57,661 nt of DNA from Chryseobacterium gleum (GTDB lineage Bacteria > Bacteroidota > Bacteroidia > Flavobacteriales_F > PHOS-HE28): assembly GCA_945872795.1 (NCBI GenBank), contig CAMCAZ010000018.1, forward strand, positions 1-57,661, read 5' to 3'. The notes under the pieces are model-generated. The model was not told where the DNA came from, ran no database searches, and was given only the letters and a program-made list of their open reading frames with translations. Positions 1-57,661 of this stretch are shown here, piece after piece. The position numbers and the translations under genes are program-made. Within the stretch, counting starts at the first letter, position 1. Each line of letters starts with the position of its first letter.

Positions 1-1
1 C

Positions 2-331
2 ATGCCGCTGCCGACGCGCGCCACGCGCACCTTCTACACCAGCAGCGCCACGCAGACCAAGATCCGCCTGCAGGTGGTGCAATACCACGACCCCAAGGGG
101 GAACTGACGCCAGTGGGCGAACTGGTGATCGGACCCATTGCCAACCCCACGCTGAACTACCCGGTGGAGGTGACCGTGGAGAACACCGCCGACGGCACCA
201 TCCGTGTGGAAGCCTACGACCCCAATACCGGTGTGGAGCTGGAGCAGGAGTTCGGTGCCTCAGGCAATGGTGGTTCCAGCCTGGTGCTCCAGCGGAACCT
301 GGTGAGGAGCACGTTCATCAATCATTTGTGA
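2..331 (+). CDS. Hsp70-family protein, C-terminal fragment (5' end outside window)
   Basis: Only the last part of the gene is visible; the reading frame is open to the window edge, so the first ATG is probably internal. The visible residues fit the beta-sandwich substrate-binding domain of Hsp70/DnaK: a PLPTRATRTFYT segment like the LPARKTxxFxT strand of DnaK, then a GELVIGPI strand and a VEVTVENTADGTIRVEAYD segment like the conserved VxxxxDANGIxxVxAxD stretch. Only about 35 residues follow, so the long helical lid of true DnaK is missing; this suggests an Hsp70-like paralogue rather than dnaK. It ends with TGA. The Hsp70 assignment is by motif resemblance only. Confidence 0.6.
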   Translation: MPLPTRATRTFYTSSATQTKIRLQVVQYHDPKGELTPVGELVIGPIANPTLNYPVEVTVENTADGTIRVEAYDPNTGVELEQEFGASGNGGSSLVLQRNLVRSTFINHL

Positions 332-412
332 ATGTCAAGAACAATACCCCCTCCTTGAAACGGATCAACATAAGGTCTCGAACGAAATATAAACAGTAGT
401 TTTTTTAGCCAT

Positions 413-991
413 TTAATTGAGAACGAAATGTATTTTATAATATATTTCATCTAAATTTTCATCAGATTCAGAAAGTATTAAGATAAAATTATCGGTTCTA
501 TAATCTTCATTTGAAACAATCCTCTTTCCTTGTTTCAAATCACAATAAGGAGAGCATTCATTTGTTCTTAATGTTGAAAATAATTTGTTCCATTTTTGGA
601 CAGATTCAGTATCACATTTCTTGCAACACATCACTCTATAATAATAACGATTAGATTCATCATTATTGCTAAGGTTAATAGTGGATGGAAAGAAAGGAGC
701 ATAAGCATATACGCTCAGTCGCAATACCACATCAGGGCTTAGTATGGTTTTATCGTTATAATCATATCTTTTCCAATTCGAAAAGTCAGTCTGTCTGTTG
801 TTTGCCACTGTTAGAACCCCATCGGCATCCACTACCACCATGATGGAGCTGTTGTACGTGAACTGCTTGGGGCCCGAGGCCACCGGTACTGCCGAAGGCT
901 TAAACTTATGCGCCGGTTTCGGCGCGTTGGGATTAATCTGGGCGATGGCGTTGGACGTAATAAAAGCTTTGAGGACCAATGAGTTAAGCAT
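413..991 (-). CDS. Secreted protein: shared N-terminal module with an AT-rich Cys-containing tail
   Basis: Start chosen at ATG 989-991 because TACTTTCG lies four bases upstream, as in the neighbouring paralogue, and because translation from there gives a clean signal peptide (MLNSLVLKAFITSNAIA, then QINPN). The first 55 or so residues (signal, Pro/Lys-rich linker, NSSIMVVVDADGVL) match the genes at 1051-2058 and 2272-3609, also at DNA level. After that the homology stops and base composition drops to roughly 20-30% G+C, far below the surroundings. The tail, about 135 residues, has paired cysteines (MCCKKC, ECSPYC) and matches nothing I recognise. It looks like a module swap that joined foreign DNA to a resident secreted N-terminus. 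Function unknown. Confidence 0.7.
   Translation of the reverse strand: MLNSLVLKAFITSNAIAQINPNAPKPAHKFKPSAVPVASGPKQFTYNSSIMVVVDADGVLTVANNRQTDFSNWKRYDYNDKTILSPDVVLRLSVYAYAPFFPSTINLSNNDESNRYYYRVMCCKKCDTESVQKWNKLFSTLRTNECSPYCDLKQGKRIVSNEDYRTDNFILILSESDENLDEIYYKIHFVLN
817..945 (-). repeat. Copy 1 of shared 5' module (short)
   Basis: DNA repeat shared with 1730-2010 and 3240-3520, covering the linker and the start of the PEGA-like module. Homology breaks off near 817, exactly where the AT-rich tail of this gene begins. Confidence 0.75.
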
Positions 992-995
992 GCAG

Positions 996-1003
996 CGAAA
1001 GTA
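996..1003 (-). promoter_or_regulatory. -7 promoter box TACTTTCG
   Basis: TAnnTTTG-type Bacteroidota -7 element four bases before the ATG of the gene ending at 413; the expected transcription start is at or next to the start codon. Confidence 0.55.
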
Positions 1004-1050
1004 GTGGGTCGGGATCTTCAAAAAGTTTCACGGCGCTCCTATCAGCGGAC

Positions 1051-2058
1051 CTATCTGATGGTGAGCTCGTCAATGTCAATGGACAGGTACTCCGTACCTG
1101 ACCAAACACACAAGCCGAAATACGGCCCAGCTAGACTCTCGCCACTTGTCGTACCGATCAATTGGTCGTTGATGTAGAGCTTGAACAGGGGACCCGTTTT
1201 GATGACCGATATCTTGTTCTCCGCATTACCCGTGCGCACCTCCCTGTATATCTCACCACCGATCAGATCCGCTGAAGTATCCCCGGATTTCCTTGCGAAA
1301 ACGGCATTTCCTTGCCCGGTTATACCTGCAAAGAGCCACCTCTTGGATGAATCAGGATCGAATCCCATCATCATACCGAAATAGTACCTGTCCGTGCCTG
1401 CCACTTTACGGATCGTGGCACTTATCTCACAGTCCATGCTCCGATCGAACAAAACCGGTATGGTAGAATACCACATACCTCCCTTTTTAGAAGTAATGGA
1501 ATACTTGCCTCCTTCAATCTTCATGCTAAAGCCATCTGTTTCCTTCGCCAACCAATTATTGGCGTTACGATCAAAATCTTCCTTGAATATCATTTGTTCC
1601 ACTTCTGCTCTGCGGTCCTCTTCCGCTCGGCGCTGCTTCTCCGCCTCCACCTCCGCTCGCTGTCTAGCCTCTTCCTCCGGCTGCCGTTGGATACGCGCCT
1701 GCCGCACACCGGCAAGCGCGGTCTTCACTATCAACTGCTGACCGCTCTTGCATTCCACCGTCTGTTCCCATCGGTCCTCGCCCATGCGCAGCTCCACGGC
1801 ATGGCTCCCGGCCATGATGGGGCTCTTCCAGGTCTCACCCTCGCGGAATTTACCGATCTTCTCGTAGTCCACCGAAAGCACCCCATCGGCATCCACCACC
1901 ACCAGAATGGAGCTGTTGCCCGTGAACTGCATGGGAGCCGAGGCCACAGGTGCTGCCGCAGGCTTGGGCTTGGGCTGCGGTTTGGGCACGTTAGGGTTGA
2001 CCTGGGCTGCGGCGCTGGCACAGACCAACATCACCCACGCGAGAAGGAAATGACGCAT
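1051..2058 (-). CDS. Secreted protein: PEGA-like module, coiled coil, LamG/DUF1080-like domain
   Basis: 335 residues. Signal peptide (MRHFLLAWVMLVCASAAA), Pro/Lys linker (residues about 20-45), then a module at about 46-120 (SSILVVVDADGVLSVDY ... GSHAVELRMGEDRWEQTV) that resembles PEGA-type surface domains. A Glu/Arg-rich coiled coil follows (about 125-160). The C-terminal 175 residues (FKEDFDRNANNWLAK ... SIDIDELTIR) have the beta-rich look of the concanavalin/LamG or DUF1080 family, which binds or cleaves sugars; I see no catalytic residues to choose between these. Start supported by TATCTTTG four bases upstream. Probably periplasmic or outer surface. The module differs from the one at 2272-3609 at about ten of 75 positions, so the duplication is fairly recent. 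Confidence 0.75.
   Translation of the reverse strand: MRHFLLAWVMLVCASAAAQVNPNVPKPQPKPKPAAAPVASAPMQFTGNSSILVVVDADGVLSVDYEKIGKFREGETWKSPIMAGSHAVELRMGEDRWEQTVECKSGQQLIVKTALAGVRQARIQRQPEEEARQRAEVEAEKQRRAEEDRRAEVEQMIFKEDFDRNANNWLAKETDGFSMKIEGGKYSITSKKGGMWYSTIPVLFDRSMDCEISATIRKVAGTDRYYFGMMMGFDPDSSKRWLFAGITGQGNAVFARKSGDTSADLIGGEIYREVRTGNAENKISVIKTGPLFKLYINDQLIGTTSGESLAGPYFGLCVWSGTEYLSIDIDELTIR
1730..2010 (-). repeat. Copy 2 of shared 5' module
   Basis: Encodes the linker and PEGA-like module; very similar at DNA level to 3240-3520 and, over its 5' half, to 817-945. Confidence 0.75.
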
Positions 2059-2062
2059 GCGG

Positions 2063-2070
2063 CAAAGATA
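2063..2070 (-). promoter_or_regulatory. -7 promoter box TATCTTTG
   Basis: Exact TAnnTTTG four bases before the ATG at 2058; implies a leaderless or nearly leaderless mRNA. Confidence 0.65.
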
Positions 2071-2271
2071 GCGGGCAGGGCCTAGCGCGCGCGGAACGAA
2101 GCCGGCCGCATGAGCGGCGGTTGACCGCGCAGCCTGGCCAAGAAAGTTGCAGGAGGGAGCACCTTAGGCCCCTTTCGAAAAAGACCAAGAGCATGTGGAG
2201 TAGAAATCAACTCCTCGAATGCTTCGCTCTCTGCGGAGCGCCGCTGCGCTTATGCTCGGGCCTGCCAAGGA

Positions 2272-3609
2272 TCACTCGGTCCTGGCAAGCCGGAAGCCCG
2301 TATTGCAGAATCTTGAATAGGGCGCGAACCAAAAGATGCGGAGGGCCACCCAGCAAGGAATCTCGCCCCAAGAGCCGCCACGTACAACACGGCTTTCCCC
2401 GCTGGATGGACCTTGCGGATCGCGCTGCGGACTACTGCTGTAATAGCTCTTCCCGTACCAGTCCTGGCACAATTCCGACACGTTGCCACTCATGTCGTAC
2501 AAGCCCAGTTCATTGGCCCGAAAACTACCCACCGGCGCGCTGTACACAAAGCCGTCGTCATACCCCTCGAGGATGGGCAAACCTGTAAGGCGCCGCTTCG
2601 CCGAAAGGTCCGCCACGTTGCCCGATGGGCTCCCGAGGCCCCATCCATACCTGCCTCCCTGGCTCTGCTGGCCGCCCCGCGCCGCATACTCCCACTCCGC
2701 CTCCGTGGGCAGGCGGTAAGCCTGGCCGCTCATCTGGCCTGCCCACCGGGCAAAGGCCACCGCATCATCCCAACTTACATGCACCACCGGGTGACGGTCC
2801 CCTTCCGTGCCCCAGCGACGCCCCTCAGCATCACAGCGCCAATCCACCCCGGTGCGCACTTCATATTTCTCTCCTGTCCAGACGAAGCTGCCGCCATCCC
2901 GCTCCGCAGTGGTCACATGCCCGGAGGCCGCCACGAACTGTCGGAATTCCCCAACTGTCACCTCGTACTTGCTGACCCAGAACGTGCTCACCTCCACCCA
3001 GTGAGCGGGCTTCCCATCTTCACCGCATTCGCTCCCCTGTTCGCTGGTGCAGCCCATCATGTAGCCGCCGCCTTCGATGCGCACCATGTACGCATCGAAG
3101 GGGTCGCGCCTGCGGCGCTCGACCGCCTCTTCCGCCGCTTGGAGCTCCGTACCGGTAAGGGTATTCGGCTCCGCCACTGTATCGCCCAGTGCGCTGCTCT
3201 GGCGGGCGGCCCGCACCTTGGCCAACTCCGTCTTCTCGATCAGCTGCTGCCCGCTCATGCACTCCACCGTATGCTCCCACCGATCCGCCCCCATGCGCAA
3301 CTCCACCACGTGGCTCCCGGCCATGATGGGGCTCTTCCAGGTCTCACCAGCACGGAAGTTCCCGATCTTCTCGTAGTCCACCGAAAGCACCCCATCGGCA
3401 TCCACCACCACCAAGATGGAGCTGTTGCCCGTGAACTGCTTGGGGCCCGAGGCCGCCGGTGCTGCCGCAGGCCGGGGCTTGGGCGCCGGCTTGGGCACGT
3501 TGGGGTTGATCTGGGCGGTAGCCGGGATAGCCAAGCTGAAGAAAAGAACGATGCCGATGGAACTTGCCATTCCCCATGCAGGGGCGAACATCCTCAACGG
3601 CCGCCACAT
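2272..3609 (-). CDS. Secreted protein: PEGA-like module and FGE-sulfatase (SUMF1-like) domain
   Basis: 445 residues from the chosen start at 3609; the frame is open to 3783, but the upstream part overlaps the previous gene and the ATG at 3609 (or 3591) gives a normal signal peptide ending ATAQ. The shared linker and PEGA-like module follow, then a formylglycine-generating-enzyme-type fold of about 270 residues: MVRIEGGGYMMGC, HWVEVSTFWVSKYEVTVGEFRQF, HPVVHVSWDDAVAFARWAG, YRLPTEAEWEYAARGG, GLYDMSGNVSELCQDWY, VVRGGSW and a final GFRLAR. Most bacterial secreted proteins with this fold are not true FGE enzymes, so sulfatase activation is not implied. The start codon is uncertain; no clear -7 box is seen. 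Confidence 0.8.
   Translation of the reverse strand: MWRPLRMFAPAWGMASSIGIVLFFSLAIPATAQINPNVPKPAPKPRPAAAPAASGPKQFTGNSSILVVVDADGVLSVDYEKIGNFRAGETWKSPIMAGSHVVELRMGADRWEHTVECMSGQQLIEKTELAKVRAARQSSALGDTVAEPNTLTGTELQAAEEAVERRRRDPFDAYMVRIEGGGYMMGCTSEQGSECGEDGKPAHWVEVSTFWVSKYEVTVGEFRQFVAASGHVTTAERDGGSFVWTGEKYEVRTGVDWRCDAEGRRWGTEGDRHPVVHVSWDDAVAFARWAGQMSGQAYRLPTEAEWEYAARGGQQSQGGRYGWGLGSPSGNVADLSAKRRLTGLPILEGYDDGFVYSAPVGSFRANELGLYDMSGNVSELCQDWYGKSYYSSSPQRDPQGPSSGESRVVRGGSWGEIPCWVALRIFWFAPYSRFCNTGFRLARTE
3240..3520 (-). repeat. Copy 3 of shared 5' module
   Basis: Encodes the linker and PEGA-like module of the FGE-domain protein; long DNA similarity to 1730-2010. Confidence 0.75.
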
Positions 3610-3739
3610 GCCCGGACATCGACCTCGCGCCATCGCCATATCGAATCGGTCTGTGTCTTGAACGATGGTCGTTCCTATGTGCAAGTTCATGATCCACCCT
3701 TTCTCCATCCTGTGATCCCGATGAGGCTCCAATGTTCCT

Positions 3740-5119
3740 TCAACCCGCATGATGTGGATCAGAATGCCAGGGCAATGCACCACCGGAATAACTCAGATCC
3801 ACCTCATTCGTAACGATATTGCTCGTGGTGCTCCCCGATGAGAAGAAGTTGACAAAAATGCTATACTTTTCCTCGAATTCCGAGGAATCTTGTATCATCC
3901 TGCAAGGCATTTCATAGCCTACGGCAAGCGCTCTGATCCGCATGTGGATGCCCCAAGCACTTCCCCACCTGAACTCATCCTCGCTTCGCATCCCATTCCA
4001 ACGAAGATCATAGTCCTGACCAACATGGCTGCTTTCCGCAATGGAGCAGTCACCACCCTTGATCAAGTAGCCATCGAAGCGCAACGAGGTGGAGATGAAA
4101 TGCCTGAACCGATCACTGAGCCGATATGTCAAAGCTGAACGGATCCCAATTGAAACTATCCCTATATTGTTGTGCTCGCATGTATCGAGCGCAAAATACG
4201 GGAGGCCATATTTGTCAGTTATACTCGAAACAAGTCCCCCCCAATCATATTTGGCAAAGGCTACCCGTGTGCTCCAATTAAGATCGAACCTGAGGAACGC
4301 CCCCCCCGCGATCGGGGCGATGTAATCCAGGCCGAAAGACCGCATTTCTCCAAGCCCTATCCTGCCATTCGTGTATGGTATTCCGAAAGAGAGTGAACTT
4401 ATCCGTTGGGAAGAACTCATCAGCCTCCCTGTCAAATCACTCGAAGAGATTCCCTGCCCGTGCCGCAGCATGCCATAGTCATCGCCGGCCAATGTGCGCA
4501 TGCGGTCCAACTCCTGTTCACGCTCACGTTGCCCTGCCTCCTCCTTTGCCCTTTTTTCAGCTTCAGCCTGTTGCCTTGCCCGCTCCGCATCAGCCCGCTT
4601 CTGCCTTTCCGCGTCCTCGATCCGTTTTTGCTCCGCCATACGTTGCTCCTCGATCGCCTGCGCCGCCGACAGGGAGTCAGCCCTTGTTTGTGCCTCTGCA
4701 CGACTTCGTCCTTTTTGAAACTTGCGGGCTCTATATGCGTTCAGCTCAGCGCGCGGTATCAGCTCGAACTGCAAGCCCGCAACCAGGACCCATAGAAAGA
4801 TGTGCAATTCCTCCCGCTCCTCCACCTCTAGAAAGGCAGATGCCTAATATGCAGACTGGCCGGTGACCAGCTCCAATGGATGGATGCCGGATTCCACCAT
4901 CAACTGGCCGGGTTCCAGATCAAACTGGTCGTCATCCACCTTGACCTTAGCGAGTCCCTGACCCTCCCACTCGAACCCAACCGCCGTCCTGGTCTTGGGC
5001 GCGGGGGCAGGCTTCGGCGTTGCCTTTTTCGGGAGCGGGGCCGCTTGCTGCTTGGGATTCACCTGGGCGAAGGAGACCAACAAGGATGCGAGCATAGCTA
5101 CCAACAGGAGCAGGCGCAT
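3740..5119 (-). pseudogene. Modular secreted protein (PEGA-like module, coiled coil, barrel) split by an in-frame TAG
   Basis: Two open stretches, 4844-5119 (91 codons) and 3740-4825, lie in the same frame and are separated only by a TAG at 4844-4846. Read through, they give one protein of about 458 residues: signal peptide (MRLLLLVAMLASLLVSFA), Lys/Pro linker, a divergent PEGA-like module, a Glu/Arg/Ala coiled coil, and a C-terminal beta-rich domain of about 230 residues like small outer-membrane barrels. The module spans the stop: GIHPLELVTG lies before it, and a segment matching the paralogues' SGQQLIVKTALA lies after it. This argues for one original gene. Possible explanations are a young pseudogene, a sequencing error or stop readthrough. 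A GTG at 4825 could restart translation, but without a signal peptide. Confidence 0.7.
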
Positions 5120-5315
5120 GGATTCATTTGTTTCCGGTAAAGAAATGAAGTTGGGCGATCCAAACCAACATCAACAAGAGCCGCCCGAGCATCATGGTGC
5201 CTGGCCGAAGGGGAACGCCTTGCCACCCTCTAAGCTGCACGGAGCGCCAAGCGCTGAACGAGCTTATCAACAGGTGCCGGGAGACCCCTGTGCCCCGGCT
5301 TCCTCTGCAGGCTGC

Positions 5316-5541
5316 ATGAACTATCTTGACGGCTTCAATCCCGCCCAGCGCGCAGCGGCCGAGCACACCGACGGGCCTACGATGGTCATTGCCGGCGCTG
5401 GCAGTGGCAAGACCAAGGTGCTCACCGTACGCATCGCGCACCTCATGGCCGCCAAGGGGGTGGCCCCCTAACGCATCCTGGCCCTCACCTTCACCAACAA
5501 GGCGGCCAAGGAAATGAAGGAGCGCATCGCGGGCATCGCGC
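5316..5541 (+). pseudogene. UvrD/PcrA helicase N-terminal remnant
   Basis: Translates to MNYLDGFNPAQRAA then the Walker A motif AGAGSGKT and TVRIAHLMAAK, clearly a copy of the first 75 codons of the intact helicase at 8867-11269. Codon 52 is TAA where the intact gene has TTC; the same frame then continues with RILALTFTNKAAKEMKERIA before homology ends near 5530. DNA identity looks like roughly four in five bases by eye. No promoter box precedes it. It is a truncated, stop-containing duplicate. Confidence 0.8.
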
Positions 5542-5817
5542 GGCGACTGCGGCGGCTTCATCGTCTACCTCCTGGAACGGCTGGATGAGGCCCTGGCCGA
5601 AGTGCTGGACGCGCCCGACCCCGTGCGCAAGCCGCAGGACCGCCTCCACCTCTTCCTGCAGCAATGGGGCGAGCGTCCCTTCCGCCGCAAGGACTACCTC
5701 ACCTTCTTCACCGAACTGAGCACCGCCACCCGCGACCTGATGGAGGCCAGCGCTGATGGACGGGTGATAAAAAGCGGGGAGGTACGGACGGCGGTGTATA
5801 GGGCGGGTGAACGGTAA
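5542..5817 (+). pseudogene. Fic-family protein C-terminal remnant (winged helix)
   Basis: Starts directly at the end of the helicase remnant, in another frame. The 91 codons end with TAA and read GDCGGFIVYLLERLDEAL, a pattern seen after the Fic core, then RPFRRKDYLTFF, STATRDLMEASADG and TAVY, the usual winged-helix tail of many Fic proteins (RKDYLxLF, STATASRDL, TxY). The catalytic Fic core (HPFxxGNGR) is absent, so only the tail survives. A GTG at 5602 could start a 71-residue peptide, but nothing suggests that this is expressed. The Fic assignment rests on motifs. Confidence 0.6.
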
Positions 5818-5938
5818 TGGCCCCGGTGCCCTACTGTTCAAATTGCCAAGGCCAAGGCTGTAGAAGGACCCTGGTCCATGGGAAAGGAAGGACGCCGGTG
5901 CATCACCAGATCTGATGTGGGTCGGGTCTTCCGCCGCC

Positions 5939-7051
5939 CTATCCTCCCGCAGACCAGTGTCCGAAGAACACATCGGTGATCCGGTATCCCTCCGGACCGT
6001 GATGCACCACTTCCTTTTCCAACAGCACGCCGAGACTTTGGCGAACGGTGCTCAGCGCTGACAGTTCGTGGCGGATAACGAACTCCATGGACGTGGGGGT
6101 TTCCACCACACCCTCTTTCGCGATGGCCGTGAGCAAGGCCGCTTGATTGGGGCTGAGCAGGCGCTGCAGGGTCATGTACTCAGGTGCGCGCTCCTTCAGG
6201 ATGCTGGCCTGAGTGCGGAGCAGGTCGGCATGCTCCACCACCTTGCCCAGGGAGAACAAGCGGTTGAAGAGGTACTGTACATAGTAGGTATGCGTGCGGC
6301 ACCAAGCCAGGCCCTCGGCGATGACGGCTGGATCGATGCGTTTGCGTGCAGCCTTGAAGTGTTGCTGGATGAAGGTGGCGTAGGCTTCATCAGGAATGGG
6401 CCCCAAGTACAGCGGCTCGGTGGCTTGAAAGAAGGGGCGCTTGCCGTCGGCGAAAATGGCCTGCATCATTCGGCGGTCACTACCGGAGAAGATGAATTGC
6501 ACGTTGCGCAACTTCTGTACCTGTTCACGCAACAAGGCCTCGATATTGCGCTCGGGATATTGCACGATCTGCTGGAACTCGTCCAAGGCGATGACCACTG
6601 GCTTCCGCTGCTTCTCCAGGTAAGTGAAGAGTTCATCCAGGGCCATGGCCTCCTTAAGACCGGCCCGCGCGGAAACACCCAGCTCCGGGAGCCCGGTGAG
6701 CGGGTCGAAGTTGAGGCTGAACTCCAGCGAACGCATGACCTGGGCCACCTCCTTCAGCATGGCACTGGTGGGCTTTCCCACCTGTTTCAGGGCCTCCTGC
6801 ACGATGCGCAGCACCATGCCAGCCTGGTCCGTGGTGCGGTAGAGGTCCACGAATACCGGGATGAACTTGCGCTGGCTCGCAAAGAAGTGCCGGATAAGGG
6901 CCGTCTTGCCCAAGCGCCGGAGTGAGATGATGGTGACATTGCGCTGGTTGGCCATGGCCTCGCGCAGGAAGGCCAGCTCCTCCACCCGGTCGCAGAAGGT
7001 GTCCGCCCCGGCATAGCCTTGCAATAGAAAGGGGTTGAACTCCTCGGACAT
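5939..7051 (-). CDS. AAA ATPase (ATPase_2 / STAND-like) with C-terminal winged helix
   Basis: 370 residues from ATG 7051; an in-frame ATG at 7066 lies inside the operator and upstream of the -7 box, so 7051 is preferred. N-terminal P-loop region (NVTIISLRRLGKTALIRHF, with Ser in place of the first Gly of GxxxxGKT, as in many members of this family), Walker B at VVIALDEFQQ, a sensor-like FIFSGSDRRMM, then helical and winged-helix segments near the C-terminus (LSPNQAALLTAIAKEG, STVRQSLGVLLEKEVV). The family (archaeal-type ATPase, PF01637-like) is often stand-alone and poorly understood. The operator at its promoter suggests autoregulation or control by an unlinked repressor. Convergent with the Fic remnant. 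Confidence 0.8.
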   Translation of the reverse strand: MSEEFNPFLLQGYAGADTFCDRVEELAFLREAMANQRNVTIISLRRLGKTALIRHFFASQRKFIPVFVDLYRTTDQAGMVLRIVQEALKQVGKPTSAMLKEVAQVMRSLEFSLNFDPLTGLPELGVSARAGLKEAMALDELFTYLEKQRKPVVIALDEFQQIVQYPERNIEALLREQVQKLRNVQFIFSGSDRRMMQAIFADGKRPFFQATEPLYLGPIPDEAYATFIQQHFKAARKRIDPAVIAEGLAWCRTHTYYVQYLFNRLFSLGKVVEHADLLRTQASILKERAPEYMTLQRLLSPNQAALLTAIAKEGVVETPTSMEFVIRHELSALSTVRQSLGVLLEKEVVHHGPEGYRITDVFFGHWSAGG

Positions 7052-7055
7052 GAGG

Positions 7056-7063
7056 CAAACGTA
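7056..7063 (-). promoter_or_regulatory. -7 promoter box TACGTTTG
   Basis: Lies four bases before the ATG at 7051 and directly abuts the first operator repeat, which would sit in the -10 to -45 zone. Confidence 0.6.
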
Positions 7064-7102
7064 CATAATTTATGACACATAATTTATGACACATAATTTA
7101 TG
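7064..7102 (-). promoter_or_regulatory. Triple operator: three CATAATTTATG repeats, 14-bp period
   Basis: Three identical 11-bp units at 7064-7074, 7078-7088 and 7092-7102, joined by ACA. Each is a hyphenated palindrome (CATAA-T-TTATG). The array is flanked by GTA and TAC, so the whole block is close to symmetrical. It touches the -7 box of the ATPase gene and lies between two divergent genes. The layout fits cooperative binding of a dimeric repressor. Confidence 0.65.
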
Positions 7103-7214
7103 TACGCTACTGCCACCTCCGTGTAGAAGCGGTCTGAACGGCCGTGCTCACCCCCTACCTTCACCGTCGGTCCCCGTCCTGGAACAGAAGCGTCTCTTTC
7201 GTTGTCTTACGCAC

Positions 7215-8702
7215 ATGGCCCGCCTTTCCCTGCTCATCAGCCTATTGTTCAGCGTGCTGGGCATGCAGGCCCAACGGGAAGCGCATCAGTGGTACTTCGG
7301 GGCGGAGGGCGTGGGGCTGGACTTCAATACCTGCCCACCCACCGTGTTGGAGGACGGGTTGGGGGCGGGAACCTTCGAAGGGGCCAGTGCCATCAGCGAC
7401 CCCAACACCGGGGAGCTGCTGTTCTACACAACTGGCAATGTGATCATCAACGCGGATCACGAGGTGATGGTGAACGGCGAACCGTCCGGGTTGACCAACA
7501 CCATGTCACAGAACATGATCATCCCCAAGCCGGGGTCCAGCACCATCTACTACGTGTTCACCCCGGATGTGCAGGGCGGGCTGGTGCTCAACACCCTCTA
7601 CCCGGACGCCTACGGGTTGAACATGGCCATCGTGGATATGTCGCTCGACTTCGGCCTGGGTGCGGTGGTGAACAAGTTCATCCCGGTGCGGCCGCCGCCC
7701 AACTGCGAACTGCTCACAGCGGTGCGCCACAGCAACGGCACGGACTTCTGGCTGATCGGCCATGTGTACGGCACGGACGAGTTCTTCGTGTACGCCATCA
7801 CCGAGGACGGTCTGGCGGATGAACCCCTGCTGCAGGCCATCGGCCCCGTGATCGACACCCCGCAGCCGGGAACGCCGGACGGATCGAACTTCGACGCGAT
7901 CGGTAACCTGAAGGCCTCCCCACAGGGTGATCGGCTGGCCTTCACCACCTTCTACAACGGAAGGACCGCCCTGTTCGACTTCGACGCGAACACCGGGCTG
8001 ATCAGCAACCCCATCCCGCTCCTGATCGGCAAGGGCGGCTACGGCGTGTGCTTCTCTCCAGGCGGGAGCAAGCTGTATGTCTCGGCGCGCGACACGGCAT
8101 TCTACAGCGGTTTCATCGATGCCGACCTGTTCCAATTCGACCTGAGCGCCGGTGATGCGGCCGCCATCCAGGCCTCCCGCTTCCCGGTCTTCTCCCCTGC
8201 CGTGGGCGGCTTCGCCACCATGCGTCTGGGCCCCGATCAACGGATCTATGTGGCGCGGGCCAGCCAGGACCTTAGTCCGCTGGGCGACAGTTATCTGGGC
8301 GTCATCATCCGACCGGAGCTGCCCGGCGCAGCCTGCAACTATGTGCATGACGGGGTGTTCCTCAACGGACAGCGCGGCAGCTGGAGCCTGAACAGCCTGT
8401 ACGAGACCGGAGGCACCTGCGGTGCCGGTATTCTCTCAGGCCTCAGCGAACGCACGGCGCCCGATGCGCTCACCCTGCGCCCAAGCGTTACCGGGTTCGA
8501 TGTTTCCTGGCCCCAGGACCTCCGCGTGGAATTCCTGGAACTGCTCACGACGGATGGCCGGGTCCTGCGCTCGGTGGGTGTGGCCTCAGATAGCGGTACG
8601 TACAGCCTTGCTACGCAGGGCATTCCCTCGGGCTGCTACATCCTGCGCCTGCGCGGAGCGAATACCCAGCTTGCGGAGCGCTTCGTCCTGACGGGGCAAT
8701 AG
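7215..8702 (+). CDS. T9SS-secreted beta-propeller-like protein
   Basis: 495 residues. Start at ATG 7215 because the signal peptide (MARLSLLISLLFSVLGMQA, then QREAHQ) begins there; the frame is open further upstream. The N-terminus has the WYFGAEGVGLDFN, EGASAISDPNTGELLFYTTGN and MIIPKPGSSTIYYVFT pattern common to large Bacteroidota surface proteins with a propeller-like N-terminal domain. The last 75 residues (LRPSVTGFDVSWPQDL ... GCYILRL ... ERFVLTG) look like a type A T9SS C-terminal sorting domain. Cargo is exported and attached or released at the cell surface; substrate unknown. Read divergently from the ATPase gene across the operator. Confidence 0.8.
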   Translation: MARLSLLISLLFSVLGMQAQREAHQWYFGAEGVGLDFNTCPPTVLEDGLGAGTFEGASAISDPNTGELLFYTTGNVIINADHEVMVNGEPSGLTNTMSQNMIIPKPGSSTIYYVFTPDVQGGLVLNTLYPDAYGLNMAIVDMSLDFGLGAVVNKFIPVRPPPNCELLTAVRHSNGTDFWLIGHVYGTDEFFVYAITEDGLADEPLLQAIGPVIDTPQPGTPDGSNFDAIGNLKASPQGDRLAFTTFYNGRTALFDFDANTGLISNPIPLLIGKGGYGVCFSPGGSKLYVSARDTAFYSGFIDADLFQFDLSAGDAAAIQASRFPVFSPAVGGFATMRLGPDQRIYVARASQDLSPLGDSYLGVIIRPELPGAACNYVHDGVFLNGQRGSWSLNSLYETGGTCGAGILSGLSERTAPDALTLRPSVTGFDVSWPQDLRVEFLELLTTDGRVLRSVGVASDSGTYSLATQGIPSGCYILRLRGANTQLAERFVLTGQ

Positions 8703-8848
8703 GTGGCGCGGTCCTGCGGCCTGAGCTGTGCGACGTTCATCACGGCCATCCTCTCCTACGATGGACCCGACGTTAACAAACGGGTCAATACCATAGCCAC
8801 GTCCTGCGCTGTTGATATCACGCGGATAAGCTCCTCCCCGCGCCCGGT

Positions 8849-8856
8849 TACCTTTG
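8849..8856 (+). promoter_or_regulatory. -7 promoter box TACCTTTG
   Basis: Ten bases before the ATG of the helicase gene at 8867. Confidence 0.6.
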
Positions 8857-8866
8857 TACCCTTCCC

Positions 8867-11269
8867 ATGAATTATCTGCAAGGCCTGAACCCCGCACAAC
8901 GTGCGGCAGTGGAGCATACCGATGGCCCCACGATGGTGATCGCCGGGGCGGGTAGCGGCAAGACCAAGGTGCTTACCGTGCGCATTGCGCACCTGATGGC
9001 CAGCAAGCAGGTGGACCCCTTCCGGATCCTGGCCCTGACCTTCACCAACAAGGCGGCCAAGGAGATGAAGGCGCGCATCGCCACGATGGTGGGCCGCAGC
9101 GAGGCCGCCAACCTGTGGATGGGCACCTTCCACAGCGTGTTCAGCCGCATCCTGCGCTCGGAGGCCGACAAGCTGGGCTACCCCAAGGACTTCACGATCT
9201 ACGATTCCGACGACAGCCGCAGCGTGATCAAGGGCATCGTGAAGGAGTGGCAGCTGGACGACAAGCTGTACAAGCCCAACCAGGTGCACGGCCGCATCAG
9301 CATCGCGAAGAACAACCTCATCGGTCCGCTGGAATACCTGGCCAATGTGGAACTGATGGCGGGCGACGCCAGCGTGGGCCGTGAGCGCATCGGCGATCTG
9401 TACAAGGCCTATGCGGAGAAGTGTTTCCGCGCGGGAGCCATGGACTTCGATGACCTGCTGTACAATACCGCCCTGCTCTTCCGAGACCACCCGGAGGCCA
9501 TGCTGAAATACCAACAGCGCTTCCAGTACCTGCTGGTGGACGAGTACCAGGACACGAACGCCGTGCAGTACAGCATCGTGAAGACCCTGGCGGCGCGGCA
9601 TGAGAACATCACCGTGGTGGGCGATGACAGCCAGAGCATCTACGCCTTCCGCGGGGCCAACATCCAGAACATCCTCAACTTCCGCAGCGACTACCCGGAC
9701 CACAAGCTCTTCAAACTGGAGCAGAACTACCGCAGCACCAAGGTGATCGTGGGGGCCGCCAATTCGCTGATCGAGAAGAACAAGGACCAGATCAAGAAGA
9801 CCATCTGGACGGACAACGTGGAGGGCGAGCGCATCCGCGTGCACCGCGCCCTGAGCGACAACGAGGAAGGCGCCTTCGTGGCCCACAGCATCTTCGAGAC
9901 CAAGATGCAGGAGCAGGTGCCCAACAAGGGTTTCGCCATCCTGTACCGCACCAACGCGCAAAGCCGCAGCATGGAGGAGGCCCTGCGCAAATTGAACGTG
10001 CCCTACCGCATCTACGGCGGCATGAGCTTCTACCAGCGCAAGGAGATCAAGGACCTGATCAGCTACTTCCGCCTGGTGTGCAACCCGCGCGATGAGGAGG
10101 CCTTCAAGCGCGTGATCAACTACCCCACCCGCGGCATCGGGCAGACCACCGTGGACAAGCTGATGGTGGCCGCAGCGGAAAAGCAGATGTCCATCTGGGA
10201 CATGCTGCTGGAGCACCTCGGCGACCTGGGCTTCCACAGCGGCACCCGCAAGGCCATCGCCGACTTCGTGCTGATGATCCAAGGCTTCCAGACCATGCTG
10301 CCCACGCACGCCGCCGCCATCCTGGGCGAGGAGGTGGCACGCCGCACGGGGATCCTGAAGGACCTGTTCTCCGACAAGACGCCCGAGGGCGTGAGCCGCT
10401 ACGAGAACATCCAGGAACTGCTGGCGGGCATGAAGGAGTTCAGCGAGCGTGATGCCGAGGGCAGCGACGTGCCGAAGACGCTGAGCGACTTCCTGATCGA
10501 TGTGGCCCTGCTGACCGATGCCGACAACGACGACCCGAACGACAACGACCGGGTGAGCCTGATGACCATCCACAGCGCCAAGGGGCTGGAGTTCCCACAC
10601 GTGCACGTGGTGGGCCTGGAGGAGGACCTCTTCCCCAACCTGATGGCCGTGCAGAGCCGTGCCGACCTAGAGGAGGAGCGCCGCCTGTTCTATGTGGCGC
10701 TGACGCGCGCCGAGAAGCGCTGCACACTGAGCTACGCCATGAGCCGCTACAAGTGGGGCAACCTCACCAGCAGTGAACCGAGCCGCTTCATCGAGGAGAT
10801 CGATGCGAAATACCTGGAGCTGCCCCGCCAGAGCGAACGTGCGGCCTTCGGAGGTTTTACGCCCGACCGTGGTACGCCCCCCTGGGCGCGTCAACCCCGC
10901 GTGGTGGACCGGCCGGCCGATGAACGCAGCAGCTCGAAACCGGTGTACGGTCGCGAGAAACGCGCACCAGCACCTGAAGGGCGACGACCCGCCGGAGCCC
11001 CGGCACCACCGCCCGCCCCGGCACCGGACCAGCGCAACCTGAAGCGCATCACCAGCACCGGAACGCCCGTTCAGGCCACCGCGTCGCTGGGCGGCCCCGT
11101 GCCCGACCTGTCCGAAGGCATCACCGTGGAGCACGAACGCTTCGGCAAGGGCAAGGTGCTGAAGATCGAAGGCCTGCCACCCGACCTGAAGGCCACCATA
11201 TTCTTCCCCAGCGCCGGCCAGAAACAGCTGCTGCTGAGGTTCGCGAAGCTGACGGTGGTGGAGGGATGA
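8867..11269 (+). CDS. uvrD: ATP-dependent 3'-5' DNA helicase, UvrD/PcrA type
   Basis: 800 residues, superfamily 1. Walker A at residues 26-33 (AGAGSGKT), motif Ia LTFTNKAAKEMK, Q-like NPAQRAAV, motif II LLVDEYQDTN, motif III VVGDDSQSIYAFRGAN, motif IV-V QNYRST, TIHSAKGLEF and motif VI YVALTRAEKR are all present. A variable Pro/Ala/Arg-rich linker (about 645-725) precedes a small PcrA C-terminal domain (ITVEHERFGKGKVLKIEG) that in PcrA contacts RNA polymerase. Acts in nucleotide excision and mismatch repair and in clearing replication blocks. It is the source of the truncated copy at 5316. uvrD and pcrA cannot be told apart here. Confidence 0.95.
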   Translation: MNYLQGLNPAQRAAVEHTDGPTMVIAGAGSGKTKVLTVRIAHLMASKQVDPFRILALTFTNKAAKEMKARIATMVGRSEAANLWMGTFHSVFSRILRSEADKLGYPKDFTIYDSDDSRSVIKGIVKEWQLDDKLYKPNQVHGRISIAKNNLIGPLEYLANVELMAGDASVGRERIGDLYKAYAEKCFRAGAMDFDDLLYNTALLFRDHPEAMLKYQQRFQYLLVDEYQDTNAVQYSIVKTLAARHENITVVGDDSQSIYAFRGANIQNILNFRSDYPDHKLFKLEQNYRSTKVIVGAANSLIEKNKDQIKKTIWTDNVEGERIRVHRALSDNEEGAFVAHSIFETKMQEQVPNKGFAILYRTNAQSRSMEEALRKLNVPYRIYGGMSFYQRKEIKDLISYFRLVCNPRDEEAFKRVINYPTRGIGQTTVDKLMVAAAEKQMSIWDMLLEHLGDLGFHSGTRKAIADFVLMIQGFQTMLPTHAAAILGEEVARRTGILKDLFSDKTPEGVSRYENIQELLAGMKEFSERDAEGSDVPKTLSDFLIDVALLTDADNDDPNDNDRVSLMTIHSAKGLEFPHVHVVGLEEDLFPNLMAVQSRADLEEERRLFYVALTRAEKRCTLSYAMSRYKWGNLTSSEPSRFIEEIDAKYLELPRQSERAAFGGFTPDRGTPPWARQPRVVDRPADERSSSKPVYGREKRAPAPEGRRPAGAPAPPPAPAPDQRNLKRITSTGTPVQATASLGGPVPDLSEGITVEHERFGKGKVLKIEGLPPDLKATIFFPSAGQKQLLLRFAKLTVVEG

Positions 11270-11283
11270 TCCGCGCACATCGC

Positions 11284-11291
11284 TACATTTG
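11284..11291 (+). promoter_or_regulatory. -7 promoter box TACATTTG
   Basis: Exact TAnnTTTG 76 bases before the DUF4290 start, in the gap after the helicase gene; a second weaker GTCCTTTG sits three bases before that ATG. Confidence 0.45.
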
Positions 11292-11367
11292 ACCACCACG
11301 ATCGCGGAGCACTGCCCCTTGGGCACCCGGCGCACCGCTCGATCCCTCATCCTGAAGTCCTTTGCCC

Positions 11368-12051
11368 ATGAGCCTTCCCGGCCTCGAATACAACACGCAG
11401 CGCAGCCAGTTACCGATCCCCGAATACGGTCGCAACGTGCAGCGCATGGTGGACCATTGCATGGAGATGGAGGACCGCGAGCAGCGCACCCGCGCCGCCA
11501 AGGCCATCATCCAGGTGATCGGGCGCCTGAACCCACAATTGCGCAATAGCGACAATTTCGAGCGCACCCTTTGGGACCACCTCTGGATCATGAGCGCCAT
11601 GAAGCTGGATGTGGACGCCCCCTTCCCCATGCCCAGCGCCGATGAGCTGGAGAGCAAGCCCGAGCGCGTGCCCTACCCGCAATCGTCGATCAAGTATGGC
11701 CACTACGGGAAGATGGTGCAGCGCATGATCGACCAGTGCGTGGCGCTGGAGGACGGCGAGAAGAAGGAGGCCTACACCACCCTGATCGGCAACCTGATGA
11801 AGAAGCAGTTCCTGACCTGGAACCGCGACACGGTGCCCGACCCGGTGATCCTGAAGGACCTGGCCGAACTGAGCAAGGGCAAGCTGCGCATGAAGCCTGA
11901 GGTGCAGCTGGCAGCCACGGCCGACCTGCTGCGCGCCCAGCAGAACGGCCCCCGCAACGAAGTGGACCTGCGCCGCAGGCCCAGCAGCGGCGGTGGTGGT
12001 GGTGGTGGCGGCAACAAGAAGCGCAATCGCAACCGCAAGAAACGGTATTAA
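11368..12051 (+). CDS. DUF4290 family protein
   Basis: 227 residues from ATG 11368 (GTCCTTTG lies just upstream; an upstream TTG is less likely). The start LPGLEYNTQRSQLPIPEYGRNVQRMVDHC is typical of DUF4290, a Bacteroidota-only family of unknown function found next to murA, as here. The body is helical and has an internal near-repeat: the YGRNVQRMVDHCMEMEDREQR segment recurs as YGKMVQRMIDQCVALEDGEKK about 75 residues later. The tail is Gly then Arg/Asn/Lys-rich (GGGGGGGGNKKRNRNRKKRY), which suggests nucleic-acid contact. No membrane segments, so probably cytoplasmic. Confidence 0.85.
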   Translation: MSLPGLEYNTQRSQLPIPEYGRNVQRMVDHCMEMEDREQRTRAAKAIIQVIGRLNPQLRNSDNFERTLWDHLWIMSAMKLDVDAPFPMPSADELESKPERVPYPQSSIKYGHYGKMVQRMIDQCVALEDGEKKEAYTTLIGNLMKKQFLTWNRDTVPDPVILKDLAELSKGKLRMKPEVQLAATADLLRAQQNGPRNEVDLRRRPSSGGGGGGGGNKKRNRNRKKRY

Positions 12052-12246
12052 TGCCCGTAGCGTCGAGCCACTGGGTCGACCTGAACGGCCAAGCAGAACG
12101 GTGACGATGGGACAACGTTCCATAGTCGTATGCCGCATTCGTCCACAGCACACCGTGCAAAGTCCGACCCTGCGTGGCACCGGGCACGTGCCGAAGCACC
12201 GTTGCTTTGAAGGGCCCGGCCAACCGTTCCGGGCATCCGACCGAAC
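12052..12246 (+). other. 195-base gap before murA
   Basis: No gene seen. Contains a CCCGTAGCGTCnAGCCAC segment (12054-12071) that recurs upstream of dnaJ at 17904. Confidence 0.4.
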
Positions 12247-13554
12247 ATGGGAAGTTTCCGCATTGAAGGAGGGCGCCGCCTGAAGGGCACCCTCACCCCA
12301 CAGGGCGCGAAGAACGAAGCGCTGCAGATCCTCTGTGCCGTGCTGCTCACCAGCGAGCCGATGGTGATCCGCAACGTGCCGGACATCGTGGACGTGAACA
12401 AACTGATCGACCTGCTGCGCCACATGGGCGTGGAGGTGGAAAAGCTCAACGACAGCGACTACCGCTTCACGGCCAAGAACATCGACATCGAGTTCTTCCT
12501 GAACCCCCAGTTCAAGCAAATGGGCGGCGGCCTGCGCGGCAGCGTGATGATCGTGGGTCCCCTGTTGGCCCGCTATGGACGTGGCTACATCCCCACGCCC
12601 GGAGGTGACAAGATCGGCCGGCGACGGCTGGACACCCACTTCATCGGCTTCCAGAACCTGGGGGCGGAGTTCAACTACGACAACAAGGAGGGTTTCTACC
12701 GGGTTGAAGCCAGGCAGCTCAAGGGTGCGAACATGTTGCTGGATGAGCCTTCGGTGACGGGCACGGCGAACATCGTGATGGCCGCTGTGATGGCCGAGGG
12801 GCGCACCACCATTTATAACGCCGCCTGCGAGCCCTATCTCCAGCAGCTCTGCCACATGCTGAACCGGATGGGTGCCAAGATCACCGGCATCGGCAGCAAC
12901 CTGCTGGTGATCGACGGGGTGAAGGAACTGGGCGGCACCGAGCACCGCATGCTGCCGGACATGATCGAGATCGGCAGCTTCATCGGCCTGGCCGCCATGA
13001 CGCGCAGCGAGATCCTGATCAAGGACACCGGCTATGATCACCTGGGCTGCATCCCCGACGTGTTCCGCCGCCTGGGCATCACCGTGATCCGCCAAGGAGA
13101 TGACATCCTGATCCCGGCCCACGACCACTACAAGATCAAGACCTTCATCGATGGCAGCATCATGACCATCAGCGACCATCCATGGCCCGGGTTCACCCCC
13201 GACCTGCTGAGCATCGTGCTGGTGGTGGCCACCCAGGCCAAGGGCAGCGTGCTGATCCACCAGAAGATGTTCGAGAGCCGCCTGTTCTTCACGGACAAGC
13301 TCATCGACATGGGCGCGCAGATCATCCTGTGCGATCCGCACCGTGTGGTGGTGAACGGGCATGACTTCCAGCAGTCGCTGCGCGCCATCCGCATGACCAG
13401 CCCCGACATCCGTGCCGGCGTGGCCCTGCTCATCGCGGCCCTCAGTGCCGAGGGCACGAGCACCATCGAGAACATCGAGCAGATCCAACGCGGCTACCAG
13501 CACATCGACACCCGCCTGAACGCCCTCGGCGCGCGCATCGAACTGATCAGCTGA
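12247..13554 (+). CDS. murA: UDP-N-acetylglucosamine 1-carboxyvinyltransferase
   Basis: 435 residues, full length for the family. Catalyses the first committed step of peptidoglycan synthesis: enolpyruvate transfer from PEP to UDP-GlcNAc in the cytoplasm. Seen: PQGAKNEALQILCAVLLTSEP at the N-terminus (Lys22, Asn23), GYIPTPGGDKIGRRRLDTHF around residue 121, and the C-terminal ALSAEGTSTIENIEQIQRGYQHID. Position 121 is Asp where E. coli has the catalytic Cys115 in PGGC; a Cys-to-Asp change at this site is the known basis of intrinsic fosfomycin resistance in other bacteria. Follows DUF4290 after a 195-base gap with no clear terminator, so co-transcription is possible. Confidence 0.95.
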   Translation: MGSFRIEGGRRLKGTLTPQGAKNEALQILCAVLLTSEPMVIRNVPDIVDVNKLIDLLRHMGVEVEKLNDSDYRFTAKNIDIEFFLNPQFKQMGGGLRGSVMIVGPLLARYGRGYIPTPGGDKIGRRRLDTHFIGFQNLGAEFNYDNKEGFYRVEARQLKGANMLLDEPSVTGTANIVMAAVMAEGRTTIYNAACEPYLQQLCHMLNRMGAKITGIGSNLLVIDGVKELGGTEHRMLPDMIEIGSFIGLAAMTRSEILIKDTGYDHLGCIPDVFRRLGITVIRQGDDILIPAHDHYKIKTFIDGSIMTISDHPWPGFTPDLLSIVLVVATQAKGSVLIHQKMFESRLFFTDKLIDMGAQIILCDPHRVVVNGHDFQQSLRAIRMTSPDIRAGVALLIAALSAEGTSTIENIEQIQRGYQHIDTRLNALGARIELIS

Positions 13555-13609
13555 GGTCCGGTCACTGACCGCTGTTCCAGTCGACCTGTGCACGGGCCGG
13601 AATGGGCAA

Positions 13610-13636
13610 ATGAGCACATGGTCTCATGAGCACATG
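13610..13636 (+). repeat. Direct repeat ATGAGCACATG, two copies
   Basis: Copies at 13610-13620 and 13626-13636, 16 bases apart, in the gap between murA and the thioredoxin gene, about 65 bases upstream of that gene's -7 box. Possible activator or repressor site. Confidence 0.35.
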
Positions 13637-13701
13637 CCTTTCCCGTGTCCGGGATCCCCATCGCGGCACGTTATTGGCTATCCGCCGCCCGCACAGCAAC
13701 C

Positions 13702-13709
13702 TATCTTTG
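13702..13709 (+). promoter_or_regulatory. -7 promoter box TATCTTTG
   Basis: Four bases before ATG 13714, identical in sequence and spacing (TATCTTTGCCGCATG) to the promoter at 2063-2070. Confidence 0.65.
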
Positions 13710-13713
13710 CCGC

Positions 13714-14292
13714 ATGAATCCTCGTACCATCATGTCCAAGATGCGCATCATCACCGTGGCTGCAGTAGCGTTGCTGGCCATCTACGGTTTCACCGCCCGC
13801 ATGGAACGCGCCGATGCCCCGGGGTCCGGCCCCAAGGTGGGCACCGCCATCGGCGACCAGGCACCCGAGCTGGCCTTCATGAACCCCGACAGCACCAAGG
13901 TGCTGAAGCTCTCCGAACTGAAGGGCAAGTACGTGCTCATCGATTTCTGGGCCAGCTGGTGCGGTCCCTGCCGCAAGGAGAATCCCAACGTGGTGGCGGC
14001 CTACACCAAATACAGCCAGGCGAAGTTCAAGACCGGCAAAGGCTTTGAGGTGTACAGCCTCAGCCTGGACCGCAGCCGCCAGGCATGGAAGCAGGCCATC
14101 GCACAGGACGGTCTGAAATGGAAGTGGCACGTGAGCGACCTCGGCTTCTGGAACTCCAAAGGCGCCCAACTGTATGGGGTGAACTCCATCCCGATGAGCT
14201 TCCTGATCGACCCCAACGGCGTGATCATCGCCAAGAACCTGCGCGGCATTGCGCTGCACCAGGAGCTGGACAAGCACGTGAAGAGCCTCTGA
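13714..14292 (+). CDS. Membrane-anchored thioredoxin-like protein (TlpA/ResA type)
   Basis: 192 residues. One N-terminal hydrophobic segment (IITVAAVALLAIYGF) serves as anchor or signal, followed by an AhpC/TSA-redoxin domain: GDQAPELAFMNPDS, LSELKGKYVLIDFWASWCGPCRKE (catalytic Cys83 and Cys86), LDRSRQAWKQAI, then the cis-Pro region SIPMSFLIDPNG. These proteins reduce or isomerise disulfides in the periplasm, for example during cytochrome c maturation. Start fixed by TATCTTTG four bases upstream, which excludes the longer frame from 13645. Followed by a terminator, so probably monocistronic. Confidence 0.88.
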   Translation: MNPRTIMSKMRIITVAAVALLAIYGFTARMERADAPGSGPKVGTAIGDQAPELAFMNPDSTKVLKLSELKGKYVLIDFWASWCGPCRKENPNVVAAYTKYSQAKFKTGKGFEVYSLSLDRSRQAWKQAIAQDGLKWKWHVSDLGFWNSKGAQLYGVNSIPMSFLIDPNGVIIAKNLRGIALHQELDKHVKSL

Positions 14293-14311
14293 GCGCAGCG
14301 ACCCTGTTGAT

Positions 14312-14339
14312 GAACGCCTCCGGTATCCCGGGGGCGTTC
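14312..14339 (+). terminator. Hairpin terminator after the thioredoxin gene
   Basis: GAACGCC pairs with GGCGTTC around a CCGG-tat-CCcGG core; 20 bases after the stop codon. Confidence 0.5.
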
Positions 14340-14445
14340 GTCGTTGGGGAGGGATACCAACATTCCCTCATTTCGGTACAGCGCATGGTTGGAAATGAAC
14401 CCGTGATCCTGTAACATTGATAACCCTATCGTTCAACCCAAGACC

Positions 14446-17040
14446 ATGACCATGCAAAAAGCCATACGTACGATGCGATCCATACTGGCCCTGTTGGCCA
14501 TTGGCCTGACCCTGCAAGTGAGTGCGCAGCGCAACTGCGGCACGATGGAATACCTGGAGCAACAGATCCAGCAGGATCCGGGACGGGGTGCCCGGCTGGA
14601 GCAGATCGACTCGCACACCGTGCAGTTCGAGCTTGACCATGGCCACGAGGACCGTGCGGTCGTTACCGTGCCCGTGGTATTTCACGTGGTGTACAACACC
14701 ACCGCCCAGAACGTGAGCGATGCGAAACTGCTGGCCCAGCTGCAGCAGTTGAACGATGATTTCGCCCGCCTGAACAGCGACGCGAACCAGACACCGAGCA
14801 TCTTCACCGGTGTGGCCGCCAACACGGAGCTCCAGTTCTGCCTGGCCCAGCGCGACCCGAGCGGCAACGCCACCAATGGCATCGTTCGCCGCCAGACCAC
14901 CGTATCCTCGTTCTCCTCCAACGATGCGGTGAAGTTCACGGCCAACGGAGGCAGTGATGCGTGGCCGCGCGACAGCTACCTGAACATCTGGGTGGCCAAC
15001 CTGAGCGGCGGCCTGTTGGGTTATGCGCAGTTCCCTGGCGGTGCGGCAGCGACCGACGGGGTCGTGGTGCTCTTCAGTTCGGTGGGCAGCATCGCTTCGC
15101 CCGGCACCGGTTCGCCCTTCAACCTTGGCCGCACGCTCACCCATGAGGTGGGCCACTGGGCCAACCTGCGTCACATCTGGGGCGATGCCACGTGCGGCAG
15201 CGACCAGGTGAGCGACACCCCCGTCCACAACACATCCAACGGTGGCTGCCCCACCTACCCCCACCTCAGCACGTGCAGCGGCACGCCCGTGGAGATGACC
15301 ATGAACTACATGGACTACTCCAACGACGTGTGCATGAACATCTTCACCCTTGGCCAGAAAACACGCATGCAGGCGCTTTTCGGAACCGGTGGTTCGCGCG
15401 TGGCCCTGCTGAGCAGCCAGGGTTGCGTGCCTCCGGGCGGCGGCAGCACCTGCTCCGTGCCTGTGGGCCTGGGTGCCGGCAACGTCACCACCTCCTCCGC
15501 CACAGCCTCCTGGGGTGCGGTTTCGGGGGCAGCCAGCTACGACCTGGACTACAAGGCCACCTCCGCCACGGCGTGGAACACGGTGAACACCACCACCACC
15601 TCGGCCAGCCTTACCGGCCTGACGGCAGGCACGTCCTACGATCTGCGCGTGCGGGCCAACTGCAGTGGATCCAGCAGCGCCTACAGCACCGTGGTATCCT
15701 TCAACACCCAACAGGAAGGTGGATGCCCCGATGTCCTTGAACCCAACAACAGTTCAACGGCTGCTGCCACGGTGACCCTGCCGTTGAACCTCAACGCGCT
15801 CATCGCGAACAGCTCCGACGCCGACTACTATGCGTTCGCCACCACGGGCACCAACAACCTGAGCCTCTCGCTGGGCAATCTGGCGGGTGATTACGACCTG
15901 CGCCTGCTCAACAGCGCCGGTGCCCAGCTGGCGATCTCCCAAAATACCGGCACCACCGCCGAGAGCATCACCTACAACAACGCACCGGCGGGCACTTACT
16001 ACATCCACGTATTCGGTTACAACGGGGCCTTCAGCACCAACCAGTGCTATGCGCTGAGCGCCTCTGCAACGGCCGTGGCCAGCTGCGGAACCCCGACCAA
16101 CACGGCCGCCTCGTCCATCACCGCAAGTTCCGTGGTGATCTCCTGGACCGCCGTATCGGGTGCCACCAGCTACACTGTGCAGTGGAAGACCGCAGCGGCC
16201 ACCACATGGTCTCAGGGCACCGTCACGGGCACCTCGACATCCATCACAGGCCTCACCGCGTCCACCTCCTACAACGCACGTGTGCAGGCCGTTTGTGGAA
16301 CCGCCACTTCGGCCTTCGGCACCACGATCACCTTCAGCACCAGCGCGTCCACGAGCTGTTCCTCCGTGAATTCCTTCGAGAGCAACAATACCACTGGCAC
16401 CGCTCCCACCATTTCCGTGAACACCAACATCCAGGCCGGCATCACCAGCACCACGGACCTGGACTGGTTCAAGTTCAGCAACACCAATTCCGCCCGCAAC
16501 ATCCGGATCGACCTCACCAACCTGCCCGCCGACTACGATGTGCGCCTCTATCGCGGCACCTCCACCCAAGTGGGCATCAGTGAGCTCGACGGCACGGCGA
16601 ACGAGACGATCGTGTTCAACACCACCACCCGCACCACCTACTATGTGCGTGTGAACGGATTCAATGGTGCGTTCAGCACCTCCCAATGCTATACGCTCCG
16701 CGCCAACATCAGCGGTTCCGCGTTCCGTCTGGATGGTTCCGGCGAGGGCGATGGAGAGAGTGAGGAGCTTCTTCTGGAACCTGCCGTGGGACTGATGAAC
16801 CTCTATCCCAATCCCTCCAACGACCTCGTGAACCTGGAGTACGTGTCCACTGCGGACGGCGCACTGACCATGGTTGTCATGGACGGCATGGGCCGTTTGG
16901 TGCACATGGACAACAGGGCTGTTGCGGGTGGCACGAATGTGCTCGCGCTTCCTGTGGACCGCATGCTGCCCGGCATCTACTTCCTGCAGCTGACCAATGG
17001 TGACCAGCGGGAGACCGTACGCTTCGTGGTGGAGCGTTGA
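14446..17040 (+). CDS. Pappalysin-like (M43) zinc metalloprotease with FN3, PPC and T9SS domains
   Basis: 864 residues. Signal peptide (SILALLAIGLTLQVSA), then an M43 domain with the zinc motif HEVGHWANLRH (His233, Glu234, His237, His243) and a Met-turn (MNYMDYS). Next come a fibronectin type III domain (about 335-420), a pre-peptidase C-terminal (PPC) domain (about 425-515), a second FN3 (about 545-635) and a second PPC (about 640-735). The last 80 residues (LYPNPSNDLVNLEY ... GIYFLQLTNGD) are a type A T9SS sorting signal. A secreted, probably extracellular protease. FN3 and PPC units alternate, so this half may have arisen by a two-domain duplication. A strong terminator follows. Confidence 0.92.
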   Translation: MTMQKAIRTMRSILALLAIGLTLQVSAQRNCGTMEYLEQQIQQDPGRGARLEQIDSHTVQFELDHGHEDRAVVTVPVVFHVVYNTTAQNVSDAKLLAQLQQLNDDFARLNSDANQTPSIFTGVAANTELQFCLAQRDPSGNATNGIVRRQTTVSSFSSNDAVKFTANGGSDAWPRDSYLNIWVANLSGGLLGYAQFPGGAAATDGVVVLFSSVGSIASPGTGSPFNLGRTLTHEVGHWANLRHIWGDATCGSDQVSDTPVHNTSNGGCPTYPHLSTCSGTPVEMTMNYMDYSNDVCMNIFTLGQKTRMQALFGTGGSRVALLSSQGCVPPGGGSTCSVPVGLGAGNVTTSSATASWGAVSGAASYDLDYKATSATAWNTVNTTTTSASLTGLTAGTSYDLRVRANCSGSSSAYSTVVSFNTQQEGGCPDVLEPNNSSTAAATVTLPLNLNALIANSSDADYYAFATTGTNNLSLSLGNLAGDYDLRLLNSAGAQLAISQNTGTTAESITYNNAPAGTYYIHVFGYNGAFSTNQCYALSASATAVASCGTPTNTAASSITASSVVISWTAVSGATSYTVQWKTAAATTWSQGTVTGTSTSITGLTASTSYNARVQAVCGTATSAFGTTITFSTSASTSCSSVNSFESNNTTGTAPTISVNTNIQAGITSTTDLDWFKFSNTNSARNIRIDLTNLPADYDVRLYRGTSTQVGISELDGTANETIVFNTTTRTTYYVRVNGFNGAFSTSQCYTLRANISGSAFRLDGSGEGDGESEELLLEPAVGLMNLYPNPSNDLVNLEYVSTADGALTMVVMDGMGRLVHMDNRAVAGGTNVLALPVDRMLPGIYFLQLTNGDQRETVRFVVER

Positions 17041-17061
17041 TCCATCCTGATATTCCTGTTG

Positions 17062-17093
17062 AACGGGGCCCCTGCCATGGCAGGGGCCCCGTT
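17062..17093. terminator. 32-bp perfect palindrome, terminator
   Basis: Perfect 16-bp arms (AACGGGGCCCCTGCCA and its complement) right after the protease stop codon, followed by GCTTTTG. Confidence 0.7.
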
Positions 17094-17186
17094 GCTTTTG
17101 CACCGGTTCCGTTCCTGCCAAAAAGTCCCCGACCTTCGCGCCGCCAAACCGGGGAACGGCTTGGCACCGTACTTGACAAGTAGCCC

Positions 17187-17852
17187 ATGTTCTTCAAAAA
17201 GCGCCCCAAGACCATGTCCGAGCGACCCAACGTCAGTCCGGCGTCCGTGACTGCTGACAATGCGACCGAAAAAGCCCTGCCCGTTGATGGTATGGATGAA
17301 CAAGGCCGGGACCCCCTGTCTGCGGCCAGTGAGGCTGCGGCCGAGCATGTGATGCGCGATGCCGAAGGCGATGGCCGTTCGGATGTCACCGAGCTCAACG
17401 ACGAGCTGAGCGCCGCACGGGCCGAAAGTGCCGACATGCGCGACAAGTGGCTGCGCCTGAACGCCGACTTCGACAACTTCCGCAAACGCACCGCCAAGGA
17501 GAAACTGGACATGCTGCAGTTCGCCGGGGAGAACACCCTGAAGAACATGATCCCCGTGCTGGACGACATGGAGCGGGCCATCGCCAACAACGACAGGACG
17601 GAGGATATCGCCGTGGTGAAGGAGGGCTTCCACCTGATCCACACCAAGCTGCTGCACATCCTGGGAAGCCAGGGCGTGAAGCCCATGGAGAACGCCATCG
17701 GCGGCCCCTTCGATACGGACCGGCACGAGGCCATCACCAAGGCCCCCGCACCCAGCAAGGACCTGAAGGGCAAAGTGATCGATGTGGTGGAGAACGGCTA
17801 CACCCTGCATGACAAGGTGATCCGTTACGCCAAGGTGGTCGTCGGCGAATGA
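17187..17852 (+). CDS. grpE: GrpE, nucleotide exchange factor of DnaK
   Basis: 221 residues. The acidic, variable N-terminus is followed by the long helix (ELNDELSAARAESADMRDKWLRLNADFDNFRKRT) and the conserved core (GENTLKNMIPVLDDMERAI, GFHLIHTKLLHILGSQGV, FDTDRHEAI, GKVIDVVENGYTLHDKVIRYAKVVV). Releases ADP from DnaK in the cytoplasm. An ATG at 17214 is a possible alternative start. Forms an operon with dnaJ 85 bases downstream; dnaK is not in the window. Confidence 0.95.
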   Translation: MFFKKRPKTMSERPNVSPASVTADNATEKALPVDGMDEQGRDPLSAASEAAAEHVMRDAEGDGRSDVTELNDELSAARAESADMRDKWLRLNADFDNFRKRTAKEKLDMLQFAGENTLKNMIPVLDDMERAIANNDRTEDIAVVKEGFHLIHTKLLHILGSQGVKPMENAIGGPFDTDRHEAITKAPAPSKDLKGKVIDVVENGYTLHDKVIRYAKVVVGE

Positions 17853-17903
17853 CCCACGCAGGCAACATCGATCCGCAGTTGACCCCTGTTCCCCAGAACC
17901 GTT

Positions 17904-17921
17904 CCCGTAGCGTCTAGCCAC
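17904..17921 (+). repeat. Short repeat CCCGTAGCGTCTAGCCAC
   Basis: 17 of 18 bases match 12054-12071; located in the grpE-dnaJ gap, 16 bases before dnaJ. Confidence 0.3.
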
Positions 17922-17937
17922 CCCGTCGATCGGCCCC

Positions 17938-19068
17938 ATGAGCAAGAGAGATCCATACGAAGTCCTTGGCGTGGGCCGCAATGCCAACGCGGACGAGATC
18001 AAGAAGGCGTACCGAAAGCTGGCCATCAAGCACCACCCGGACAAGAACCCCGGCGACCAGGCTGCGGAGGAGAAGTTCAAGGAGGCCGCCAGCGCGTATG
18101 AGATCCTGAGCGACGCCGAGAAGAAGGCTCGTTTCGACCGCTTTGGGCACGCCGGTCCGGGCATGGGTGGTGGTGGCGGATTCCAAGGTGGCGGCATGAA
18201 CATGGAGGACATCTTCTCCCAGTTCGGCGACATCTTCGGCGGAGGTGGATTCGGGGGTGCCTTTGGCGGCGGTTTCGGCGGCCAACGCGGAGGTCGTACC
18301 GTGAAGGGCAGCAACCTGCGCGTGCGCTTGAAATTGACCCTGGAGGAGATCGCCCTGGGCGTCGAGCGCAAGATCAAGGTGACCAAGCTGGTGCGCGGCA
18401 AAGGCAGCGAGTACGGCACCTGTTCCACCTGCGGCGGTTCGGGCCAGGTGCGTCGCGTGCAGAGCACTTTTCTGGGCCAGATGCAGACCGTGGCCACCTG
18501 TCCGGCCTGCAGCGGTGTCGGACAGACCGTAAGCAAACGTGCGCCCGGCAGCGATGAACATGGCCTGGTGCGCGAGGAGGTGGTGGTGCCCATCCGCATC
18601 CCCGCCGGTGTGGAGGAGGGCATGCAGTTGAACATCAGCGGTATGGGCAACGAAGCCCCGGCCGGCGGAATACCCGGAGACCTGTTGGTGGTGATCGAGG
18701 AGGAGTCCCATCCGGAACTGCGCCGGGACAGCCAGCACCTGCATCACGAAGTGTTCATCAGCATGGTGGATGCTGCGCTCGGCGCGCAGATCGAGGTGCC
18801 CATCGTAGCCGGCAAGGCCAAGGTGAAGATCGAGCCCGGCACCCAGAGCAATCACGTGCTGCGCCTGAAGGGCAAGGGGCTTCCCAGCCTCAACGGCCAT
18901 GTCCATGGTGACCTGTTCGTGCACGTGGCGGTTTGGACCCCTTCACACCTGAGCAAGGAAGAGAAGAGCGCGCTGGAAAAGCTCCGGGATAGCCCCGGCA
19001 TGCAGCCGCGTCCCACCGCCAAGGACAAAGGGTTCTTTGAGCGCGTGAAGGACATGTTCGGCCACTAG
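17938..19068 (+). CDS. dnaJ: DnaJ co-chaperone with a reduced zinc finger
   Basis: 376 residues. J domain with HPD at 33-35, a Gly/Phe-rich region (about 71-118), then a zinc-binding region with only two CxxCxGxG motifs (CSTCGGSG at 162-169 and CPACSGVG at 188-195) instead of four, followed by the C-terminal substrate domains ([44 protein letters not shown]). By position the two kept motifs are numbers 2 and 3, which form zinc centre II in E. coli DnaJ; motifs 1 and 4 (centre I) are absent. I recall the same layout in other Flavobacteriia, so it is probably lineage-specific and functional. Confidence 0.95.
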
Positions 19069-19081
19069 GCCCTGCGCTTCG

Positions 19082-19414
19082 TCATTCGTTCAGGACCCCT
19101 GCATCAGCGGCGTTCATCCGCACCGACAGGATGCCGTTCTCCATCGCCTGGGCACCTGAGTACATCTGGCTGGTGCCGATCACCTCTCCGTTCGCGGCCT
19201 TCAGGTTGAAATGATAACGACCATCCGCAGCGATGGTGCGTTCAAAGAAGCGGTCCTCGGTGCTGTGCCTTCGCACGCTGTCGATGCCCTTGAGGCAAGA
19301 ATCCCGGCGCACATAGCCCTCACTGCTCAGGATCACCTGCCCGTTGGAGGCCACCAGATTGAACCGGAATTCATGGGCCTTGTCGGTCTTGATATGGAAG
19401 TTCGCTGCAGCCAT
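19082..19414 (-). CDS. YegP/DUF1508 family protein
   Basis: 110 residues from ATG 19414 (longer frame to 19462 is less likely, because the first DUF1508 repeat starts at the inner Met). Two tandem repeats of the UPF0339 fold: FHIKTDKAHEFRFNLVASNGQVILSSEGY and YHFNLKAANGEVIGTSQMY, each with the typical F(R/H)FNLxAxNGxVI core. Small soluble protein of unknown function. Convergent with dnaJ, 13 bases between the stop codons. Confidence 0.8.
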   Translation of the reverse strand: MAAANFHIKTDKAHEFRFNLVASNGQVILSSEGYVRRDSCLKGIDSVRRHSTEDRFFERTIAADGRYHFNLKAANGEVIGTSQMYSGAQAMENGILSVRMNAADAGVLNE

Positions 19415-19509
19415 GGTCCACGGGTTGAAACTCCCGAAAGGTGGTGAGGGAGAGCGCGCCATGACCTGACCACGGTCATCCCATCGGTCCGTCCATCACG
19501 TCACACGGC

Positions 19510-19517
19510 TACCTTCG
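19510..19517 (+). promoter_or_regulatory. -7 promoter box TACCTTCG
   Basis: Five bases before the ATG of the adenine deaminase gene. Confidence 0.55.
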
Positions 19518-19522
19518 GCCAC

Positions 19523-21175
19523 ATGTCCGAACAACGCATCACCGGGAACCTGGTCGACATCGAGGCGCGCCGCATCCTGCCCATGGAGGTGACCATCGCA
19601 GAAGGGCGCATCACCGCCATCCGTGAGCTGGACCATGCGGTGGACGGATTCCTGATGCCCGGCTTCATCGATGCCCACGTCCATGTGGAGAGCTCGATGC
19701 TGATCCCCAGTGAATTCGCGCGGCTGGCGGTGACACACGGCACGGTGGCCACCATCAGCGATCCGCATGAGATCGCCAATGTGCTGGGCGTGGACGGCGT
19801 GGACTACATGATCGCCAACGGCAGCCAGGTGCCCTTCCACTTCTTTTTCGGAGCCCCGAGCTGTGTGCCGGCCACGGCGCATGAAACGGCCGGTGCGCGG
19901 ATCGATGCGGAAGCCGTGGGCCGGCTGCTGGAGCGCCCGGAGGTGTTGTACCTGAGCGAGGTGATGGATTTCCCCGGGGTGATCAATGGTGACCCGGAAC
20001 TGCAGGCGAAGATCGCCCATGCCCGGCGGCTGGGCAAGGTCGTGGATGGGCATGCACCCGGTCTGCGCGGGGAAGCTGCCGCACGCTACATCCGAGGAGG
20101 AAATGCCACGGGTCCGGTGGTGATCTCCACGGACCATGAGTGCTTCACCCTCGCCGAAGCCTTGGATAAGCTGGATGCCGGCATGATGATCAGCATCCGG
20201 GAGGGCAGCGCCGCGCGCAATCTCGAGGCGCTCATGCCCCTGCTGGTGAGCCACCCGAAGCGCGTGATGCTCTGCTGCGACGACACCCACCCCGACAGCT
20301 TGGTGGAGGGTCACATCAACCGGCTGTGCGCCAGGGCGGTGGCATCGGGAGCGGACATTTTCGATGTCCTGCAGGCGGCCTGCCTCAACCCCATCCGCCA
20401 TTACCGGCTTCCCGTGGGACGGCTCCATGTGGGCGACCCGGCGGACCTGATCCAGGTGGGCGATCTGCGTGAGTTCGTCGTGCAACGGACGTGGATCAAG
20501 GGACAGCTCGTGGCCGAAGCCGGCCGTACACTGATCCCGAGCGTTCCGGCGGAACGGCCGAACCGCTTCCAGTGCAGGCCCAAACTGCCCGGAGAGTTCC
20601 GCGTACCCGCCCATGACGACCAATTGCTGGCCATGGAGGCCGTGGACGGGCAGCTCATCACCCACAAGCGCCACCTGCACGGCACCGTGGTGGACGGCGA
20701 GCTTGTGGCCGATGTGTCCCGTGATCTCTTGAAGATCGCCGTGGTTAACCGCTATGCCGATGCCCCCATCGCCATCGGCTGGATCCGGAACATCGGGCTG
20801 CAACGGGGTGCCCTGGCCAGTTGTGTGGCCCACGACAGTCATAACATCGTGGCGGTGGGGACCAATGATGAGGACCTTTGCGCCGCCATCAACCTGGTGA
20901 TCGCCAACCGCGGCGGCATCAGCCTTGCCGATGGGGATGAGCAGCTTGAACTGGCACTTCCCGTGGCCGGGATCATGTCCGACGGGGATGCCTATGAAGT
21001 GGCCGCCCGATACGCGGAACTGGACCGGGCCGCGAAAGCCCTCGGCAGTCCCCTGCGTGCTCCCTTCATGACGCTGAGCTTCATGGCCCTGCTGGTGATC
21101 CCCCACGTGAAAATGAGCGACCTTGGCCTGTACGATGGCGACGAAGGGCGCCTGGTCGTGGACCTCCGGGGATGA
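19523..21175 (+). CDS. ade: Adenine deaminase
   Basis: 550 residues, amidohydrolase superfamily. Converts adenine to hypoxanthine and ammonia for purine salvage. Seen: the metal-binding GFIDAHVHVESS (His52, His54), TVATISDPHEIANVLG, VDGHAPGL, STDHECFTLAEALDKLDAGM, MLCCDDTHPDSL, and the C-terminal ade-specific part with HDSHNIVAVGTNDEDL and GGISLADG. Length and motif order match bacterial Ade. Start fixed by TACCTTCG five bases upstream. The stop overlaps the next gene by ATGA, so the two are probably translated together. Confidence 0.93.
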   Translation: MSEQRITGNLVDIEARRILPMEVTIAEGRITAIRELDHAVDGFLMPGFIDAHVHVESSMLIPSEFARLAVTHGTVATISDPHEIANVLGVDGVDYMIANGSQVPFHFFFGAPSCVPATAHETAGARIDAEAVGRLLERPEVLYLSEVMDFPGVINGDPELQAKIAHARRLGKVVDGHAPGLRGEAAARYIRGGNATGPVVISTDHECFTLAEALDKLDAGMMISIREGSAARNLEALMPLLVSHPKRVMLCCDDTHPDSLVEGHINRLCARAVASGADIFDVLQAACLNPIRHYRLPVGRLHVGDPADLIQVGDLREFVVQRTWIKGQLVAEAGRTLIPSVPAERPNRFQCRPKLPGEFRVPAHDDQLLAMEAVDGQLITHKRHLHGTVVDGELVADVSRDLLKIAVVNRYADAPIAIGWIRNIGLQRGALASCVAHDSHNIVAVGTNDEDLCAAINLVIANRGGISLADGDEQLELALPVAGIMSDGDAYEVAARYAELDRAAKALGSPLRAPFMTLSFMALLVIPHVKMSDLGLYDGDEGRLVVDLRG

Positions 21176-21885
21176 GGACAGATCACCGGGTCGCCTCTCC
21201 GGAGGCTACCTTGTGCGACCTGGCAACCTCCGTGACCCGCACCCTTTTCCGGCTTTTCCTTGTGCTGCTGCTGACGGCTTGTGCCAACGACAAGTCGGTG
21301 GTGCGCAACAGCCCCTTCCAGAAGCGGACCCTTCGACCCGGCTGGCATGTGGATCTTTCCTTGGGCCGTGAACGGAAAGTCGTGCAAGTGCCACAGGACG
21401 GGTCGCCGACCCTGGCGACCACCCTCTTGGACGCCCGAATTGAAGTGCCCTCCGGATCGACGCTGCTGCCCCTGAGCGCTGAAGCGACCCTTCCCCCGCG
21501 CCAAGAGACCGGACCGATCACACCAGTGAGCGCAGAACTGGCCAGCATCTCCTTCCCAGCCAATGCCACGAAAGCCCCGGAAGTTGCAGTTCCCGACCAG
21601 CTGTTCCAAGAGCAGGTGGACACCATGCCGAAGAAGCGCTGGAACCGCCTGGCCATCCCTGCCTTTGTCCTGGCCCTTCTGACGGTCTTCCTCGCCCTGT
21701 TCACTGTGAGCACCACTGCCGTCATCCTGGTCGCTGCAGCGACCATCGTCCTGGCCGGCGTCTCCCTGAAGCAGATCCGCAGGGAGGAACAAGCGGGCAA
21801 AGGATTCGCCCTGGCAGCACTGATCATCGGCCTCATCGCTGCCTTGATCACCGCCATCTCCATCATCGTGGTCGGCTTCGTCTGA
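21172..21885 (+). CDS. Lipoprotein with C-terminal DUF4190-like membrane domain
   Basis: 237 residues from the ATG that overlaps the ade stop. A lipoprotein signal (FLVLLLTAC) is present; a GTG at 21232 would give a more usual signal length and is a real alternative start. The middle is low in recognisable motifs. The C-terminal 80 residues contain two or three membrane helices with SLKQIRREEQAGKGFALAALIIGL between them, the DUF4190 pattern. Function unknown. A lipid anchor and C-terminal helices in one protein would be unusual, so the lipobox could be incidental. Confidence 0.7.
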   Translation: MRTDHRVASPEATLCDLATSVTRTLFRLFLVLLLTACANDKSVVRNSPFQKRTLRPGWHVDLSLGRERKVVQVPQDGSPTLATTLLDARIEVPSGSTLLPLSAEATLPPRQETGPITPVSAELASISFPANATKAPEVAVPDQLFQEQVDTMPKKRWNRLAIPAFVLALLTVFLALFTVSTTAVILVAAATIVLAGVSLKQIRREEQAGKGFALAALIIGLIAALITAISIIVVGFV

Positions 21886-21911
21886 GTCTCGATCAGCCCC
21901 TTTTTCTTCAT

Positions 21912-21983
21912 GGACAGATCGATGGACATTCCTCTGGACGATCCGAGGGACAACAAGCCGGACATTTATTTGGACATCGATCT
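21912..21983 (+). repeat. Six GGAC[A/G] units with exact 12-bp period
   Basis: GGACA or GGACG begins at 21912, 21924, 21936, 21948, 21960 and 21972. Two further GGAC units lie 12 bases apart at 22027 and 22039, the last being TTTGGACATCGAT, which also occurs at 21969. The array lies upstream of the degenerate Fic gene and its last unit abuts the start codon. An overlapping 76-codon frame would read as xDxx repeats but has no other coding feature. Confidence 0.6.
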
Positions 21984-22046
21984 GTTCATCATAAACCAAC
22001 TTTCAGCATCCACAGGGGTTCTGGAAGGACGGACCTTTGGACATCG

Positions 22047-23192
22047 ATGCGGGCATACGACGAGACCTTTACTTGGCTACGATTCAGGGCCGAACTACGG
22101 CTGGCGCCACCCTCCTTCTGGATCTTGCTGGGGGAGGTGATCGCCCTGCAACGGCAGCTTCGGACAGCCCCGATGCCGCGTACCGAAGCGCGTTCACTGG
22201 AACGGTCGGTGGTGACCGAAGGCCTCGCGGCCCGGCTGGCGCTGGATGGTCACGCCCTGACCACCGACCAGGTGCGGGCGCACTTGGAGGGGCGGGATCC
22301 GGCCGTGCCGGACGAGCCCCTGCTCCGCGATGTGGATGACCTGTTCCTGGCGGACCAGCAACTACAGGCCGCCTCCTTGGAAGCTCTTCCCGCCATCGAC
22401 CCGGAGGCCTTGTTGGCCCTGCACCGCTCCGTGACCAGGACCACCGGTGGACCGGGGGGCGCCGGACGCTGGCGGACCACGGAGGGTCATTTCCGGCATG
22501 GCGGGGTACCTCCGGACCTGATCGCCTCGTTCATGGAGGAGTTGTGCGACTGGCTTGCCGGACCGGAGCTGGCCGGTCCCGCGCCGGACGAGGCCTTGCA
22601 CCGCGCCCTGCTGAAAGGCCTTCTGCTCGAACTCCACATCGCCTGGATCGCGCCCTTCGACCAGGGCAATTCACGCGTAGCCGGCCTCGCCATGCAGCAC
22701 CTGTTGCTGGCCGCTGGAGGGGACAACCTCCTGAGCCACCTCACCGCCTGGCACTTCCACCGCAGCCGTCAGGAGTATATCCGCCAAGTGGACCAAGCCG
22801 CCCAGGGTCAGGGGGATCCCATTCCGTTCATCGCCTATGCACTGCGTGGCATCCGTGCCGGGCTGGAGGACCTGATCGCCCGCATGCGTGCAGCACAGAA
22901 CACCGGACTGTGGCGCGACCATGTGCGCAGCGCCCTGGATGGTGTTCCGGGCGCCCGTTCTGACCGCCAGGCCCACCTGCTGATGGAACTGGGGGAGCGC
23001 AGGTCACCCGTCGCCCCCTCGGCGATCCTCACCCTCACACCCGAACTCGCCCGGGCTTATGCCGGGCTGTCCTCCAAAACCCTACAGCGCGATCTGGAGG
23101 ATCTTGCGGCCACCGGTATCCTGATCCGCTCGCCCCAAGGGGTGCTGGTCAGGAAGGCCCCGATCTTGGCCTTCAAAGGACGCGAGCAATGA
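22047..23192 (+). CDS. Degenerate Fic-fold protein with winged helix (probable regulator)
   Basis: 381 residues. The N-terminal helix carries SVVTEG (54-59), which matches the Fic inhibitory motif (S/T)xxxE(G/N). The Fic core is recognisable as APFDQGNSRVAG (202-213) against the canonical HPFx(D/E)GNGRxxR: catalytic His is Ala202, the metal-binding acid is Gln206, the second Gly is Ser209 and the last Arg is Gly213. AMP transfer is therefore very unlikely. The C-terminus has a winged helix (LSSKTLQRDLEDLAATGIL). A dead Fic domain with a DNA-binding tail, placed behind phased repeats, suggests a transcription regulator; this is inference. The last 20 bases overlap the convergent synthetase gene. 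Confidence 0.75.
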   Translation: MRAYDETFTWLRFRAELRLAPPSFWILLGEVIALQRQLRTAPMPRTEARSLERSVVTEGLAARLALDGHALTTDQVRAHLEGRDPAVPDEPLLRDVDDLFLADQQLQAASLEALPAIDPEALLALHRSVTRTTGGPGGAGRWRTTEGHFRHGGVPPDLIASFMEELCDWLAGPELAGPAPDEALHRALLKGLLLELHIAWIAPFDQGNSRVAGLAMQHLLLAAGGDNLLSHLTAWHFHRSRQEYIRQVDQAAQGQGDPIPFIAYALRGIRAGLEDLIARMRAAQNTGLWRDHVRSALDGVPGARSDRQAHLLMELGERRSPVAPSAILTLTPELARAYAGLSSKTLQRDLEDLAATGILIRSPQGVLVRKAPILAFKGREQ

Positions 23193-24045
23193 GGGCCGCA
23201 GCCTGCGCGTGAAGCGTTTCGGGACCTTCGCCCGCGGCGCGCATGGCTTGGAGGGAGCTGCTGCCTGCCGATTTGGACAGCTTGTGGCCATCCGCACCGA
23301 CCACCAGCTCATGGTGAACGAAACGCGCCGCCAGGAAGCGGTCCAGGCCGAGCAGTTCAGCGATGTAGCGCTGGCAGGCCGAGGATGGCAAAAGATCCAC
23401 GCCACGGACGATCAGTGTGCTGCCGTGGTCAAGGTCATCGGCCAACGAAGCGATCTGGTAGGCTGCCCGGCCGGGCACATTGCCCACTGAACGCTGCCGG
23501 ATCACCGGATCATCCATGACCATGGCCAGGTCCACCATCTCGTCCAACCCTTTCCACGCGGGTATGCGGACCTGCCGCCCCATGGGCAGGCGAAGGCGAA
23601 GGGTGGCTCCCGGCGTCTCCGGTGGCAGGTCCATTTCCCGGCACGCACACGAGCGGAGCCCTTCAGCACGCAGCTGCTCCAGTTGGGCCCGTGTGCAGGT
23701 GCAGGCGTAAAGCTCACCGGCGGTCCAAAGACGGTCGACCAGCTCCTGGTATCGGTGTAAGCGCAGACCTTGAGAATGACGGGCGATGTGATCGGCAGCA
23801 TCCGTTGGTCCCAGGTCCCAGCAGATACCCAGCCAGTGCAGGCTGTCGAAGATGTCCTGCACATAGACTGCGCGCACCCGTTCGGCGTCCAGGTCGTCGA
23901 TCCGCAGGCGCAGTGTGGCGTTCGTTCGGCTCGCCAGTTCACAGGTGAGCAGGAAGGCGATGGCATTCCCGGCGTGCAGAAAACCGCTCGGCGTTGGGGC
24001 GAGCCGTGCGGCGTGCGGTCCGGGAGATGTGGAAAGCGCGTTCAC
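23173..24045 (-). CDS. gluQ: Glutamyl-Q tRNA(Asp) synthetase-like protein
   Basis: 290 residues, about the length of a class I GluRS catalytic domain without the anticodon-binding part. ATP motifs are APTPSGFLHAGNA (HIGH-like) and HKLSKS (KMSKS). Substrate region LRIDDLDAERVRAVYVQDIFDSLHWLG is GluRS-like, and the YACTCT and CACRE cysteines fit the zinc site of GluQ. Known enzymes of this family put glutamate on queuosine in tRNA(Asp). Whether this organism makes queuosine cannot be seen here; a plain GluRS paralogue is the alternative. Confidence 0.8.
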   Translation of the reverse strand: MNALSTSPGPHAARLAPTPSGFLHAGNAIAFLLTCELASRTNATLRLRIDDLDAERVRAVYVQDIFDSLHWLGICWDLGPTDAADHIARHSQGLRLHRYQELVDRLWTAGELYACTCTRAQLEQLRAEGLRSCACREMDLPPETPGATLRLRLPMGRQVRIPAWKGLDEMVDLAMVMDDPVIRQRSVGNVPGRAAYQIASLADDLDHGSTLIVRGVDLLPSSACQRYIAELLGLDRFLAARFVHHELVVGADGHKLSKSAGSSSLQAMRAAGEGPETLHAQAAALIARVL

Positions 24046-24085
24046 GCGGTGCTGCGTTCTGGCCCGACCAACAGGGGGACCAGCG

Positions 24086-24170
24086 TGCCCGGGGCGGGAC
24101 TCGAACCCGCACAGCCCTTACGGACCAAGGGATTTTAAGTCCCTCGTGTCTACCATTTCACCACCCGGGC
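24086..24170 (-). tRNA. tRNA-Leu (anticodon TAA)
   Basis: 85 bases. Acceptor GCCCGGG pairs with CCCGGGC; anticodon stem AGGGA/TCCCT encloses CTTAAAA with TAA; long variable arm; GGTTCGAGTCC T-loop. CCA is not encoded. TATTTTCG at 24223-24230 may be its promoter. Confidence 0.95.
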
Positions 24171-24222
24171 AAGGGGCTCGGACCATCTTCGGCGGCCGCC
24201 CGCGGACCGGTTCCGGTGTGGC

Positions 24223-24230
24223 CGAAAATA
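24223..24230 (-). promoter_or_regulatory. -7 promoter box TATTTTCG
   Basis: Lies 53 bases before the tRNA-Leu 5' end, between the two tRNA genes. Confidence 0.4.
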
Positions 24231-24260
24231 AGGATGCCTCCCGGTGTGGGAGGCATCTGG

Positions 24261-24333
<73 letters not shown>

Positions 24334-24343
24334 GTAGGGGCTG

Positions 24344-24351
24344 CAAATATA
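24344..24351 (-). promoter_or_regulatory. -7 promoter box TATATTTG for tRNA-Gly
   Basis: Perfect TAnnTTTG ten bases before the tRNA-Gly 5' end; shows that the same box drives stable RNA genes. Confidence 0.65.
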
Positions 24352-24387
24352 GAAAGCTCCAGCGATCCACAAACACCTTGACCACCT

Positions 24388-27300
24388 TCATTCCATCACT
24401 TTCCCGATCCGCACGCGGATGTCCTTGACCCACAGCGTATCCGAGGATGCGTTCCAGAGGTAGAACCCCAATTCCTCCTCCGATACGGGGAAAAGATCCA
24501 ATGGTCGAACGATGTAGGCGGCATGGAAAACACCGTCGTCGGGTGGGCTCTGGAGTGAAACCGCCTCGTAGTCGACCGTCCGATCCCCCAGTTTGCGTTC
24601 CAGCACCAGCCGTGGTTCGGCACCGCCGTTGCAACGGTAGCGCAGGTCAATGACGAGATGCTCGTGTCCTGCTCCCATCAGCTCACCCACGCGAGTTCGA
24701 AAAGCCGCGGTGTAGGATCGTTCAGGAGATACCAGCACCTGCTCCTCGGAGACTTGGTGGACCGCGACGAGCGGCTTCGGGTCCGAGCCGCGGACCAACA
24801 ACCAGGCGCCCGCATCCGCACCACCGGCGCGCAACTGGGGCACTGCGTAGTTGTCCTGAAGGAAGGCCCGCATGGACAGGCTCAAGGGCAGCCCGTGCCA
24901 GGCACAGGCCAGCTTATCGGGCACGGGCAGGCCGATCTGTTGCTCCAAGGCCAGCACCTCATCCGGTGCATCCATGCGCAGGAGGCGACGGGCCGGACCA
25001 TCCGGCAACGGCCGGTCCGTGTTGACCACCACTGGCTCTGTGGACCATGCAGCCAATGCAGCTTCCACCTCGGCCCACTGTCCGGCGATCCGTGATGCCT
25101 TGGGGACATGTGCGAAGACCGACCAGCTCCACAGACCGATGAGGACGACCGTGGCCATGATCCATGGCCAACGAAGGGCGGAGGACCAGGACAGGGCCAG
25201 GAGAAGGACGAACAGGATCCCGTGACCAGCGATCAGGACCCAGCGCAGGGTAGGTCGCTCGTAGCGCACGTCCACGACGTGGTCACCCGCGGGAACGAAT
25301 GCACCGAAGGCCGCCACGTTAGCCGGGACCAGCGGAACAGCAGCGCCATCCACCTTCACCACCCAGCCGGGGTACAGATTCTGCTGCACCAACAGGAACG
25401 ACGGGCCTTGTGTCCTGGTCCGCACACTGAAACCCTGGTGGTCGTAGGCAGCTAGTTCCGTCACTGGTCCGGAACCCAACGCCAATTGTGGGATGCTGGC
25501 CTGCTGGTCGGGGATCCACACCACCTGCCTGTCCGCGATCGTGTCGTGTGGCGGTGGCCCATCGACCGGCATCACACGCACATCATCACTGAGCGAGACC
25601 CACGGTCGCTGCAGCATCGATGCGTGCAGCAGCGGATGATCGCGCGTCAGCGTCTGGTGCCCCTTCAGCCAGAATGAATTGAAGCCATCGTGCGAGGGTC
25701 CGTTCTGGAAATTGCGGGTGTTCAACCAAAAGGGATGGATAGCCGCCGCCCCATCGCGGTCCTGACCCATGGGATGCAGCACTGGGAAGACCGGCCCGTG
25801 AGGCTGGAGGTCCAGGCGGGCCTGCAAGGCGGACGGAGGTGCTTCATGCAGGCTGGTGGACCAACTGGTGAAATGCACGGCCGCCAGACCTTCCACCGCG
25901 ATGATCAACAACAGCCACCTACGGTCCCACCGGCGTGCCAGCACCAGGGCCGTCATCACCAGCAGCAGGACGACCACCACGGCGTTCTGCAGCACCCGCG
26001 CCGGCCAGGTGGCCGATCGGGGAGTGAGCACATGACCGAAGAGATCATCCGACGGATGCTGAAGGAACAGGTGGATGCAGGCCGTGATCAGAAGGATGGA
26101 CAGGCCTGCAACTCCGTACAGCATCCAGCGACGGTACCGGGGATCATGGAGCCTATGAAGCCCTTCCGCCGCCCAGGGCAGGAGACCGAGGGACACGAAA
26201 TACCAGTAGTAGCTGGGGAAACGGAATAGATCGAGACCCGGCAGGAAGCGCCACAACAGGCCATGCAGCGGCGTTGCTGCCCCCAATGCCGCCAGGCCGC
26301 TCAGCAAGGCCGTTGCAAGGAAAATGACCGGTCGACCGCCCCGGACGAAAGACAGGGCCAGCAATGCCAGGACCAAGGGTAACAGTCCGAAGAAAGCGTT
26401 CGCCATGGTGGGGTCGGTGCCCAACAAGTCCACGTGCGCAGTGGCCATGGCCGGCAGCAGCGCCGAGGCCAGGCCGGACCAGGTCATCGGGTTCTGTTCG
26501 GCCTGTGCGAGCGAAAGTCCTCCGAGGCGTTCCACATGGTCACCCACCTCGACCACCGCATGGAGCGTCCCTGCACTGGTGAGTGCGATGAGCAGGATGG
26601 CCGCAGCACCGTGCACCACGATGGGCCGCAGCAGCGTGAGACCTCCCCCGCGCCAAGACTGCCAGAGTCCATGGACCACCAAGGCCATCAATGGATAGGC
26701 AGCAATGAGCAGGAAGGTGTGGTTGCCTCCCGTGATCAGCAGGTGAAAGAACACCGCCATCAACGCCGAATTACGCCAGCCGGGAGCATCCAGCCCACGC
26801 AGAACGGACCAGAAGGCCCAGGGGAGCCATGCCGCGCTGATGATGGCGTAGAAGTGCATCGTATGCGCCGTGAAAAAGCCCGAGAGCGCATAGGCCAAGC
26901 CGGCCAGCAGGGCCCCATCTTCATGGCCCGTGAGATGCAGAGCCAAGCGTCGCATGCCCCAGCCGCCGATGATGACGTAGCCCAGAAAAAGCACCTGCAA
27001 TACGGCGGGCCCCATGCCGATGGTCCCGGCCAGAGCGATGGCCTCCACGTACCAGGCCGGACCCTGCAGGTCGGCGTGCATGGGATAACCCATCTGCTGC
27101 AGGGGGTTCCACCAAGGCAGCGCGGCATCGTGGAGGCTGGTGGCGATGGACCAGCGCCAGGGTAGCCAACAGTTCATCGTATCGCCGTCGGTCAGGGCGT
27201 TCTGGAAGCTCGCCAAGGGCCAATAGGCCAGCAGCACGAGCAGGGCGATGAGCAGATCGGCATGTTGCACCAGGGCGGAACGGAGCGCAACAGGTCGCAT
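24388..27300 (-). CDS. Large multi-spanning membrane protein, YfhO-like
   Basis: 970 residues from ATG 27300; an upstream ATG at 27348 overlaps the mutS stop and TTACTTTG lies five bases before 27300. About a dozen hydrophobic helices fill the first 530 residues (for example LLIALLVLLAYWPLASF, LLAGLAYALSGFFTA), followed by a soluble part (about 530-690), two more helices (about 695-745) and a C-terminal beta-rich domain. The early DGDTMNCWLPWRW and PLQQMGYPMHAD segments resemble the catalytic loop of YfhO/GT-C type glycosyltransferases that use lipid-linked sugars. Probably adds or moves sugars at the outer face of the inner membrane; substrate unknown. Confidence 0.75.
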   Translation of the reverse strand: MRPVALRSALVQHADLLIALLVLLAYWPLASFQNALTDGDTMNCWLPWRWSIATSLHDAALPWWNPLQQMGYPMHADLQGPAWYVEAIALAGTIGMGPAVLQVLFLGYVIIGGWGMRRLALHLTGHEDGALLAGLAYALSGFFTAHTMHFYAIISAAWLPWAFWSVLRGLDAPGWRNSALMAVFFHLLITGGNHTFLLIAAYPLMALVVHGLWQSWRGGGLTLLRPIVVHGAAAILLIALTSAGTLHAVVEVGDHVERLGGLSLAQAEQNPMTWSGLASALLPAMATAHVDLLGTDPTMANAFFGLLPLVLALLALSFVRGGRPVIFLATALLSGLAALGAATPLHGLLWRFLPGLDLFRFPSYYWYFVSLGLLPWAAEGLHRLHDPRYRRWMLYGVAGLSILLITACIHLFLQHPSDDLFGHVLTPRSATWPARVLQNAVVVVLLLVMTALVLARRWDRRWLLLIIAVEGLAAVHFTSWSTSLHEAPPSALQARLDLQPHGPVFPVLHPMGQDRDGAAAIHPFWLNTRNFQNGPSHDGFNSFWLKGHQTLTRDHPLLHASMLQRPWVSLSDDVRVMPVDGPPPHDTIADRQVVWIPDQQASIPQLALGSGPVTELAAYDHQGFSVRTRTQGPSFLLVQQNLYPGWVVKVDGAAVPLVPANVAAFGAFVPAGDHVVDVRYERPTLRWVLIAGHGILFVLLLALSWSSALRWPWIMATVVLIGLWSWSVFAHVPKASRIAGQWAEVEAALAAWSTEPVVVNTDRPLPDGPARRLLRMDAPDEVLALEQQIGLPVPDKLACAWHGLPLSLSMRAFLQDNYAVPQLRAGGADAGAWLLVRGSDPKPLVAVHQVSEEQVLVSPERSYTAAFRTRVGELMGAGHEHLVIDLRYRCNGGAEPRLVLERKLGDRTVDYEAVSLQSPPDDGVFHAAYIVRPLDLFPVSEEELGFYLWNASSDTLWVKDIRVRIGKVME

Positions 27301-27305
27301 CGGGG

Positions 27306-27313
27306 CAAAGTAA
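27306..27313 (-). promoter_or_regulatory. -7-like box TTACTTTG
   Basis: Five bases before ATG 27300 and just after the mutS stop; a partial match to TAnnTTTG. Confidence 0.4.
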
Positions 27314-27344
27314 GCGCGGGTGGCGTCGCCGTGAATCGGCTGGA

Positions 27345-29999
27345 TCAAGCCTTCTTCAGTCGCGCCTTACCGGGGCTCGTGAGCCGCTTGATCTCGTTGA
27401 GCTTCAGCAGTGCCTCCACGGGCGTCAGCGTATCGATATCCAGGGCCTCGATCTCGGCCCGGATGCGCTCGATGGCGGGGTCGTCCAGTTGGAAGAAGCT
27501 CAGTTGCAGCTCGCGGCCCAGGCCATCGAGGCTCTGTTGCGGGGCACGGGCGGGACCATCCTGGCCCACCGGAGCGCCCAGGTCGCCGCCATGGCTGCGT
27601 TCCAGATGCGCCAACACACTGCGCGCACGGGCCAGCACAGCGGCCGGCATACCGGCCATCTGGGCCACATGGATCCCAAAGCTGCGGTCGCTCCCACCGG
27701 GTACCAGCTTGCGTAGGAACAGCACCTTTCCATCCACTTCCCTTACAGCCACGTTCGCGTTGCGGATACGGGGGAAGGTGGCCTCCATCTCGTTCAGCTC
27801 ATGGTAGTGCGTGGCGAACAGCGTCTTGGGGCGCGTGGGATGGTCGTGCAGGAACTCGGCGATGGCCCAGGCGATGGAGATTCCGTCGTACGTGCTCGTA
27901 CCGCGGCCGATCTCATCCAACAGGACCAGGCTGCGATCGCTGAGGTTGTTGAGGATGCTGGCCGTTTCGTTCATCTCCACCATGAAGGTGCTCTCTCCGG
28001 TGGAGAGGTTGTCCGAAGCCCCCACACGCGTGAAGACCCGGTCCACCACGCCCAGTTTCGCAGCCCGGGCCGGGACGAAACTGCCCACCTGGGCCATCAG
28101 GACGATCAGGGCCGTCTGCCGCAACAGGGCGGATTTACCGCTCATGTTCGGCCCGGTGATCATCACGATCTGGCGGTCCGTGGCATCCAGCAGCAAGTCG
28201 TTCGCCACATACGGTACGCCCGGAGGCAACTGCTGTTCGATCACCGGGTGGCGACCGTCCTGTATGTCCAGTGTCCTGTCGGTGACGATCTCGGGCCGGC
28301 AATACTGCCAGGTGCGGGCGTTCATCGCAAAGGCCCGAAGCACATCCAAGGCGGCCAATGCGGTGGCCGTGGAGCGGATCGCCCCGATCTCCGCGACCAC
28401 GCTCTCCACGAGGGCAGCGTAACATTCCGCCTCCAGCGCAAGGATCCGTTCCTCCGCTCCCAGGATCTGCTCCTCGAGGTGCTTCAGCTCATCCGTGACG
28501 TAACGTTCCGCGTTGACCAGGGTCTGTTTGCGCACCCATTCGGGCGGCACCCGCGACTTGTGGGTGTTGCGCACCTCCAGGTAATAGCCGAACACATTGT
28601 TGTAGCCTACCTTCAGGGAGGAGATGCCCGTGCGATCGCTCTCATGCTGCTGTATCCCCAACAGCAGTTCCTTGGCGTTGGAAGAGACGTGCCGGAGCTC
28701 GTCCAGTTCGGGCAATACACCGGCGCGTACCACCCCACCCTTCTGGAGCGTGGCCGGTGGGACCGGCTCGATGGTCGCCGCGATGCGTGCAGCGAGGTCC
28801 AGGGGCGGATGCAGTTCTGCCGCGGCCTGTGCCAATGTTCCCGGCATCGCCGACAAGGCCTGTCGCACCCGGTCCGCCGCCACCAATGCGTGATGGATGT
28901 GGACCAGTTCGCGGGGCATGATGCGGCCCGCAGCGGCCTTGCCTGCCACGCGCTCCAGGTCGTTGATCCGGTCCAGCTCCGTGCTTAGCAGATCGCTCAG
29001 CACCTCGGCGCCGAGCAGGGCCGCCACCCGGTCAGCGCGCTCGGCGATGGCCGCCGGGTCCAGCAGGGGAAAGAGCAGCCATCGGCGCAGCATCCGCGAA
29101 CCCATCGGGGTGATGCAGCGGTCCATGGCGCTGAGCAGGGTGCGCCCCCCTTCGTTCACCGGCACGACCAGTTCCAGGTTGCGGATGGTGAATCGGTCCA
29201 GCCCCACGTGGTCCGCAGGCCTGATCCACGAAATGCGCTGGATGTGCGCCGAACGTTCGTGACGGGTCTCGCCCAGGTAATGCAGCACCGCCCCGGCCGC
29301 GCGTTGGCCCAGCTTCAGGTCCTCGATCCCGAAGCCTTTCAGGGACACGGTGGAGAATTGCCGCAGCAGACGCTCGCGTGCGAACTCATCCGTGAAGGCC
29401 CATTCCTCCAGACCGAATGACTGAACGCGATCGAACAAGGCCATCAGGAAGGGGTCTTTCCCGCCTCGCGGCACCAGGATCTCCTTGGGTGCATGGCCCT
29501 CCAGGAGCTTGGTCACCTGTTCCTCATCCTCCTCAGCCACCAGGAAATCTCCCGTGGTGACGTCCAAGAAGGCCACACCGTAGCGACCGTTCTGCCCCGT
29601 GACCGCGGCCAGCCAATTGTTCTCACGACGCTCCACCACCTCGTCGCTGAAATTCACGCCGGGCGTGACCACTTCCGTCACCCCGCGCTTCACGATCGTC
29701 TTCGTCAGCTTCGGGTCCTCCAACTGATCGCAGATCGCCACGCGGAACCCGGCCCGCACCAGTTTGGGCAGGTAACTGTCCAACGCATGATGCGGGAATC
29801 CGGCCAGCTCGGTATCGTGCCCGCCGTTGTTGCGTTTGGTGAGCGTGATTCCCAGCACCTTCGATGCGGTGATGGCATCGCTGCTGAAGGTCTCATAAAA
29901 ATCACCGACACGGAACAGCAGGATGGCGTCCGGGTACTGCCCCTTGATGCGGGCGTACTGCTGCATCAGCGGTGTCTCATTCGCGGGGTTCTTGGCCAT
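27345..29999 (-). CDS. mutS: DNA mismatch repair protein MutS
   Basis: 884 residues from ATG 29999, where the typical NETPLMQQYARIKGQYPDAILLFRVGDFYETF begins; the frame extends upstream without homology. The mismatch-reading Phe-x-Glu appears as FYETF. The connector, lever and clamp regions follow, then the ATPase: Walker A GPNMSGKSA, LSTGESTFMVEM, Walker B LVLLDEIGRGTSTYDG, and FATHYHEL. Recognises mismatches and recruits MutL. The sister uvrD gene lies elsewhere in the window. TACCTTTC at 30063-30070 may be the promoter. Confidence 0.96.
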   Translation of the reverse strand: MAKNPANETPLMQQYARIKGQYPDAILLFRVGDFYETFSSDAITASKVLGITLTKRNNGGHDTELAGFPHHALDSYLPKLVRAGFRVAICDQLEDPKLTKTIVKRGVTEVVTPGVNFSDEVVERRENNWLAAVTGQNGRYGVAFLDVTTGDFLVAEEDEEQVTKLLEGHAPKEILVPRGGKDPFLMALFDRVQSFGLEEWAFTDEFARERLLRQFSTVSLKGFGIEDLKLGQRAAGAVLHYLGETRHERSAHIQRISWIRPADHVGLDRFTIRNLELVVPVNEGGRTLLSAMDRCITPMGSRMLRRWLLFPLLDPAAIAERADRVAALLGAEVLSDLLSTELDRINDLERVAGKAAAGRIMPRELVHIHHALVAADRVRQALSAMPGTLAQAAAELHPPLDLAARIAATIEPVPPATLQKGGVVRAGVLPELDELRHVSSNAKELLLGIQQHESDRTGISSLKVGYNNVFGYYLEVRNTHKSRVPPEWVRKQTLVNAERYVTDELKHLEEQILGAEERILALEAECYAALVESVVAEIGAIRSTATALAALDVLRAFAMNARTWQYCRPEIVTDRTLDIQDGRHPVIEQQLPPGVPYVANDLLLDATDRQIVMITGPNMSGKSALLRQTALIVLMAQVGSFVPARAAKLGVVDRVFTRVGASDNLSTGESTFMVEMNETASILNNLSDRSLVLLDEIGRGTSTYDGISIAWAIAEFLHDHPTRPKTLFATHYHELNEMEATFPRIRNANVAVREVDGKVLFLRKLVPGGSDRSFGIHVAQMAGMPAAVLARARSVLAHLERSHGGDLGAPVGQDGPARAPQQSLDGLGRELQLSFFQLDDPAIERIRAEIEALDIDTLTPVEALLKLNEIKRLTSPGKARLKKA

Positions 30000-30132
30000 G
30001 ATCCGATCAGCTCCCCAAGGTCTACATTCGCGGCGGTCCGCACACCTCGCCTGGGGAAGCCCGAAAGGTAGATCCCAAGTCCACAGGCGACCCTCCCGCA
30101 CCTTCCCTCTTCTTCACATCTTCCGAACAGCC

Positions 30133-30672
30133 ATGCCCACCGGTGATCGCAAACTCTCCATGGAAGAACTCGGCAGGGCCAGTGCCGCTGAGCACCTGAA
30201 CGCACCGAAACTTCCCGTGCGTGTGGTGCTGGACGATTTACGCAGCCGCCACAACGTGGGTTCGATGTTCCGCACGGCCGATGCCATGGGACTGGAAGGT
30301 TTGGTGCTGTGCGGGTTCACGCCCTTGCCTCCCCACCGGGACATTGAAAAGACAGCCTTGGGAGCCACGCTTTCCGTGCCTTGGGAACATGCCGCCAACA
30401 CCTTGGATGCTGTACACAAGCTTCAACAGGAGGGTTACCGGGTGATCGCGGTCGAGCAGACCCAAAACGCCCGTGCCTTGAACAGCCTTGCCGTGCCCCC
30501 CTCAGAGCGGGTGGCGATCGTGCTCGGCAATGAACTGAACGGCGTGTCGGAAGAGGTGATCGAGGCCTGTGACGAGTGCGTGGTGATACCGCAGCGCGGC
30601 AGCAAACATTCCCTCAATGTCTCGGTCTGTGCGGGGATCGTGCTCTGGTGGCTGACCGGACGCACAAATTGA
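30133..30672 (+). CDS. SpoU/TrmH-family RNA 2'-O-methyltransferase
   Basis: 179 residues. All three SpoU motifs are present: DLRSRHNVGSMFRTADAMG (motif 1), VAIVLGNELNGVSEEVI (motif 2) and VVIPQRGSKHSLNVSVCAGI (motif 3), forming the trefoil-knot SAM site. No N-terminal RNA-binding extension, so it resembles small TrmL/TrmH enzymes that methylate tRNA or rRNA ribose. The exact substrate cannot be read from sequence. Divergent from mutS. Confidence 0.88.
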   Translation: MPTGDRKLSMEELGRASAAEHLNAPKLPVRVVLDDLRSRHNVGSMFRTADAMGLEGLVLCGFTPLPPHRDIEKTALGATLSVPWEHAANTLDAVHKLQQEGYRVIAVEQTQNARALNSLAVPPSERVAIVLGNELNGVSEEVIEACDECVVIPQRGSKHSLNVSVCAGIVLWWLTGRTN

Positions 30673-30760
30673 GGCGCGCCAAAGGCAACTCCATGGGTTC
30701 TTTACTGTCTATGTTATGTCGCCCCATTCATGGTTTAGGGCGCGGGTGTGTGAAACCGTC

Positions 30761-30768
30761 TATATTTG
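30761..30768 (+). promoter_or_regulatory. -7 promoter box TATATTTG
   Basis: 21 bases before ATG 30790; same sequence as the tRNA-Gly promoter. Confidence 0.65.
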
Positions 30769-30789
30769 GCTGCGACCGGCATACCACCG

Positions 30790-31767
30790 ATGTTTAGAAC
30801 CCCGACCCGTTCTGTCCTCCTCATTGCGCTTTTGGCCTGCATTTATGCGGACAATGCTTCGGCGCAATACTTCCGGCAGTCGTCCTACTGGAAGACCCAC
30901 CGCCAAGAGTTGAGCTTTGGCTTCGGCATCTCCAACTTCTTGGGAGAGCTCGGCGGACGCAACGAGATCGGCGCACCCTTCGTGTGGGACTTGGAGCTTA
31001 GCCAGACCAGGCCTGCAGCCAGTTTCAGCTATCGGTACCACATTGCGCGCAAGCAAGCCCTTCGGCTCGGCTTTTCCTACGGCGTCATGGCCGGGAACGA
31101 CAACCTGACCGCGGAGCCGTTCCGCATGAACCGCAACCTGAACTTCAAGTCGGATCTGTTCGAACTGCAACTGGTGTATGAGCTGCACTTGTATCGGGAA
31201 GAGTTGGGCCACGTGTATGACCTCCGTGGAGTGAAGGGCACCAAATCATCCCGTGTCGGCCTATACTTCTTTGCCGGTATCGGTGTGTTCAACTTCAACC
31301 CCCAGGCCCAGTTGAACAACGCTTGGGTGGACCTGAAGCCCTTGGGAACAGAAGGTCAGGGACTGCCCGGTGGGGCGGAGGAGTACAGTACCACGCAGGT
31401 CTGTATTCCCATGGGCTTCGGCCTGCGTAAAGCGCTCAACAAACAATGGAGCGTCGGCATTGAATTGCAATACACCAAGACGTTCACCGATTATATCGAC
31501 GACGTCAGTACGAACTACTACGACAACGACGCCATTCGTACAGCATATGGCGCGGAGGCAGCCTATCTCGCAGACCCCAGCTTGGGAGTTGGCCCCCTTT
31601 ACGAGGCGGGGCTTAACCCCACTGCCACAGGTCAGCAGCGTGGTGATCCTGATGACCTTGACGCCTACCTGTTCCTCAAGGCGCAGCTCCATTACAAACT
31701 CGTGAAGTACCGAAGCGGTTCCAAGAAATACCGCGCTCGCATCCGCAGGCAGAAGATCGTCTTCTGA
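30790..31767 (+). CDS. Outer-membrane beta-barrel protein, DUF6089-like
   Basis: 325 residues from ATG 30790 (an upstream TTG is inside the promoter box). Signal peptide (SVLLIALLACIYADNASA, then QYFRQS). The mature part has alternating strands and aromatic girdles (HRQELSFGFGISNFLGELGG, RLGFSYGVMAGNDNL, VGLYFFAGIGVFNFNP, WSVGIELQYTKTFTDYIDDVSTNYYDND), a pattern of Bacteroidota DUF6089 barrels. The C-terminus is very basic (KKYRARIRRQKIVF). Probably a structural outer-membrane protein; function unknown. A terminator follows. Confidence 0.82.
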   Translation: MFRTPTRSVLLIALLACIYADNASAQYFRQSSYWKTHRQELSFGFGISNFLGELGGRNEIGAPFVWDLELSQTRPAASFSYRYHIARKQALRLGFSYGVMAGNDNLTAEPFRMNRNLNFKSDLFELQLVYELHLYREELGHVYDLRGVKGTKSSRVGLYFFAGIGVFNFNPQAQLNNAWVDLKPLGTEGQGLPGGAEEYSTTQVCIPMGFGLRKALNKQWSVGIELQYTKTFTDYIDDVSTNYYDNDAIRTAYGAEAAYLADPSLGVGPLYEAGLNPTATGQQRGDPDDLDAYLFLKAQLHYKLVKYRSGSKKYRARIRRQKIVF

Positions 31768-31782
31768 TCACGGAATTATCGG

Positions 31783-31828
31783 AAATCGAAAGGCCCTGGC
31801 CCCTTTGGGGATCAGGGCCTTTCGATTT
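31783..31828. terminator. Hairpin terminator after the barrel gene
   Basis: 16-bp arms (AAATCGAAAGGCCCTG at 31783-31798 and its complement at 31813-31828). Confidence 0.7.
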
Positions 31829-31854
31829 ATCCCTCGACATGCGGGCCACAACGA

Positions 31855-32060
31855 TCGGTATGCGTATGACCGTTCCCTTACGCCGACCAGTTCACGGCGT
31901 GTGCCATCGATAAAGGTGACCTGACCTTCCCCTCCAATTGGACCATGCCAGTAGATCCTGCCTGGGCAGCCTCACAGGGCTGGCATTGCACCTCGGGGTG
32001 GCTTGAAGAGGTACTGTTCGAACCCCATTCCACGTTTCAGTGGTCGGTCGGAGAAGACCT
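31855..32060 (-). pseudogene. Possible decayed coding remnant
   Basis: On the minus strand one frame reads FSDRPLKRGMGFEQYLFKPP, then a TGA (31972-31974), then continues in the same frame with RIYWHGPIGGEGQVTFIDG and TRRELVGVRERSYAY. The composition looks like protein on both sides of the stop, but there is no clear start and I do not recognise the family. It lies in a stretch of over 600 bases with no intact gene. Confidence 0.3.
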
Positions 32061-32425
32061 TACGGGAAGGTAGCGTAGGTCCATGAACGCAAAGTGCCCT
32101 AAGAGCCTTTCCGGCCCACTGGACGACATCGTAAAATGATCCTTCGGGTCGCTATCGCCATAGCTTCAGCGACCGAGCGTGGCACCGGGGCCTTTCACGT
32201 TCGTCCAGCGAAGACCACCCCATACAACGCGTCCAGGTTGCGCGCCCCCCCTGCCGGAGGGCAGTTCGGGTTGCCACGATAGCCCTCCGATCCGCACAGG
32301 TGGCCTCGGAATAAGAACTACCATTAGGTGGCTTACAGACCTTGTTCCTCCGACCTATCGATCAAGGCTAAGGAACGTGCGAGTGTTTCATGGCACAGCG
32401 GGCGATCTGGGCCGACCGAAACGAA
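32061..32425. other. Gene-free stretch with inverted repeats
   Basis: No gene is seen. It contains GGTCGCT/AGCGACC near 32150-32175 and GGAGGGC/GCCCTCC near 32254-32288, which could fold into hairpins. I looked for RNase P, tmRNA and SRP RNA signatures and did not find them. Confidence 0.3.
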
Positions 32426-32453
32426 GAAGCCCCCACCTTGCGGCGAGGGCTTC
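32426..32453 (-). terminator. Hairpin terminator of the TPR lipoprotein gene
   Basis: On the minus strand GAAGCCC pairs with GGGCTTC around a CGCAAG loop, followed by TTCGTTT; 22 bases after the stop codon. Confidence 0.65.
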
Positions 32454-32474
32454 CCTGGATGAACTCTTCGTGGA

Positions 32475-34187
32475 TCAAAGACCCAATTGGCCCTTGAAGT
32501 TGCGGAATTCGAGGTCCTTCATGGCCTTGTCACGCAGGCTGGCATCCTTTTGAACGGCCAGGGCAAGGTTGTTACGGACTCCGTCGGCGTTGCTCTGACG
32601 GGCAGCGATGATGGCCATCACATAGTGGCCCGTGGCACTGTCCTTGTCACTGCTCTTCTCCAGGATGCTCTGAGCACCGGCGCTGTCACCACCCAGCATC
32701 TTCGCCAGGGCGGCGTTCACGGTATTCATGCCGGCCATGTTGCTGGAGGCCGTAGCGTAATCACCGTTCTGGATGTTCACGAGGCCCATGTTGTACTTCA
32801 CCTCAGGACCTGCGCTGCCAGCCTTGCCGTAAAGCTCCATGGCCTTTTTGCGATCGCCCTTCAGGCGAGCCACTACACCGAGGTTGTTGGTGCTGTAAGG
32901 GTTGTCCTGGATGGTCTTCGCCTTTTGGAACTGGCTTTCCGCTTCGGCGAGCTTGTTCTGCATCATGTAGATGTAGCCCACGTTGTTCGCGCCACGGTAA
33001 TCATTCGGGAAGATCCGCTCGCTTTCCTTGTAGATGCGCAGCTGCTCATTGATGTCATTGGTCAGCGTAGCGGCGAACAACAGCTCCTCTGCGTTCAAGG
33101 AGTCGGGCATCGTCCGGCTCATGGCCGTCAACTGCTCGTCCGTTTTGCCCACGATCTCGTAGTTCAGGACCATTTCGCTGCGGCGCAGGGAAGGCAGGAT
33201 GTGATCGGCGATCTCCTTGTAGGTGGCCGCCATGTTCTTGATCTCCGCCTCACGCTTGGAGACATCGGGGTACATCTCGAGGACGCGGAGCACCAGGTCC
33301 TTGTCCGGCACTTCGGAACTGGCCTGCATGGCCTTCTTGAAACCTTCCCAATCCTCACCACGTGGGCTGAGGGTGTAGAAACCGTCCACTTTGGCCGCTT
33401 CGGACTTGGCCCGGGTGAATTCCCCCTTTGCCCAGACCTGAGCGCTCTTGGCGCGGTCGTCGGCCAGATTCTCGTTCAGGCTCAATTCACCCTCGGGGCT
33501 GGCCCAGGCGTCGATGGCAAGACCTTTCAGGTTGATGTTCCCTTTGGCTGCGAATCCCTTGATGAAGGCGGCCATCGCCTTGATGTCCTCTTCCTTCAAA
33601 TCGCCGGGCCGCACCGTGCTGGAGTTCACCAGGTAGTTGATCGTAGCGGCCTGGTTGTGGGTGGTGATCCGCTGGAAGGCATCCTTGCCGAGCAGCACCT
33701 TGTCGTCGCTGAGCATCAGGTAGGGCGTGGTGATCACACCGTCGGTGAGCTTGAACGAATCGAAGGGAAGCTCCTTCTTGCCCTGTTTGCCGAGGATCTT
33801 CACCATCAGCTCGCTCTCGGACATGGCCGGCGTGTAGGCCACCTTACCCGAGTAGCTGAAGGATTTACCGGTCTCGTAGGGGATCACGGTGTAGTTGCCC
33901 ACCGCCTTGTCGCCCTGGAAGCCCACCATCTTGTAGGGGGTCTCACCACCAGCGTAGGTCAGTGTCGGCGTCAGCTCCACCAGGGCCTTGCGCGAGAAAT
34001 ACTTGCCGGGGAAGGTCCCGTTGATGTTCACGGCGACAGAGTCACCTTGTACGATCAGGGGGTTGGGGTCGACCGTGTACTTGATGTTCTCAACGTACTT
34101 GTTCATCTTTCCCAAGCCGCCGCAGCCGGCCAATACCAGCGCTGCAGCGATCGTCAGGGTCGTGCCCTTGAGGTGACGCTTTTCCAT
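32475..34187 (-). CDS. Lipoprotein with OmpA-like middle and TPR C-terminus
   Basis: 570 residues. Lipobox LVLAGCGG (lipidated Cys22). An N-terminal beta domain (about 25-195) is followed by a segment that looks OmpA-like but without the full peptidoglycan motif (LKGLAIDAWASPEGELSLNENLADDRA, about 225-255), and then TPR-like repeats (NNVGYIYMMQNKLAEAESQFQKAK, NNLGVVARLKGDRKKAMELYGKA) to the end (DLEFRNF). Bacteroidota carry many abundant lipoproteins of this build, thought to link outer membrane and cell wall; the precise role is unknown. TATGTTTG at 34219-34226 and a strong terminator suggest a well-expressed monocistronic gene. Confidence 0.8.
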   Translation of the reverse strand: MEKRHLKGTTLTIAAALVLAGCGGLGKMNKYVENIKYTVDPNPLIVQGDSVAVNINGTFPGKYFSRKALVELTPTLTYAGGETPYKMVGFQGDKAVGNYTVIPYETGKSFSYSGKVAYTPAMSESELMVKILGKQGKKELPFDSFKLTDGVITTPYLMLSDDKVLLGKDAFQRITTHNQAATINYLVNSSTVRPGDLKEEDIKAMAAFIKGFAAKGNINLKGLAIDAWASPEGELSLNENLADDRAKSAQVWAKGEFTRAKSEAAKVDGFYTLSPRGEDWEGFKKAMQASSEVPDKDLVLRVLEMYPDVSKREAEIKNMAATYKEIADHILPSLRRSEMVLNYEIVGKTDEQLTAMSRTMPDSLNAEELLFAATLTNDINEQLRIYKESERIFPNDYRGANNVGYIYMMQNKLAEAESQFQKAKTIQDNPYSTNNLGVVARLKGDRKKAMELYGKAGSAGPEVKYNMGLVNIQNGDYATASSNMAGMNTVNAALAKMLGGDSAGAQSILEKSSDKDSATGHYVMAIIAARQSNADGVRNNLALAVQKDASLRDKAMKDLEFRNFKGQLGL

Positions 34188-34218
34188 GAATGCGTTGCGT
34201 GTTTCTTGATTTCGGCAG

Positions 34219-34226
34219 CAAACATA
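34219..34226 (-). promoter_or_regulatory. -7 promoter box TATGTTTG
   Basis: 31 bases before ATG 34187. Confidence 0.55.
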
Positions 34227-34290
34227 ATCACTATAAAGCGAGCACTGCCAAAGTGGCTCAACGTTAGTTGTTCACAGCATGAGGTGTGCA

Positions 34291-34956
34291 TCACAGGATC
34301 ACCTGTCGGCACCCCTCCGGTACGGGCTCATCCATGTGCTCCAGCAGGCGTTGGTAAGCGTCCCGATCATGAAGCAGGTCATGTTCACCCATGTCCACGA
34401 TCAGCACACGGCCACCGCTCTGTTTCTGGAGATGGTCCAGGTAACGCTGCTGCAATTGCTCGAGGTAGCTGATCTGGATGGAGCTTTCATAGGAACGGCC
34501 GCGTGAGGCGATGCGCTGGAGCACCTGATGCATGGGCAGGTGCAGGTAGACGATGAGCTCCGGTCTCGGCAGATCGCTGTACATGATGCGATAGAGGTCG
34601 AGGAACAGGGCATATTCATCGGCGTTGAGGGTCACGCTGGCGAAGACCAGGGACTTGCCCAGCGAATAATCAGCGATGGTCAGCGGATCGAACAGGTCCT
34701 GCTCCGTGATCCGCTTCAATTGGTGGTAGCGCTGGGCCAGAAAGGACAGTTCCACCGCGAAGGCGTAGCGCTCCGGTTCCGCGTAGAAGCGCGGAAGGAA
34801 CGGGTTGTCGTCGAACTCCTCCAGCACCAGACGGGCGCCCCGCGCTTCCGCCAGTCGTTTGGTCAGGGTGGTCTTGCCGGCGCCGATCAAGCCCTCCACG
34901 GCGATGTAATCGTAGCCCGATCGCGGGCTGTCGGGTGCCCTCCCCTGCTGTTTCAT
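34291..34956 (-). CDS. Deoxynucleoside kinase (first copy)
   Basis: 221 residues from the ATG that overlaps the folK stop as ATGA. P-loop GLIGAGKT (22-29), acidic EEFDDNPFLPRFY, ADYSLGKSLVFA in the place of the DRS motif, and a lid region RGRSYESSI. Phosphorylates deoxynucleosides in salvage. The pair folK-dNK is common in Bacteroidota. It differs clearly from the second kinase at 40732, so the two probably differ in substrate, as in other bacteria with dAK/dGK pairs. Confidence 0.88.
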   Translation of the reverse strand: MKQQGRAPDSPRSGYDYIAVEGLIGAGKTTLTKRLAEARGARLVLEEFDDNPFLPRFYAEPERYAFAVELSFLAQRYHQLKRITEQDLFDPLTIADYSLGKSLVFASVTLNADEYALFLDLYRIMYSDLPRPELIVYLHLPMHQVLQRIASRGRSYESSIQISYLEQLQQRYLDHLQKQSGGRVLIVDMGEHDLLHDRDAYQRLLEHMDEPVPEGCRQVIL

Positions 34957-35432
34957 GTGTTGGCGCGGAGGTCGTTCAACAGGTGCAGCACGGTGCGCCT
35001 CAACACCGGATGGACCCAGCCCGGGCAAAGGTCGGCCGCCGGGGAGAGCGCGAAGGCCCGCTGGTGCATCCGGGGATGTGGCACCTGCAGAGGACCCTCG
35101 GTCAACACCAGATCCTCCATCAGCAGGATGTCGATGTCGATGCTCCGCGAGGTGTAGCCTGTGCCAGGAACGCGGGTACGGCCGAGCTCCTGCTCCACGC
35201 CATGCAGTTCGGCCAGTAGTGCGTGGGGGTCAAGGTCCGTTCTCACGAGCAGGCTGCGGTTGAGGAACAAGCTGTCGGACTCGAAGCCCCAAGGCTCAGT
35301 CCAATGGTCGCGGCCATGAGCGGCCGGACCTCCCAAGCGGGCCACCACCATCTCTGCGGCTTTGGCAAGCATGGCCCGGGGATCGTGCTCGTTGCCTCCC
35401 AGGAGCAGCAGGACCTGACGTGCTGTTCTCAT
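34953..35432 (-). CDS. folK: 2-amino-4-hydroxy-6-hydroxymethyldihydropteridine pyrophosphokinase
   Basis: 159 residues from ATG 35432, fixed by TAGCTTTG five bases upstream. HPPK signatures: LLLLGGNEHDPRAML, the substrate loop HWTEPWGFESDSLFLN, the metal site RSIDIDILLMED, and VPHPRMHQRAFAL. Transfers pyrophosphate to the pterin in folate synthesis. Translation is coupled to the kinase gene downstream. Folate use in this window also includes thyA and folA at 54387-55687, but these are not linked. Confidence 0.93.
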   Translation of the reverse strand: MRTARQVLLLLGGNEHDPRAMLAKAAEMVVARLGGPAAHGRDHWTEPWGFESDSLFLNRSLLVRTDLDPHALLAELHGVEQELGRTRVPGTGYTSRSIDIDILLMEDLVLTEGPLQVPHPRMHQRAFALSPAADLCPGWVHPVLRRTVLHLLNDLRANT

Positions 35433-35437
35433 GGGGC

Positions 35438-35445
35438 CAAAGCTA
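35438..35445 (-). promoter_or_regulatory. -7 promoter box TAGCTTTG
   Basis: Five bases before the folK ATG; divergent from the sppA promoter. Confidence 0.6.
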
Positions 35446-35517
35446 CCGGTGTGGACCTTCCATCCCCCCGCCCCCCCGCTCATGTGATCGACCGGGTGAA
35501 GCGGAGCCACTACTGGC

Positions 35518-35525
35518 TAGTTTCG
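35518..35525 (+). promoter_or_regulatory. -7 promoter box TAGTTTCG
   Basis: 28 bases before the sppA ATG. Confidence 0.5.
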
Positions 35526-35553
35526 ACCCGAGGGATCCAATCCTCCGAACCAC

Positions 35554-37344
35554 ATGCGCCAGTTCCTCAAATTCATGTTCGCCTCCATGCTCGGCACCCT
35601 GCTGGTCGGCGTGGTCCTGATCTTCCTGTTCATCGGCATGATCGCGGCACTGGGCGCGAGCATGGCCATGCAGTCCAAACCGTCGAGCATCGCGGAAAGC
35701 TCCGTGCTGCACCTCAAACTGGACAAACCCATCGTGGACCGCGGTAGCAAGGACCAGTTCGACCTGGACCTCGGCCCCTTCAGCCCCGAGAGCCGCACCG
35801 GACTGAACCAGATCCTGGCCAGCCTGGAGCACGCCAAGACCGATGACAAGATCAACGGCATCTTTCTGGACCTGACCATGGTGGACGCCGGCTACGCCAC
35901 CCTGCGCGAGATCCATGAGAAGTTGGTGGACTTCCGCACCGTCAGCGGAAAACCGGTGATCGCCTTCAGCGACTCCTACACCCAGGCCACCTATTACCTG
36001 GCCACCGCCGCGGATTCCATCTTCCTGCAGCCCAAGGGCGATCTGGACCACCGCGGATTGCGCAGTGAGTACATGTTCTTCAAGGGCATGTTCGAGAAAC
36101 TGGACATTGACATCCAGTTCATCCGGGGAAGCAACAACAAGTTCAAAAGCTTCGGCGAGATGTACACCGAGGACCGCATGAGCCCGGCCAACAAGGAACA
36201 GAACCGCTTGATCCTGGCCGGCCTCTGGCAGGAGCACCTGAACGCGGTGGGTGCCAAGACCGGGCTGCCAGCGACCGAACTGGACCGCATCGCGAACGAG
36301 CTCTTGGTGCGCAATGCGGAAGCGGCCGTGGAGCTCGGGCTGGTGGACGGATTGAAGTACCGTGATGAGGTGCTGGACATCCTGAAGACCACCATGGACC
36401 TCGATGCGGACAAGGAGATCGAAAGTGCCGAGGTACGCGCCTATTCGCGTTCCATCCCTCGGTCCGAAGCAGGCAAGGGACGTTCCAAGCTGGCCATCGT
36501 GTATGCCGAGGGCAGCATCATGACCGGCAAGAGCTCCGATGGCACCATCGGGAGCACTTCCCTGGCGGCCACCCTGCGCGAAGCACGGGAGGACACCATG
36601 ATCAAGGCCATCGTGCTGCGCGTGAACAGCCCCGGGGGCAGCGGCCTGGCCAGTGATGTGATCTGGCGCGAGGTGAAACTGGCCGCAGCCGTGAAGCCCT
36701 TGGTGGTGAGCATGGGTGATGTGGCCGCCAGCGGTGGATACTACATCAGCGCGCCCGCCACCCGGATCTTCGCTGAACCCACCACCATCACCGGTTCCAT
36801 CGGGGTGTTCGGGATGATCCCCAACATGCAGGGCTTCTTCAACAACAAGCTGGGGATCACCTTCGACGGGGAGAAAACCCACCAGTACGCCGACATGATG
36901 ACCGTGAGCCGTCCGCTGACCGCGGATGAACTGGAGATCATCCAAGGCTACGTGGACGAATTCTACGACGGATTCAAGGAGCGGGTGGCCGAGGGACGGC
37001 GCATGACCATCGCCCAGGTGGACAGCGTGGGCCAGGGCCGCGTGTGGACCGGATCCGACGCCTTGAAATTGGGCCTTGTGGATGAACTGGGAGGGCTCGA
37101 GGCGGCCATCACTTCGGCCGCCGAACTGGCCGGCATGAGCGACTACCGCAAGGTGGAACTGCCCGTGCAGAAGGAGTTCATCGAGCAACTGCTGGAGGAC
37201 CTTAACTCCCAAGCGAGCATGTGGGTGGCCGGCATGTGGCTGGGCGAGGACGCGGAGCTACTGAAACAGTTCAAGCGGGCGAAGGAGGTGAAAGAGCAGT
37301 TCGGCATCCAGGCACGCATGCCCTACGACCTGATCATCCGTTGA
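35554..37344 (+). CDS. sppA: Signal peptide peptidase SppA, long (67K) type
   Basis: 596 residues with two tandem SppA domains. One N-terminal membrane helix (LGTLLVGVVLIFLFIGMIAAL). Catalytic pair by family rule: Lys198 in the first domain (NKFKSFGEMY) and Ser393 in the second (MGDVAASGGYYIS). SIGVFGMIPNMQGF and DSVGQGRVWTGSDALKLGLVDELGG are typical. Cuts left-over signal peptides in the inner membrane, active site facing the periplasm. Full length for the family. Confidence 0.95.
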   Translation: MRQFLKFMFASMLGTLLVGVVLIFLFIGMIAALGASMAMQSKPSSIAESSVLHLKLDKPIVDRGSKDQFDLDLGPFSPESRTGLNQILASLEHAKTDDKINGIFLDLTMVDAGYATLREIHEKLVDFRTVSGKPVIAFSDSYTQATYYLATAADSIFLQPKGDLDHRGLRSEYMFFKGMFEKLDIDIQFIRGSNNKFKSFGEMYTEDRMSPANKEQNRLILAGLWQEHLNAVGAKTGLPATELDRIANELLVRNAEAAVELGLVDGLKYRDEVLDILKTTMDLDADKEIESAEVRAYSRSIPRSEAGKGRSKLAIVYAEGSIMTGKSSDGTIGSTSLAATLREAREDTMIKAIVLRVNSPGGSGLASDVIWREVKLAAAVKPLVVSMGDVAASGGYYISAPATRIFAEPTTITGSIGVFGMIPNMQGFFNNKLGITFDGEKTHQYADMMTVSRPLTADELEIIQGYVDEFYDGFKERVAEGRRMTIAQVDSVGQGRVWTGSDALKLGLVDELGGLEAAITSAAELAGMSDYRKVELPVQKEFIEQLLEDLNSQASMWVAGMWLGEDAELLKQFKRAKEVKEQFGIQARMPYDLIIR

Positions 37345-37368
37345 TCGCAACGACGGTCCCGAAATACA

Positions 37369-37406
37369 GAAGGCCCCGAAACCCGATTACCGGGATCGGG
37401 GCCTTC
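37369..37406. terminator. Bidirectional hairpin between sppA and DUF2797 gene
   Basis: GAAGGCCCCGA (37369-37379) pairs with TCGGGGCCTTC (37396-37406) between convergent genes. Confidence 0.65.
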
Positions 37407-37472
37407 CGCTTGCCCTAACGATCAGTTCACTGACCAAAACCTGCCTGTGTAACGGCAGCCCTGGCAGGAAGG

Positions 37473-38285
37473 TTACACGGTCATTTCATTTTCGGAGACC
37501 AGCACATGGACCCCGCTGTGCGAGCGCACGTTCAGCACCCGGCCGTCCTCCCAGATCAGGTACTGCCCCTTCACCCCCAGCAATCGGCCGGAGACCTCGG
37601 GTGTTTTCTCCAGGGACACGCTGGTCACCTTCGGCGGATAGGCCAGCACGGGATAGGTGATCACCATCGGGCTTTCATCGGTGGTACCATGGACGGCAAG
37701 TTCCGGGTGTAGCGCCGCCAAAGCCTTCGTTCTGGCCTCGAGCAGGGCATCCACGTCGGGTGGCACCTCCTTGAGCATGGCCCTCCAGTTGGTGCGGTCC
37801 GCGAAGGATCGTTTGAGCTCCACCTCGATCAAGCCGGCCAGGTGACGGTAGGGCACACGGGCAATGACCACGGCCGCAACAGCCCCCTGATCCACCCACC
37901 GGGTGGGCACCTGGGTACTGCGCGTGACGCCCACCTTGATGCCGCCCGTGTAACTGAGGTAGACCGTATGTTCCGTGTGATGGTGCACCCGTTCCCAAGC
38001 CGGGTCGCGGCCCTCGCCCAGGTGGGCCCGGCACAGTTCCGGGCGGAGGATGCACTCGGCAGCTTCCGGAGCGCTCTGCAGACAGGGGAAACAATAGCCC
38101 TGGCCGAAGAGCTTCCGCACCGGCCGACCGCATACCACACAGCTGAGCGCACCCGTCGCCTTCATCGTGAACTCCCGGCCGATGAAGCGGTCCAATTCCA
38201 CCCGATCGCCGTTCAAGATCAGGGAGTAATGAACGCGGCCGTCCGTGTGGGACGCCATTTTGCGCAGCGGTGCACCGTCCAGCAT
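37473..38285 (-). CDS. DUF2797 family protein with zinc-ribbon motif
   Basis: 270 residues from ATG 38285; the open frame goes further upstream into the next gene's territory without homology. Features: CVVCGRPVRKLFGQGYCFPC (a probable zinc-binding ribbon), ECILRPELCRAHLGEGRDP, and HTVYLSYTGGIKVGVTR, a GIY-YIG-like stretch seen in this family. Unknown function; the fold hints at nucleic-acid contact. TATCTTCA, 31 bases upstream of the ATG, could be its -7 box. Divergent from the GH3-like gene. Confidence 0.85.
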   Translation of the reverse strand: MLDGAPLRKMASHTDGRVHYSLILNGDRVELDRFIGREFTMKATGALSCVVCGRPVRKLFGQGYCFPCLQSAPEAAECILRPELCRAHLGEGRDPAWERVHHHTEHTVYLSYTGGIKVGVTRSTQVPTRWVDQGAVAAVVIARVPYRHLAGLIEVELKRSFADRTNWRAMLKEVPPDVDALLEARTKALAALHPELAVHGTTDESPMVITYPVLAYPPKVTSVSLEKTPEVSGRLLGVKGQYLIWEDGRVLNVRSHSGVHVLVSENEMTV

Positions 38286-38349
38286 TCGTAAGGCGTGCGT
38301 ATATTTTGGGCTGAAGATAGCCCCGGCCCCATCTTCGCAGCCCCGCACC

Positions 38350-39861
38350 ATGCCCGTCAACGCCCTGTTCTCTTTCCTTATCAAGAAGCGCCTGCAGCAG
38401 ATCGAGCTGTTCAAGGAGAATCCGCGCATGGCGCAGTTGGAGGTGTTCCACTCCCTGATGCAACAGGCGAAGTACACCGAATGGGGACGGCGCTTCTCCT
38501 TCGAGACCATCACCGACCCCGACACCTTCCGGGAACGGGTGCCCCTGCAGGACTATGAGGATGTGAAGCCCTATGTGCAACGCCTGCGCAAGGGGGAACA
38601 GAATCTGCTCTGGCCCACCGATATCCGCTGGTTCGCCAAGAGCAGCGGCACCACCAGCGACCGCAGCAAGTACATCCCCGTGAGCCGCGAGGCGCTGGAG
38701 GACTGTCATTACAAGGGCGGCAAGGACCTCATCGCCCTGCACTACCAGCACTACCCGGAGAGCAAGCTCTACCAGGGCATGAGCCTGGTGGTGGGCGGCA
38801 GCAGCAGCATCGAGTATTTACGCACGGACGCGTACAGTGGCGACCTGTCCGCGATCATCATACGCAACCTGCCGATCTGGGTGGAGGTGCGCCGCACACC
38901 GGTGATCGAGACCGCGTTGCTGGATAACTGGGAGGTGAAGATCGAGAAGATGGCGCGAGAGACGATGCGCGAGGATGTCCGCTGCATCGCCGGGGTGCCC
39001 AGCTGGACGCTGGTGCTGTTGAAACGCATCCTGGAGATCACCGGCAAACAGAACATCCTGGAGGTGTGGCCGAACCTGGAGCTCTTCATGCACGGAGGCG
39101 TGAGCTTCAGGCCCTACAAGGCCCAGTTCGAGGCGATCATCCCCTCACCCACCATGAACTATTTGGAGAGCTACAACGCCTCCGAAGGCCATTTCGCGGT
39201 GCAGGACCGCTGTGGGGCAGAGGACATGCTGCTCATGCTGGACTACGGCATCTTCTACGAGTTCCTCCCCCTGGACCAATTGGACCAGGAACACCCGCGG
39301 ACCGTGCTATTGCACGAAGTGGAACAGGGTGCCACCTATGCCATGGTGATCAGCACCAACGGGGGCCTGTGGCGCTATATGCCCGGCGATACGGTGCGCT
39401 TCACCGACGTGAAGCCGTACCGCATCCAGGTGAGTGGACGCACCAAGAGCTTCATCAACGCCTTCGGCGAGGAACTTGTGGTGGACAATGCGGACCGTGG
39501 CATGCAGGAGGCCTGTGCGGACACCGGGGCCCTGGTGAACGACTACACGGCGGGTCCGATCTACATGGACGACAAGGCCAAAGGCGGACATGAATGGGTG
39601 GTGGAGTTCGGCACTCCACCCTCGGACATGGCCCGGTTCGTGCAAGTGCTGGATGACACCATGCGCAGCCTGAACTCAGATTACGATGCCAAGCGACGTG
39701 GCGACATGGCGCTCAGAATGCCCGTGGTGCACAGCGTGCCGACAGGCACCTTCCACGCCTGGATGAAACAACGCGGCAAGCTGGGAGGACAGAACAAGGT
39801 ACCCCGGCTCAGCAACGACAGGACCATCCTCACCTCCATCCTCACCCCGCAACCGGCATGA
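38350..39861 (+). CDS. GH3-like acyl-acid-amido synthetase family protein
   Basis: 503 residues from ATG 38350, with CATCTTCG 12 bases upstream. Adenylating-enzyme family related to plant GH3: the ATP motif SSGTTSDRSKYIPVS, the middle motif YNASEGHFAVQD, and the C-terminal YMPGDTVRFTDVKPYRIQVSGRTKSFINAFGEELVVDNAD. Plant members join amino acids to acyl acids such as jasmonate or auxin; bacterial substrates are mostly unknown. The stop overlaps the next gene as ATGA. Confidence 0.88.
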   Translation: MPVNALFSFLIKKRLQQIELFKENPRMAQLEVFHSLMQQAKYTEWGRRFSFETITDPDTFRERVPLQDYEDVKPYVQRLRKGEQNLLWPTDIRWFAKSSGTTSDRSKYIPVSREALEDCHYKGGKDLIALHYQHYPESKLYQGMSLVVGGSSSIEYLRTDAYSGDLSAIIIRNLPIWVEVRRTPVIETALLDNWEVKIEKMARETMREDVRCIAGVPSWTLVLLKRILEITGKQNILEVWPNLELFMHGGVSFRPYKAQFEAIIPSPTMNYLESYNASEGHFAVQDRCGAEDMLLMLDYGIFYEFLPLDQLDQEHPRTVLLHEVEQGATYAMVISTNGGLWRYMPGDTVRFTDVKPYRIQVSGRTKSFINAFGEELVVDNADRGMQEACADTGALVNDYTAGPIYMDDKAKGGHEWVVEFGTPPSDMARFVQVLDDTMRSLNSDYDAKRRGDMALRMPVVHSVPTGTFHAWMKQRGKLGGQNKVPRLSNDRTILTSILTPQPA

Positions 39862-40646
39862 GGACCCTGCTCCTGCTCATCGCTCTGAACGCCGTGATGC
39901 TGGTCAATGGACAGGCATCTGACAGCCTGCGTTCCATCCACGGACGTTACGATGCCTTCACTACGGATGAACTGGGCAACGTGTACACCCTGCAGGGCGA
40001 TGTCCTCGCCGTCTTCGATGCCACGGGCAGGCTCATCGCGCGCAACAGCCTGAAGACCTTCGGCCGCATCACCACCATGGACGCCTTCTATTCGCTGAAG
40101 CCCATGGTCTTCTCCACCGAACAGGGACAGCTGGCCGTCCTGGACAATACGCTGAGCATCCAGACCGTGCTGAACCTGCCGAGATCCGGTTTTCCGCAGG
40201 TCTCCCTGGCCTGCGCCAGTGTGCAGAACGCCTTCTGGTTCTTCGATGATCGGGAGATGTCGCTGATGCGCGTGGACGCCCAAATGCGCATCATCGCCAA
40301 CACCGGCCGCCTGGACCAGCTGCTGGGCGTGGTGGTGAAACCCCTGGCGATGCACGAGCACGACAACTGGTTGTATGTGAACGTGCCCAAGGAAGGCCTG
40401 CTTGTCTTCGACCTTTTTGGCACCTACGACCGCACGATCCCCATCGTGGGCGCCAGCAGCTTCGAGGTGCGCGGGCAGTTCATCCACTTCCTGAAGGATG
40501 GTGAACCCTACTACTACGACCGGCGGAACTTCACCACCAACAAGGTGGAGGTGTCCCTGACGAACGAGGAGATCCGTGACCTGCGGGTGGAGCGGGGGCG
40601 CAAATACCTGCTGCTGCCTGCCCGCATCGCCGTGGTCGAGCGCTGA
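39858..40646 (+). CDS. Secreted protein of unknown function, propeller-like
   Basis: 262 residues. Signal peptide (TLLLLIALNAVMLVNGQA). Blade-like segments repeat loosely (DELGNVYTLQGDVLAVFDATGRLI, DNWLYVNVPKEGLLVFDLFGTYDRTI), as in beta-propeller or Kelch-like proteins, but no family can be named. Translationally coupled to the GH3-like gene and followed 85 bases later by a kinase gene. Confidence 0.7.
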   Translation: MRTLLLLIALNAVMLVNGQASDSLRSIHGRYDAFTTDELGNVYTLQGDVLAVFDATGRLIARNSLKTFGRITTMDAFYSLKPMVFSTEQGQLAVLDNTLSIQTVLNLPRSGFPQVSLACASVQNAFWFFDDREMSLMRVDAQMRIIANTGRLDQLLGVVVKPLAMHEHDNWLYVNVPKEGLLVFDLFGTYDRTIPIVGASSFEVRGQFIHFLKDGEPYYYDRRNFTTNKVEVSLTNEEIRDLRVERGRKYLLLPARIAVVER

Positions 40647-40692
40647 AGCCCCACGACTTTTCCACATCCTTTCCCGCGCAGCAGGGTGCGGA

Positions 40693-40700
40693 TATCTTCG
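40693..40700 (+). promoter_or_regulatory. -7 promoter box TATCTTCG
   Basis: 31 bases before the second deoxynucleoside kinase ATG. Confidence 0.5.
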
Positions 40701-40731
40701 CGGTCCGCTGTCGGCTAACGTACCTCACTTC

Positions 40732-41457
40732 ATGCATATCGCTATCGCAGGGAACATCGGTTCCGGAAAGACCACGCTCACCCAGTTGCTGGCCAAGCAT
40801 TACAAATGGGACCAGTTGCAGGAGGCCGTGGACAACAATCCCTACCTGTTCGACTTCTACAAGGACATGCAGCGCTGGAGCTTCAACCTCCAGATCTTCT
40901 TCCTCAACAGCCGCTTCGAACAGTTGCTGGACATCCGCCGCAGCGGACGCAACGTGATCCAGGACCGCACGATCTATGAGGACGCCTTCATCTTCGCGCC
41001 CAACCTGCACGCCATGGGCCTGATGACCACGCGCGATTTCGAGAACTACTTCCGCCTGTTCCAGAACATGGACAACTCCATCACGCCGCCCGACCTGCTG
41101 ATCTACCTGCAGGCGCCGGTGGAGAAGCTGGTGAAGCAGATCTCCGAACGGGGACGGGATTACGAGAACTCCATCAGCATCGATTATCTCAAGCGTCTCA
41201 ACGAACGTTACGAGGCCTGGATCCAGACCTACGACAAGGGCAAGCTGCTGATCATTGACGTGGAGGACAACAAGTTCCACACAGACCCCGAGGACCTCGG
41301 CAAGATCATCTCCCGCATCGACGCGGAGATCCACGGCCTGTTCCCGCTGGAAACGATCAGCAAGCCAGCGATCGGCGCAGGAGCGAAAGCGAGCGAGAAA
41401 GCGCCCGCCAAGCCCGCGGCGAAGACCGCAGCAAAGGCGGCGGCGAAGAAGCGTTGA
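40732..41457 (+). CDS. Deoxynucleoside kinase (second copy) with Lys/Ala tail
   Basis: 242 residues. P-loop GNIGSGKT (7-14), EAVDNNPYLFDFYKD, the DRS-like VIQDRTIYEDAFIF, and RGRDYENSISIDYLKRLNERYEAW. Typical of the dNK/dAK-dGK family, and closer to the canonical DRT motif than the copy at 34291. The last 30 residues are almost only Ala, Lys and Pro (GAKASEKAPAKPAAKTAAK), like histone H1-type tails, which is not needed for kinase activity. Followed by a 40-bp palindromic terminator. Confidence 0.9.
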   Translation: MHIAIAGNIGSGKTTLTQLLAKHYKWDQLQEAVDNNPYLFDFYKDMQRWSFNLQIFFLNSRFEQLLDIRRSGRNVIQDRTIYEDAFIFAPNLHAMGLMTTRDFENYFRLFQNMDNSITPPDLLIYLQAPVEKLVKQISERGRDYENSISIDYLKRLNERYEAWIQTYDKGKLLIIDVEDNKFHTDPEDLGKIISRIDAEIHGLFPLETISKPAIGAGAKASEKAPAKPAAKTAAKAAAKKR

Positions 41458-41577
41458 ACACCATTCTTCAAGCTACATCCAGTTCAGACCGGGATGCATT
41501 TTCGACCCCGGCTCAAGACCGGGTGATCCAAAAATTAAGGCCTGCCGAGGGACCTTCTCGAAAGCAGAGCGCATCAT

Positions 41578-41617
41578 CCACGAAAAAGGCCCGCCGATCG
41601 GCGGGCCTTTTTCGTGG
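41578..41617. terminator. 40-bp perfect palindrome, bidirectional terminator
   Basis: Perfect 20-bp arms centred between 41597 and 41598, with A-run and T-run flanks, so it can end transcripts from both convergent genes. Confidence 0.8.
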
Positions 41618-41630
41618 AATGTTCTTGTGA

Positions 41631-43844
41631 TCAGAAGCGGTCGCTGACGTCGAGCGCTGCGCCATCCGTAGCCACCACCGTGGCCTCCACTTCCTGCGGC
41701 ACCACGCTGTGGGCGGGGGCCACATCGTGACCGCCCTCATTGATGTGCGGTGCGATCACCAAGGCCACGATGCTCGTGAGCTTGATGAGGATGTTCATGG
41801 ATGGGCCCGAGGTGTCCTTGAAGGGATCGCCCACGGTATCACCGGTCACAGCGGCCTTGTGGGGCTCGCTGCCCTTCTTGTATTCCTTGCCATCGATCAT
41901 CACACCCTTCTCGAAGCTCTTCTTGGCATTGTCCCAGGCACCACCGGCGTTGTTCTGGAACATGCCCATGAGCACACCGCTCACGGTGATGCCGGCCAGC
42001 AATCCGCCCAACGCTTCAGGACCCGCGAGGAACCCGACGATGATCGGCGACAACAGCGCGAGGGCGCCGGGGGCGATCATCTCGCGGATGGAGGCCTCCG
42101 TGCTGATGGCCACGCACTTCTCGTACTCGGGCTTCGCCTTGCCCTCCATGATCCCGGGGATCTCGCGGAACTGGCGACGCACCTCCTTCACCATGTCCAT
42201 GGCGGCCTTGCCCACAGCGCTGATGGCCAATGAGCTGAAGAAGAAGGGGATCATGCCACCGACGAACAACATGGCCAGCACATCGGCCTTGTAGATGTCG
42301 ATACCGGTGATGCCGGACATGCCCACGTAGGCCGCGAAGAGCGCAAGTGCCGTGAGTGCGGCGGAGGCGATGGCGAAGCCTTTTCCGGTGGCGGCAGTGG
42401 TGTTGCCCACGGCGTCCAGGTTGTCAGTGCGCTCACGCACTTCCTTCGGCAGACCGCTCATCTCGGCGATACCACCGGCGTTGTCGGCGATGGGTCCGAA
42501 GGCGTCGATGGCGAGCTGCATGGCCGTGGTGGCCATCATGCCGGCCGCGGCGATCGCCACACCGTACATGCCGGCCAGGGTGAACGAACCCCAGATGCCC
42601 GCAGCGAGGATGATGATCGGCAGCACGGTGCTTTCCATGCCCATGGCCAAGCCCCCGATCACGTTGGTGCCGTGGCCCGTGCCGCTCTTCTGTACGATGC
42701 TGTCCACCGGACGACGGCCCATGCTGGTGTAGTACTCGGTCACCATGCTCATCAGCGTGCCCACCACGAGGCCGAGGATGATGGCGTAGAACACGCGCAT
42801 GCTGGTCACTTCCACGGAGATGCCGTTGCGCACGAACTGCATGGTCTCGGGCAACATCCAGTCCACCACGAAGTAGCTGCTGATCGCGACGAGCACCATG
42901 GAACCCCAGTTGCCCAGGTTCAGGGCGGTCATCACACTGTCCGTGTCCTTGTTGATCTTCACGAACAAGGTGCCCACGATGCTGAAGAGCACACCGAGAC
43001 CGGCGATCACCATCGGCAGCAGGATCGGGGCCATGCCACCGAAGTTGTCGGCGCTCACCACCTCGCGGCCCAGCACCATCGTCGCCAGCATCGTGGCCAC
43101 GTAGCTGCCGAAAAGGTCGGCGCCCATGCCGGCCACGTCACCCACGTTGTCGCCCACGTTGTCAGCGATGGTGGCGGGATTGCGGGCGTCATCCTCGGGG
43201 ATGCCGGCCTCCACCTTACCGACCAGATCGGCGCCCACGTCGGCGGCCTTGGTATAGATGCCACCGCCCACACGGGCGAAGAGCGCGATGGACTCTGCAC
43301 CCAGCGAGAAGCCCGCGAGCACCTCCAGGCACTTCATCATCTCCGGGCCGTTCGCACCGGCGTCGCCCACGTACATCTTCAGGAAAACGATGAACAGCGT
43401 GCTCAATCCCACCACGGCGAGACCCGCCACGCCGAGACCCATCACGGTGCCGCCGTTGAAGCTCACCTTCAGGGCTTGTGCAAGGCTCGTCCGGGCGGCC
43501 TGCGTGGTGCGCACGTTGGCCTTGGTGGCGATGTTCATGCCGATCCAACCGGCAAAGGCACTGAAGAAGGCACCGATGAGGAAGGCGATGGCGATGACCC
43601 AATCGCTGTTCGGATGCAGCGTACCGCTCCAGGCCAGCAGCGCAGCGGCGATGACGGCGAACACGCCGAGCACCTTCCACTCCGCCTTCAGGAATGCACT
43701 GGCTCCGCGGGCGATGTAGCCTGCGAGCTCCTGCATGTTGGCATCACCGGCATCCTGTTTGCCCACCCACACGGCCTTGGCGATCATCACCACCAGGCCC
43801 ACCACGCCCATCAGGGGGATGTAGTACATCAGTTCACTTCCCAT
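41631..43844 (-). CDS. hppA: Membrane-bound ion-pumping pyrophosphatase, K+-dependent type
   Basis: 737 residues, about 16 membrane helices. Pyrophosphate site: [57 protein letters not shown] (Ala484, Gly487) marks the K+-dependent class; K+-independent enzymes have Lys and Thr there. The ADLFGSY segment lacks the Glu that Na+ pumps usually carry at this place (ADLFESY), so proton pumping is more likely, but not certain. Links pyrophosphate hydrolysis to an ion gradient across the inner membrane. TATTTTTG at 43918-43925 gives a leader of about 70 bases. Confidence 0.95.
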
Positions 43845-43917
43845 CTCAGTTCTGTTGATCTTTCGTTAACATCCTGTTCTTCAGTGGAAAAGCACTACCC
43901 ATTGCAGTGCAGGGGCG

Positions 43918-43925
43918 CAAAAATA
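43918..43925 (-). promoter_or_regulatory. -7 promoter box TATTTTTG
   Basis: Upstream of hppA, leaving an untranslated leader of about 70 bases, longer than for most genes here. Confidence 0.5.
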
Positions 43926-44000
43926 GACGAATGCTTGGAATATGGAACGCAGCAGCGTCCGATGATACCAACTGAAGAGCCGATGCGGCTTGCAGTAGGT

Positions 44001-44984
44001 CTACTTCACCAGATACATCACCTCCTTCACCGCCTTCACGGTGCGCTCCACGCTGGGCAGTGCGGCATCGATCAAAGTGGGCGTGAACGGCAGGGGCGTA
44101 TCGGCGGCGTTCACGCGGATCACCGGTGAATCGAGGAAGTCGAAGGCATCCTTCTGTACCCGGTAGGCGATCTCGCTGCTGATACTGGCCACCGGCCAGT
44201 TCTCATCCACCACCACCAGCCGGTTGGTCTTGCGCACGCTCTTCAGGATGGTGGCGTGGTCCAGCGGACGGATGGTGCGCAGGTCGATGACCTCGGCATC
44301 GATGCCCTCCTTGGCCAGTTCTTCCGCCGCGCCCAGGGCGATCTTCATCATCTTCCCGAAGGAAACGATGGTGACGTCCTTGCCGGCACGCTTGATATCG
44401 GCCACGCCGATGGGGAGCAGGTACTCCCCGTCGGGGATCTCGCCCTTGTCACCGTACATGCGCTCGCTCTCCATGAAGAGCACCGGGTCGTTATCACGGA
44501 TCGCGGCCTTCAGCAGGCCCTTGGCATCGTAGGGCGTGTAGGGGGTGATCACCTTCAGGCCGGGCACATTCGCGTACATGGCCTCGAAGCTCTGGCTGTG
44601 CGTGGCGGCCAACTGGCCGGCGCTGCCGTTGCCGCCGCGGAACACGATGGGAATGTGGAACTGGCCTCCGCTCATCTGCAGCATCTTGGCCGCGTGGTTG
44701 ATGATCTGGTCACTGGCCAGTACGGCGAAGTTCCAGGTCATGAACTCGATGATGGGGCGCAGACCGTTCATGGCCGCACCCACCCCGATGGCGGTGAAGC
44801 CCAGCTCGGCGATCGGCGTGTCGATCACGCGTTTCGCACCGAACTCGGCGAGCATACCCTTGCTCACCTTGTAGGCGCCGTCGTACTCGGCCACCTCTTC
44901 ACCCATCAGGAACACGTTGGGGTCACGGCGCATCTCTTCGCTCATGGCCTCGTTGAGGGCTTCCCGGAATTGTACTGTGCGCAT
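44001..44984 (-). CDS. pdhB: Pyruvate dehydrogenase E1 component, beta subunit
   Basis: 327 residues from ATG 44984; the frame is open further up without homology. Transketolase-like pyrimidine-binding domain ([108 protein letters not shown]) and a C-terminal domain ([29 protein letters not shown]). With E1 alpha it decarboxylates pyruvate using thiamine diphosphate; the alpha gene is not adjacent. Other 2-oxoacid dehydrogenase substrates cannot be fully excluded. Confidence 0.92.
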
Positions 44985-45005
44985 GGTGTGGTCCGAATTG
45001 GGGGC

Positions 45006-45013
45006 CAAAGGTA
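45006..45013 (-). promoter_or_regulatory. -7 promoter box TACCTTTG
   Basis: 21 bases before the pdhB ATG. Confidence 0.6.
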
Positions 45014-45235
45014 ACGGCCGTTCGAACAAGGGGATGGGGCGAGGCCACGGGGCCACCGCCCATTGACCGTTGTCCACAATACTCCGGATGATCTGCGACG
45101 CCGCTGGGGTCGTTACGCGCGCATTCATCCATTAGCCTCTGGGGTCAGTATGGCAAGCGTAGAGGCGACGGCCCGGGGTTCGTGGCGAAGGGGCCACCAC
45201 CGATCCACACCCGCCCAAGGTGCTGCGATGCTCCG

Positions 45236-45243
45236 TAAGTTTG
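45236..45243 (+). promoter_or_regulatory. -7 promoter box TAAGTTTG
   Basis: 72 bases before the etfB ATG; the likely start of an etfBA transcript. Confidence 0.5.
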
Positions 45244-45315
45244 CGCCCCCTTCGCGGGCCTGCTTCCGGGCAGGGCCCCCGAACAGATGGAACCAGAACC
45301 CTGTTCTCCCAAGAC

Positions 45316-46059
45316 ATGAAGATCCTCGTCCTTCTCAGCCAGGTGCCCGACACCACGGCACGCATCGCTTTCACCAATGACAGCACCCAGTTCGATGGGA
45401 ACGGCGTCACCTTCATCGTGAACCCCTACGATGAGTGGTATGCCCTGGTGCGTGCCCTCGAACTGAAGGAGGCCGCCGGTGCCGGGACCGTCACCACCAT
45501 CACCGTGGGCGGTGCCGATACCGATGCCACCATCCGCAAGGGCCTGGCGATCGGCGCGGATGAGGCGGTGCGCGTGGATGTGCAGCCCACAGAGGCCCTG
45601 CAGGTGGCCGAACAGGTGGCGGCCTATGCCAGGGACAAAGGCTTCGACCTGATCCTGGCCGGCAAGGAGACCATCGACCACAACGGCGGCCAGGTGGGCG
45701 CCATGGTGGCCGAACTCCTGGACCTGCCCTACGTGCCGCTGGCCAGCAAGCTGGAGGTCAGCGCCGGCACAGCGACCGTGGAACGCGATGTGCCCGGTGG
45801 CATCGAAGTACTGGAGGTGGCCCTGCCTGTGGTGCTGAGCGCCAGCAAGGGCATGGCCGAGCAGCGCATCCCCAACATGCGCGGCATCATGGCCGCCCGC
45901 ACCAAGCCCCTGACCGTGGTGCCCGCTGCCAGCGTGGACAACGTGGGCGGCACCGTGAAGTTCGAGCTGCCTCCCGCCAAGGGCGCCGTGAAGATGATCC
46001 AGGCCGATCAAGCCGGCCAGCTCATTGAACTGCTGCACTCCGAAGCCAAGGTGATCTGA
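45316..46059 (+). CDS. etfB: Electron transfer flavoprotein, beta subunit
   Basis: 247 residues from ATG 45316. Typical MKILVLLSQVPDT start, NPYDEWYALVRALELKE, the AMP-binding AGKETIDHNGGQVGAMVAELLDLPYV and the recognition-loop region LPVVLSASKGMAEQRIPNMRGIMAAR. Pairs with EtfA to carry electrons from acyl-CoA and other dehydrogenases to the quinone pool. Shares an operon with etfA, 52 bases downstream. Confidence 0.95.
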   Translation: MKILVLLSQVPDTTARIAFTNDSTQFDGNGVTFIVNPYDEWYALVRALELKEAAGAGTVTTITVGGADTDATIRKGLAIGADEAVRVDVQPTEALQVAEQVAAYARDKGFDLILAGKETIDHNGGQVGAMVAELLDLPYVPLASKLEVSAGTATVERDVPGGIEVLEVALPVVLSASKGMAEQRIPNMRGIMAARTKPLTVVPAASVDNVGGTVKFELPPAKGAVKMIQADQAGQLIELLHSEAKVI

Positions 46060-46111
46060 TCCAAACCCATCGTACGGGCGGGAAATTTCCCGACCCCACA
46101 ATTCTCTTTCC

Positions 46112-47050
46112 ATGAGCACCATCGTATTCATCGACACCCGGGGCAACAAGATCCCCAAAGCGGCCCAAGAGGCCGTGAGCTATGCCAGCCAGCTGGCCGG
46201 CGGACCCGTAACGGCCGTGACCTTCGGCGACGGACAGGGACTGGAAAGCCTCGGCAACCAGGGCGCCGGCAAGGTCATCGTGGCGCGCGGCGTGAACGTG
46301 CTGGACAGCCAGCAGCTTACCAAGCTCGTGGCCGATGTGGCCGCGAAGGAAGGCGCCACCACCATCGTGTGCGTGAACGATGCCACGGGGAAGGCCGTGG
46401 CACCGCGCCTGGCGGCGAGGCTCAAGGCCGGGCACGTGGCCGGTGCGTTGGGCCTGCCGGAGGGGAACAAGTTCAAGCGCAACGTCTTCAGCGGAAAGGC
46501 CAAGGCGTGGGTGGAGGTGACCAGTGCCATGCGCGTGATCAGCCTGATGCCGAACTCGGTCGCCATTGCCAAGGGTGATGCCAACGCCCCTGTGGAGGAC
46601 TACAGCGGCGACCTCGGCAGTGCACGCATCACCGTGAAGGAGCTGCGCAAGGCGGGCACCGGCATTCCGCTGCCCGAGGCCGAACTGGTGGTGAGCGCCG
46701 GTCGCGGCATGAAAGGCCCCGAGCATTGGGGTCCGGTGGAGGAACTGGCCACCCTGCTCGGTGCCGCCACGGCCTGCAGCCGTCCGGTGGCCGACATGCA
46801 CTGGCGCCCGCACCATGAGCACGTGGGACAGACCGGCGTGGCCATCCGCCCCAATCTGTACATCGCCATCGGCATCAGCGGCGCCATCCAGCACTTGGCC
46901 GGCGTGAACCAGAGCAAGGTGATCTGCGTGATCAACAAGGACCCCGAGGCGCCCTTCTTCAAGGCTGCCGATTACGGCATCGTGGGCGATGCCGCCGAGG
47001 TGCTTCCCCAGCTGATCGCAGCGACGAAGAAGCTGAACGCAGAGCGGTAA
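46112..47050 (+). CDS. etfA: Electron transfer flavoprotein, alpha subunit
   Basis: 312 residues. The N-terminal domain is followed by the FAD domain: VVSAGRGMKGPEHW, the Arg-containing ATACSRPVADMHWRP, GQTGVAIRPNLYIAIGISGAIQHLAG, VICVINKDPEAPFFKAADYGIVGDAAEVLPQL. Forms the FAD-binding heterodimer with EtfB. Bacterial short type without extra domains. Confidence 0.95.
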   Translation: MSTIVFIDTRGNKIPKAAQEAVSYASQLAGGPVTAVTFGDGQGLESLGNQGAGKVIVARGVNVLDSQQLTKLVADVAAKEGATTIVCVNDATGKAVAPRLAARLKAGHVAGALGLPEGNKFKRNVFSGKAKAWVEVTSAMRVISLMPNSVAIAKGDANAPVEDYSGDLGSARITVKELRKAGTGIPLPEAELVVSAGRGMKGPEHWGPVEELATLLGAATACSRPVADMHWRPHHEHVGQTGVAIRPNLYIAIGISGAIQHLAGVNQSKVICVINKDPEAPFFKAADYGIVGDAAEVLPQLIAATKKLNAER

Positions 47051-47141
47051 GCTGCACCGATGTAAGAGAGCGGCAACGCGCTATCTTGTCCAACTCCGCT
47101 TTGACACCGATCTCGTCACTGTGGCTGAACGGACGATCGCC

Positions 47142-47987
47142 ATGGGTCGCACACTACACGTCGAGGACAAGCTGATCCGGTTGGTCACGGTAAGTGATCA
47201 GGACTACATTTCCTTGACCGATATGGCCCGCGACCAGAGCGGGGACCTGATCAAGGCCTGGTTGCGGAACAAAAGCACTTTGGAGTTCCTTGCGGTTTGG
47301 GAGACCCTGAGCAACCCCGGTTTTAATTCGGTCGAATTCGACCGAATTAGAATGGAGGCCGGGTCCAACCGATTCACCATCAGTGTGAAAGAGTGGGTGG
47401 CCCAGACCGGGGCGACCGGTGTCATTGCACGGACCGGCCGATATGGCGGAACATACGCCCACAAGGATATCGCCCTGGAATTCGCCGCATGGATCAGCCC
47501 GGTGTTCCGGCTCTATCTGGTCAAGGAGTTCGAGCGTTTGAAGGCGCTGGAAGGCAGCCGATACGACCTGGAGTGGAACGTGCGCCGGGTGCTCACGAAG
47601 CTCAACTACAAGGCGCATACCGATTCCATCAAGGAGTACATCATTCCACGGCTGAACATTGCAAAGGACCTGGAGAAGTACGTCTACGCTGACGAGGCCG
47701 ATATCCTGAACCTCGCGCTGTTCGGTTGTACAGCTGCCGAATGGCGCCAAGCCAATCCACAAGCGGCGAAGGAAGGCAGGAACATCCGTGATATCGCCAG
47801 CATCAACGAGCTCACTGTACTGGCCAACATGGAAACGCTCAATGCCAGCTTCATTGAGGAAGGACAAGGGAAGCACCATCGCCTGCTACGCTTGCACGAC
47901 TATGCCCGCAAGCACTTGGCCCGGCTCGATGGCGAGGACTTCATCAGGTCGCTGAAGGAAGGGCCCGGTCCGGCTGAACAGGGGTAG
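47142..47987 (+). CDS. KilA-N domain protein
   Basis: 281 residues from ATG 47142 (a GTG at 47121 in the same frame is possible). KilA-N DNA-binding domain at about 20-140: DYISLTDMARDQSGDLIKAWLRNKSTLEFLAVWETL, VKEWVAQTGATGVIARTGRYGGTYAHKDIALEFAAWISPVFRLYLVKEFERLK. The C-terminal half is helical. KilA-N proteins are best known from phages and DNA viruses, but stand-alone chromosomal forms are common in Bacteroidota. No phage genes lie nearby; it sits between etfA and the bifunctional nuclease gene. A 26-bp perfect palindrome lies inside the coding region at 47324-47349. Confidence 0.85.
   Translation: MGRTLHVEDKLIRLVTVSDQDYISLTDMARDQSGDLIKAWLRNKSTLEFLAVWETLSNPGFNSVEFDRIRMEAGSNRFTISVKEWVAQTGATGVIARTGRYGGTYAHKDIALEFAAWISPVFRLYLVKEFERLKALEGSRYDLEWNVRRVLTKLNYKAHTDSIKEYIIPRLNIAKDLEKYVYADEADILNLALFGCTAAEWRQANPQAAKEGRNIRDIASINELTVLANMETLNASFIEEGQGKHHRLLRLHDYARKHLARLDGEDFIRSLKEGPGPAEQG
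47324..47349. repeat. 26-bp perfect palindrome inside the KilA-N gene
   Basis: TAATTCGGTCGAA followed by its exact complement. It encodes part of the conserved FNSVEFDRI stretch. Confidence 0.7.
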
Positions 47988-48008
47988 CATTGGAGCGAAC
48001 TTCCCATC

Positions 48009-48042
48009 GAACGCCCCGATCCCGTTCCGGTTCGGGGCGTTC
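48009..48042 (+). terminator. Hairpin terminator after the KilA-N gene
   Basis: GAACGCCCCGA (48009-48019) pairs with TCGGGGCGTTC (48032-48042). The -7 box of the next gene starts four bases later. Confidence 0.65.
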
Positions 48043-48045
48043 TCG

Positions 48046-48053
48046 TATCTTCA
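48046..48053 (+). promoter_or_regulatory. -7 promoter box TATCTTCA
   Basis: 18 bases before the ATG at 48072. Confidence 0.45.
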
Positions 48054-48071
48054 CGGCCCGCTAAGAACAGC

Positions 48072-48659
48072 ATGGAGAAGGTCGAGCTGCGATTCCTGAG
48101 GATCACCTACAGCCATACCCACGCTGGGGCGTATGCGCTGATCCTGTCCGAAGTGCACGGCGACCGTCGCCTGCCCATCATCATCGGCGGTGTGGAGGCA
48201 CAGGCCATCGCCATCCAGGTGGAGAACATCAAGCCCGCCCGGCCACTCACCCACGACCTCTTCAAGAACATCAGCGACACCCTGGGCTTCACCCTCAAGG
48301 AGGTCATCATCAACGACCTGGTGGAGGGGATCTTCCATGCCAAGCTGGTGATGGAACAGGAAGGCCGGGAAGTGGAGGTCGATGCGCGCAGCAGCGACGC
48401 CATCGCCCTGGCCCTGCGCTTCGCCTGCCCCATCTTCACCTACGAGTTCATCCTCAGCGCCGCAGGCCTGAAGGTGGATGAGGGCGAAGAAGAGGAGGAG
48501 AGCGAAGGCGGCGAGAAGAAGGCCTCGGCCAAGGGTGAGAAACGCGGCACCACCATCGAGGAGCTGCGCGACCTGCTGGAGGAAGCGCTGAACGACGAGG
48601 ACTACGAGCGGGCCTCCAAGCTGCGCGACGAGATCAAGAAGCGAGAAGGCAGCAACTGA
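48072..48659 (+). CDS. Bifunctional nuclease family protein with UVR motif
   Basis: 195 residues. BFN/DUF151 domain (about 1-135: GAYALILSEVHGDRRLPIIIGGVEAQAIAIQ, RPLTHDLFKNI, EVDARSSDAIALALRFACPIF), then an acidic/Lys linker (about 140-165) and a C-terminal UVR motif (LRDLLEEALNDEDYERASKLRDEIKKRE), the UvrB/UvrC interaction helix pair. Plant BFN proteins cut DNA and RNA; bacterial ones are poorly known. The UVR motif suggests protein contacts, perhaps with repair or Clp-type partners. Confidence 0.9.
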   Translation: MEKVELRFLRITYSHTHAGAYALILSEVHGDRRLPIIIGGVEAQAIAIQVENIKPARPLTHDLFKNISDTLGFTLKEVIINDLVEGIFHAKLVMEQEGREVEVDARSSDAIALALRFACPIFTYEFILSAAGLKVDEGEEEEESEGGEKKASAKGEKRGTTIEELRDLLEEALNDEDYERASKLRDEIKKREGSN

Positions 48660-48730
48660 TCACTTCGTCTGCACTGTTGCGCGGGTCGCGGGCAAACAGC
48701 AACTTCGCCGCTCCCATCCGAACAGCACCC

Positions 48731-50110
48731 ATGCGTTTCCTTCCCTATGCCATCCTTGCGTTGATCGCTCTGCTCCCTTTTCCCGCATGGGCACAGGGCA
48801 CTACCGCACCATTGACCGGCGCCTCCTTCGAGAGCATCCTGCGCGGCGTGGTGGGCCTGGCCGTGATCATCGCCATCGCCTGGGTGTTCAGCGCCAAACG
48901 CCGGCAGGTGGACTGGAAGGTGGTGGGCATCGGGCTCGCGTTCCAACTGTTGCTGGCCCTGGCCATCCTCTACATCCCCATCGTGCAGGTGGGCTTCGAG
49001 GCCGTGGGCAAGGTCTTCGTGAAGGTGCTGGACTTCACCACCATCGGCAGCAGGTTCCTCTTCCGCGACCTGATGGACGTCAACAGCTTCGGTTTCATCT
49101 TCGCCCTGCAGATCCTGCCCACCATCATCTTCTTCAGCGCGCTCACCAGCGTGCTCTTCTACCTCGGCATCATCCAGAAAGTGGTTTACGTCCTGGCCTG
49201 GGCACTGAATAAGACGATGAAGCTGAGCGGCGCCGAAAGCCTGAGCACGGCCGGCAACATCTTTCTGGGGCAGACCGAAGCGCCCTTGATGGTGAAGGCC
49301 TACCTGGACAAGATGAACCGCTCGGAGATCTTCCTGGTGATGACCGCCGGAATGGCCACGGTGGCCGGCGGCGTGCTGGCGGCCTACGTCGGTTTCCTCG
49401 GTGGCGATGATCCCGTGATGCGCCTCTTCTTCGCCAAACACCTGCTCACCGCCAGTGTGATGGCCGCCCCCGGCGCCGTGGTGGTCGCCAAGATCCTCTT
49501 CCCGCAGACCGAGCCCATCGACCAGCGCATCGAGGTGAGCATGGACAAGGTGGGCAGCAACTTCCTGGATGCCATGAGCAACGGCACCACCGAAGGCCTG
49601 AAGCTGGCCGCCAACGTGGGCGCGATGCTGCTGGTGTTCTTCGCTTTCATCGCAATGGCCAACTACGGCTTCCTGAAACTGGGTGATGCCTTCGGCATCA
49701 ACGGCTGGGTGGCCTCGGTCTCCAACGGCAATTTCAAGGGGCTTTCGCTGGAGTTCATCCTCGGCTACCTCTTCGCGCCGCTGATGTGGCTGATCGGTGT
49801 GGCCACGGAGGACATCACCCTTACCGGCCGCCTGGTGGGCGAGAAGATCATCGCCAGTGAGTTCGTCGGCTACGAAAGCCTCGCCACCCTGAAGGCCAGC
49901 GGTGCCTTCACCTACCAGCGCAGCATCGTGATGGCCACCTACATGCTCTGCGGCTTCGCGAACTTCGCCAGCATCGGCATCCAGATCGGGGGCATTGGGT
50001 CGCTGGCGCCCAGCAAACGCGCCTGGCTGAGCGAGTTCGGCTTCCGGGCACTGCTCGGTGGCACGCTGGCCTCGCTGCTGAGCGCGACGATCATCGGGAT
50101 GTTGATCTGA
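48731..50110 (+). CDS. Concentrative nucleoside transporter, NupC/CNT family
   Basis: 459 residues from ATG 48731, with about ten membrane helices after an N-terminal signal-like segment (AILALIALLPFPAWA). CNT signatures: GNIFLGQTEAPLMVKAYL, MNRSEIFLVMTAGMATVAGGVLAAYV, SNGTTEGLKLAANVGAMLLVF, GEKIIASEFVGYESL, TYMLCGFANFASIGIQIGGIGSLAP. Imports nucleosides using a cation gradient; it would feed the deoxynucleoside kinases and adenine deaminase in this window. Confidence 0.92.
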   Translation: MRFLPYAILALIALLPFPAWAQGTTAPLTGASFESILRGVVGLAVIIAIAWVFSAKRRQVDWKVVGIGLAFQLLLALAILYIPIVQVGFEAVGKVFVKVLDFTTIGSRFLFRDLMDVNSFGFIFALQILPTIIFFSALTSVLFYLGIIQKVVYVLAWALNKTMKLSGAESLSTAGNIFLGQTEAPLMVKAYLDKMNRSEIFLVMTAGMATVAGGVLAAYVGFLGGDDPVMRLFFAKHLLTASVMAAPGAVVVAKILFPQTEPIDQRIEVSMDKVGSNFLDAMSNGTTEGLKLAANVGAMLLVFFAFIAMANYGFLKLGDAFGINGWVASVSNGNFKGLSLEFILGYLFAPLMWLIGVATEDITLTGRLVGEKIIASEFVGYESLATLKASGAFTYQRSIVMATYMLCGFANFASIGIQIGGIGSLAPSKRAWLSEFGFRALLGGTLASLLSATIIGMLI

Positions 50111-50124
50111 GGGGCTTAATTCAT

Positions 50125-50333
50125 CGTTGTTCGGGGTTCGTTGTTCGGGGCGCTTCGAGGAGGTCTTGTGGGCAACGGTGAGGCAGAGCCTTCGCACCGA
50201 GGGCAGAGCGAGGGGGAAGCAATGCTTCGTCATTTCACAGAGCATTCAATGATCACCGTGATCCATCGTTGTTCGAAGCACAGCACCTACAGATCTGGAA
50301 AAGCTTGGAACGAAGCACTCCCCCCGAACAACG
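50125..50333. repeat. MITE-like inverted repeat in the gap before the CHAP gene
   Basis: CGTTGTTCGGGG occurs twice at 50125-50136 and 50139-50150, and its complement at 50322-50333; outside these the arms go on imperfectly (ATCGTTG, GCTTCG). The 170 bases between hold no gene. No target-site duplication could be seen. Confidence 0.4.
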
Positions 50334-50352
50334 ACCAACGATCACCGCCCCA

Positions 50353-50934
50353 ATGCGTCGCCTACTTGTCATCCTTTCCCTGCTCGTTGCGCTGGGCGGC
50401 GTGGCCTGGTATATCGCCACGGACCGGCCCACAGCCGCGCTCCTTCCCCGCGAACCCGGCACCCCGCTGGATTCCCTGAACGGCGTGGTGGTGTACCACA
50501 ACGGCAGCATGGGCCATGTGAACGGGCGCAACGTGGTGGACGGCTACAACGTGGGTCTGAAGTACCAGTGCGTGGAATTCGTGAAACGCTACTATCTGGA
50601 TTACTACGGGCACCGCATGCCGAACAGCTACGGCCACGCCAAGGACCTCTTCGAACCCGCCGTGGTGGACGGTGCCCTGAACGAACAGCGCGCCCTGCTC
50701 CAGTTCACCAACCCCAGCGCAGAGCGGCCCCGGGTGGGCGACCTGGTGATCCTGGATGCGTGGCGGGGCAACGCCTACGGCCATGTGGCCATCGTGAGCG
50801 CCGTGCAGGACGATGAGCTGGAAATGATCCAACAGAACACCGGCAGCACCCGCCAACAGTATGACCTGGAGCAGCAGGACGGCCAGTGGCTGATCGACAA
50901 TGATCGCGTGCTGGGCTGGCTGCGCATGCCGTGA
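50353..50934 (+). CDS. CHAP-domain amidase
   Basis: 194 residues. One N-terminal hydrophobic segment (LLVILSLLVALGGVAWYIA) anchors or exports it. CHAP domain: catalytic Cys in KYQCVEFVKRYY, then RPRVGDLVILDAWRGNAYGHVAIVSAV with the catalytic His, and an acidic partner further on. CHAP enzymes cut amide bonds in peptidoglycan or in glutathionylspermidine; the size and context favour a cell-wall role. Confidence 0.85.
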   Translation: MRRLLVILSLLVALGGVAWYIATDRPTAALLPREPGTPLDSLNGVVVYHNGSMGHVNGRNVVDGYNVGLKYQCVEFVKRYYLDYYGHRMPNSYGHAKDLFEPAVVDGALNEQRALLQFTNPSAERPRVGDLVILDAWRGNAYGHVAIVSAVQDDELEMIQQNTGSTRQQYDLEQQDGQWLIDNDRVLGWLRMP

Positions 50935-50944
50935 CGCGTCCCGC

Positions 50945-50952
50945 TACCTTCA
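50945..50952 (+). promoter_or_regulatory. -7 promoter box TACCTTCA
   Basis: 20 bases before ATG 50973. Confidence 0.4.
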
Positions 50953-50972
50953 CCTGCCCTATTCCCCCGCGC

Positions 50973-52610
50973 ATGACCCTTCGCTCCCTGATCTCCTTCG
51001 CCCTGCTTCTCCCGGCCACTCTGCTCCTGGCACAAGGCACCGTGGTGCAACAGGGAAAACCCTTCACCAAGACCCTGAAAGGTTCCACCGGCGACCTGTT
51101 CACCGTGGTGGACGGGATCTTCGCCGCCGATGGCCGGCATGTGCTCTTCGTCGAGGAAGGCCTCACCCCCAAAGTGGTGCGCCTGGATGCCCAGCTGCAG
51201 CCCAGCGAGGAACTGGTGCTGAAGGACCACCTGATCAGCGGGGTGAAGTGGACCGCCGTGGCACCGCTGATCAGCGAGGGCGTGCTGCGCTGCCTGCTGG
51301 TGAGCAGCACCAAGAAGGGCAGCGAGTTCGGCATCGGCACCGTGAACACGGCCGGTGCACTGAAGCTGGAGCACTTCAACACCATCGCCAGCTTCGAGCT
51401 GCCCTATGTGAACGACCCCACGCACACCATGGCGGACCGGCCCCTGCCCGACCCCATCCTCTTCACCCGCGGACTGGCCTATGCCCAGCGCGAGCGCATC
51501 ATCCGTTCCCCGGACGGGCAGCGCTACCTGGTGAACCACTTCTCCCACAAGGGCAAGGGCAACAAACGTTTCGGCTACGCCTACCTGGACAAGGAACTCA
51601 CCGTGCTGTGGCAGGGCACCGTGGAACTGCCCTACGAGGATGCCAAGAGCAGCATCCACCAGATCCTGCTGGGCAACGATGGTCGCATCCGCCTGCTCAC
51701 CTACGTGTTCCAATGCTCCAGCGCCGAGCAGCTGGGCGACAAGAACTGCCATGAGCTGCACCTCACCACGCTCACCGAACAGGGCAAGAGCGTGCACGAC
51801 GTCCTGCTGGAAAAGGACTTCGTGAGCAGTGCGCGCCTACTGGAGCGCGAAGGCGATAAGGTCACCATCGCCCTGCGCTACGGATCGCTCACCGGGCTGC
51901 CCGGACTGGTGGCCAGCTTCGACCCCCTGGACCCGAAGCTGAAACCCACGCCTCTGCTGGACCAGCGCCTGCCCAGCATCCGGAAGACCAAGCTGATGGC
52001 CTTCGGCGATCCCGCGGCCGACCCCAAGAAACCCGTGTCGCGTACGGCGAAGGTCCCGGATGAGGTGGTGGACCTCTTCGCCCTGCCCGATGGCAGGACC
52101 TTGGTGGTGGAGACCTTCCTGGACAATGCCTACCAATTGCCCATGGGCGATGCCATCGCCATGCGCCACCTCAGCGGGGCCGTGCGCCTGAGCCAGGTGC
52201 GCACCAACGACAGCCTGGGCTGGCAACGCATCGTGGACCGCACGCTGATGACCACCGCCGGTCAGGCCTACGAGGGCAGCGCGGCGCTGCGCGGTCCGGG
52301 CGGCACGCTGCTGCTGCATGGCCACACGCCCCGTGGCCTCGATGCCATCCTGCGCGCGGGCGCCGATGCCGGGTCTGACAAGAGCCTCGCACCCGCCGAG
52401 CCACAGGTGCTGCGCGCGGCCATGGTGGACGACAATGGCGTGGTCGGCAAGGAAGGCACCCTGCTGCTGATTGAGGAGGGCTTCGTGCCCTGCCCCATGG
52501 GCACGCTGCTGGAGCCTGCCACGGCAGGCACGCGCGCCCTGGTGAAGAGCTACGACCGCGGCACGCAGTACCGCTTCACGCTGGTGGACCTCGCCAAGCT
52601 CGGGGACTGA
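50973..52610 (+). CDS. Secreted protein of unknown function
   Basis: 545 residues. Signal peptide (SLISFALLLPATLLLA, then QGTVVQ). No known domain recognised. The sequence is rich in short strands, for example DLFTVVDGIFAADGRHVLFVEEG, RYLVNHFSHKGKGNKRFGYAYLDKELTVLW and IHQILLGNDGRIRLLTYVF, as in propeller-like proteins. There is no T9SS C-terminal domain, so it is probably periplasmic. It follows the CHAP gene by 38 bases. Confidence 0.65.
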   Translation: MTLRSLISFALLLPATLLLAQGTVVQQGKPFTKTLKGSTGDLFTVVDGIFAADGRHVLFVEEGLTPKVVRLDAQLQPSEELVLKDHLISGVKWTAVAPLISEGVLRCLLVSSTKKGSEFGIGTVNTAGALKLEHFNTIASFELPYVNDPTHTMADRPLPDPILFTRGLAYAQRERIIRSPDGQRYLVNHFSHKGKGNKRFGYAYLDKELTVLWQGTVELPYEDAKSSIHQILLGNDGRIRLLTYVFQCSSAEQLGDKNCHELHLTTLTEQGKSVHDVLLEKDFVSSARLLEREGDKVTIALRYGSLTGLPGLVASFDPLDPKLKPTPLLDQRLPSIRKTKLMAFGDPAADPKKPVSRTAKVPDEVVDLFALPDGRTLVVETFLDNAYQLPMGDAIAMRHLSGAVRLSQVRTNDSLGWQRIVDRTLMTTAGQAYEGSAALRGPGGTLLLHGHTPRGLDAILRAGADAGSDKSLAPAEPQVLRAAMVDDNGVVGKEGTLLLIEEGFVPCPMGTLLEPATAGTRALVKSYDRGTQYRFTLVDLAKLGD

Positions 52611-52661
52611 CACTGTTGATCACTTCCGCGCGGCGGGCCCGCGGCGGCTGAACGCGGCCAC

Positions 52662-52669
52662 TACTTTTG
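52662..52669 (+). promoter_or_regulatory. -7 promoter box TACTTTTG
   Basis: Seven bases before the ClC gene ATG. Confidence 0.55.
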
Positions 52670-52676
52670 GCCGCTC

Positions 52677-54134
52677 ATGGCCAGGTTCCGATACGATGAG
52701 CTGACCGCACGGGGCGTGCGTTTCCTTTCCGGGTTGCTGGAACGGGTGCGCCTGTGGCTGGTGCAGAGCCGCGTGCGCGAGCTGGTGCTGCTGGCACTGC
52801 CCTACCAGGTCTCGGCCGTGCTCACCGCGTTGGTGGCCGTGGGCTACACCAAGCTCTTCCACGCCATGGAGGATGCCAACCTCGCCCTGCTGGCCTACGA
52901 CCCCAGGCTCATCTTCCTCTCCGCCCCGCTCAGCTTCCTGGCCGCGTGGTTCCTGGTGATGCGCTTCGCACCACTGGCCGGCGGCAGCGGCATCCCCCAG
53001 CTGATGGCCGCCATCGAAGTGGCCACCGACAAGAAGCGCGATGCCTCCTGGCGCTTCCTCAACGTGCGCATCATCCTGGTGAAGATCGCCAGCAGCCTCA
53101 CCATGGTGCTGGGCGGCGGCGCCATCGGCCGCGAGGGGCCCACCCTGCAGATCGCCGGCAGCATCTACCGCACCGTGCACAAACTGCTGCCCCCCTTCTG
53201 GCCCCGCGTCAGTCGCCAGATCATGATGATCACCGGGGGGGCCGCCGGGCTCAGCGCCGCCTTCAACACGCCCCTGGGCGGTATCGTCTTCGCCGTGGAG
53301 GAGCTCACCAAGACCCACATCGCCCAGTTCCGCACCGCCGTGCTCACCGCTGTGATCCTCAGTGGCATGACGGCCCAGTGGCTGCTGGGGCCCTACCTGA
53401 TGCTGGGCTACCCCAAGCTGCAGCCCGCCACCTTCTCCTTCATGTACAAGATCCTGTTCATCGCCCTCATCGCCGGGGCCATGGGCGCCATCTTCTGCCG
53501 CGGGCTCATCGTGTTCGACAAATTCCGCCGCTCGCTCAAGGGCCGCGTCGGGCAGGCCGCCTTCGCCCTGGCCTGCGCCCTGCTCTTCGCCACCACCGTG
53601 TGGTACCTGGGGCCGCACGCCATCGGATCGGGCCACCTGCTGCTGGAGGAATACCTCTTCGCGGAGGAGGTGAGCTCCAGCGCACAGAACGTGGGCGCCC
53701 GCATCCTGGGCCCGCTGTTCTCCTTCAGCGCGGGGGGCGCCGGGGGCATCTTCGCGCCCTCCCTCGCCGCCGGGGCCGCCATCGGCGGGTGGATCGCTCC
53801 GCTCTTCGACCCCAGCCGCGGGCAGTTCAACCTGCTGGTCCTCGCCGGCATGACGGCCTTCCTCACCGGCGTCACCCGCTCGCCCTTCACCAGCGCCATC
53901 CTCGTGCTGGAGATGACCGACCGCCACAGCGCCATCTTCCAGCTGATGTACGCCGCCATGGTGGGCTTCCTCATCTCCTACGCCATCGACCGCAAGAGCT
54001 ATTACGAGCGCATGAAGGAGCGCTTGCTGAAGGCCCTACCGGACTGGCCACCGCCGCCGGATAAACCGCAGCGCAACGGTGTGCGCGGCACGGACAAGGG
54101 GCCGAACGTGCCGGCGGTGGGTGCGGGGTTCTGA
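52677..54134 (+). CDS. ClC-family chloride transporter
   Basis: 485 residues, about 10-12 membrane segments. Chloride-binding and gating motifs are all present: GGSGIPQL, GREGPTLQ (gating Glu), FNTPLGGIVFAVEEL (the inner proton Glu), and GGIFAPSLAAGAAIGG. Both glutamates are kept, so a H+/Cl- exchanger is more likely than a channel. No CBS domains. The tail is short and Pro-rich. Confidence 0.92.
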   Translation: MARFRYDELTARGVRFLSGLLERVRLWLVQSRVRELVLLALPYQVSAVLTALVAVGYTKLFHAMEDANLALLAYDPRLIFLSAPLSFLAAWFLVMRFAPLAGGSGIPQLMAAIEVATDKKRDASWRFLNVRIILVKIASSLTMVLGGGAIGREGPTLQIAGSIYRTVHKLLPPFWPRVSRQIMMITGGAAGLSAAFNTPLGGIVFAVEELTKTHIAQFRTAVLTAVILSGMTAQWLLGPYLMLGYPKLQPATFSFMYKILFIALIAGAMGAIFCRGLIVFDKFRRSLKGRVGQAAFALACALLFATTVWYLGPHAIGSGHLLLEEYLFAEEVSSSAQNVGARILGPLFSFSAGGAGGIFAPSLAAGAAIGGWIAPLFDPSRGQFNLLVLAGMTAFLTGVTRSPFTSAILVLEMTDRHSAIFQLMYAAMVGFLISYAIDRKSYYERMKERLLKALPDWPPPPDKPQRNGVRGTDKGPNVPAVGAGF

Positions 54135-54160
54135 GGGACGATCCGTTGGTCACCTTGGTG

Positions 54161-54304
54161 ATGCGAATCAAGGATCCGACCCAAGAAGTGCTTGCACGTT
54201 CGGCTGCGATATTGCAGGGTCCCGAGGCGGAGACCCTGCTGAGATTTATCCTGCGCATCACCGACCCTGATGGGCAGCGGAACGAGCGCGTGGTGGTTGA
54301 GTGA
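54161..54304 (+). CDS. Small hypothetical protein
   Basis: 47 codons starting MRIKDPTQEVLARSAAILQG and ending NERVVVE, in the gap between the ClC gene and thyA. The frame is open back to the ClC stop and could start at an upstream GTG or TTG. Codon use looks like coding DNA, but no family is recognised and no promoter box is close. It could be a remnant. Confidence 0.3.
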   Translation: MRIKDPTQEVLARSAAILQGPEAETLLRFILRITDPDGQRNERVVVE

Positions 54305-54371
54305 GGGGGAACAGGGGCGCGCTATCCACAGCCGTTAGCAAGTCCTGCGGCCCAAGGACAGGGGGCTGCGG

Positions 54372-54379
54372 TACCTTCG
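54372..54379 (+). promoter_or_regulatory. -7 promoter box TACCTTCG
   Basis: Seven bases before the thyA ATG. Confidence 0.55.
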
Positions 54380-54386
54380 CACACCC

Positions 54387-55181
54387 ATGCGCCAGTACCA
54401 CGACCTCCTCCGCCGCATCCTTGATGAAGGGGTGCAGAAGACCGACCGCACCGGCACCGGCACCATCAGCTGTTTCGGCCACCAGATGCGCTTCGACCTG
54501 GCGGAAGGTTTCCCGATGGTGACCACCAAGAAGCTGCACCTGAAGAGCATCGTGCATGAGCTGCTGTGGTTCCTGGCCGGCGACACCAACGTGAAGTACC
54601 TGCAGGACAACGGTGTGCGGATCTGGGACGAGTGGGCCGATGAACACGGCGATCTGGGCCCCGTGTACGGCTACCAGTGGCGCAGCTGGCACACGCCCGA
54701 TGGCCGGGTGATCGACCAGATCGCGAACGTGGTGGAGATGATCCGGAAAAGTCCGGACAGCCGCCGCATGATCGTCACCGCCTGGAACCCCGCCGATGTG
54801 GACCGCATGGCCCTGCCGCCCTGCCACGCCCTGTTCCAGTTCTACGTGGCCGATGGCAAGCTGAGCTGCCAACTCTACCAGCGCAGTGCGGATACCTTCC
54901 TGGGCGTGCCCTTCAACATCGCGAGCTACGCGCTGCTGACCCTGATGATGGCGCAGGTCTGCGGCCTGAAACCCGGCGAGTTCGTGCACACCTTCGGCGA
55001 TGTGCACCTGTACACCGACCACCTGGAGCAGGCCAAACTGCAGCTCTCCCGCGAGTGCCGCCCGCTGCCCAAAATGGAACTGGACCCCGGCGTGACGGAC
55101 CTCTTCGCCTTCCGCTTCGAGCACTTCACGCTGAAGGACTACGACCCGCACCCGCACATCAAAGCCTCGGTCTCGGTATGA
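54387..55181 (+). CDS. thyA: Thymidylate synthase
   Basis: 264 residues, the same size as E. coli ThyA. Seen: [66 protein letters not shown], the catalytic Cys in [32 protein letters not shown]. Makes dTMP from dUMP, turning methylene-tetrahydrofolate into dihydrofolate. The stop overlaps folA as ATGA. Confidence 0.97.
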
Positions 55182-55687
55182 TCGTCTCGGCCATCGCCGC
55201 CGTGGCGGACAACGGCACCATCGGCCACGACGGTGACCTGCCCTGGCACCTGCCGGACGACATGAAGTACTTCATGCGCACCACCCGCGGACATTACGTG
55301 ATCACGGGCCGGAAGAACTACGAGAGCATCCCCGAGAAGTACCGCCCCCTGAAGGACCGCGTGAACATCGTGGTGACGCGCAACACGGAACATGCGGCAC
55401 CCGGTGCCGTGGTGCTGGGTTCGCTGGAGGACGCCCTGGACCGCGCGCGGCAGGGCGGTGAGACGGAGGTCTTCATCATCGGTGGCGGGCAGATCTACCG
55501 CGAGGCCCTGGCCAAGGGCCTGGTGGACCGCCTGTACCTGACGCTGGTGCACGCCGACATCGTGGGCGATACCCACTTCCCGGTGGTCGACCCCGCCGAC
55601 TGGCAGGAGCTGAGCCGCGAGGCCCACCCTGCGGATGCGCGCCATGCCCACGCCTTCAGTTTCGTGGTGCTCGAGCGTCGCCCTTGA
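55178..55687 (+). CDS. folA: Dihydrofolate reductase
   Basis: 169 residues starting at the ATG that overlaps the thyA stop. Motifs: [73 protein letters not shown]. Reduces the dihydrofolate made by ThyA; the two genes form the common thyA-folA pair with coupled translation. Confidence 0.96.
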
Positions 55688-55732
55688 ACCATCGGCCCGA
55701 TCCTTGCGTCATAAGGCCATAACAATCCATCC

Positions 55733-56515
55733 ATGAGATCCCTGACCCTCGTCGTGCTCGCTTGCCTCGCCCTTGTCGCCTGCCGGAAGGAGAGCGATGA
55801 GGAACCCGTGGACCGCGACTACACATCCGCCGTGGACCACGACCGTGCGGAATCGTACTTCAACGATGCCCTGAAGCAGAGCGATGCCGCCGCCAAGGAC
55901 GGGGAGCTGCCCTGCGCGGTGTCTGTGACCCTGGACACCGTGAGCGTGCCCCACACGCTGCTCATCGACTTCGGCCCCAGCAACTGCACGGGTGCTGATG
56001 GCCGCAACCGCCGGGGCCGCCTGGCCATCACCTTCACCGGCCGGTACCGCGATCCCGGCACGGTGATCACCATCACCCCGGAGGACTACTACGTGAACGA
56101 CCACCGCCTGCAAGGGGTGAAGACCGTGACCAACGCCGGACTGAACGGCGAAGGCCAGCCCTTCTTCTCCGTAACCGTGAACGGATCGGTGACCGCACCG
56201 GACGGCAGCTGGACGAGCACACACAGCTACCAGCGCACCCGCACCTGGATCGCGGGGCAGAACACGCTGGAACTGTTGGATGACGTGTACCTGATCTCGG
56301 GCAGTGGCAGTGGCGTGAACCGGAACGAAGTGCCCTACAGTTTGCTGATCACCACGCCCCTGCGGGTGGAGGTGGGCTGCCCCTGGATCGTGAGCGGTGT
56401 GCTGCAGATCATTCCCGGATCGCTGGACGTGCGCACCGTGGACTATGGCAGCGGCGCGTGCGACAACCAGATCACGGTGAGCGTGAACGGCATGAGCTTC
56501 ACCTTCGGCGGCTGA
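55733..56515 (+). CDS. Lipoprotein of unknown function
   Basis: 260 residues. Lipobox LALVACRK (Cys17). Early part acidic (DEEPVDRDYTSAVDHDRAESYFNDALKQSD), then beta-rich segments with LLIDFGPSNCTGADGRNRRGRLAITFTGRYRDPGTV and a closing CDNQITVSVNGMSFTF. Similar lipoproteins are seen in other Bacteroidota but have no assigned role. Followed by a terminator. Confidence 0.75.
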   Translation: MRSLTLVVLACLALVACRKESDEEPVDRDYTSAVDHDRAESYFNDALKQSDAAAKDGELPCAVSVTLDTVSVPHTLLIDFGPSNCTGADGRNRRGRLAITFTGRYRDPGTVITITPEDYYVNDHRLQGVKTVTNAGLNGEGQPFFSVTVNGSVTAPDGSWTSTHSYQRTRTWIAGQNTLELLDDVYLISGSGSGVNRNEVPYSLLITTPLRVEVGCPWIVSGVLQIIPGSLDVRTVDYGSGACDNQITVSVNGMSFTFGG

Positions 56516-56537
56516 GGACCGAACTTGACCACACCTG

Positions 56538-56565
56538 AAAAGGGCCTTCGATGGAGGGCCTTTTT
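56538..56565 (+). terminator. Hairpin terminator with T-run
   Basis: AAAAGG-CC pairs with GGCCTTTT with one bulged base, ending in TTTTT. Confidence 0.6.
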
Positions 56566-56738
56566 CATTCCGGCCGTGATCGATCTGAGCCGCTCATCCG
56601 TTGTCCTCCGATCACGGAAACTGTTGGAGGCCTGGCACCCTCCATCCCCGGGCTACGCCGCTGATGATCGTGATGAACGGTTCATCCCACCCCTTGCCGC
56701 TCATCACGGGGCGCTTGGGGCGGGCATGTGCAGCGGGC

Positions 56739-56746
56739 TAGTTTCG
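56739..56746 (+). promoter_or_regulatory. -7 promoter box TAGTTTCG
   Basis: 16 bases before ATG 56763; the same box as upstream of sppA. Confidence 0.45.
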
Positions 56747-56762
56747 GACCGTTGCCCCCTTG

Positions 56763-57661
56763 ATGAGCTATTTCACCCGCACCCCGATCCGCTACCGGAC
56801 CATCCTCATCACGGCGGGGGTGCTGGCCACGCTCTTTGTTTTCCAGGCCTACATGCACCACTACGTCTTCCAGGACGTGAAGGAGATGGGGGTGTTCAAT
56901 TGGTGGCGGGAGGCGCCGGTGCCCTACCTCAACTTCCTGTTCTGGGCACTGCTCTGTCCCCTGGTCTATTCCATCCTGCGCCGCTGGCCCTTCGATGCGC
57001 GCCCCCTGTTCCGCACCATCGCCGTGCACATCGGCTTCAGCCTGCTGATCGCCACAGTGCACGAGGTGGTCACCTCCACGCTCTACTACACCCTGTTGCA
57101 AAGCGTGGGCGATTTCGACATCGCCGACCCCAAGTACCGCGACTGGGCCTACCACGCGCTGGTGCCGGCCATCTTCACGCGCACCATGGAATACGGGGTG
57201 CTGATGGGCGTGCTGATCGGCCTGGAGAACGCGCGCCTGCACCGTTTGGCGCACGAGCAGTTGCTGCAGCTGCAAAGTGAGTTGCAGGTCACCCAGCTCA
57301 ACGCGCTGAAGAAGCAGTTGCAACCGCACTTTCTCTTCAACACACTGAACACCGTGAGCGCGCTGATGGACGAGAACATCAACGATGCTCGCCGGGTACT
57401 GAGCCAGCTGGGGCAGCTGTTGCGCATCACCCTGGAGAAGACGCAGCGCGACAAGGTGCCCCTGGAACGCGAGGTGGACCACGTAGCGCACTACCTCGGC
57501 ATAGAAAGTGTGCGGTTCCGCGATCGGCTGGATGTGCACTACGCCATCCCCGCCGCTCTGAACGAGCTCCAGGTACCCAGCATGGTGTTGCAACCCCTCG
57601 TCGAGAACGTGATCAAGCACGGCCTGGATGCCAGCCAGCATGCCGTTGCCATCACCATCGG
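56763..57661 (+). CDS. LytS/YehU-type sensor histidine kinase (3' end outside window)
   Basis: 299 codons are visible and the frame is open at the window end. Four membrane helices (LITAGVLATLFVFQAYMHHYV, LNFLFWALLCPLVYSI, IAVHIGFSLLIATVHEVV, YGVLMGVLIGLENARL) lead to a short coiled coil and the His_kinase domain with the phospho-acceptor His in LKKQLQPHFLFNTLNTVSAL. The N box of the ATPase domain is VPSMVLQPLVENVIKHGL. Kinases of this type act with LytTR response regulators, usually encoded just downstream, outside this window. Confidence 0.9.
   Translation, partial: MSYFTRTPIRYRTILITAGVLATLFVFQAYMHHYVFQDVKEMGVFNWWREAPVPYLNFLFWALLCPLVYSILRRWPFDARPLFRTIAVHIGFSLLIATVHEVVTSTLYYTLLQSVGDFDIADPKYRDWAYHALVPAIFTRTMEYGVLMGVLIGLENARLHRLAHEQLLQLQSELQVTQLNALKKQLQPHFLFNTLNTVSALMDENINDARRVLSQLGQLLRITLEKTQRDKVPLEREVDHVAHYLGIESVRFRDRLDVHYAIPAALNELQVPSMVLQPLVENVIKHGLDASQHAVAITI

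What the first reader, a model, noticed from the sequence alone, without database searches (positions are those of the whole stretch)
413..5119. Cluster of four modular secreted paralogues with a shared N-terminus and unrelated C-termini
Four tandem same-strand genes share a signal peptide, a Pro/Lys linker and a PEGA-like module, but end in four different domains: an AT-rich Cys tail, a LamG/DUF1080-like domain, an FGE-sulfatase fold, and a coiled coil plus barrel. Three of the modules are close even at DNA level (817-945, 1730-2010, 3240-3520). This looks like a locus where one exported adaptor is repeatedly joined to new effector or binding domains. The layout resembles polymorphic-toxin or surface-antigen loci, but without T9SS tails or known toxin domains. 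I know of no described system with this build.
Basis: partly seen in the sequence, partly recalled or inferred. Interest (0 to 1): 0.75.

Follow-up and report, generated by a model that had tools for sequence, protein, structure and literature searches.

The report
Patchwork secreted genes in an insertion hotspot
A bacterium carries a cluster of exported-protein genes that share one front end spliced onto different, partly foreign back ends, inside a stretch of chromosome where its relatives carry little or unrelated DNA; the process resembles one known from pathogen effectors, seen here in ordinary exported proteins of an unnamed bacterium that appears to belong to the Bacteroidota.

Summary
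Genes at 413-991, 1051-2058 and 2272-3690 (minus strand) share a front module at 79-86% DNA identity and end in unrelated tails. The fourth (3740-5119) is a distant relative, broken by an in-frame TAG. A fifth close member with a sulfatase-modifying-factor (FGE) tail lies on another contig. Both contigs end inside one Hsp70 gene, so all five sit in one island of over 14 kb between a Fic gene and a helicase. Those two genes are 0.07-0.16 kb apart in four congeners and flank other genes in eight.

The module has its own history. In the two FGE paralogues, synonymous sites differ at 11/42 fourfold positions in the module and 37/46 in the FGE domain (p=4e-7). Four of five genes drop in third-position GC from front to tail by 0.12-0.43; host genes drop at most 0.07. 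The set is absent from 44 congeners. The usual partner of this front end is the FGE domain; the LamG-like tail occurs elsewhere without it.

Best reading: terminal reassortment of a Sec-exported, FGE-type front end onto new tails in an integration hotspot, with much decay. No immunity genes, toxin domains or reverse transcriptase were found. This is a new variant of a known kind.

The parts
413..991 (-). g1: signal peptide, Pro/Lys linker, first half of the module, then an orphan 130-residue AT-rich tail (30% GC, Cys-containing)
   Evidence: in 20000 shuffles of the tail none was free of stops
805..954 (-). module copy in g1, truncated mid-domain (79-84% DNA identity to the other copies)
1051..2058 (-). 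g2: signal peptide, linker, module, charged coil, LamG/CBM66-like jelly roll (residues 154-335)
1702..2007 (-). module copy in g2
   Evidence: 86% identical to the g3 copy
2272..3690 (-). g3: signal peptide, linker, module, FGE-sulfatase domain without the catalytic Cys pair
3211..3516 (-). module copy in g3
3740..5119 (-). g4: distant relative (signal peptide, Pro/Lys linker, similar small beta domain, coiled coil, putative barrel), broken by an in-frame TAG at 4844-4846
   Evidence: one TAG inside an otherwise open 476-codon frame
2..331 (+). 3' end of an Hsp70 gene whose 5' part ends contig C1; joins the two halves of the island
   Evidence: HSP70 E 4e-70 for the C1 part; identity of this 3' part is by inspection and position
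5203..5286 (+). second copy of the Fic 3' end and Fic-helicase spacer (81% to the copy on C1); right edge of the island
5315..5530 (+). decayed second copy of the helicase 5' end (82% to 8866-9081)
5538..5751 (+). decayed second copy of the Fic 3' part (95% to C1)
5939..7066 (-). AAA ATPase found at the same hotspot in three of 13 congeners examined
8867..11269 (+). intact UvrD/PcrA-type helicase, conserved right border of the hotspot

Best explanation
A secreted FGE-domain protein of this lineage (signal peptide, Pro/Lys linker, small beta-sandwich module, charged coil, FGE domain) was duplicated in an insertion hotspot between a Fic gene and a helicase. Recombination then joined its front end to other tails, several with foreign base composition. 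This is terminal reassortment: the front end supplies start signals, Sec export and spacing, and the tail supplies binding. Shown: the shared front, the separate history of module and tail, the tails of different composition, the hotspot and the strain specificity. Inferred: the direction (front end native, tails acquired) and the function. The most likely function is periplasmic or surface ligand binding: a sugar-binding-like jelly roll in g2, a C-type-lectin-like FGE fold without catalytic cysteines in g3 and the C1 copy, and an unknown tail in g1. Several products are already decaying, so part of the cluster may have no function.
For: Module DNA 79-86% identical in four genes at two contig ends. 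For g3 against the C1 copy, fourfold sites at identical residues differ at 11/42 in the module and 37/46 in the FGE domain (Fisher p 4e-7); dS is 0.57 in the module and saturated (pS 0.83) in the FGE domain. Third-position GC drops from front to tail by 0.43 (g1), 0.32 (C1 copy), 0.17 (g2) and 0.12 (g4); among 21 control genes the largest drop is 0.07, and g3 (0.07) looks native. In 44 congeners no module, no g2 tail and no g4. The same kind of N-terminus in G009, G012 and G153 carries an FGE domain each time. Fic and helicase are 0.07-0.16 kb apart in four congeners (G009, G037, G038, G042), while eight others hold 1-10.5 kb of different genes there. Gene fragments at 5203-5751 and on C1 show repeated illegitimate joins.
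Against: No donor of any tail was found, so foreign origin rests on composition. The g1 tail is an orphan. Gene conversion among older fusions would also lower synonymous divergence in the module. One control ORF showed an opposite-sign GC shift (54677-55684, -0.37), probably a wrong start. No other strain of the species was available, so rearrangement between strains was not seen.
Confidence: 0.6

Rival explanations
1. Concerted evolution: the fusions are old, and gene conversion between neighbouring copies keeps only the module similar.
For: Module copies lie in one island, and low synonymous divergence is confined to the module.
Against: It does not explain the un-ameliorated composition of the g1, g2 and C1 tails or the absence of any of these fusions in 44 congeners. 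Module copies still differ by dS 0.46-0.78, so conversion is not recent.
Confidence: 0.2
2. Recombination debris: the hotspot collects gene pieces by illegitimate joining, and the chimeras are chance products without function.
For: TAG in g4, a decayed sixth relative and an FGE fragment on C1, and truncated Fic and helicase copies. The g1 join lies inside the module rather than at a domain border.
Against: g1, g2, g3 and the C1 copy keep open frames. The 130-codon AT-rich tail of g1 is stop-free where 0 of 20000 shuffles are. Module dN is about a fifth of dS.
Confidence: 0.3
3. Polymorphic toxin or antigen locus with swapped C-terminal effector domains.
For: Constant front, variable tails.
Against: Gaps between genes are 49-213 bp with no small immunity gene. 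No PADLOC match to g1-g4, no toxin family in Pfam, and the recognised tails look like binding folds.
Confidence: 0.05
4. Diversity-generating retroelement targets, since the FGE fold is a known DGR target.
For: FGE fold similar to Treponema variable protein 1 (2y3c, E 1.5e-14).
Against: No reverse transcriptase in the genome (PF00078), and differences are not confined to a C-terminal variable region.
Confidence: 0.01
5. Assembly artefact: a metagenome-like contig made chimeric across related strains.
For: The assembly has 102 contigs and contig breaks fall in this island. The second Fic/helicase piece is only 82% identical to the genome's own helicase.
Against: Module copies occur on two contigs, which meet inside one Hsp70 gene at the conserved Fic-helicase locus. 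Completeness 100, contamination 0.07.
Confidence: 0.07

Closest known systems
Terminal reassortment of type III effectors (Stavrinides et al. 2006, cited in PMC6460904 and defined in PMC7555288)
   Same: A shared 5' part of genes, carrying the export signal, is joined to unrelated 3' parts, giving chimeras in variable regions.
   Different: The front end here is a Sec signal peptide plus a folded module, not a type III signal. No host-cell target is implied, and the normal partner is an FGE domain.
Secreted FGE-sulfatase (PF03781) proteins with an N-terminal beta domain, as in congeners G009 and G012 and in G153
   Same: Same order: signal peptide, Pro/Lys linker (with the (V/I)NPN start in the congeners), small beta domain, coil, FGE domain (g3 and the C1 copy).
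   Different: g1 and g2 keep the front but lack the FGE domain.
Polymorphic toxin systems (PMC3482391)
   Same: Constant trafficking front and variable C-terminus produced by recombination.
   Different: No immunity genes, no recognised toxin domain, small proteins.
CBM66 / LamG-like jelly rolls
   Same: Fold of the g2 tail (Z 18.2, 155 residues, rmsd 2.5).
   Different: 16% identity; ligand residues not examined.
Insertion hotspots flanked by conserved core genes
   Same: Fic-helicase interval holds 0.07 to over 18 kb of variable genes in the genus.
   Different: No integrase recognised in this genome's island; borders carry duplicated pieces of both core genes.

Membership tests
Terminal reassortment chimeras | 5' part of several genes similar at DNA level, 3' parts unrelated | tested here: met
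Terminal reassortment chimeras | 5' and 3' parts have different histories | tested here: met
   fourfold sites p 4e-7; GC3 drop in four of five genes
Terminal reassortment chimeras | identified donor gene for the 3' part | tested here: inconclusive
   homologues of the g2 tail found but no close donor; none for g1 or g4
FGE-sulfatase domain family (PF03781) | score above the Pfam gathering cut-off | tested here: met
   g3 201 bits; C1 copy 156 bits
Active formylglycine-generating enzyme | catalytic Cys pair in the GGS(Y/F)LC...YC region | tested here: not met
   g3 and the C1 copy lack it; the genome's FGE on C24 has GGSFLCHDTYC; motif from established FGE knowledge
PEGA domain (PF08308) | Pfam PEGA match | tested here: not met
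   no PEGA match for g1-g4 at E up to 1 nor for ten module sequences at E up to 10; DUF2846 weak
Polymorphic toxin system | immunity gene directly downstream of each toxin gene | tested here: not met
   gaps of 49-213 bp between g4, g3, g2 and g1 hold no gene
Polymorphic toxin system | C-terminal toxin domain | tested here: inconclusive
   none recognised, but the g1 tail is an orphan
Diversity-generating retroelement | reverse transcriptase in the genome | tested here: not met
T9SS cargo | C-terminal sorting domain | tested here: inconclusive
   no T9SS sorting model matched g1-g4 in NCBIfam at E up to 0.1; no dedicated test was run

The most novel reading that the evidence does not exclude
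The island is an active generator of exported binding proteins: a resident FGE-type front end is repeatedly fused to incoming foreign tails at this hotspot, and different strains carry different sets, together with an Hsp70 and a J-like protein that serve the products.
Probability: 0.1. Interest if true: 0.75.

Novelty: new variant of a known kind. Interest (0 to 1): 0.45.

Why it matters
Terminal reassortment is known mainly from type III effectors of pathogens. Finding it, with a synonymous-site test, in Sec-exported FGE-domain proteins of a bacterium that appears to be an ordinary member of the Bacteroidota suggests it is a more general way to make new exported proteins. The Fic-helicase hotspot gives a fixed address where it can be followed across strains.

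Tried and rejected
DGR targets: no reverse transcriptase. Polymorphic toxins: no immunity genes or toxin domains. Sharp exchange at the signal peptide: the peptides keep weak similarity in most pairs, so they may simply have diverged. The g4 stop replacing a conserved Trp: the alignment does not fix which codon it replaces, so this is not claimed. Donors of tails on plasmids: no match. Module fold: AlphaFold2 pLDDT 85, a seven-stranded sandwich; best solved match only TM 0.53/0.71 at E 3.5e-4 (a chain of an RtkS-PpkA complex), not used as evidence of function. Hits of the g2 fold to neurotoxin binding domains reflect the common jelly roll and were set aside. A call with a mis-framed reference failed, and the original 2006 paper is not held.

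Full report
What is there. The window is contig C18 of an assembly of 3.32 Mb in 102 contigs. Its left end carries minus-strand genes: g1 413-991, g2 1051-2058, g3 2272-3690 and a broken g4 3740-5119. g4 is a single reading frame interrupted by one TAG at 4844-4846; the frame is otherwise open for 476 codons. g1-g3 share a DNA module of up to 306 bp, 79-86% identical, starting at the predicted signal-peptidase site AQ|(V/I)NPN. g1 holds only its first 140-150 bp. g4 matches only loosely at protein level.

More members. The genome holds a fifth copy with the module and an FGE domain, on contig C1 (85% DNA identity to the g3 module). Nearby on C1 lie an FGE C-terminal fragment and a decayed reading frame with the same AQVNPN start.

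One island. Contig C1 ends inside an Hsp70 gene (Pfam HSP70 E 4e-70), and the window begins with what reads as the Hsp70 3' end. In relatives, the genes near the end of C1, a Fic gene last, lie next to the helicase that in the window starts at 8867. The spacing between Fic and helicase is 0.07-0.16 kb in four congeners (G009, G037, G038, G042) and 1-10.5 kb in eight others, filled with other genes (ABC transporter, glycosyl hydrolase, transposase, kelch-like and T9SS-type proteins by inspection). In a thirteenth (G018) Fic was not found near the helicase. So g1-g4 and the C1 copy lie in one variable island of more than 14 kb at a hotspot. Its right edge carries a second copy of the Fic end and spacer (5203-5286, 81%), then a helicase fragment (5315-5530, 82%), then a Fic fragment (5538-5751, 95%), then an AAA ATPase also found at this hotspot in three congeners.

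Separate histories of front and tail. g3 and the C1 copy have the same domain order, so the same two genes can be compared in two places. In the module, 11 of 42 fourfold sites at identical residues differ; in the FGE domain, 37 of 46 (Fisher p 4e-7). Module dS is 0.57, while the FGE domain is saturated with pS 0.83. Protein-level selection alone is not expected to produce this at synonymous sites. Base composition agrees: third-position GC falls from front to tail by 0.43 in g1, 0.32 in the C1 copy, 0.17 in g2 and 0.12 in g4, against at most 0.07 in 21 control genes of the window; g3, at 0.07, looks native. One control ORF shifts the other way by 0.37, probably because its start is placed too far upstream. 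The g1 tail (30% GC) is open for 130 codons, where none of 20000 shuffles is.

Distribution. The module profile finds no match in the other 44 genomes of the genus and, among 395 genomes of the class, one full-length relative (G153, about a third identical), also attached to an FGE domain. Two congeners have a related N-terminus with the same (V/I)NPN start and Pro/Lys linker, again with an FGE domain. More remote matches of the beta domain sit before ankyrin repeats, named by inspection. The g2 tail has relatives in three other genomes of the class, in proteins with caspase-like or OmpA-like parts (named by inspection) and without the module. The g1 tail has no convincing relative in 395 genomes.

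Folds. The g2 tail folds as a jelly roll (pLDDT 93), closest to CBM66 (Z 18.2, rmsd 2.5 over 155 residues, 16% identity). The module folds as a small beta sandwich (pLDDT 85) without a strong solved match. Pfam does not call it PEGA; DUF2846 is the nearest, weak. The FGE domains of g3 and the C1 copy lack the catalytic cysteine pair, unlike the FGE protein on C24, so they are better read as binding folds than as enzymes. That last step is inference.

Interpretation. The most economical account is that the front half of a resident exported FGE protein was copied and joined to other tails inside a hotspot that gains and loses DNA by recombination. This is the pattern called terminal reassortment for type III effectors (Stavrinides et al. 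2006, cited in PMC6460904; [quoted passage not shown] The role of the products is inferred: exported ligand-binding proteins. Broken members show that many products do not last, and a fully non-functional origin for g1 remains possible.

Limits. No second strain of the species, no reads and no donor for the tails were available. Gene conversion among older fusions cannot be fully excluded.

Noticed in passing
window 5203-5751: A second, decayed copy of the Fic 3' end, spacer and helicase 5' end (81-82%), followed by a 95% copy of a Fic 3' fragment: a scar of recombination between diverged copies of one locus.
   Followed up: partly
L045:14718-15911 and window 2-331: An Hsp70 gene split between contigs C1 and C18, preceded on C1 by a J-like protein (L045:12134-13045) and a 559-residue protein without family match; this operon sits between the paralogues.
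   Followed up: partly
L045:8244-10250: 668-residue protein built largely of tandem coil repeats (SKFMDQAEQHEQ type), in the same island.
   Followed up: no
window 5939-7066: AAA ATPase with weak matches to candidate defence families PDC-S27 and PDC-S01, present at the same hotspot in three congeners.
   Followed up: partly
window 54677-55684: ORF whose first 120 codons have third-position GC 0.41 against 0.78 in the rest; probably a start placed too far upstream.
   Followed up: no
window 41577-41618 and 17062-17093: Perfect palindromes of 42 and 32 bp, possibly terminators.
   Followed up: no
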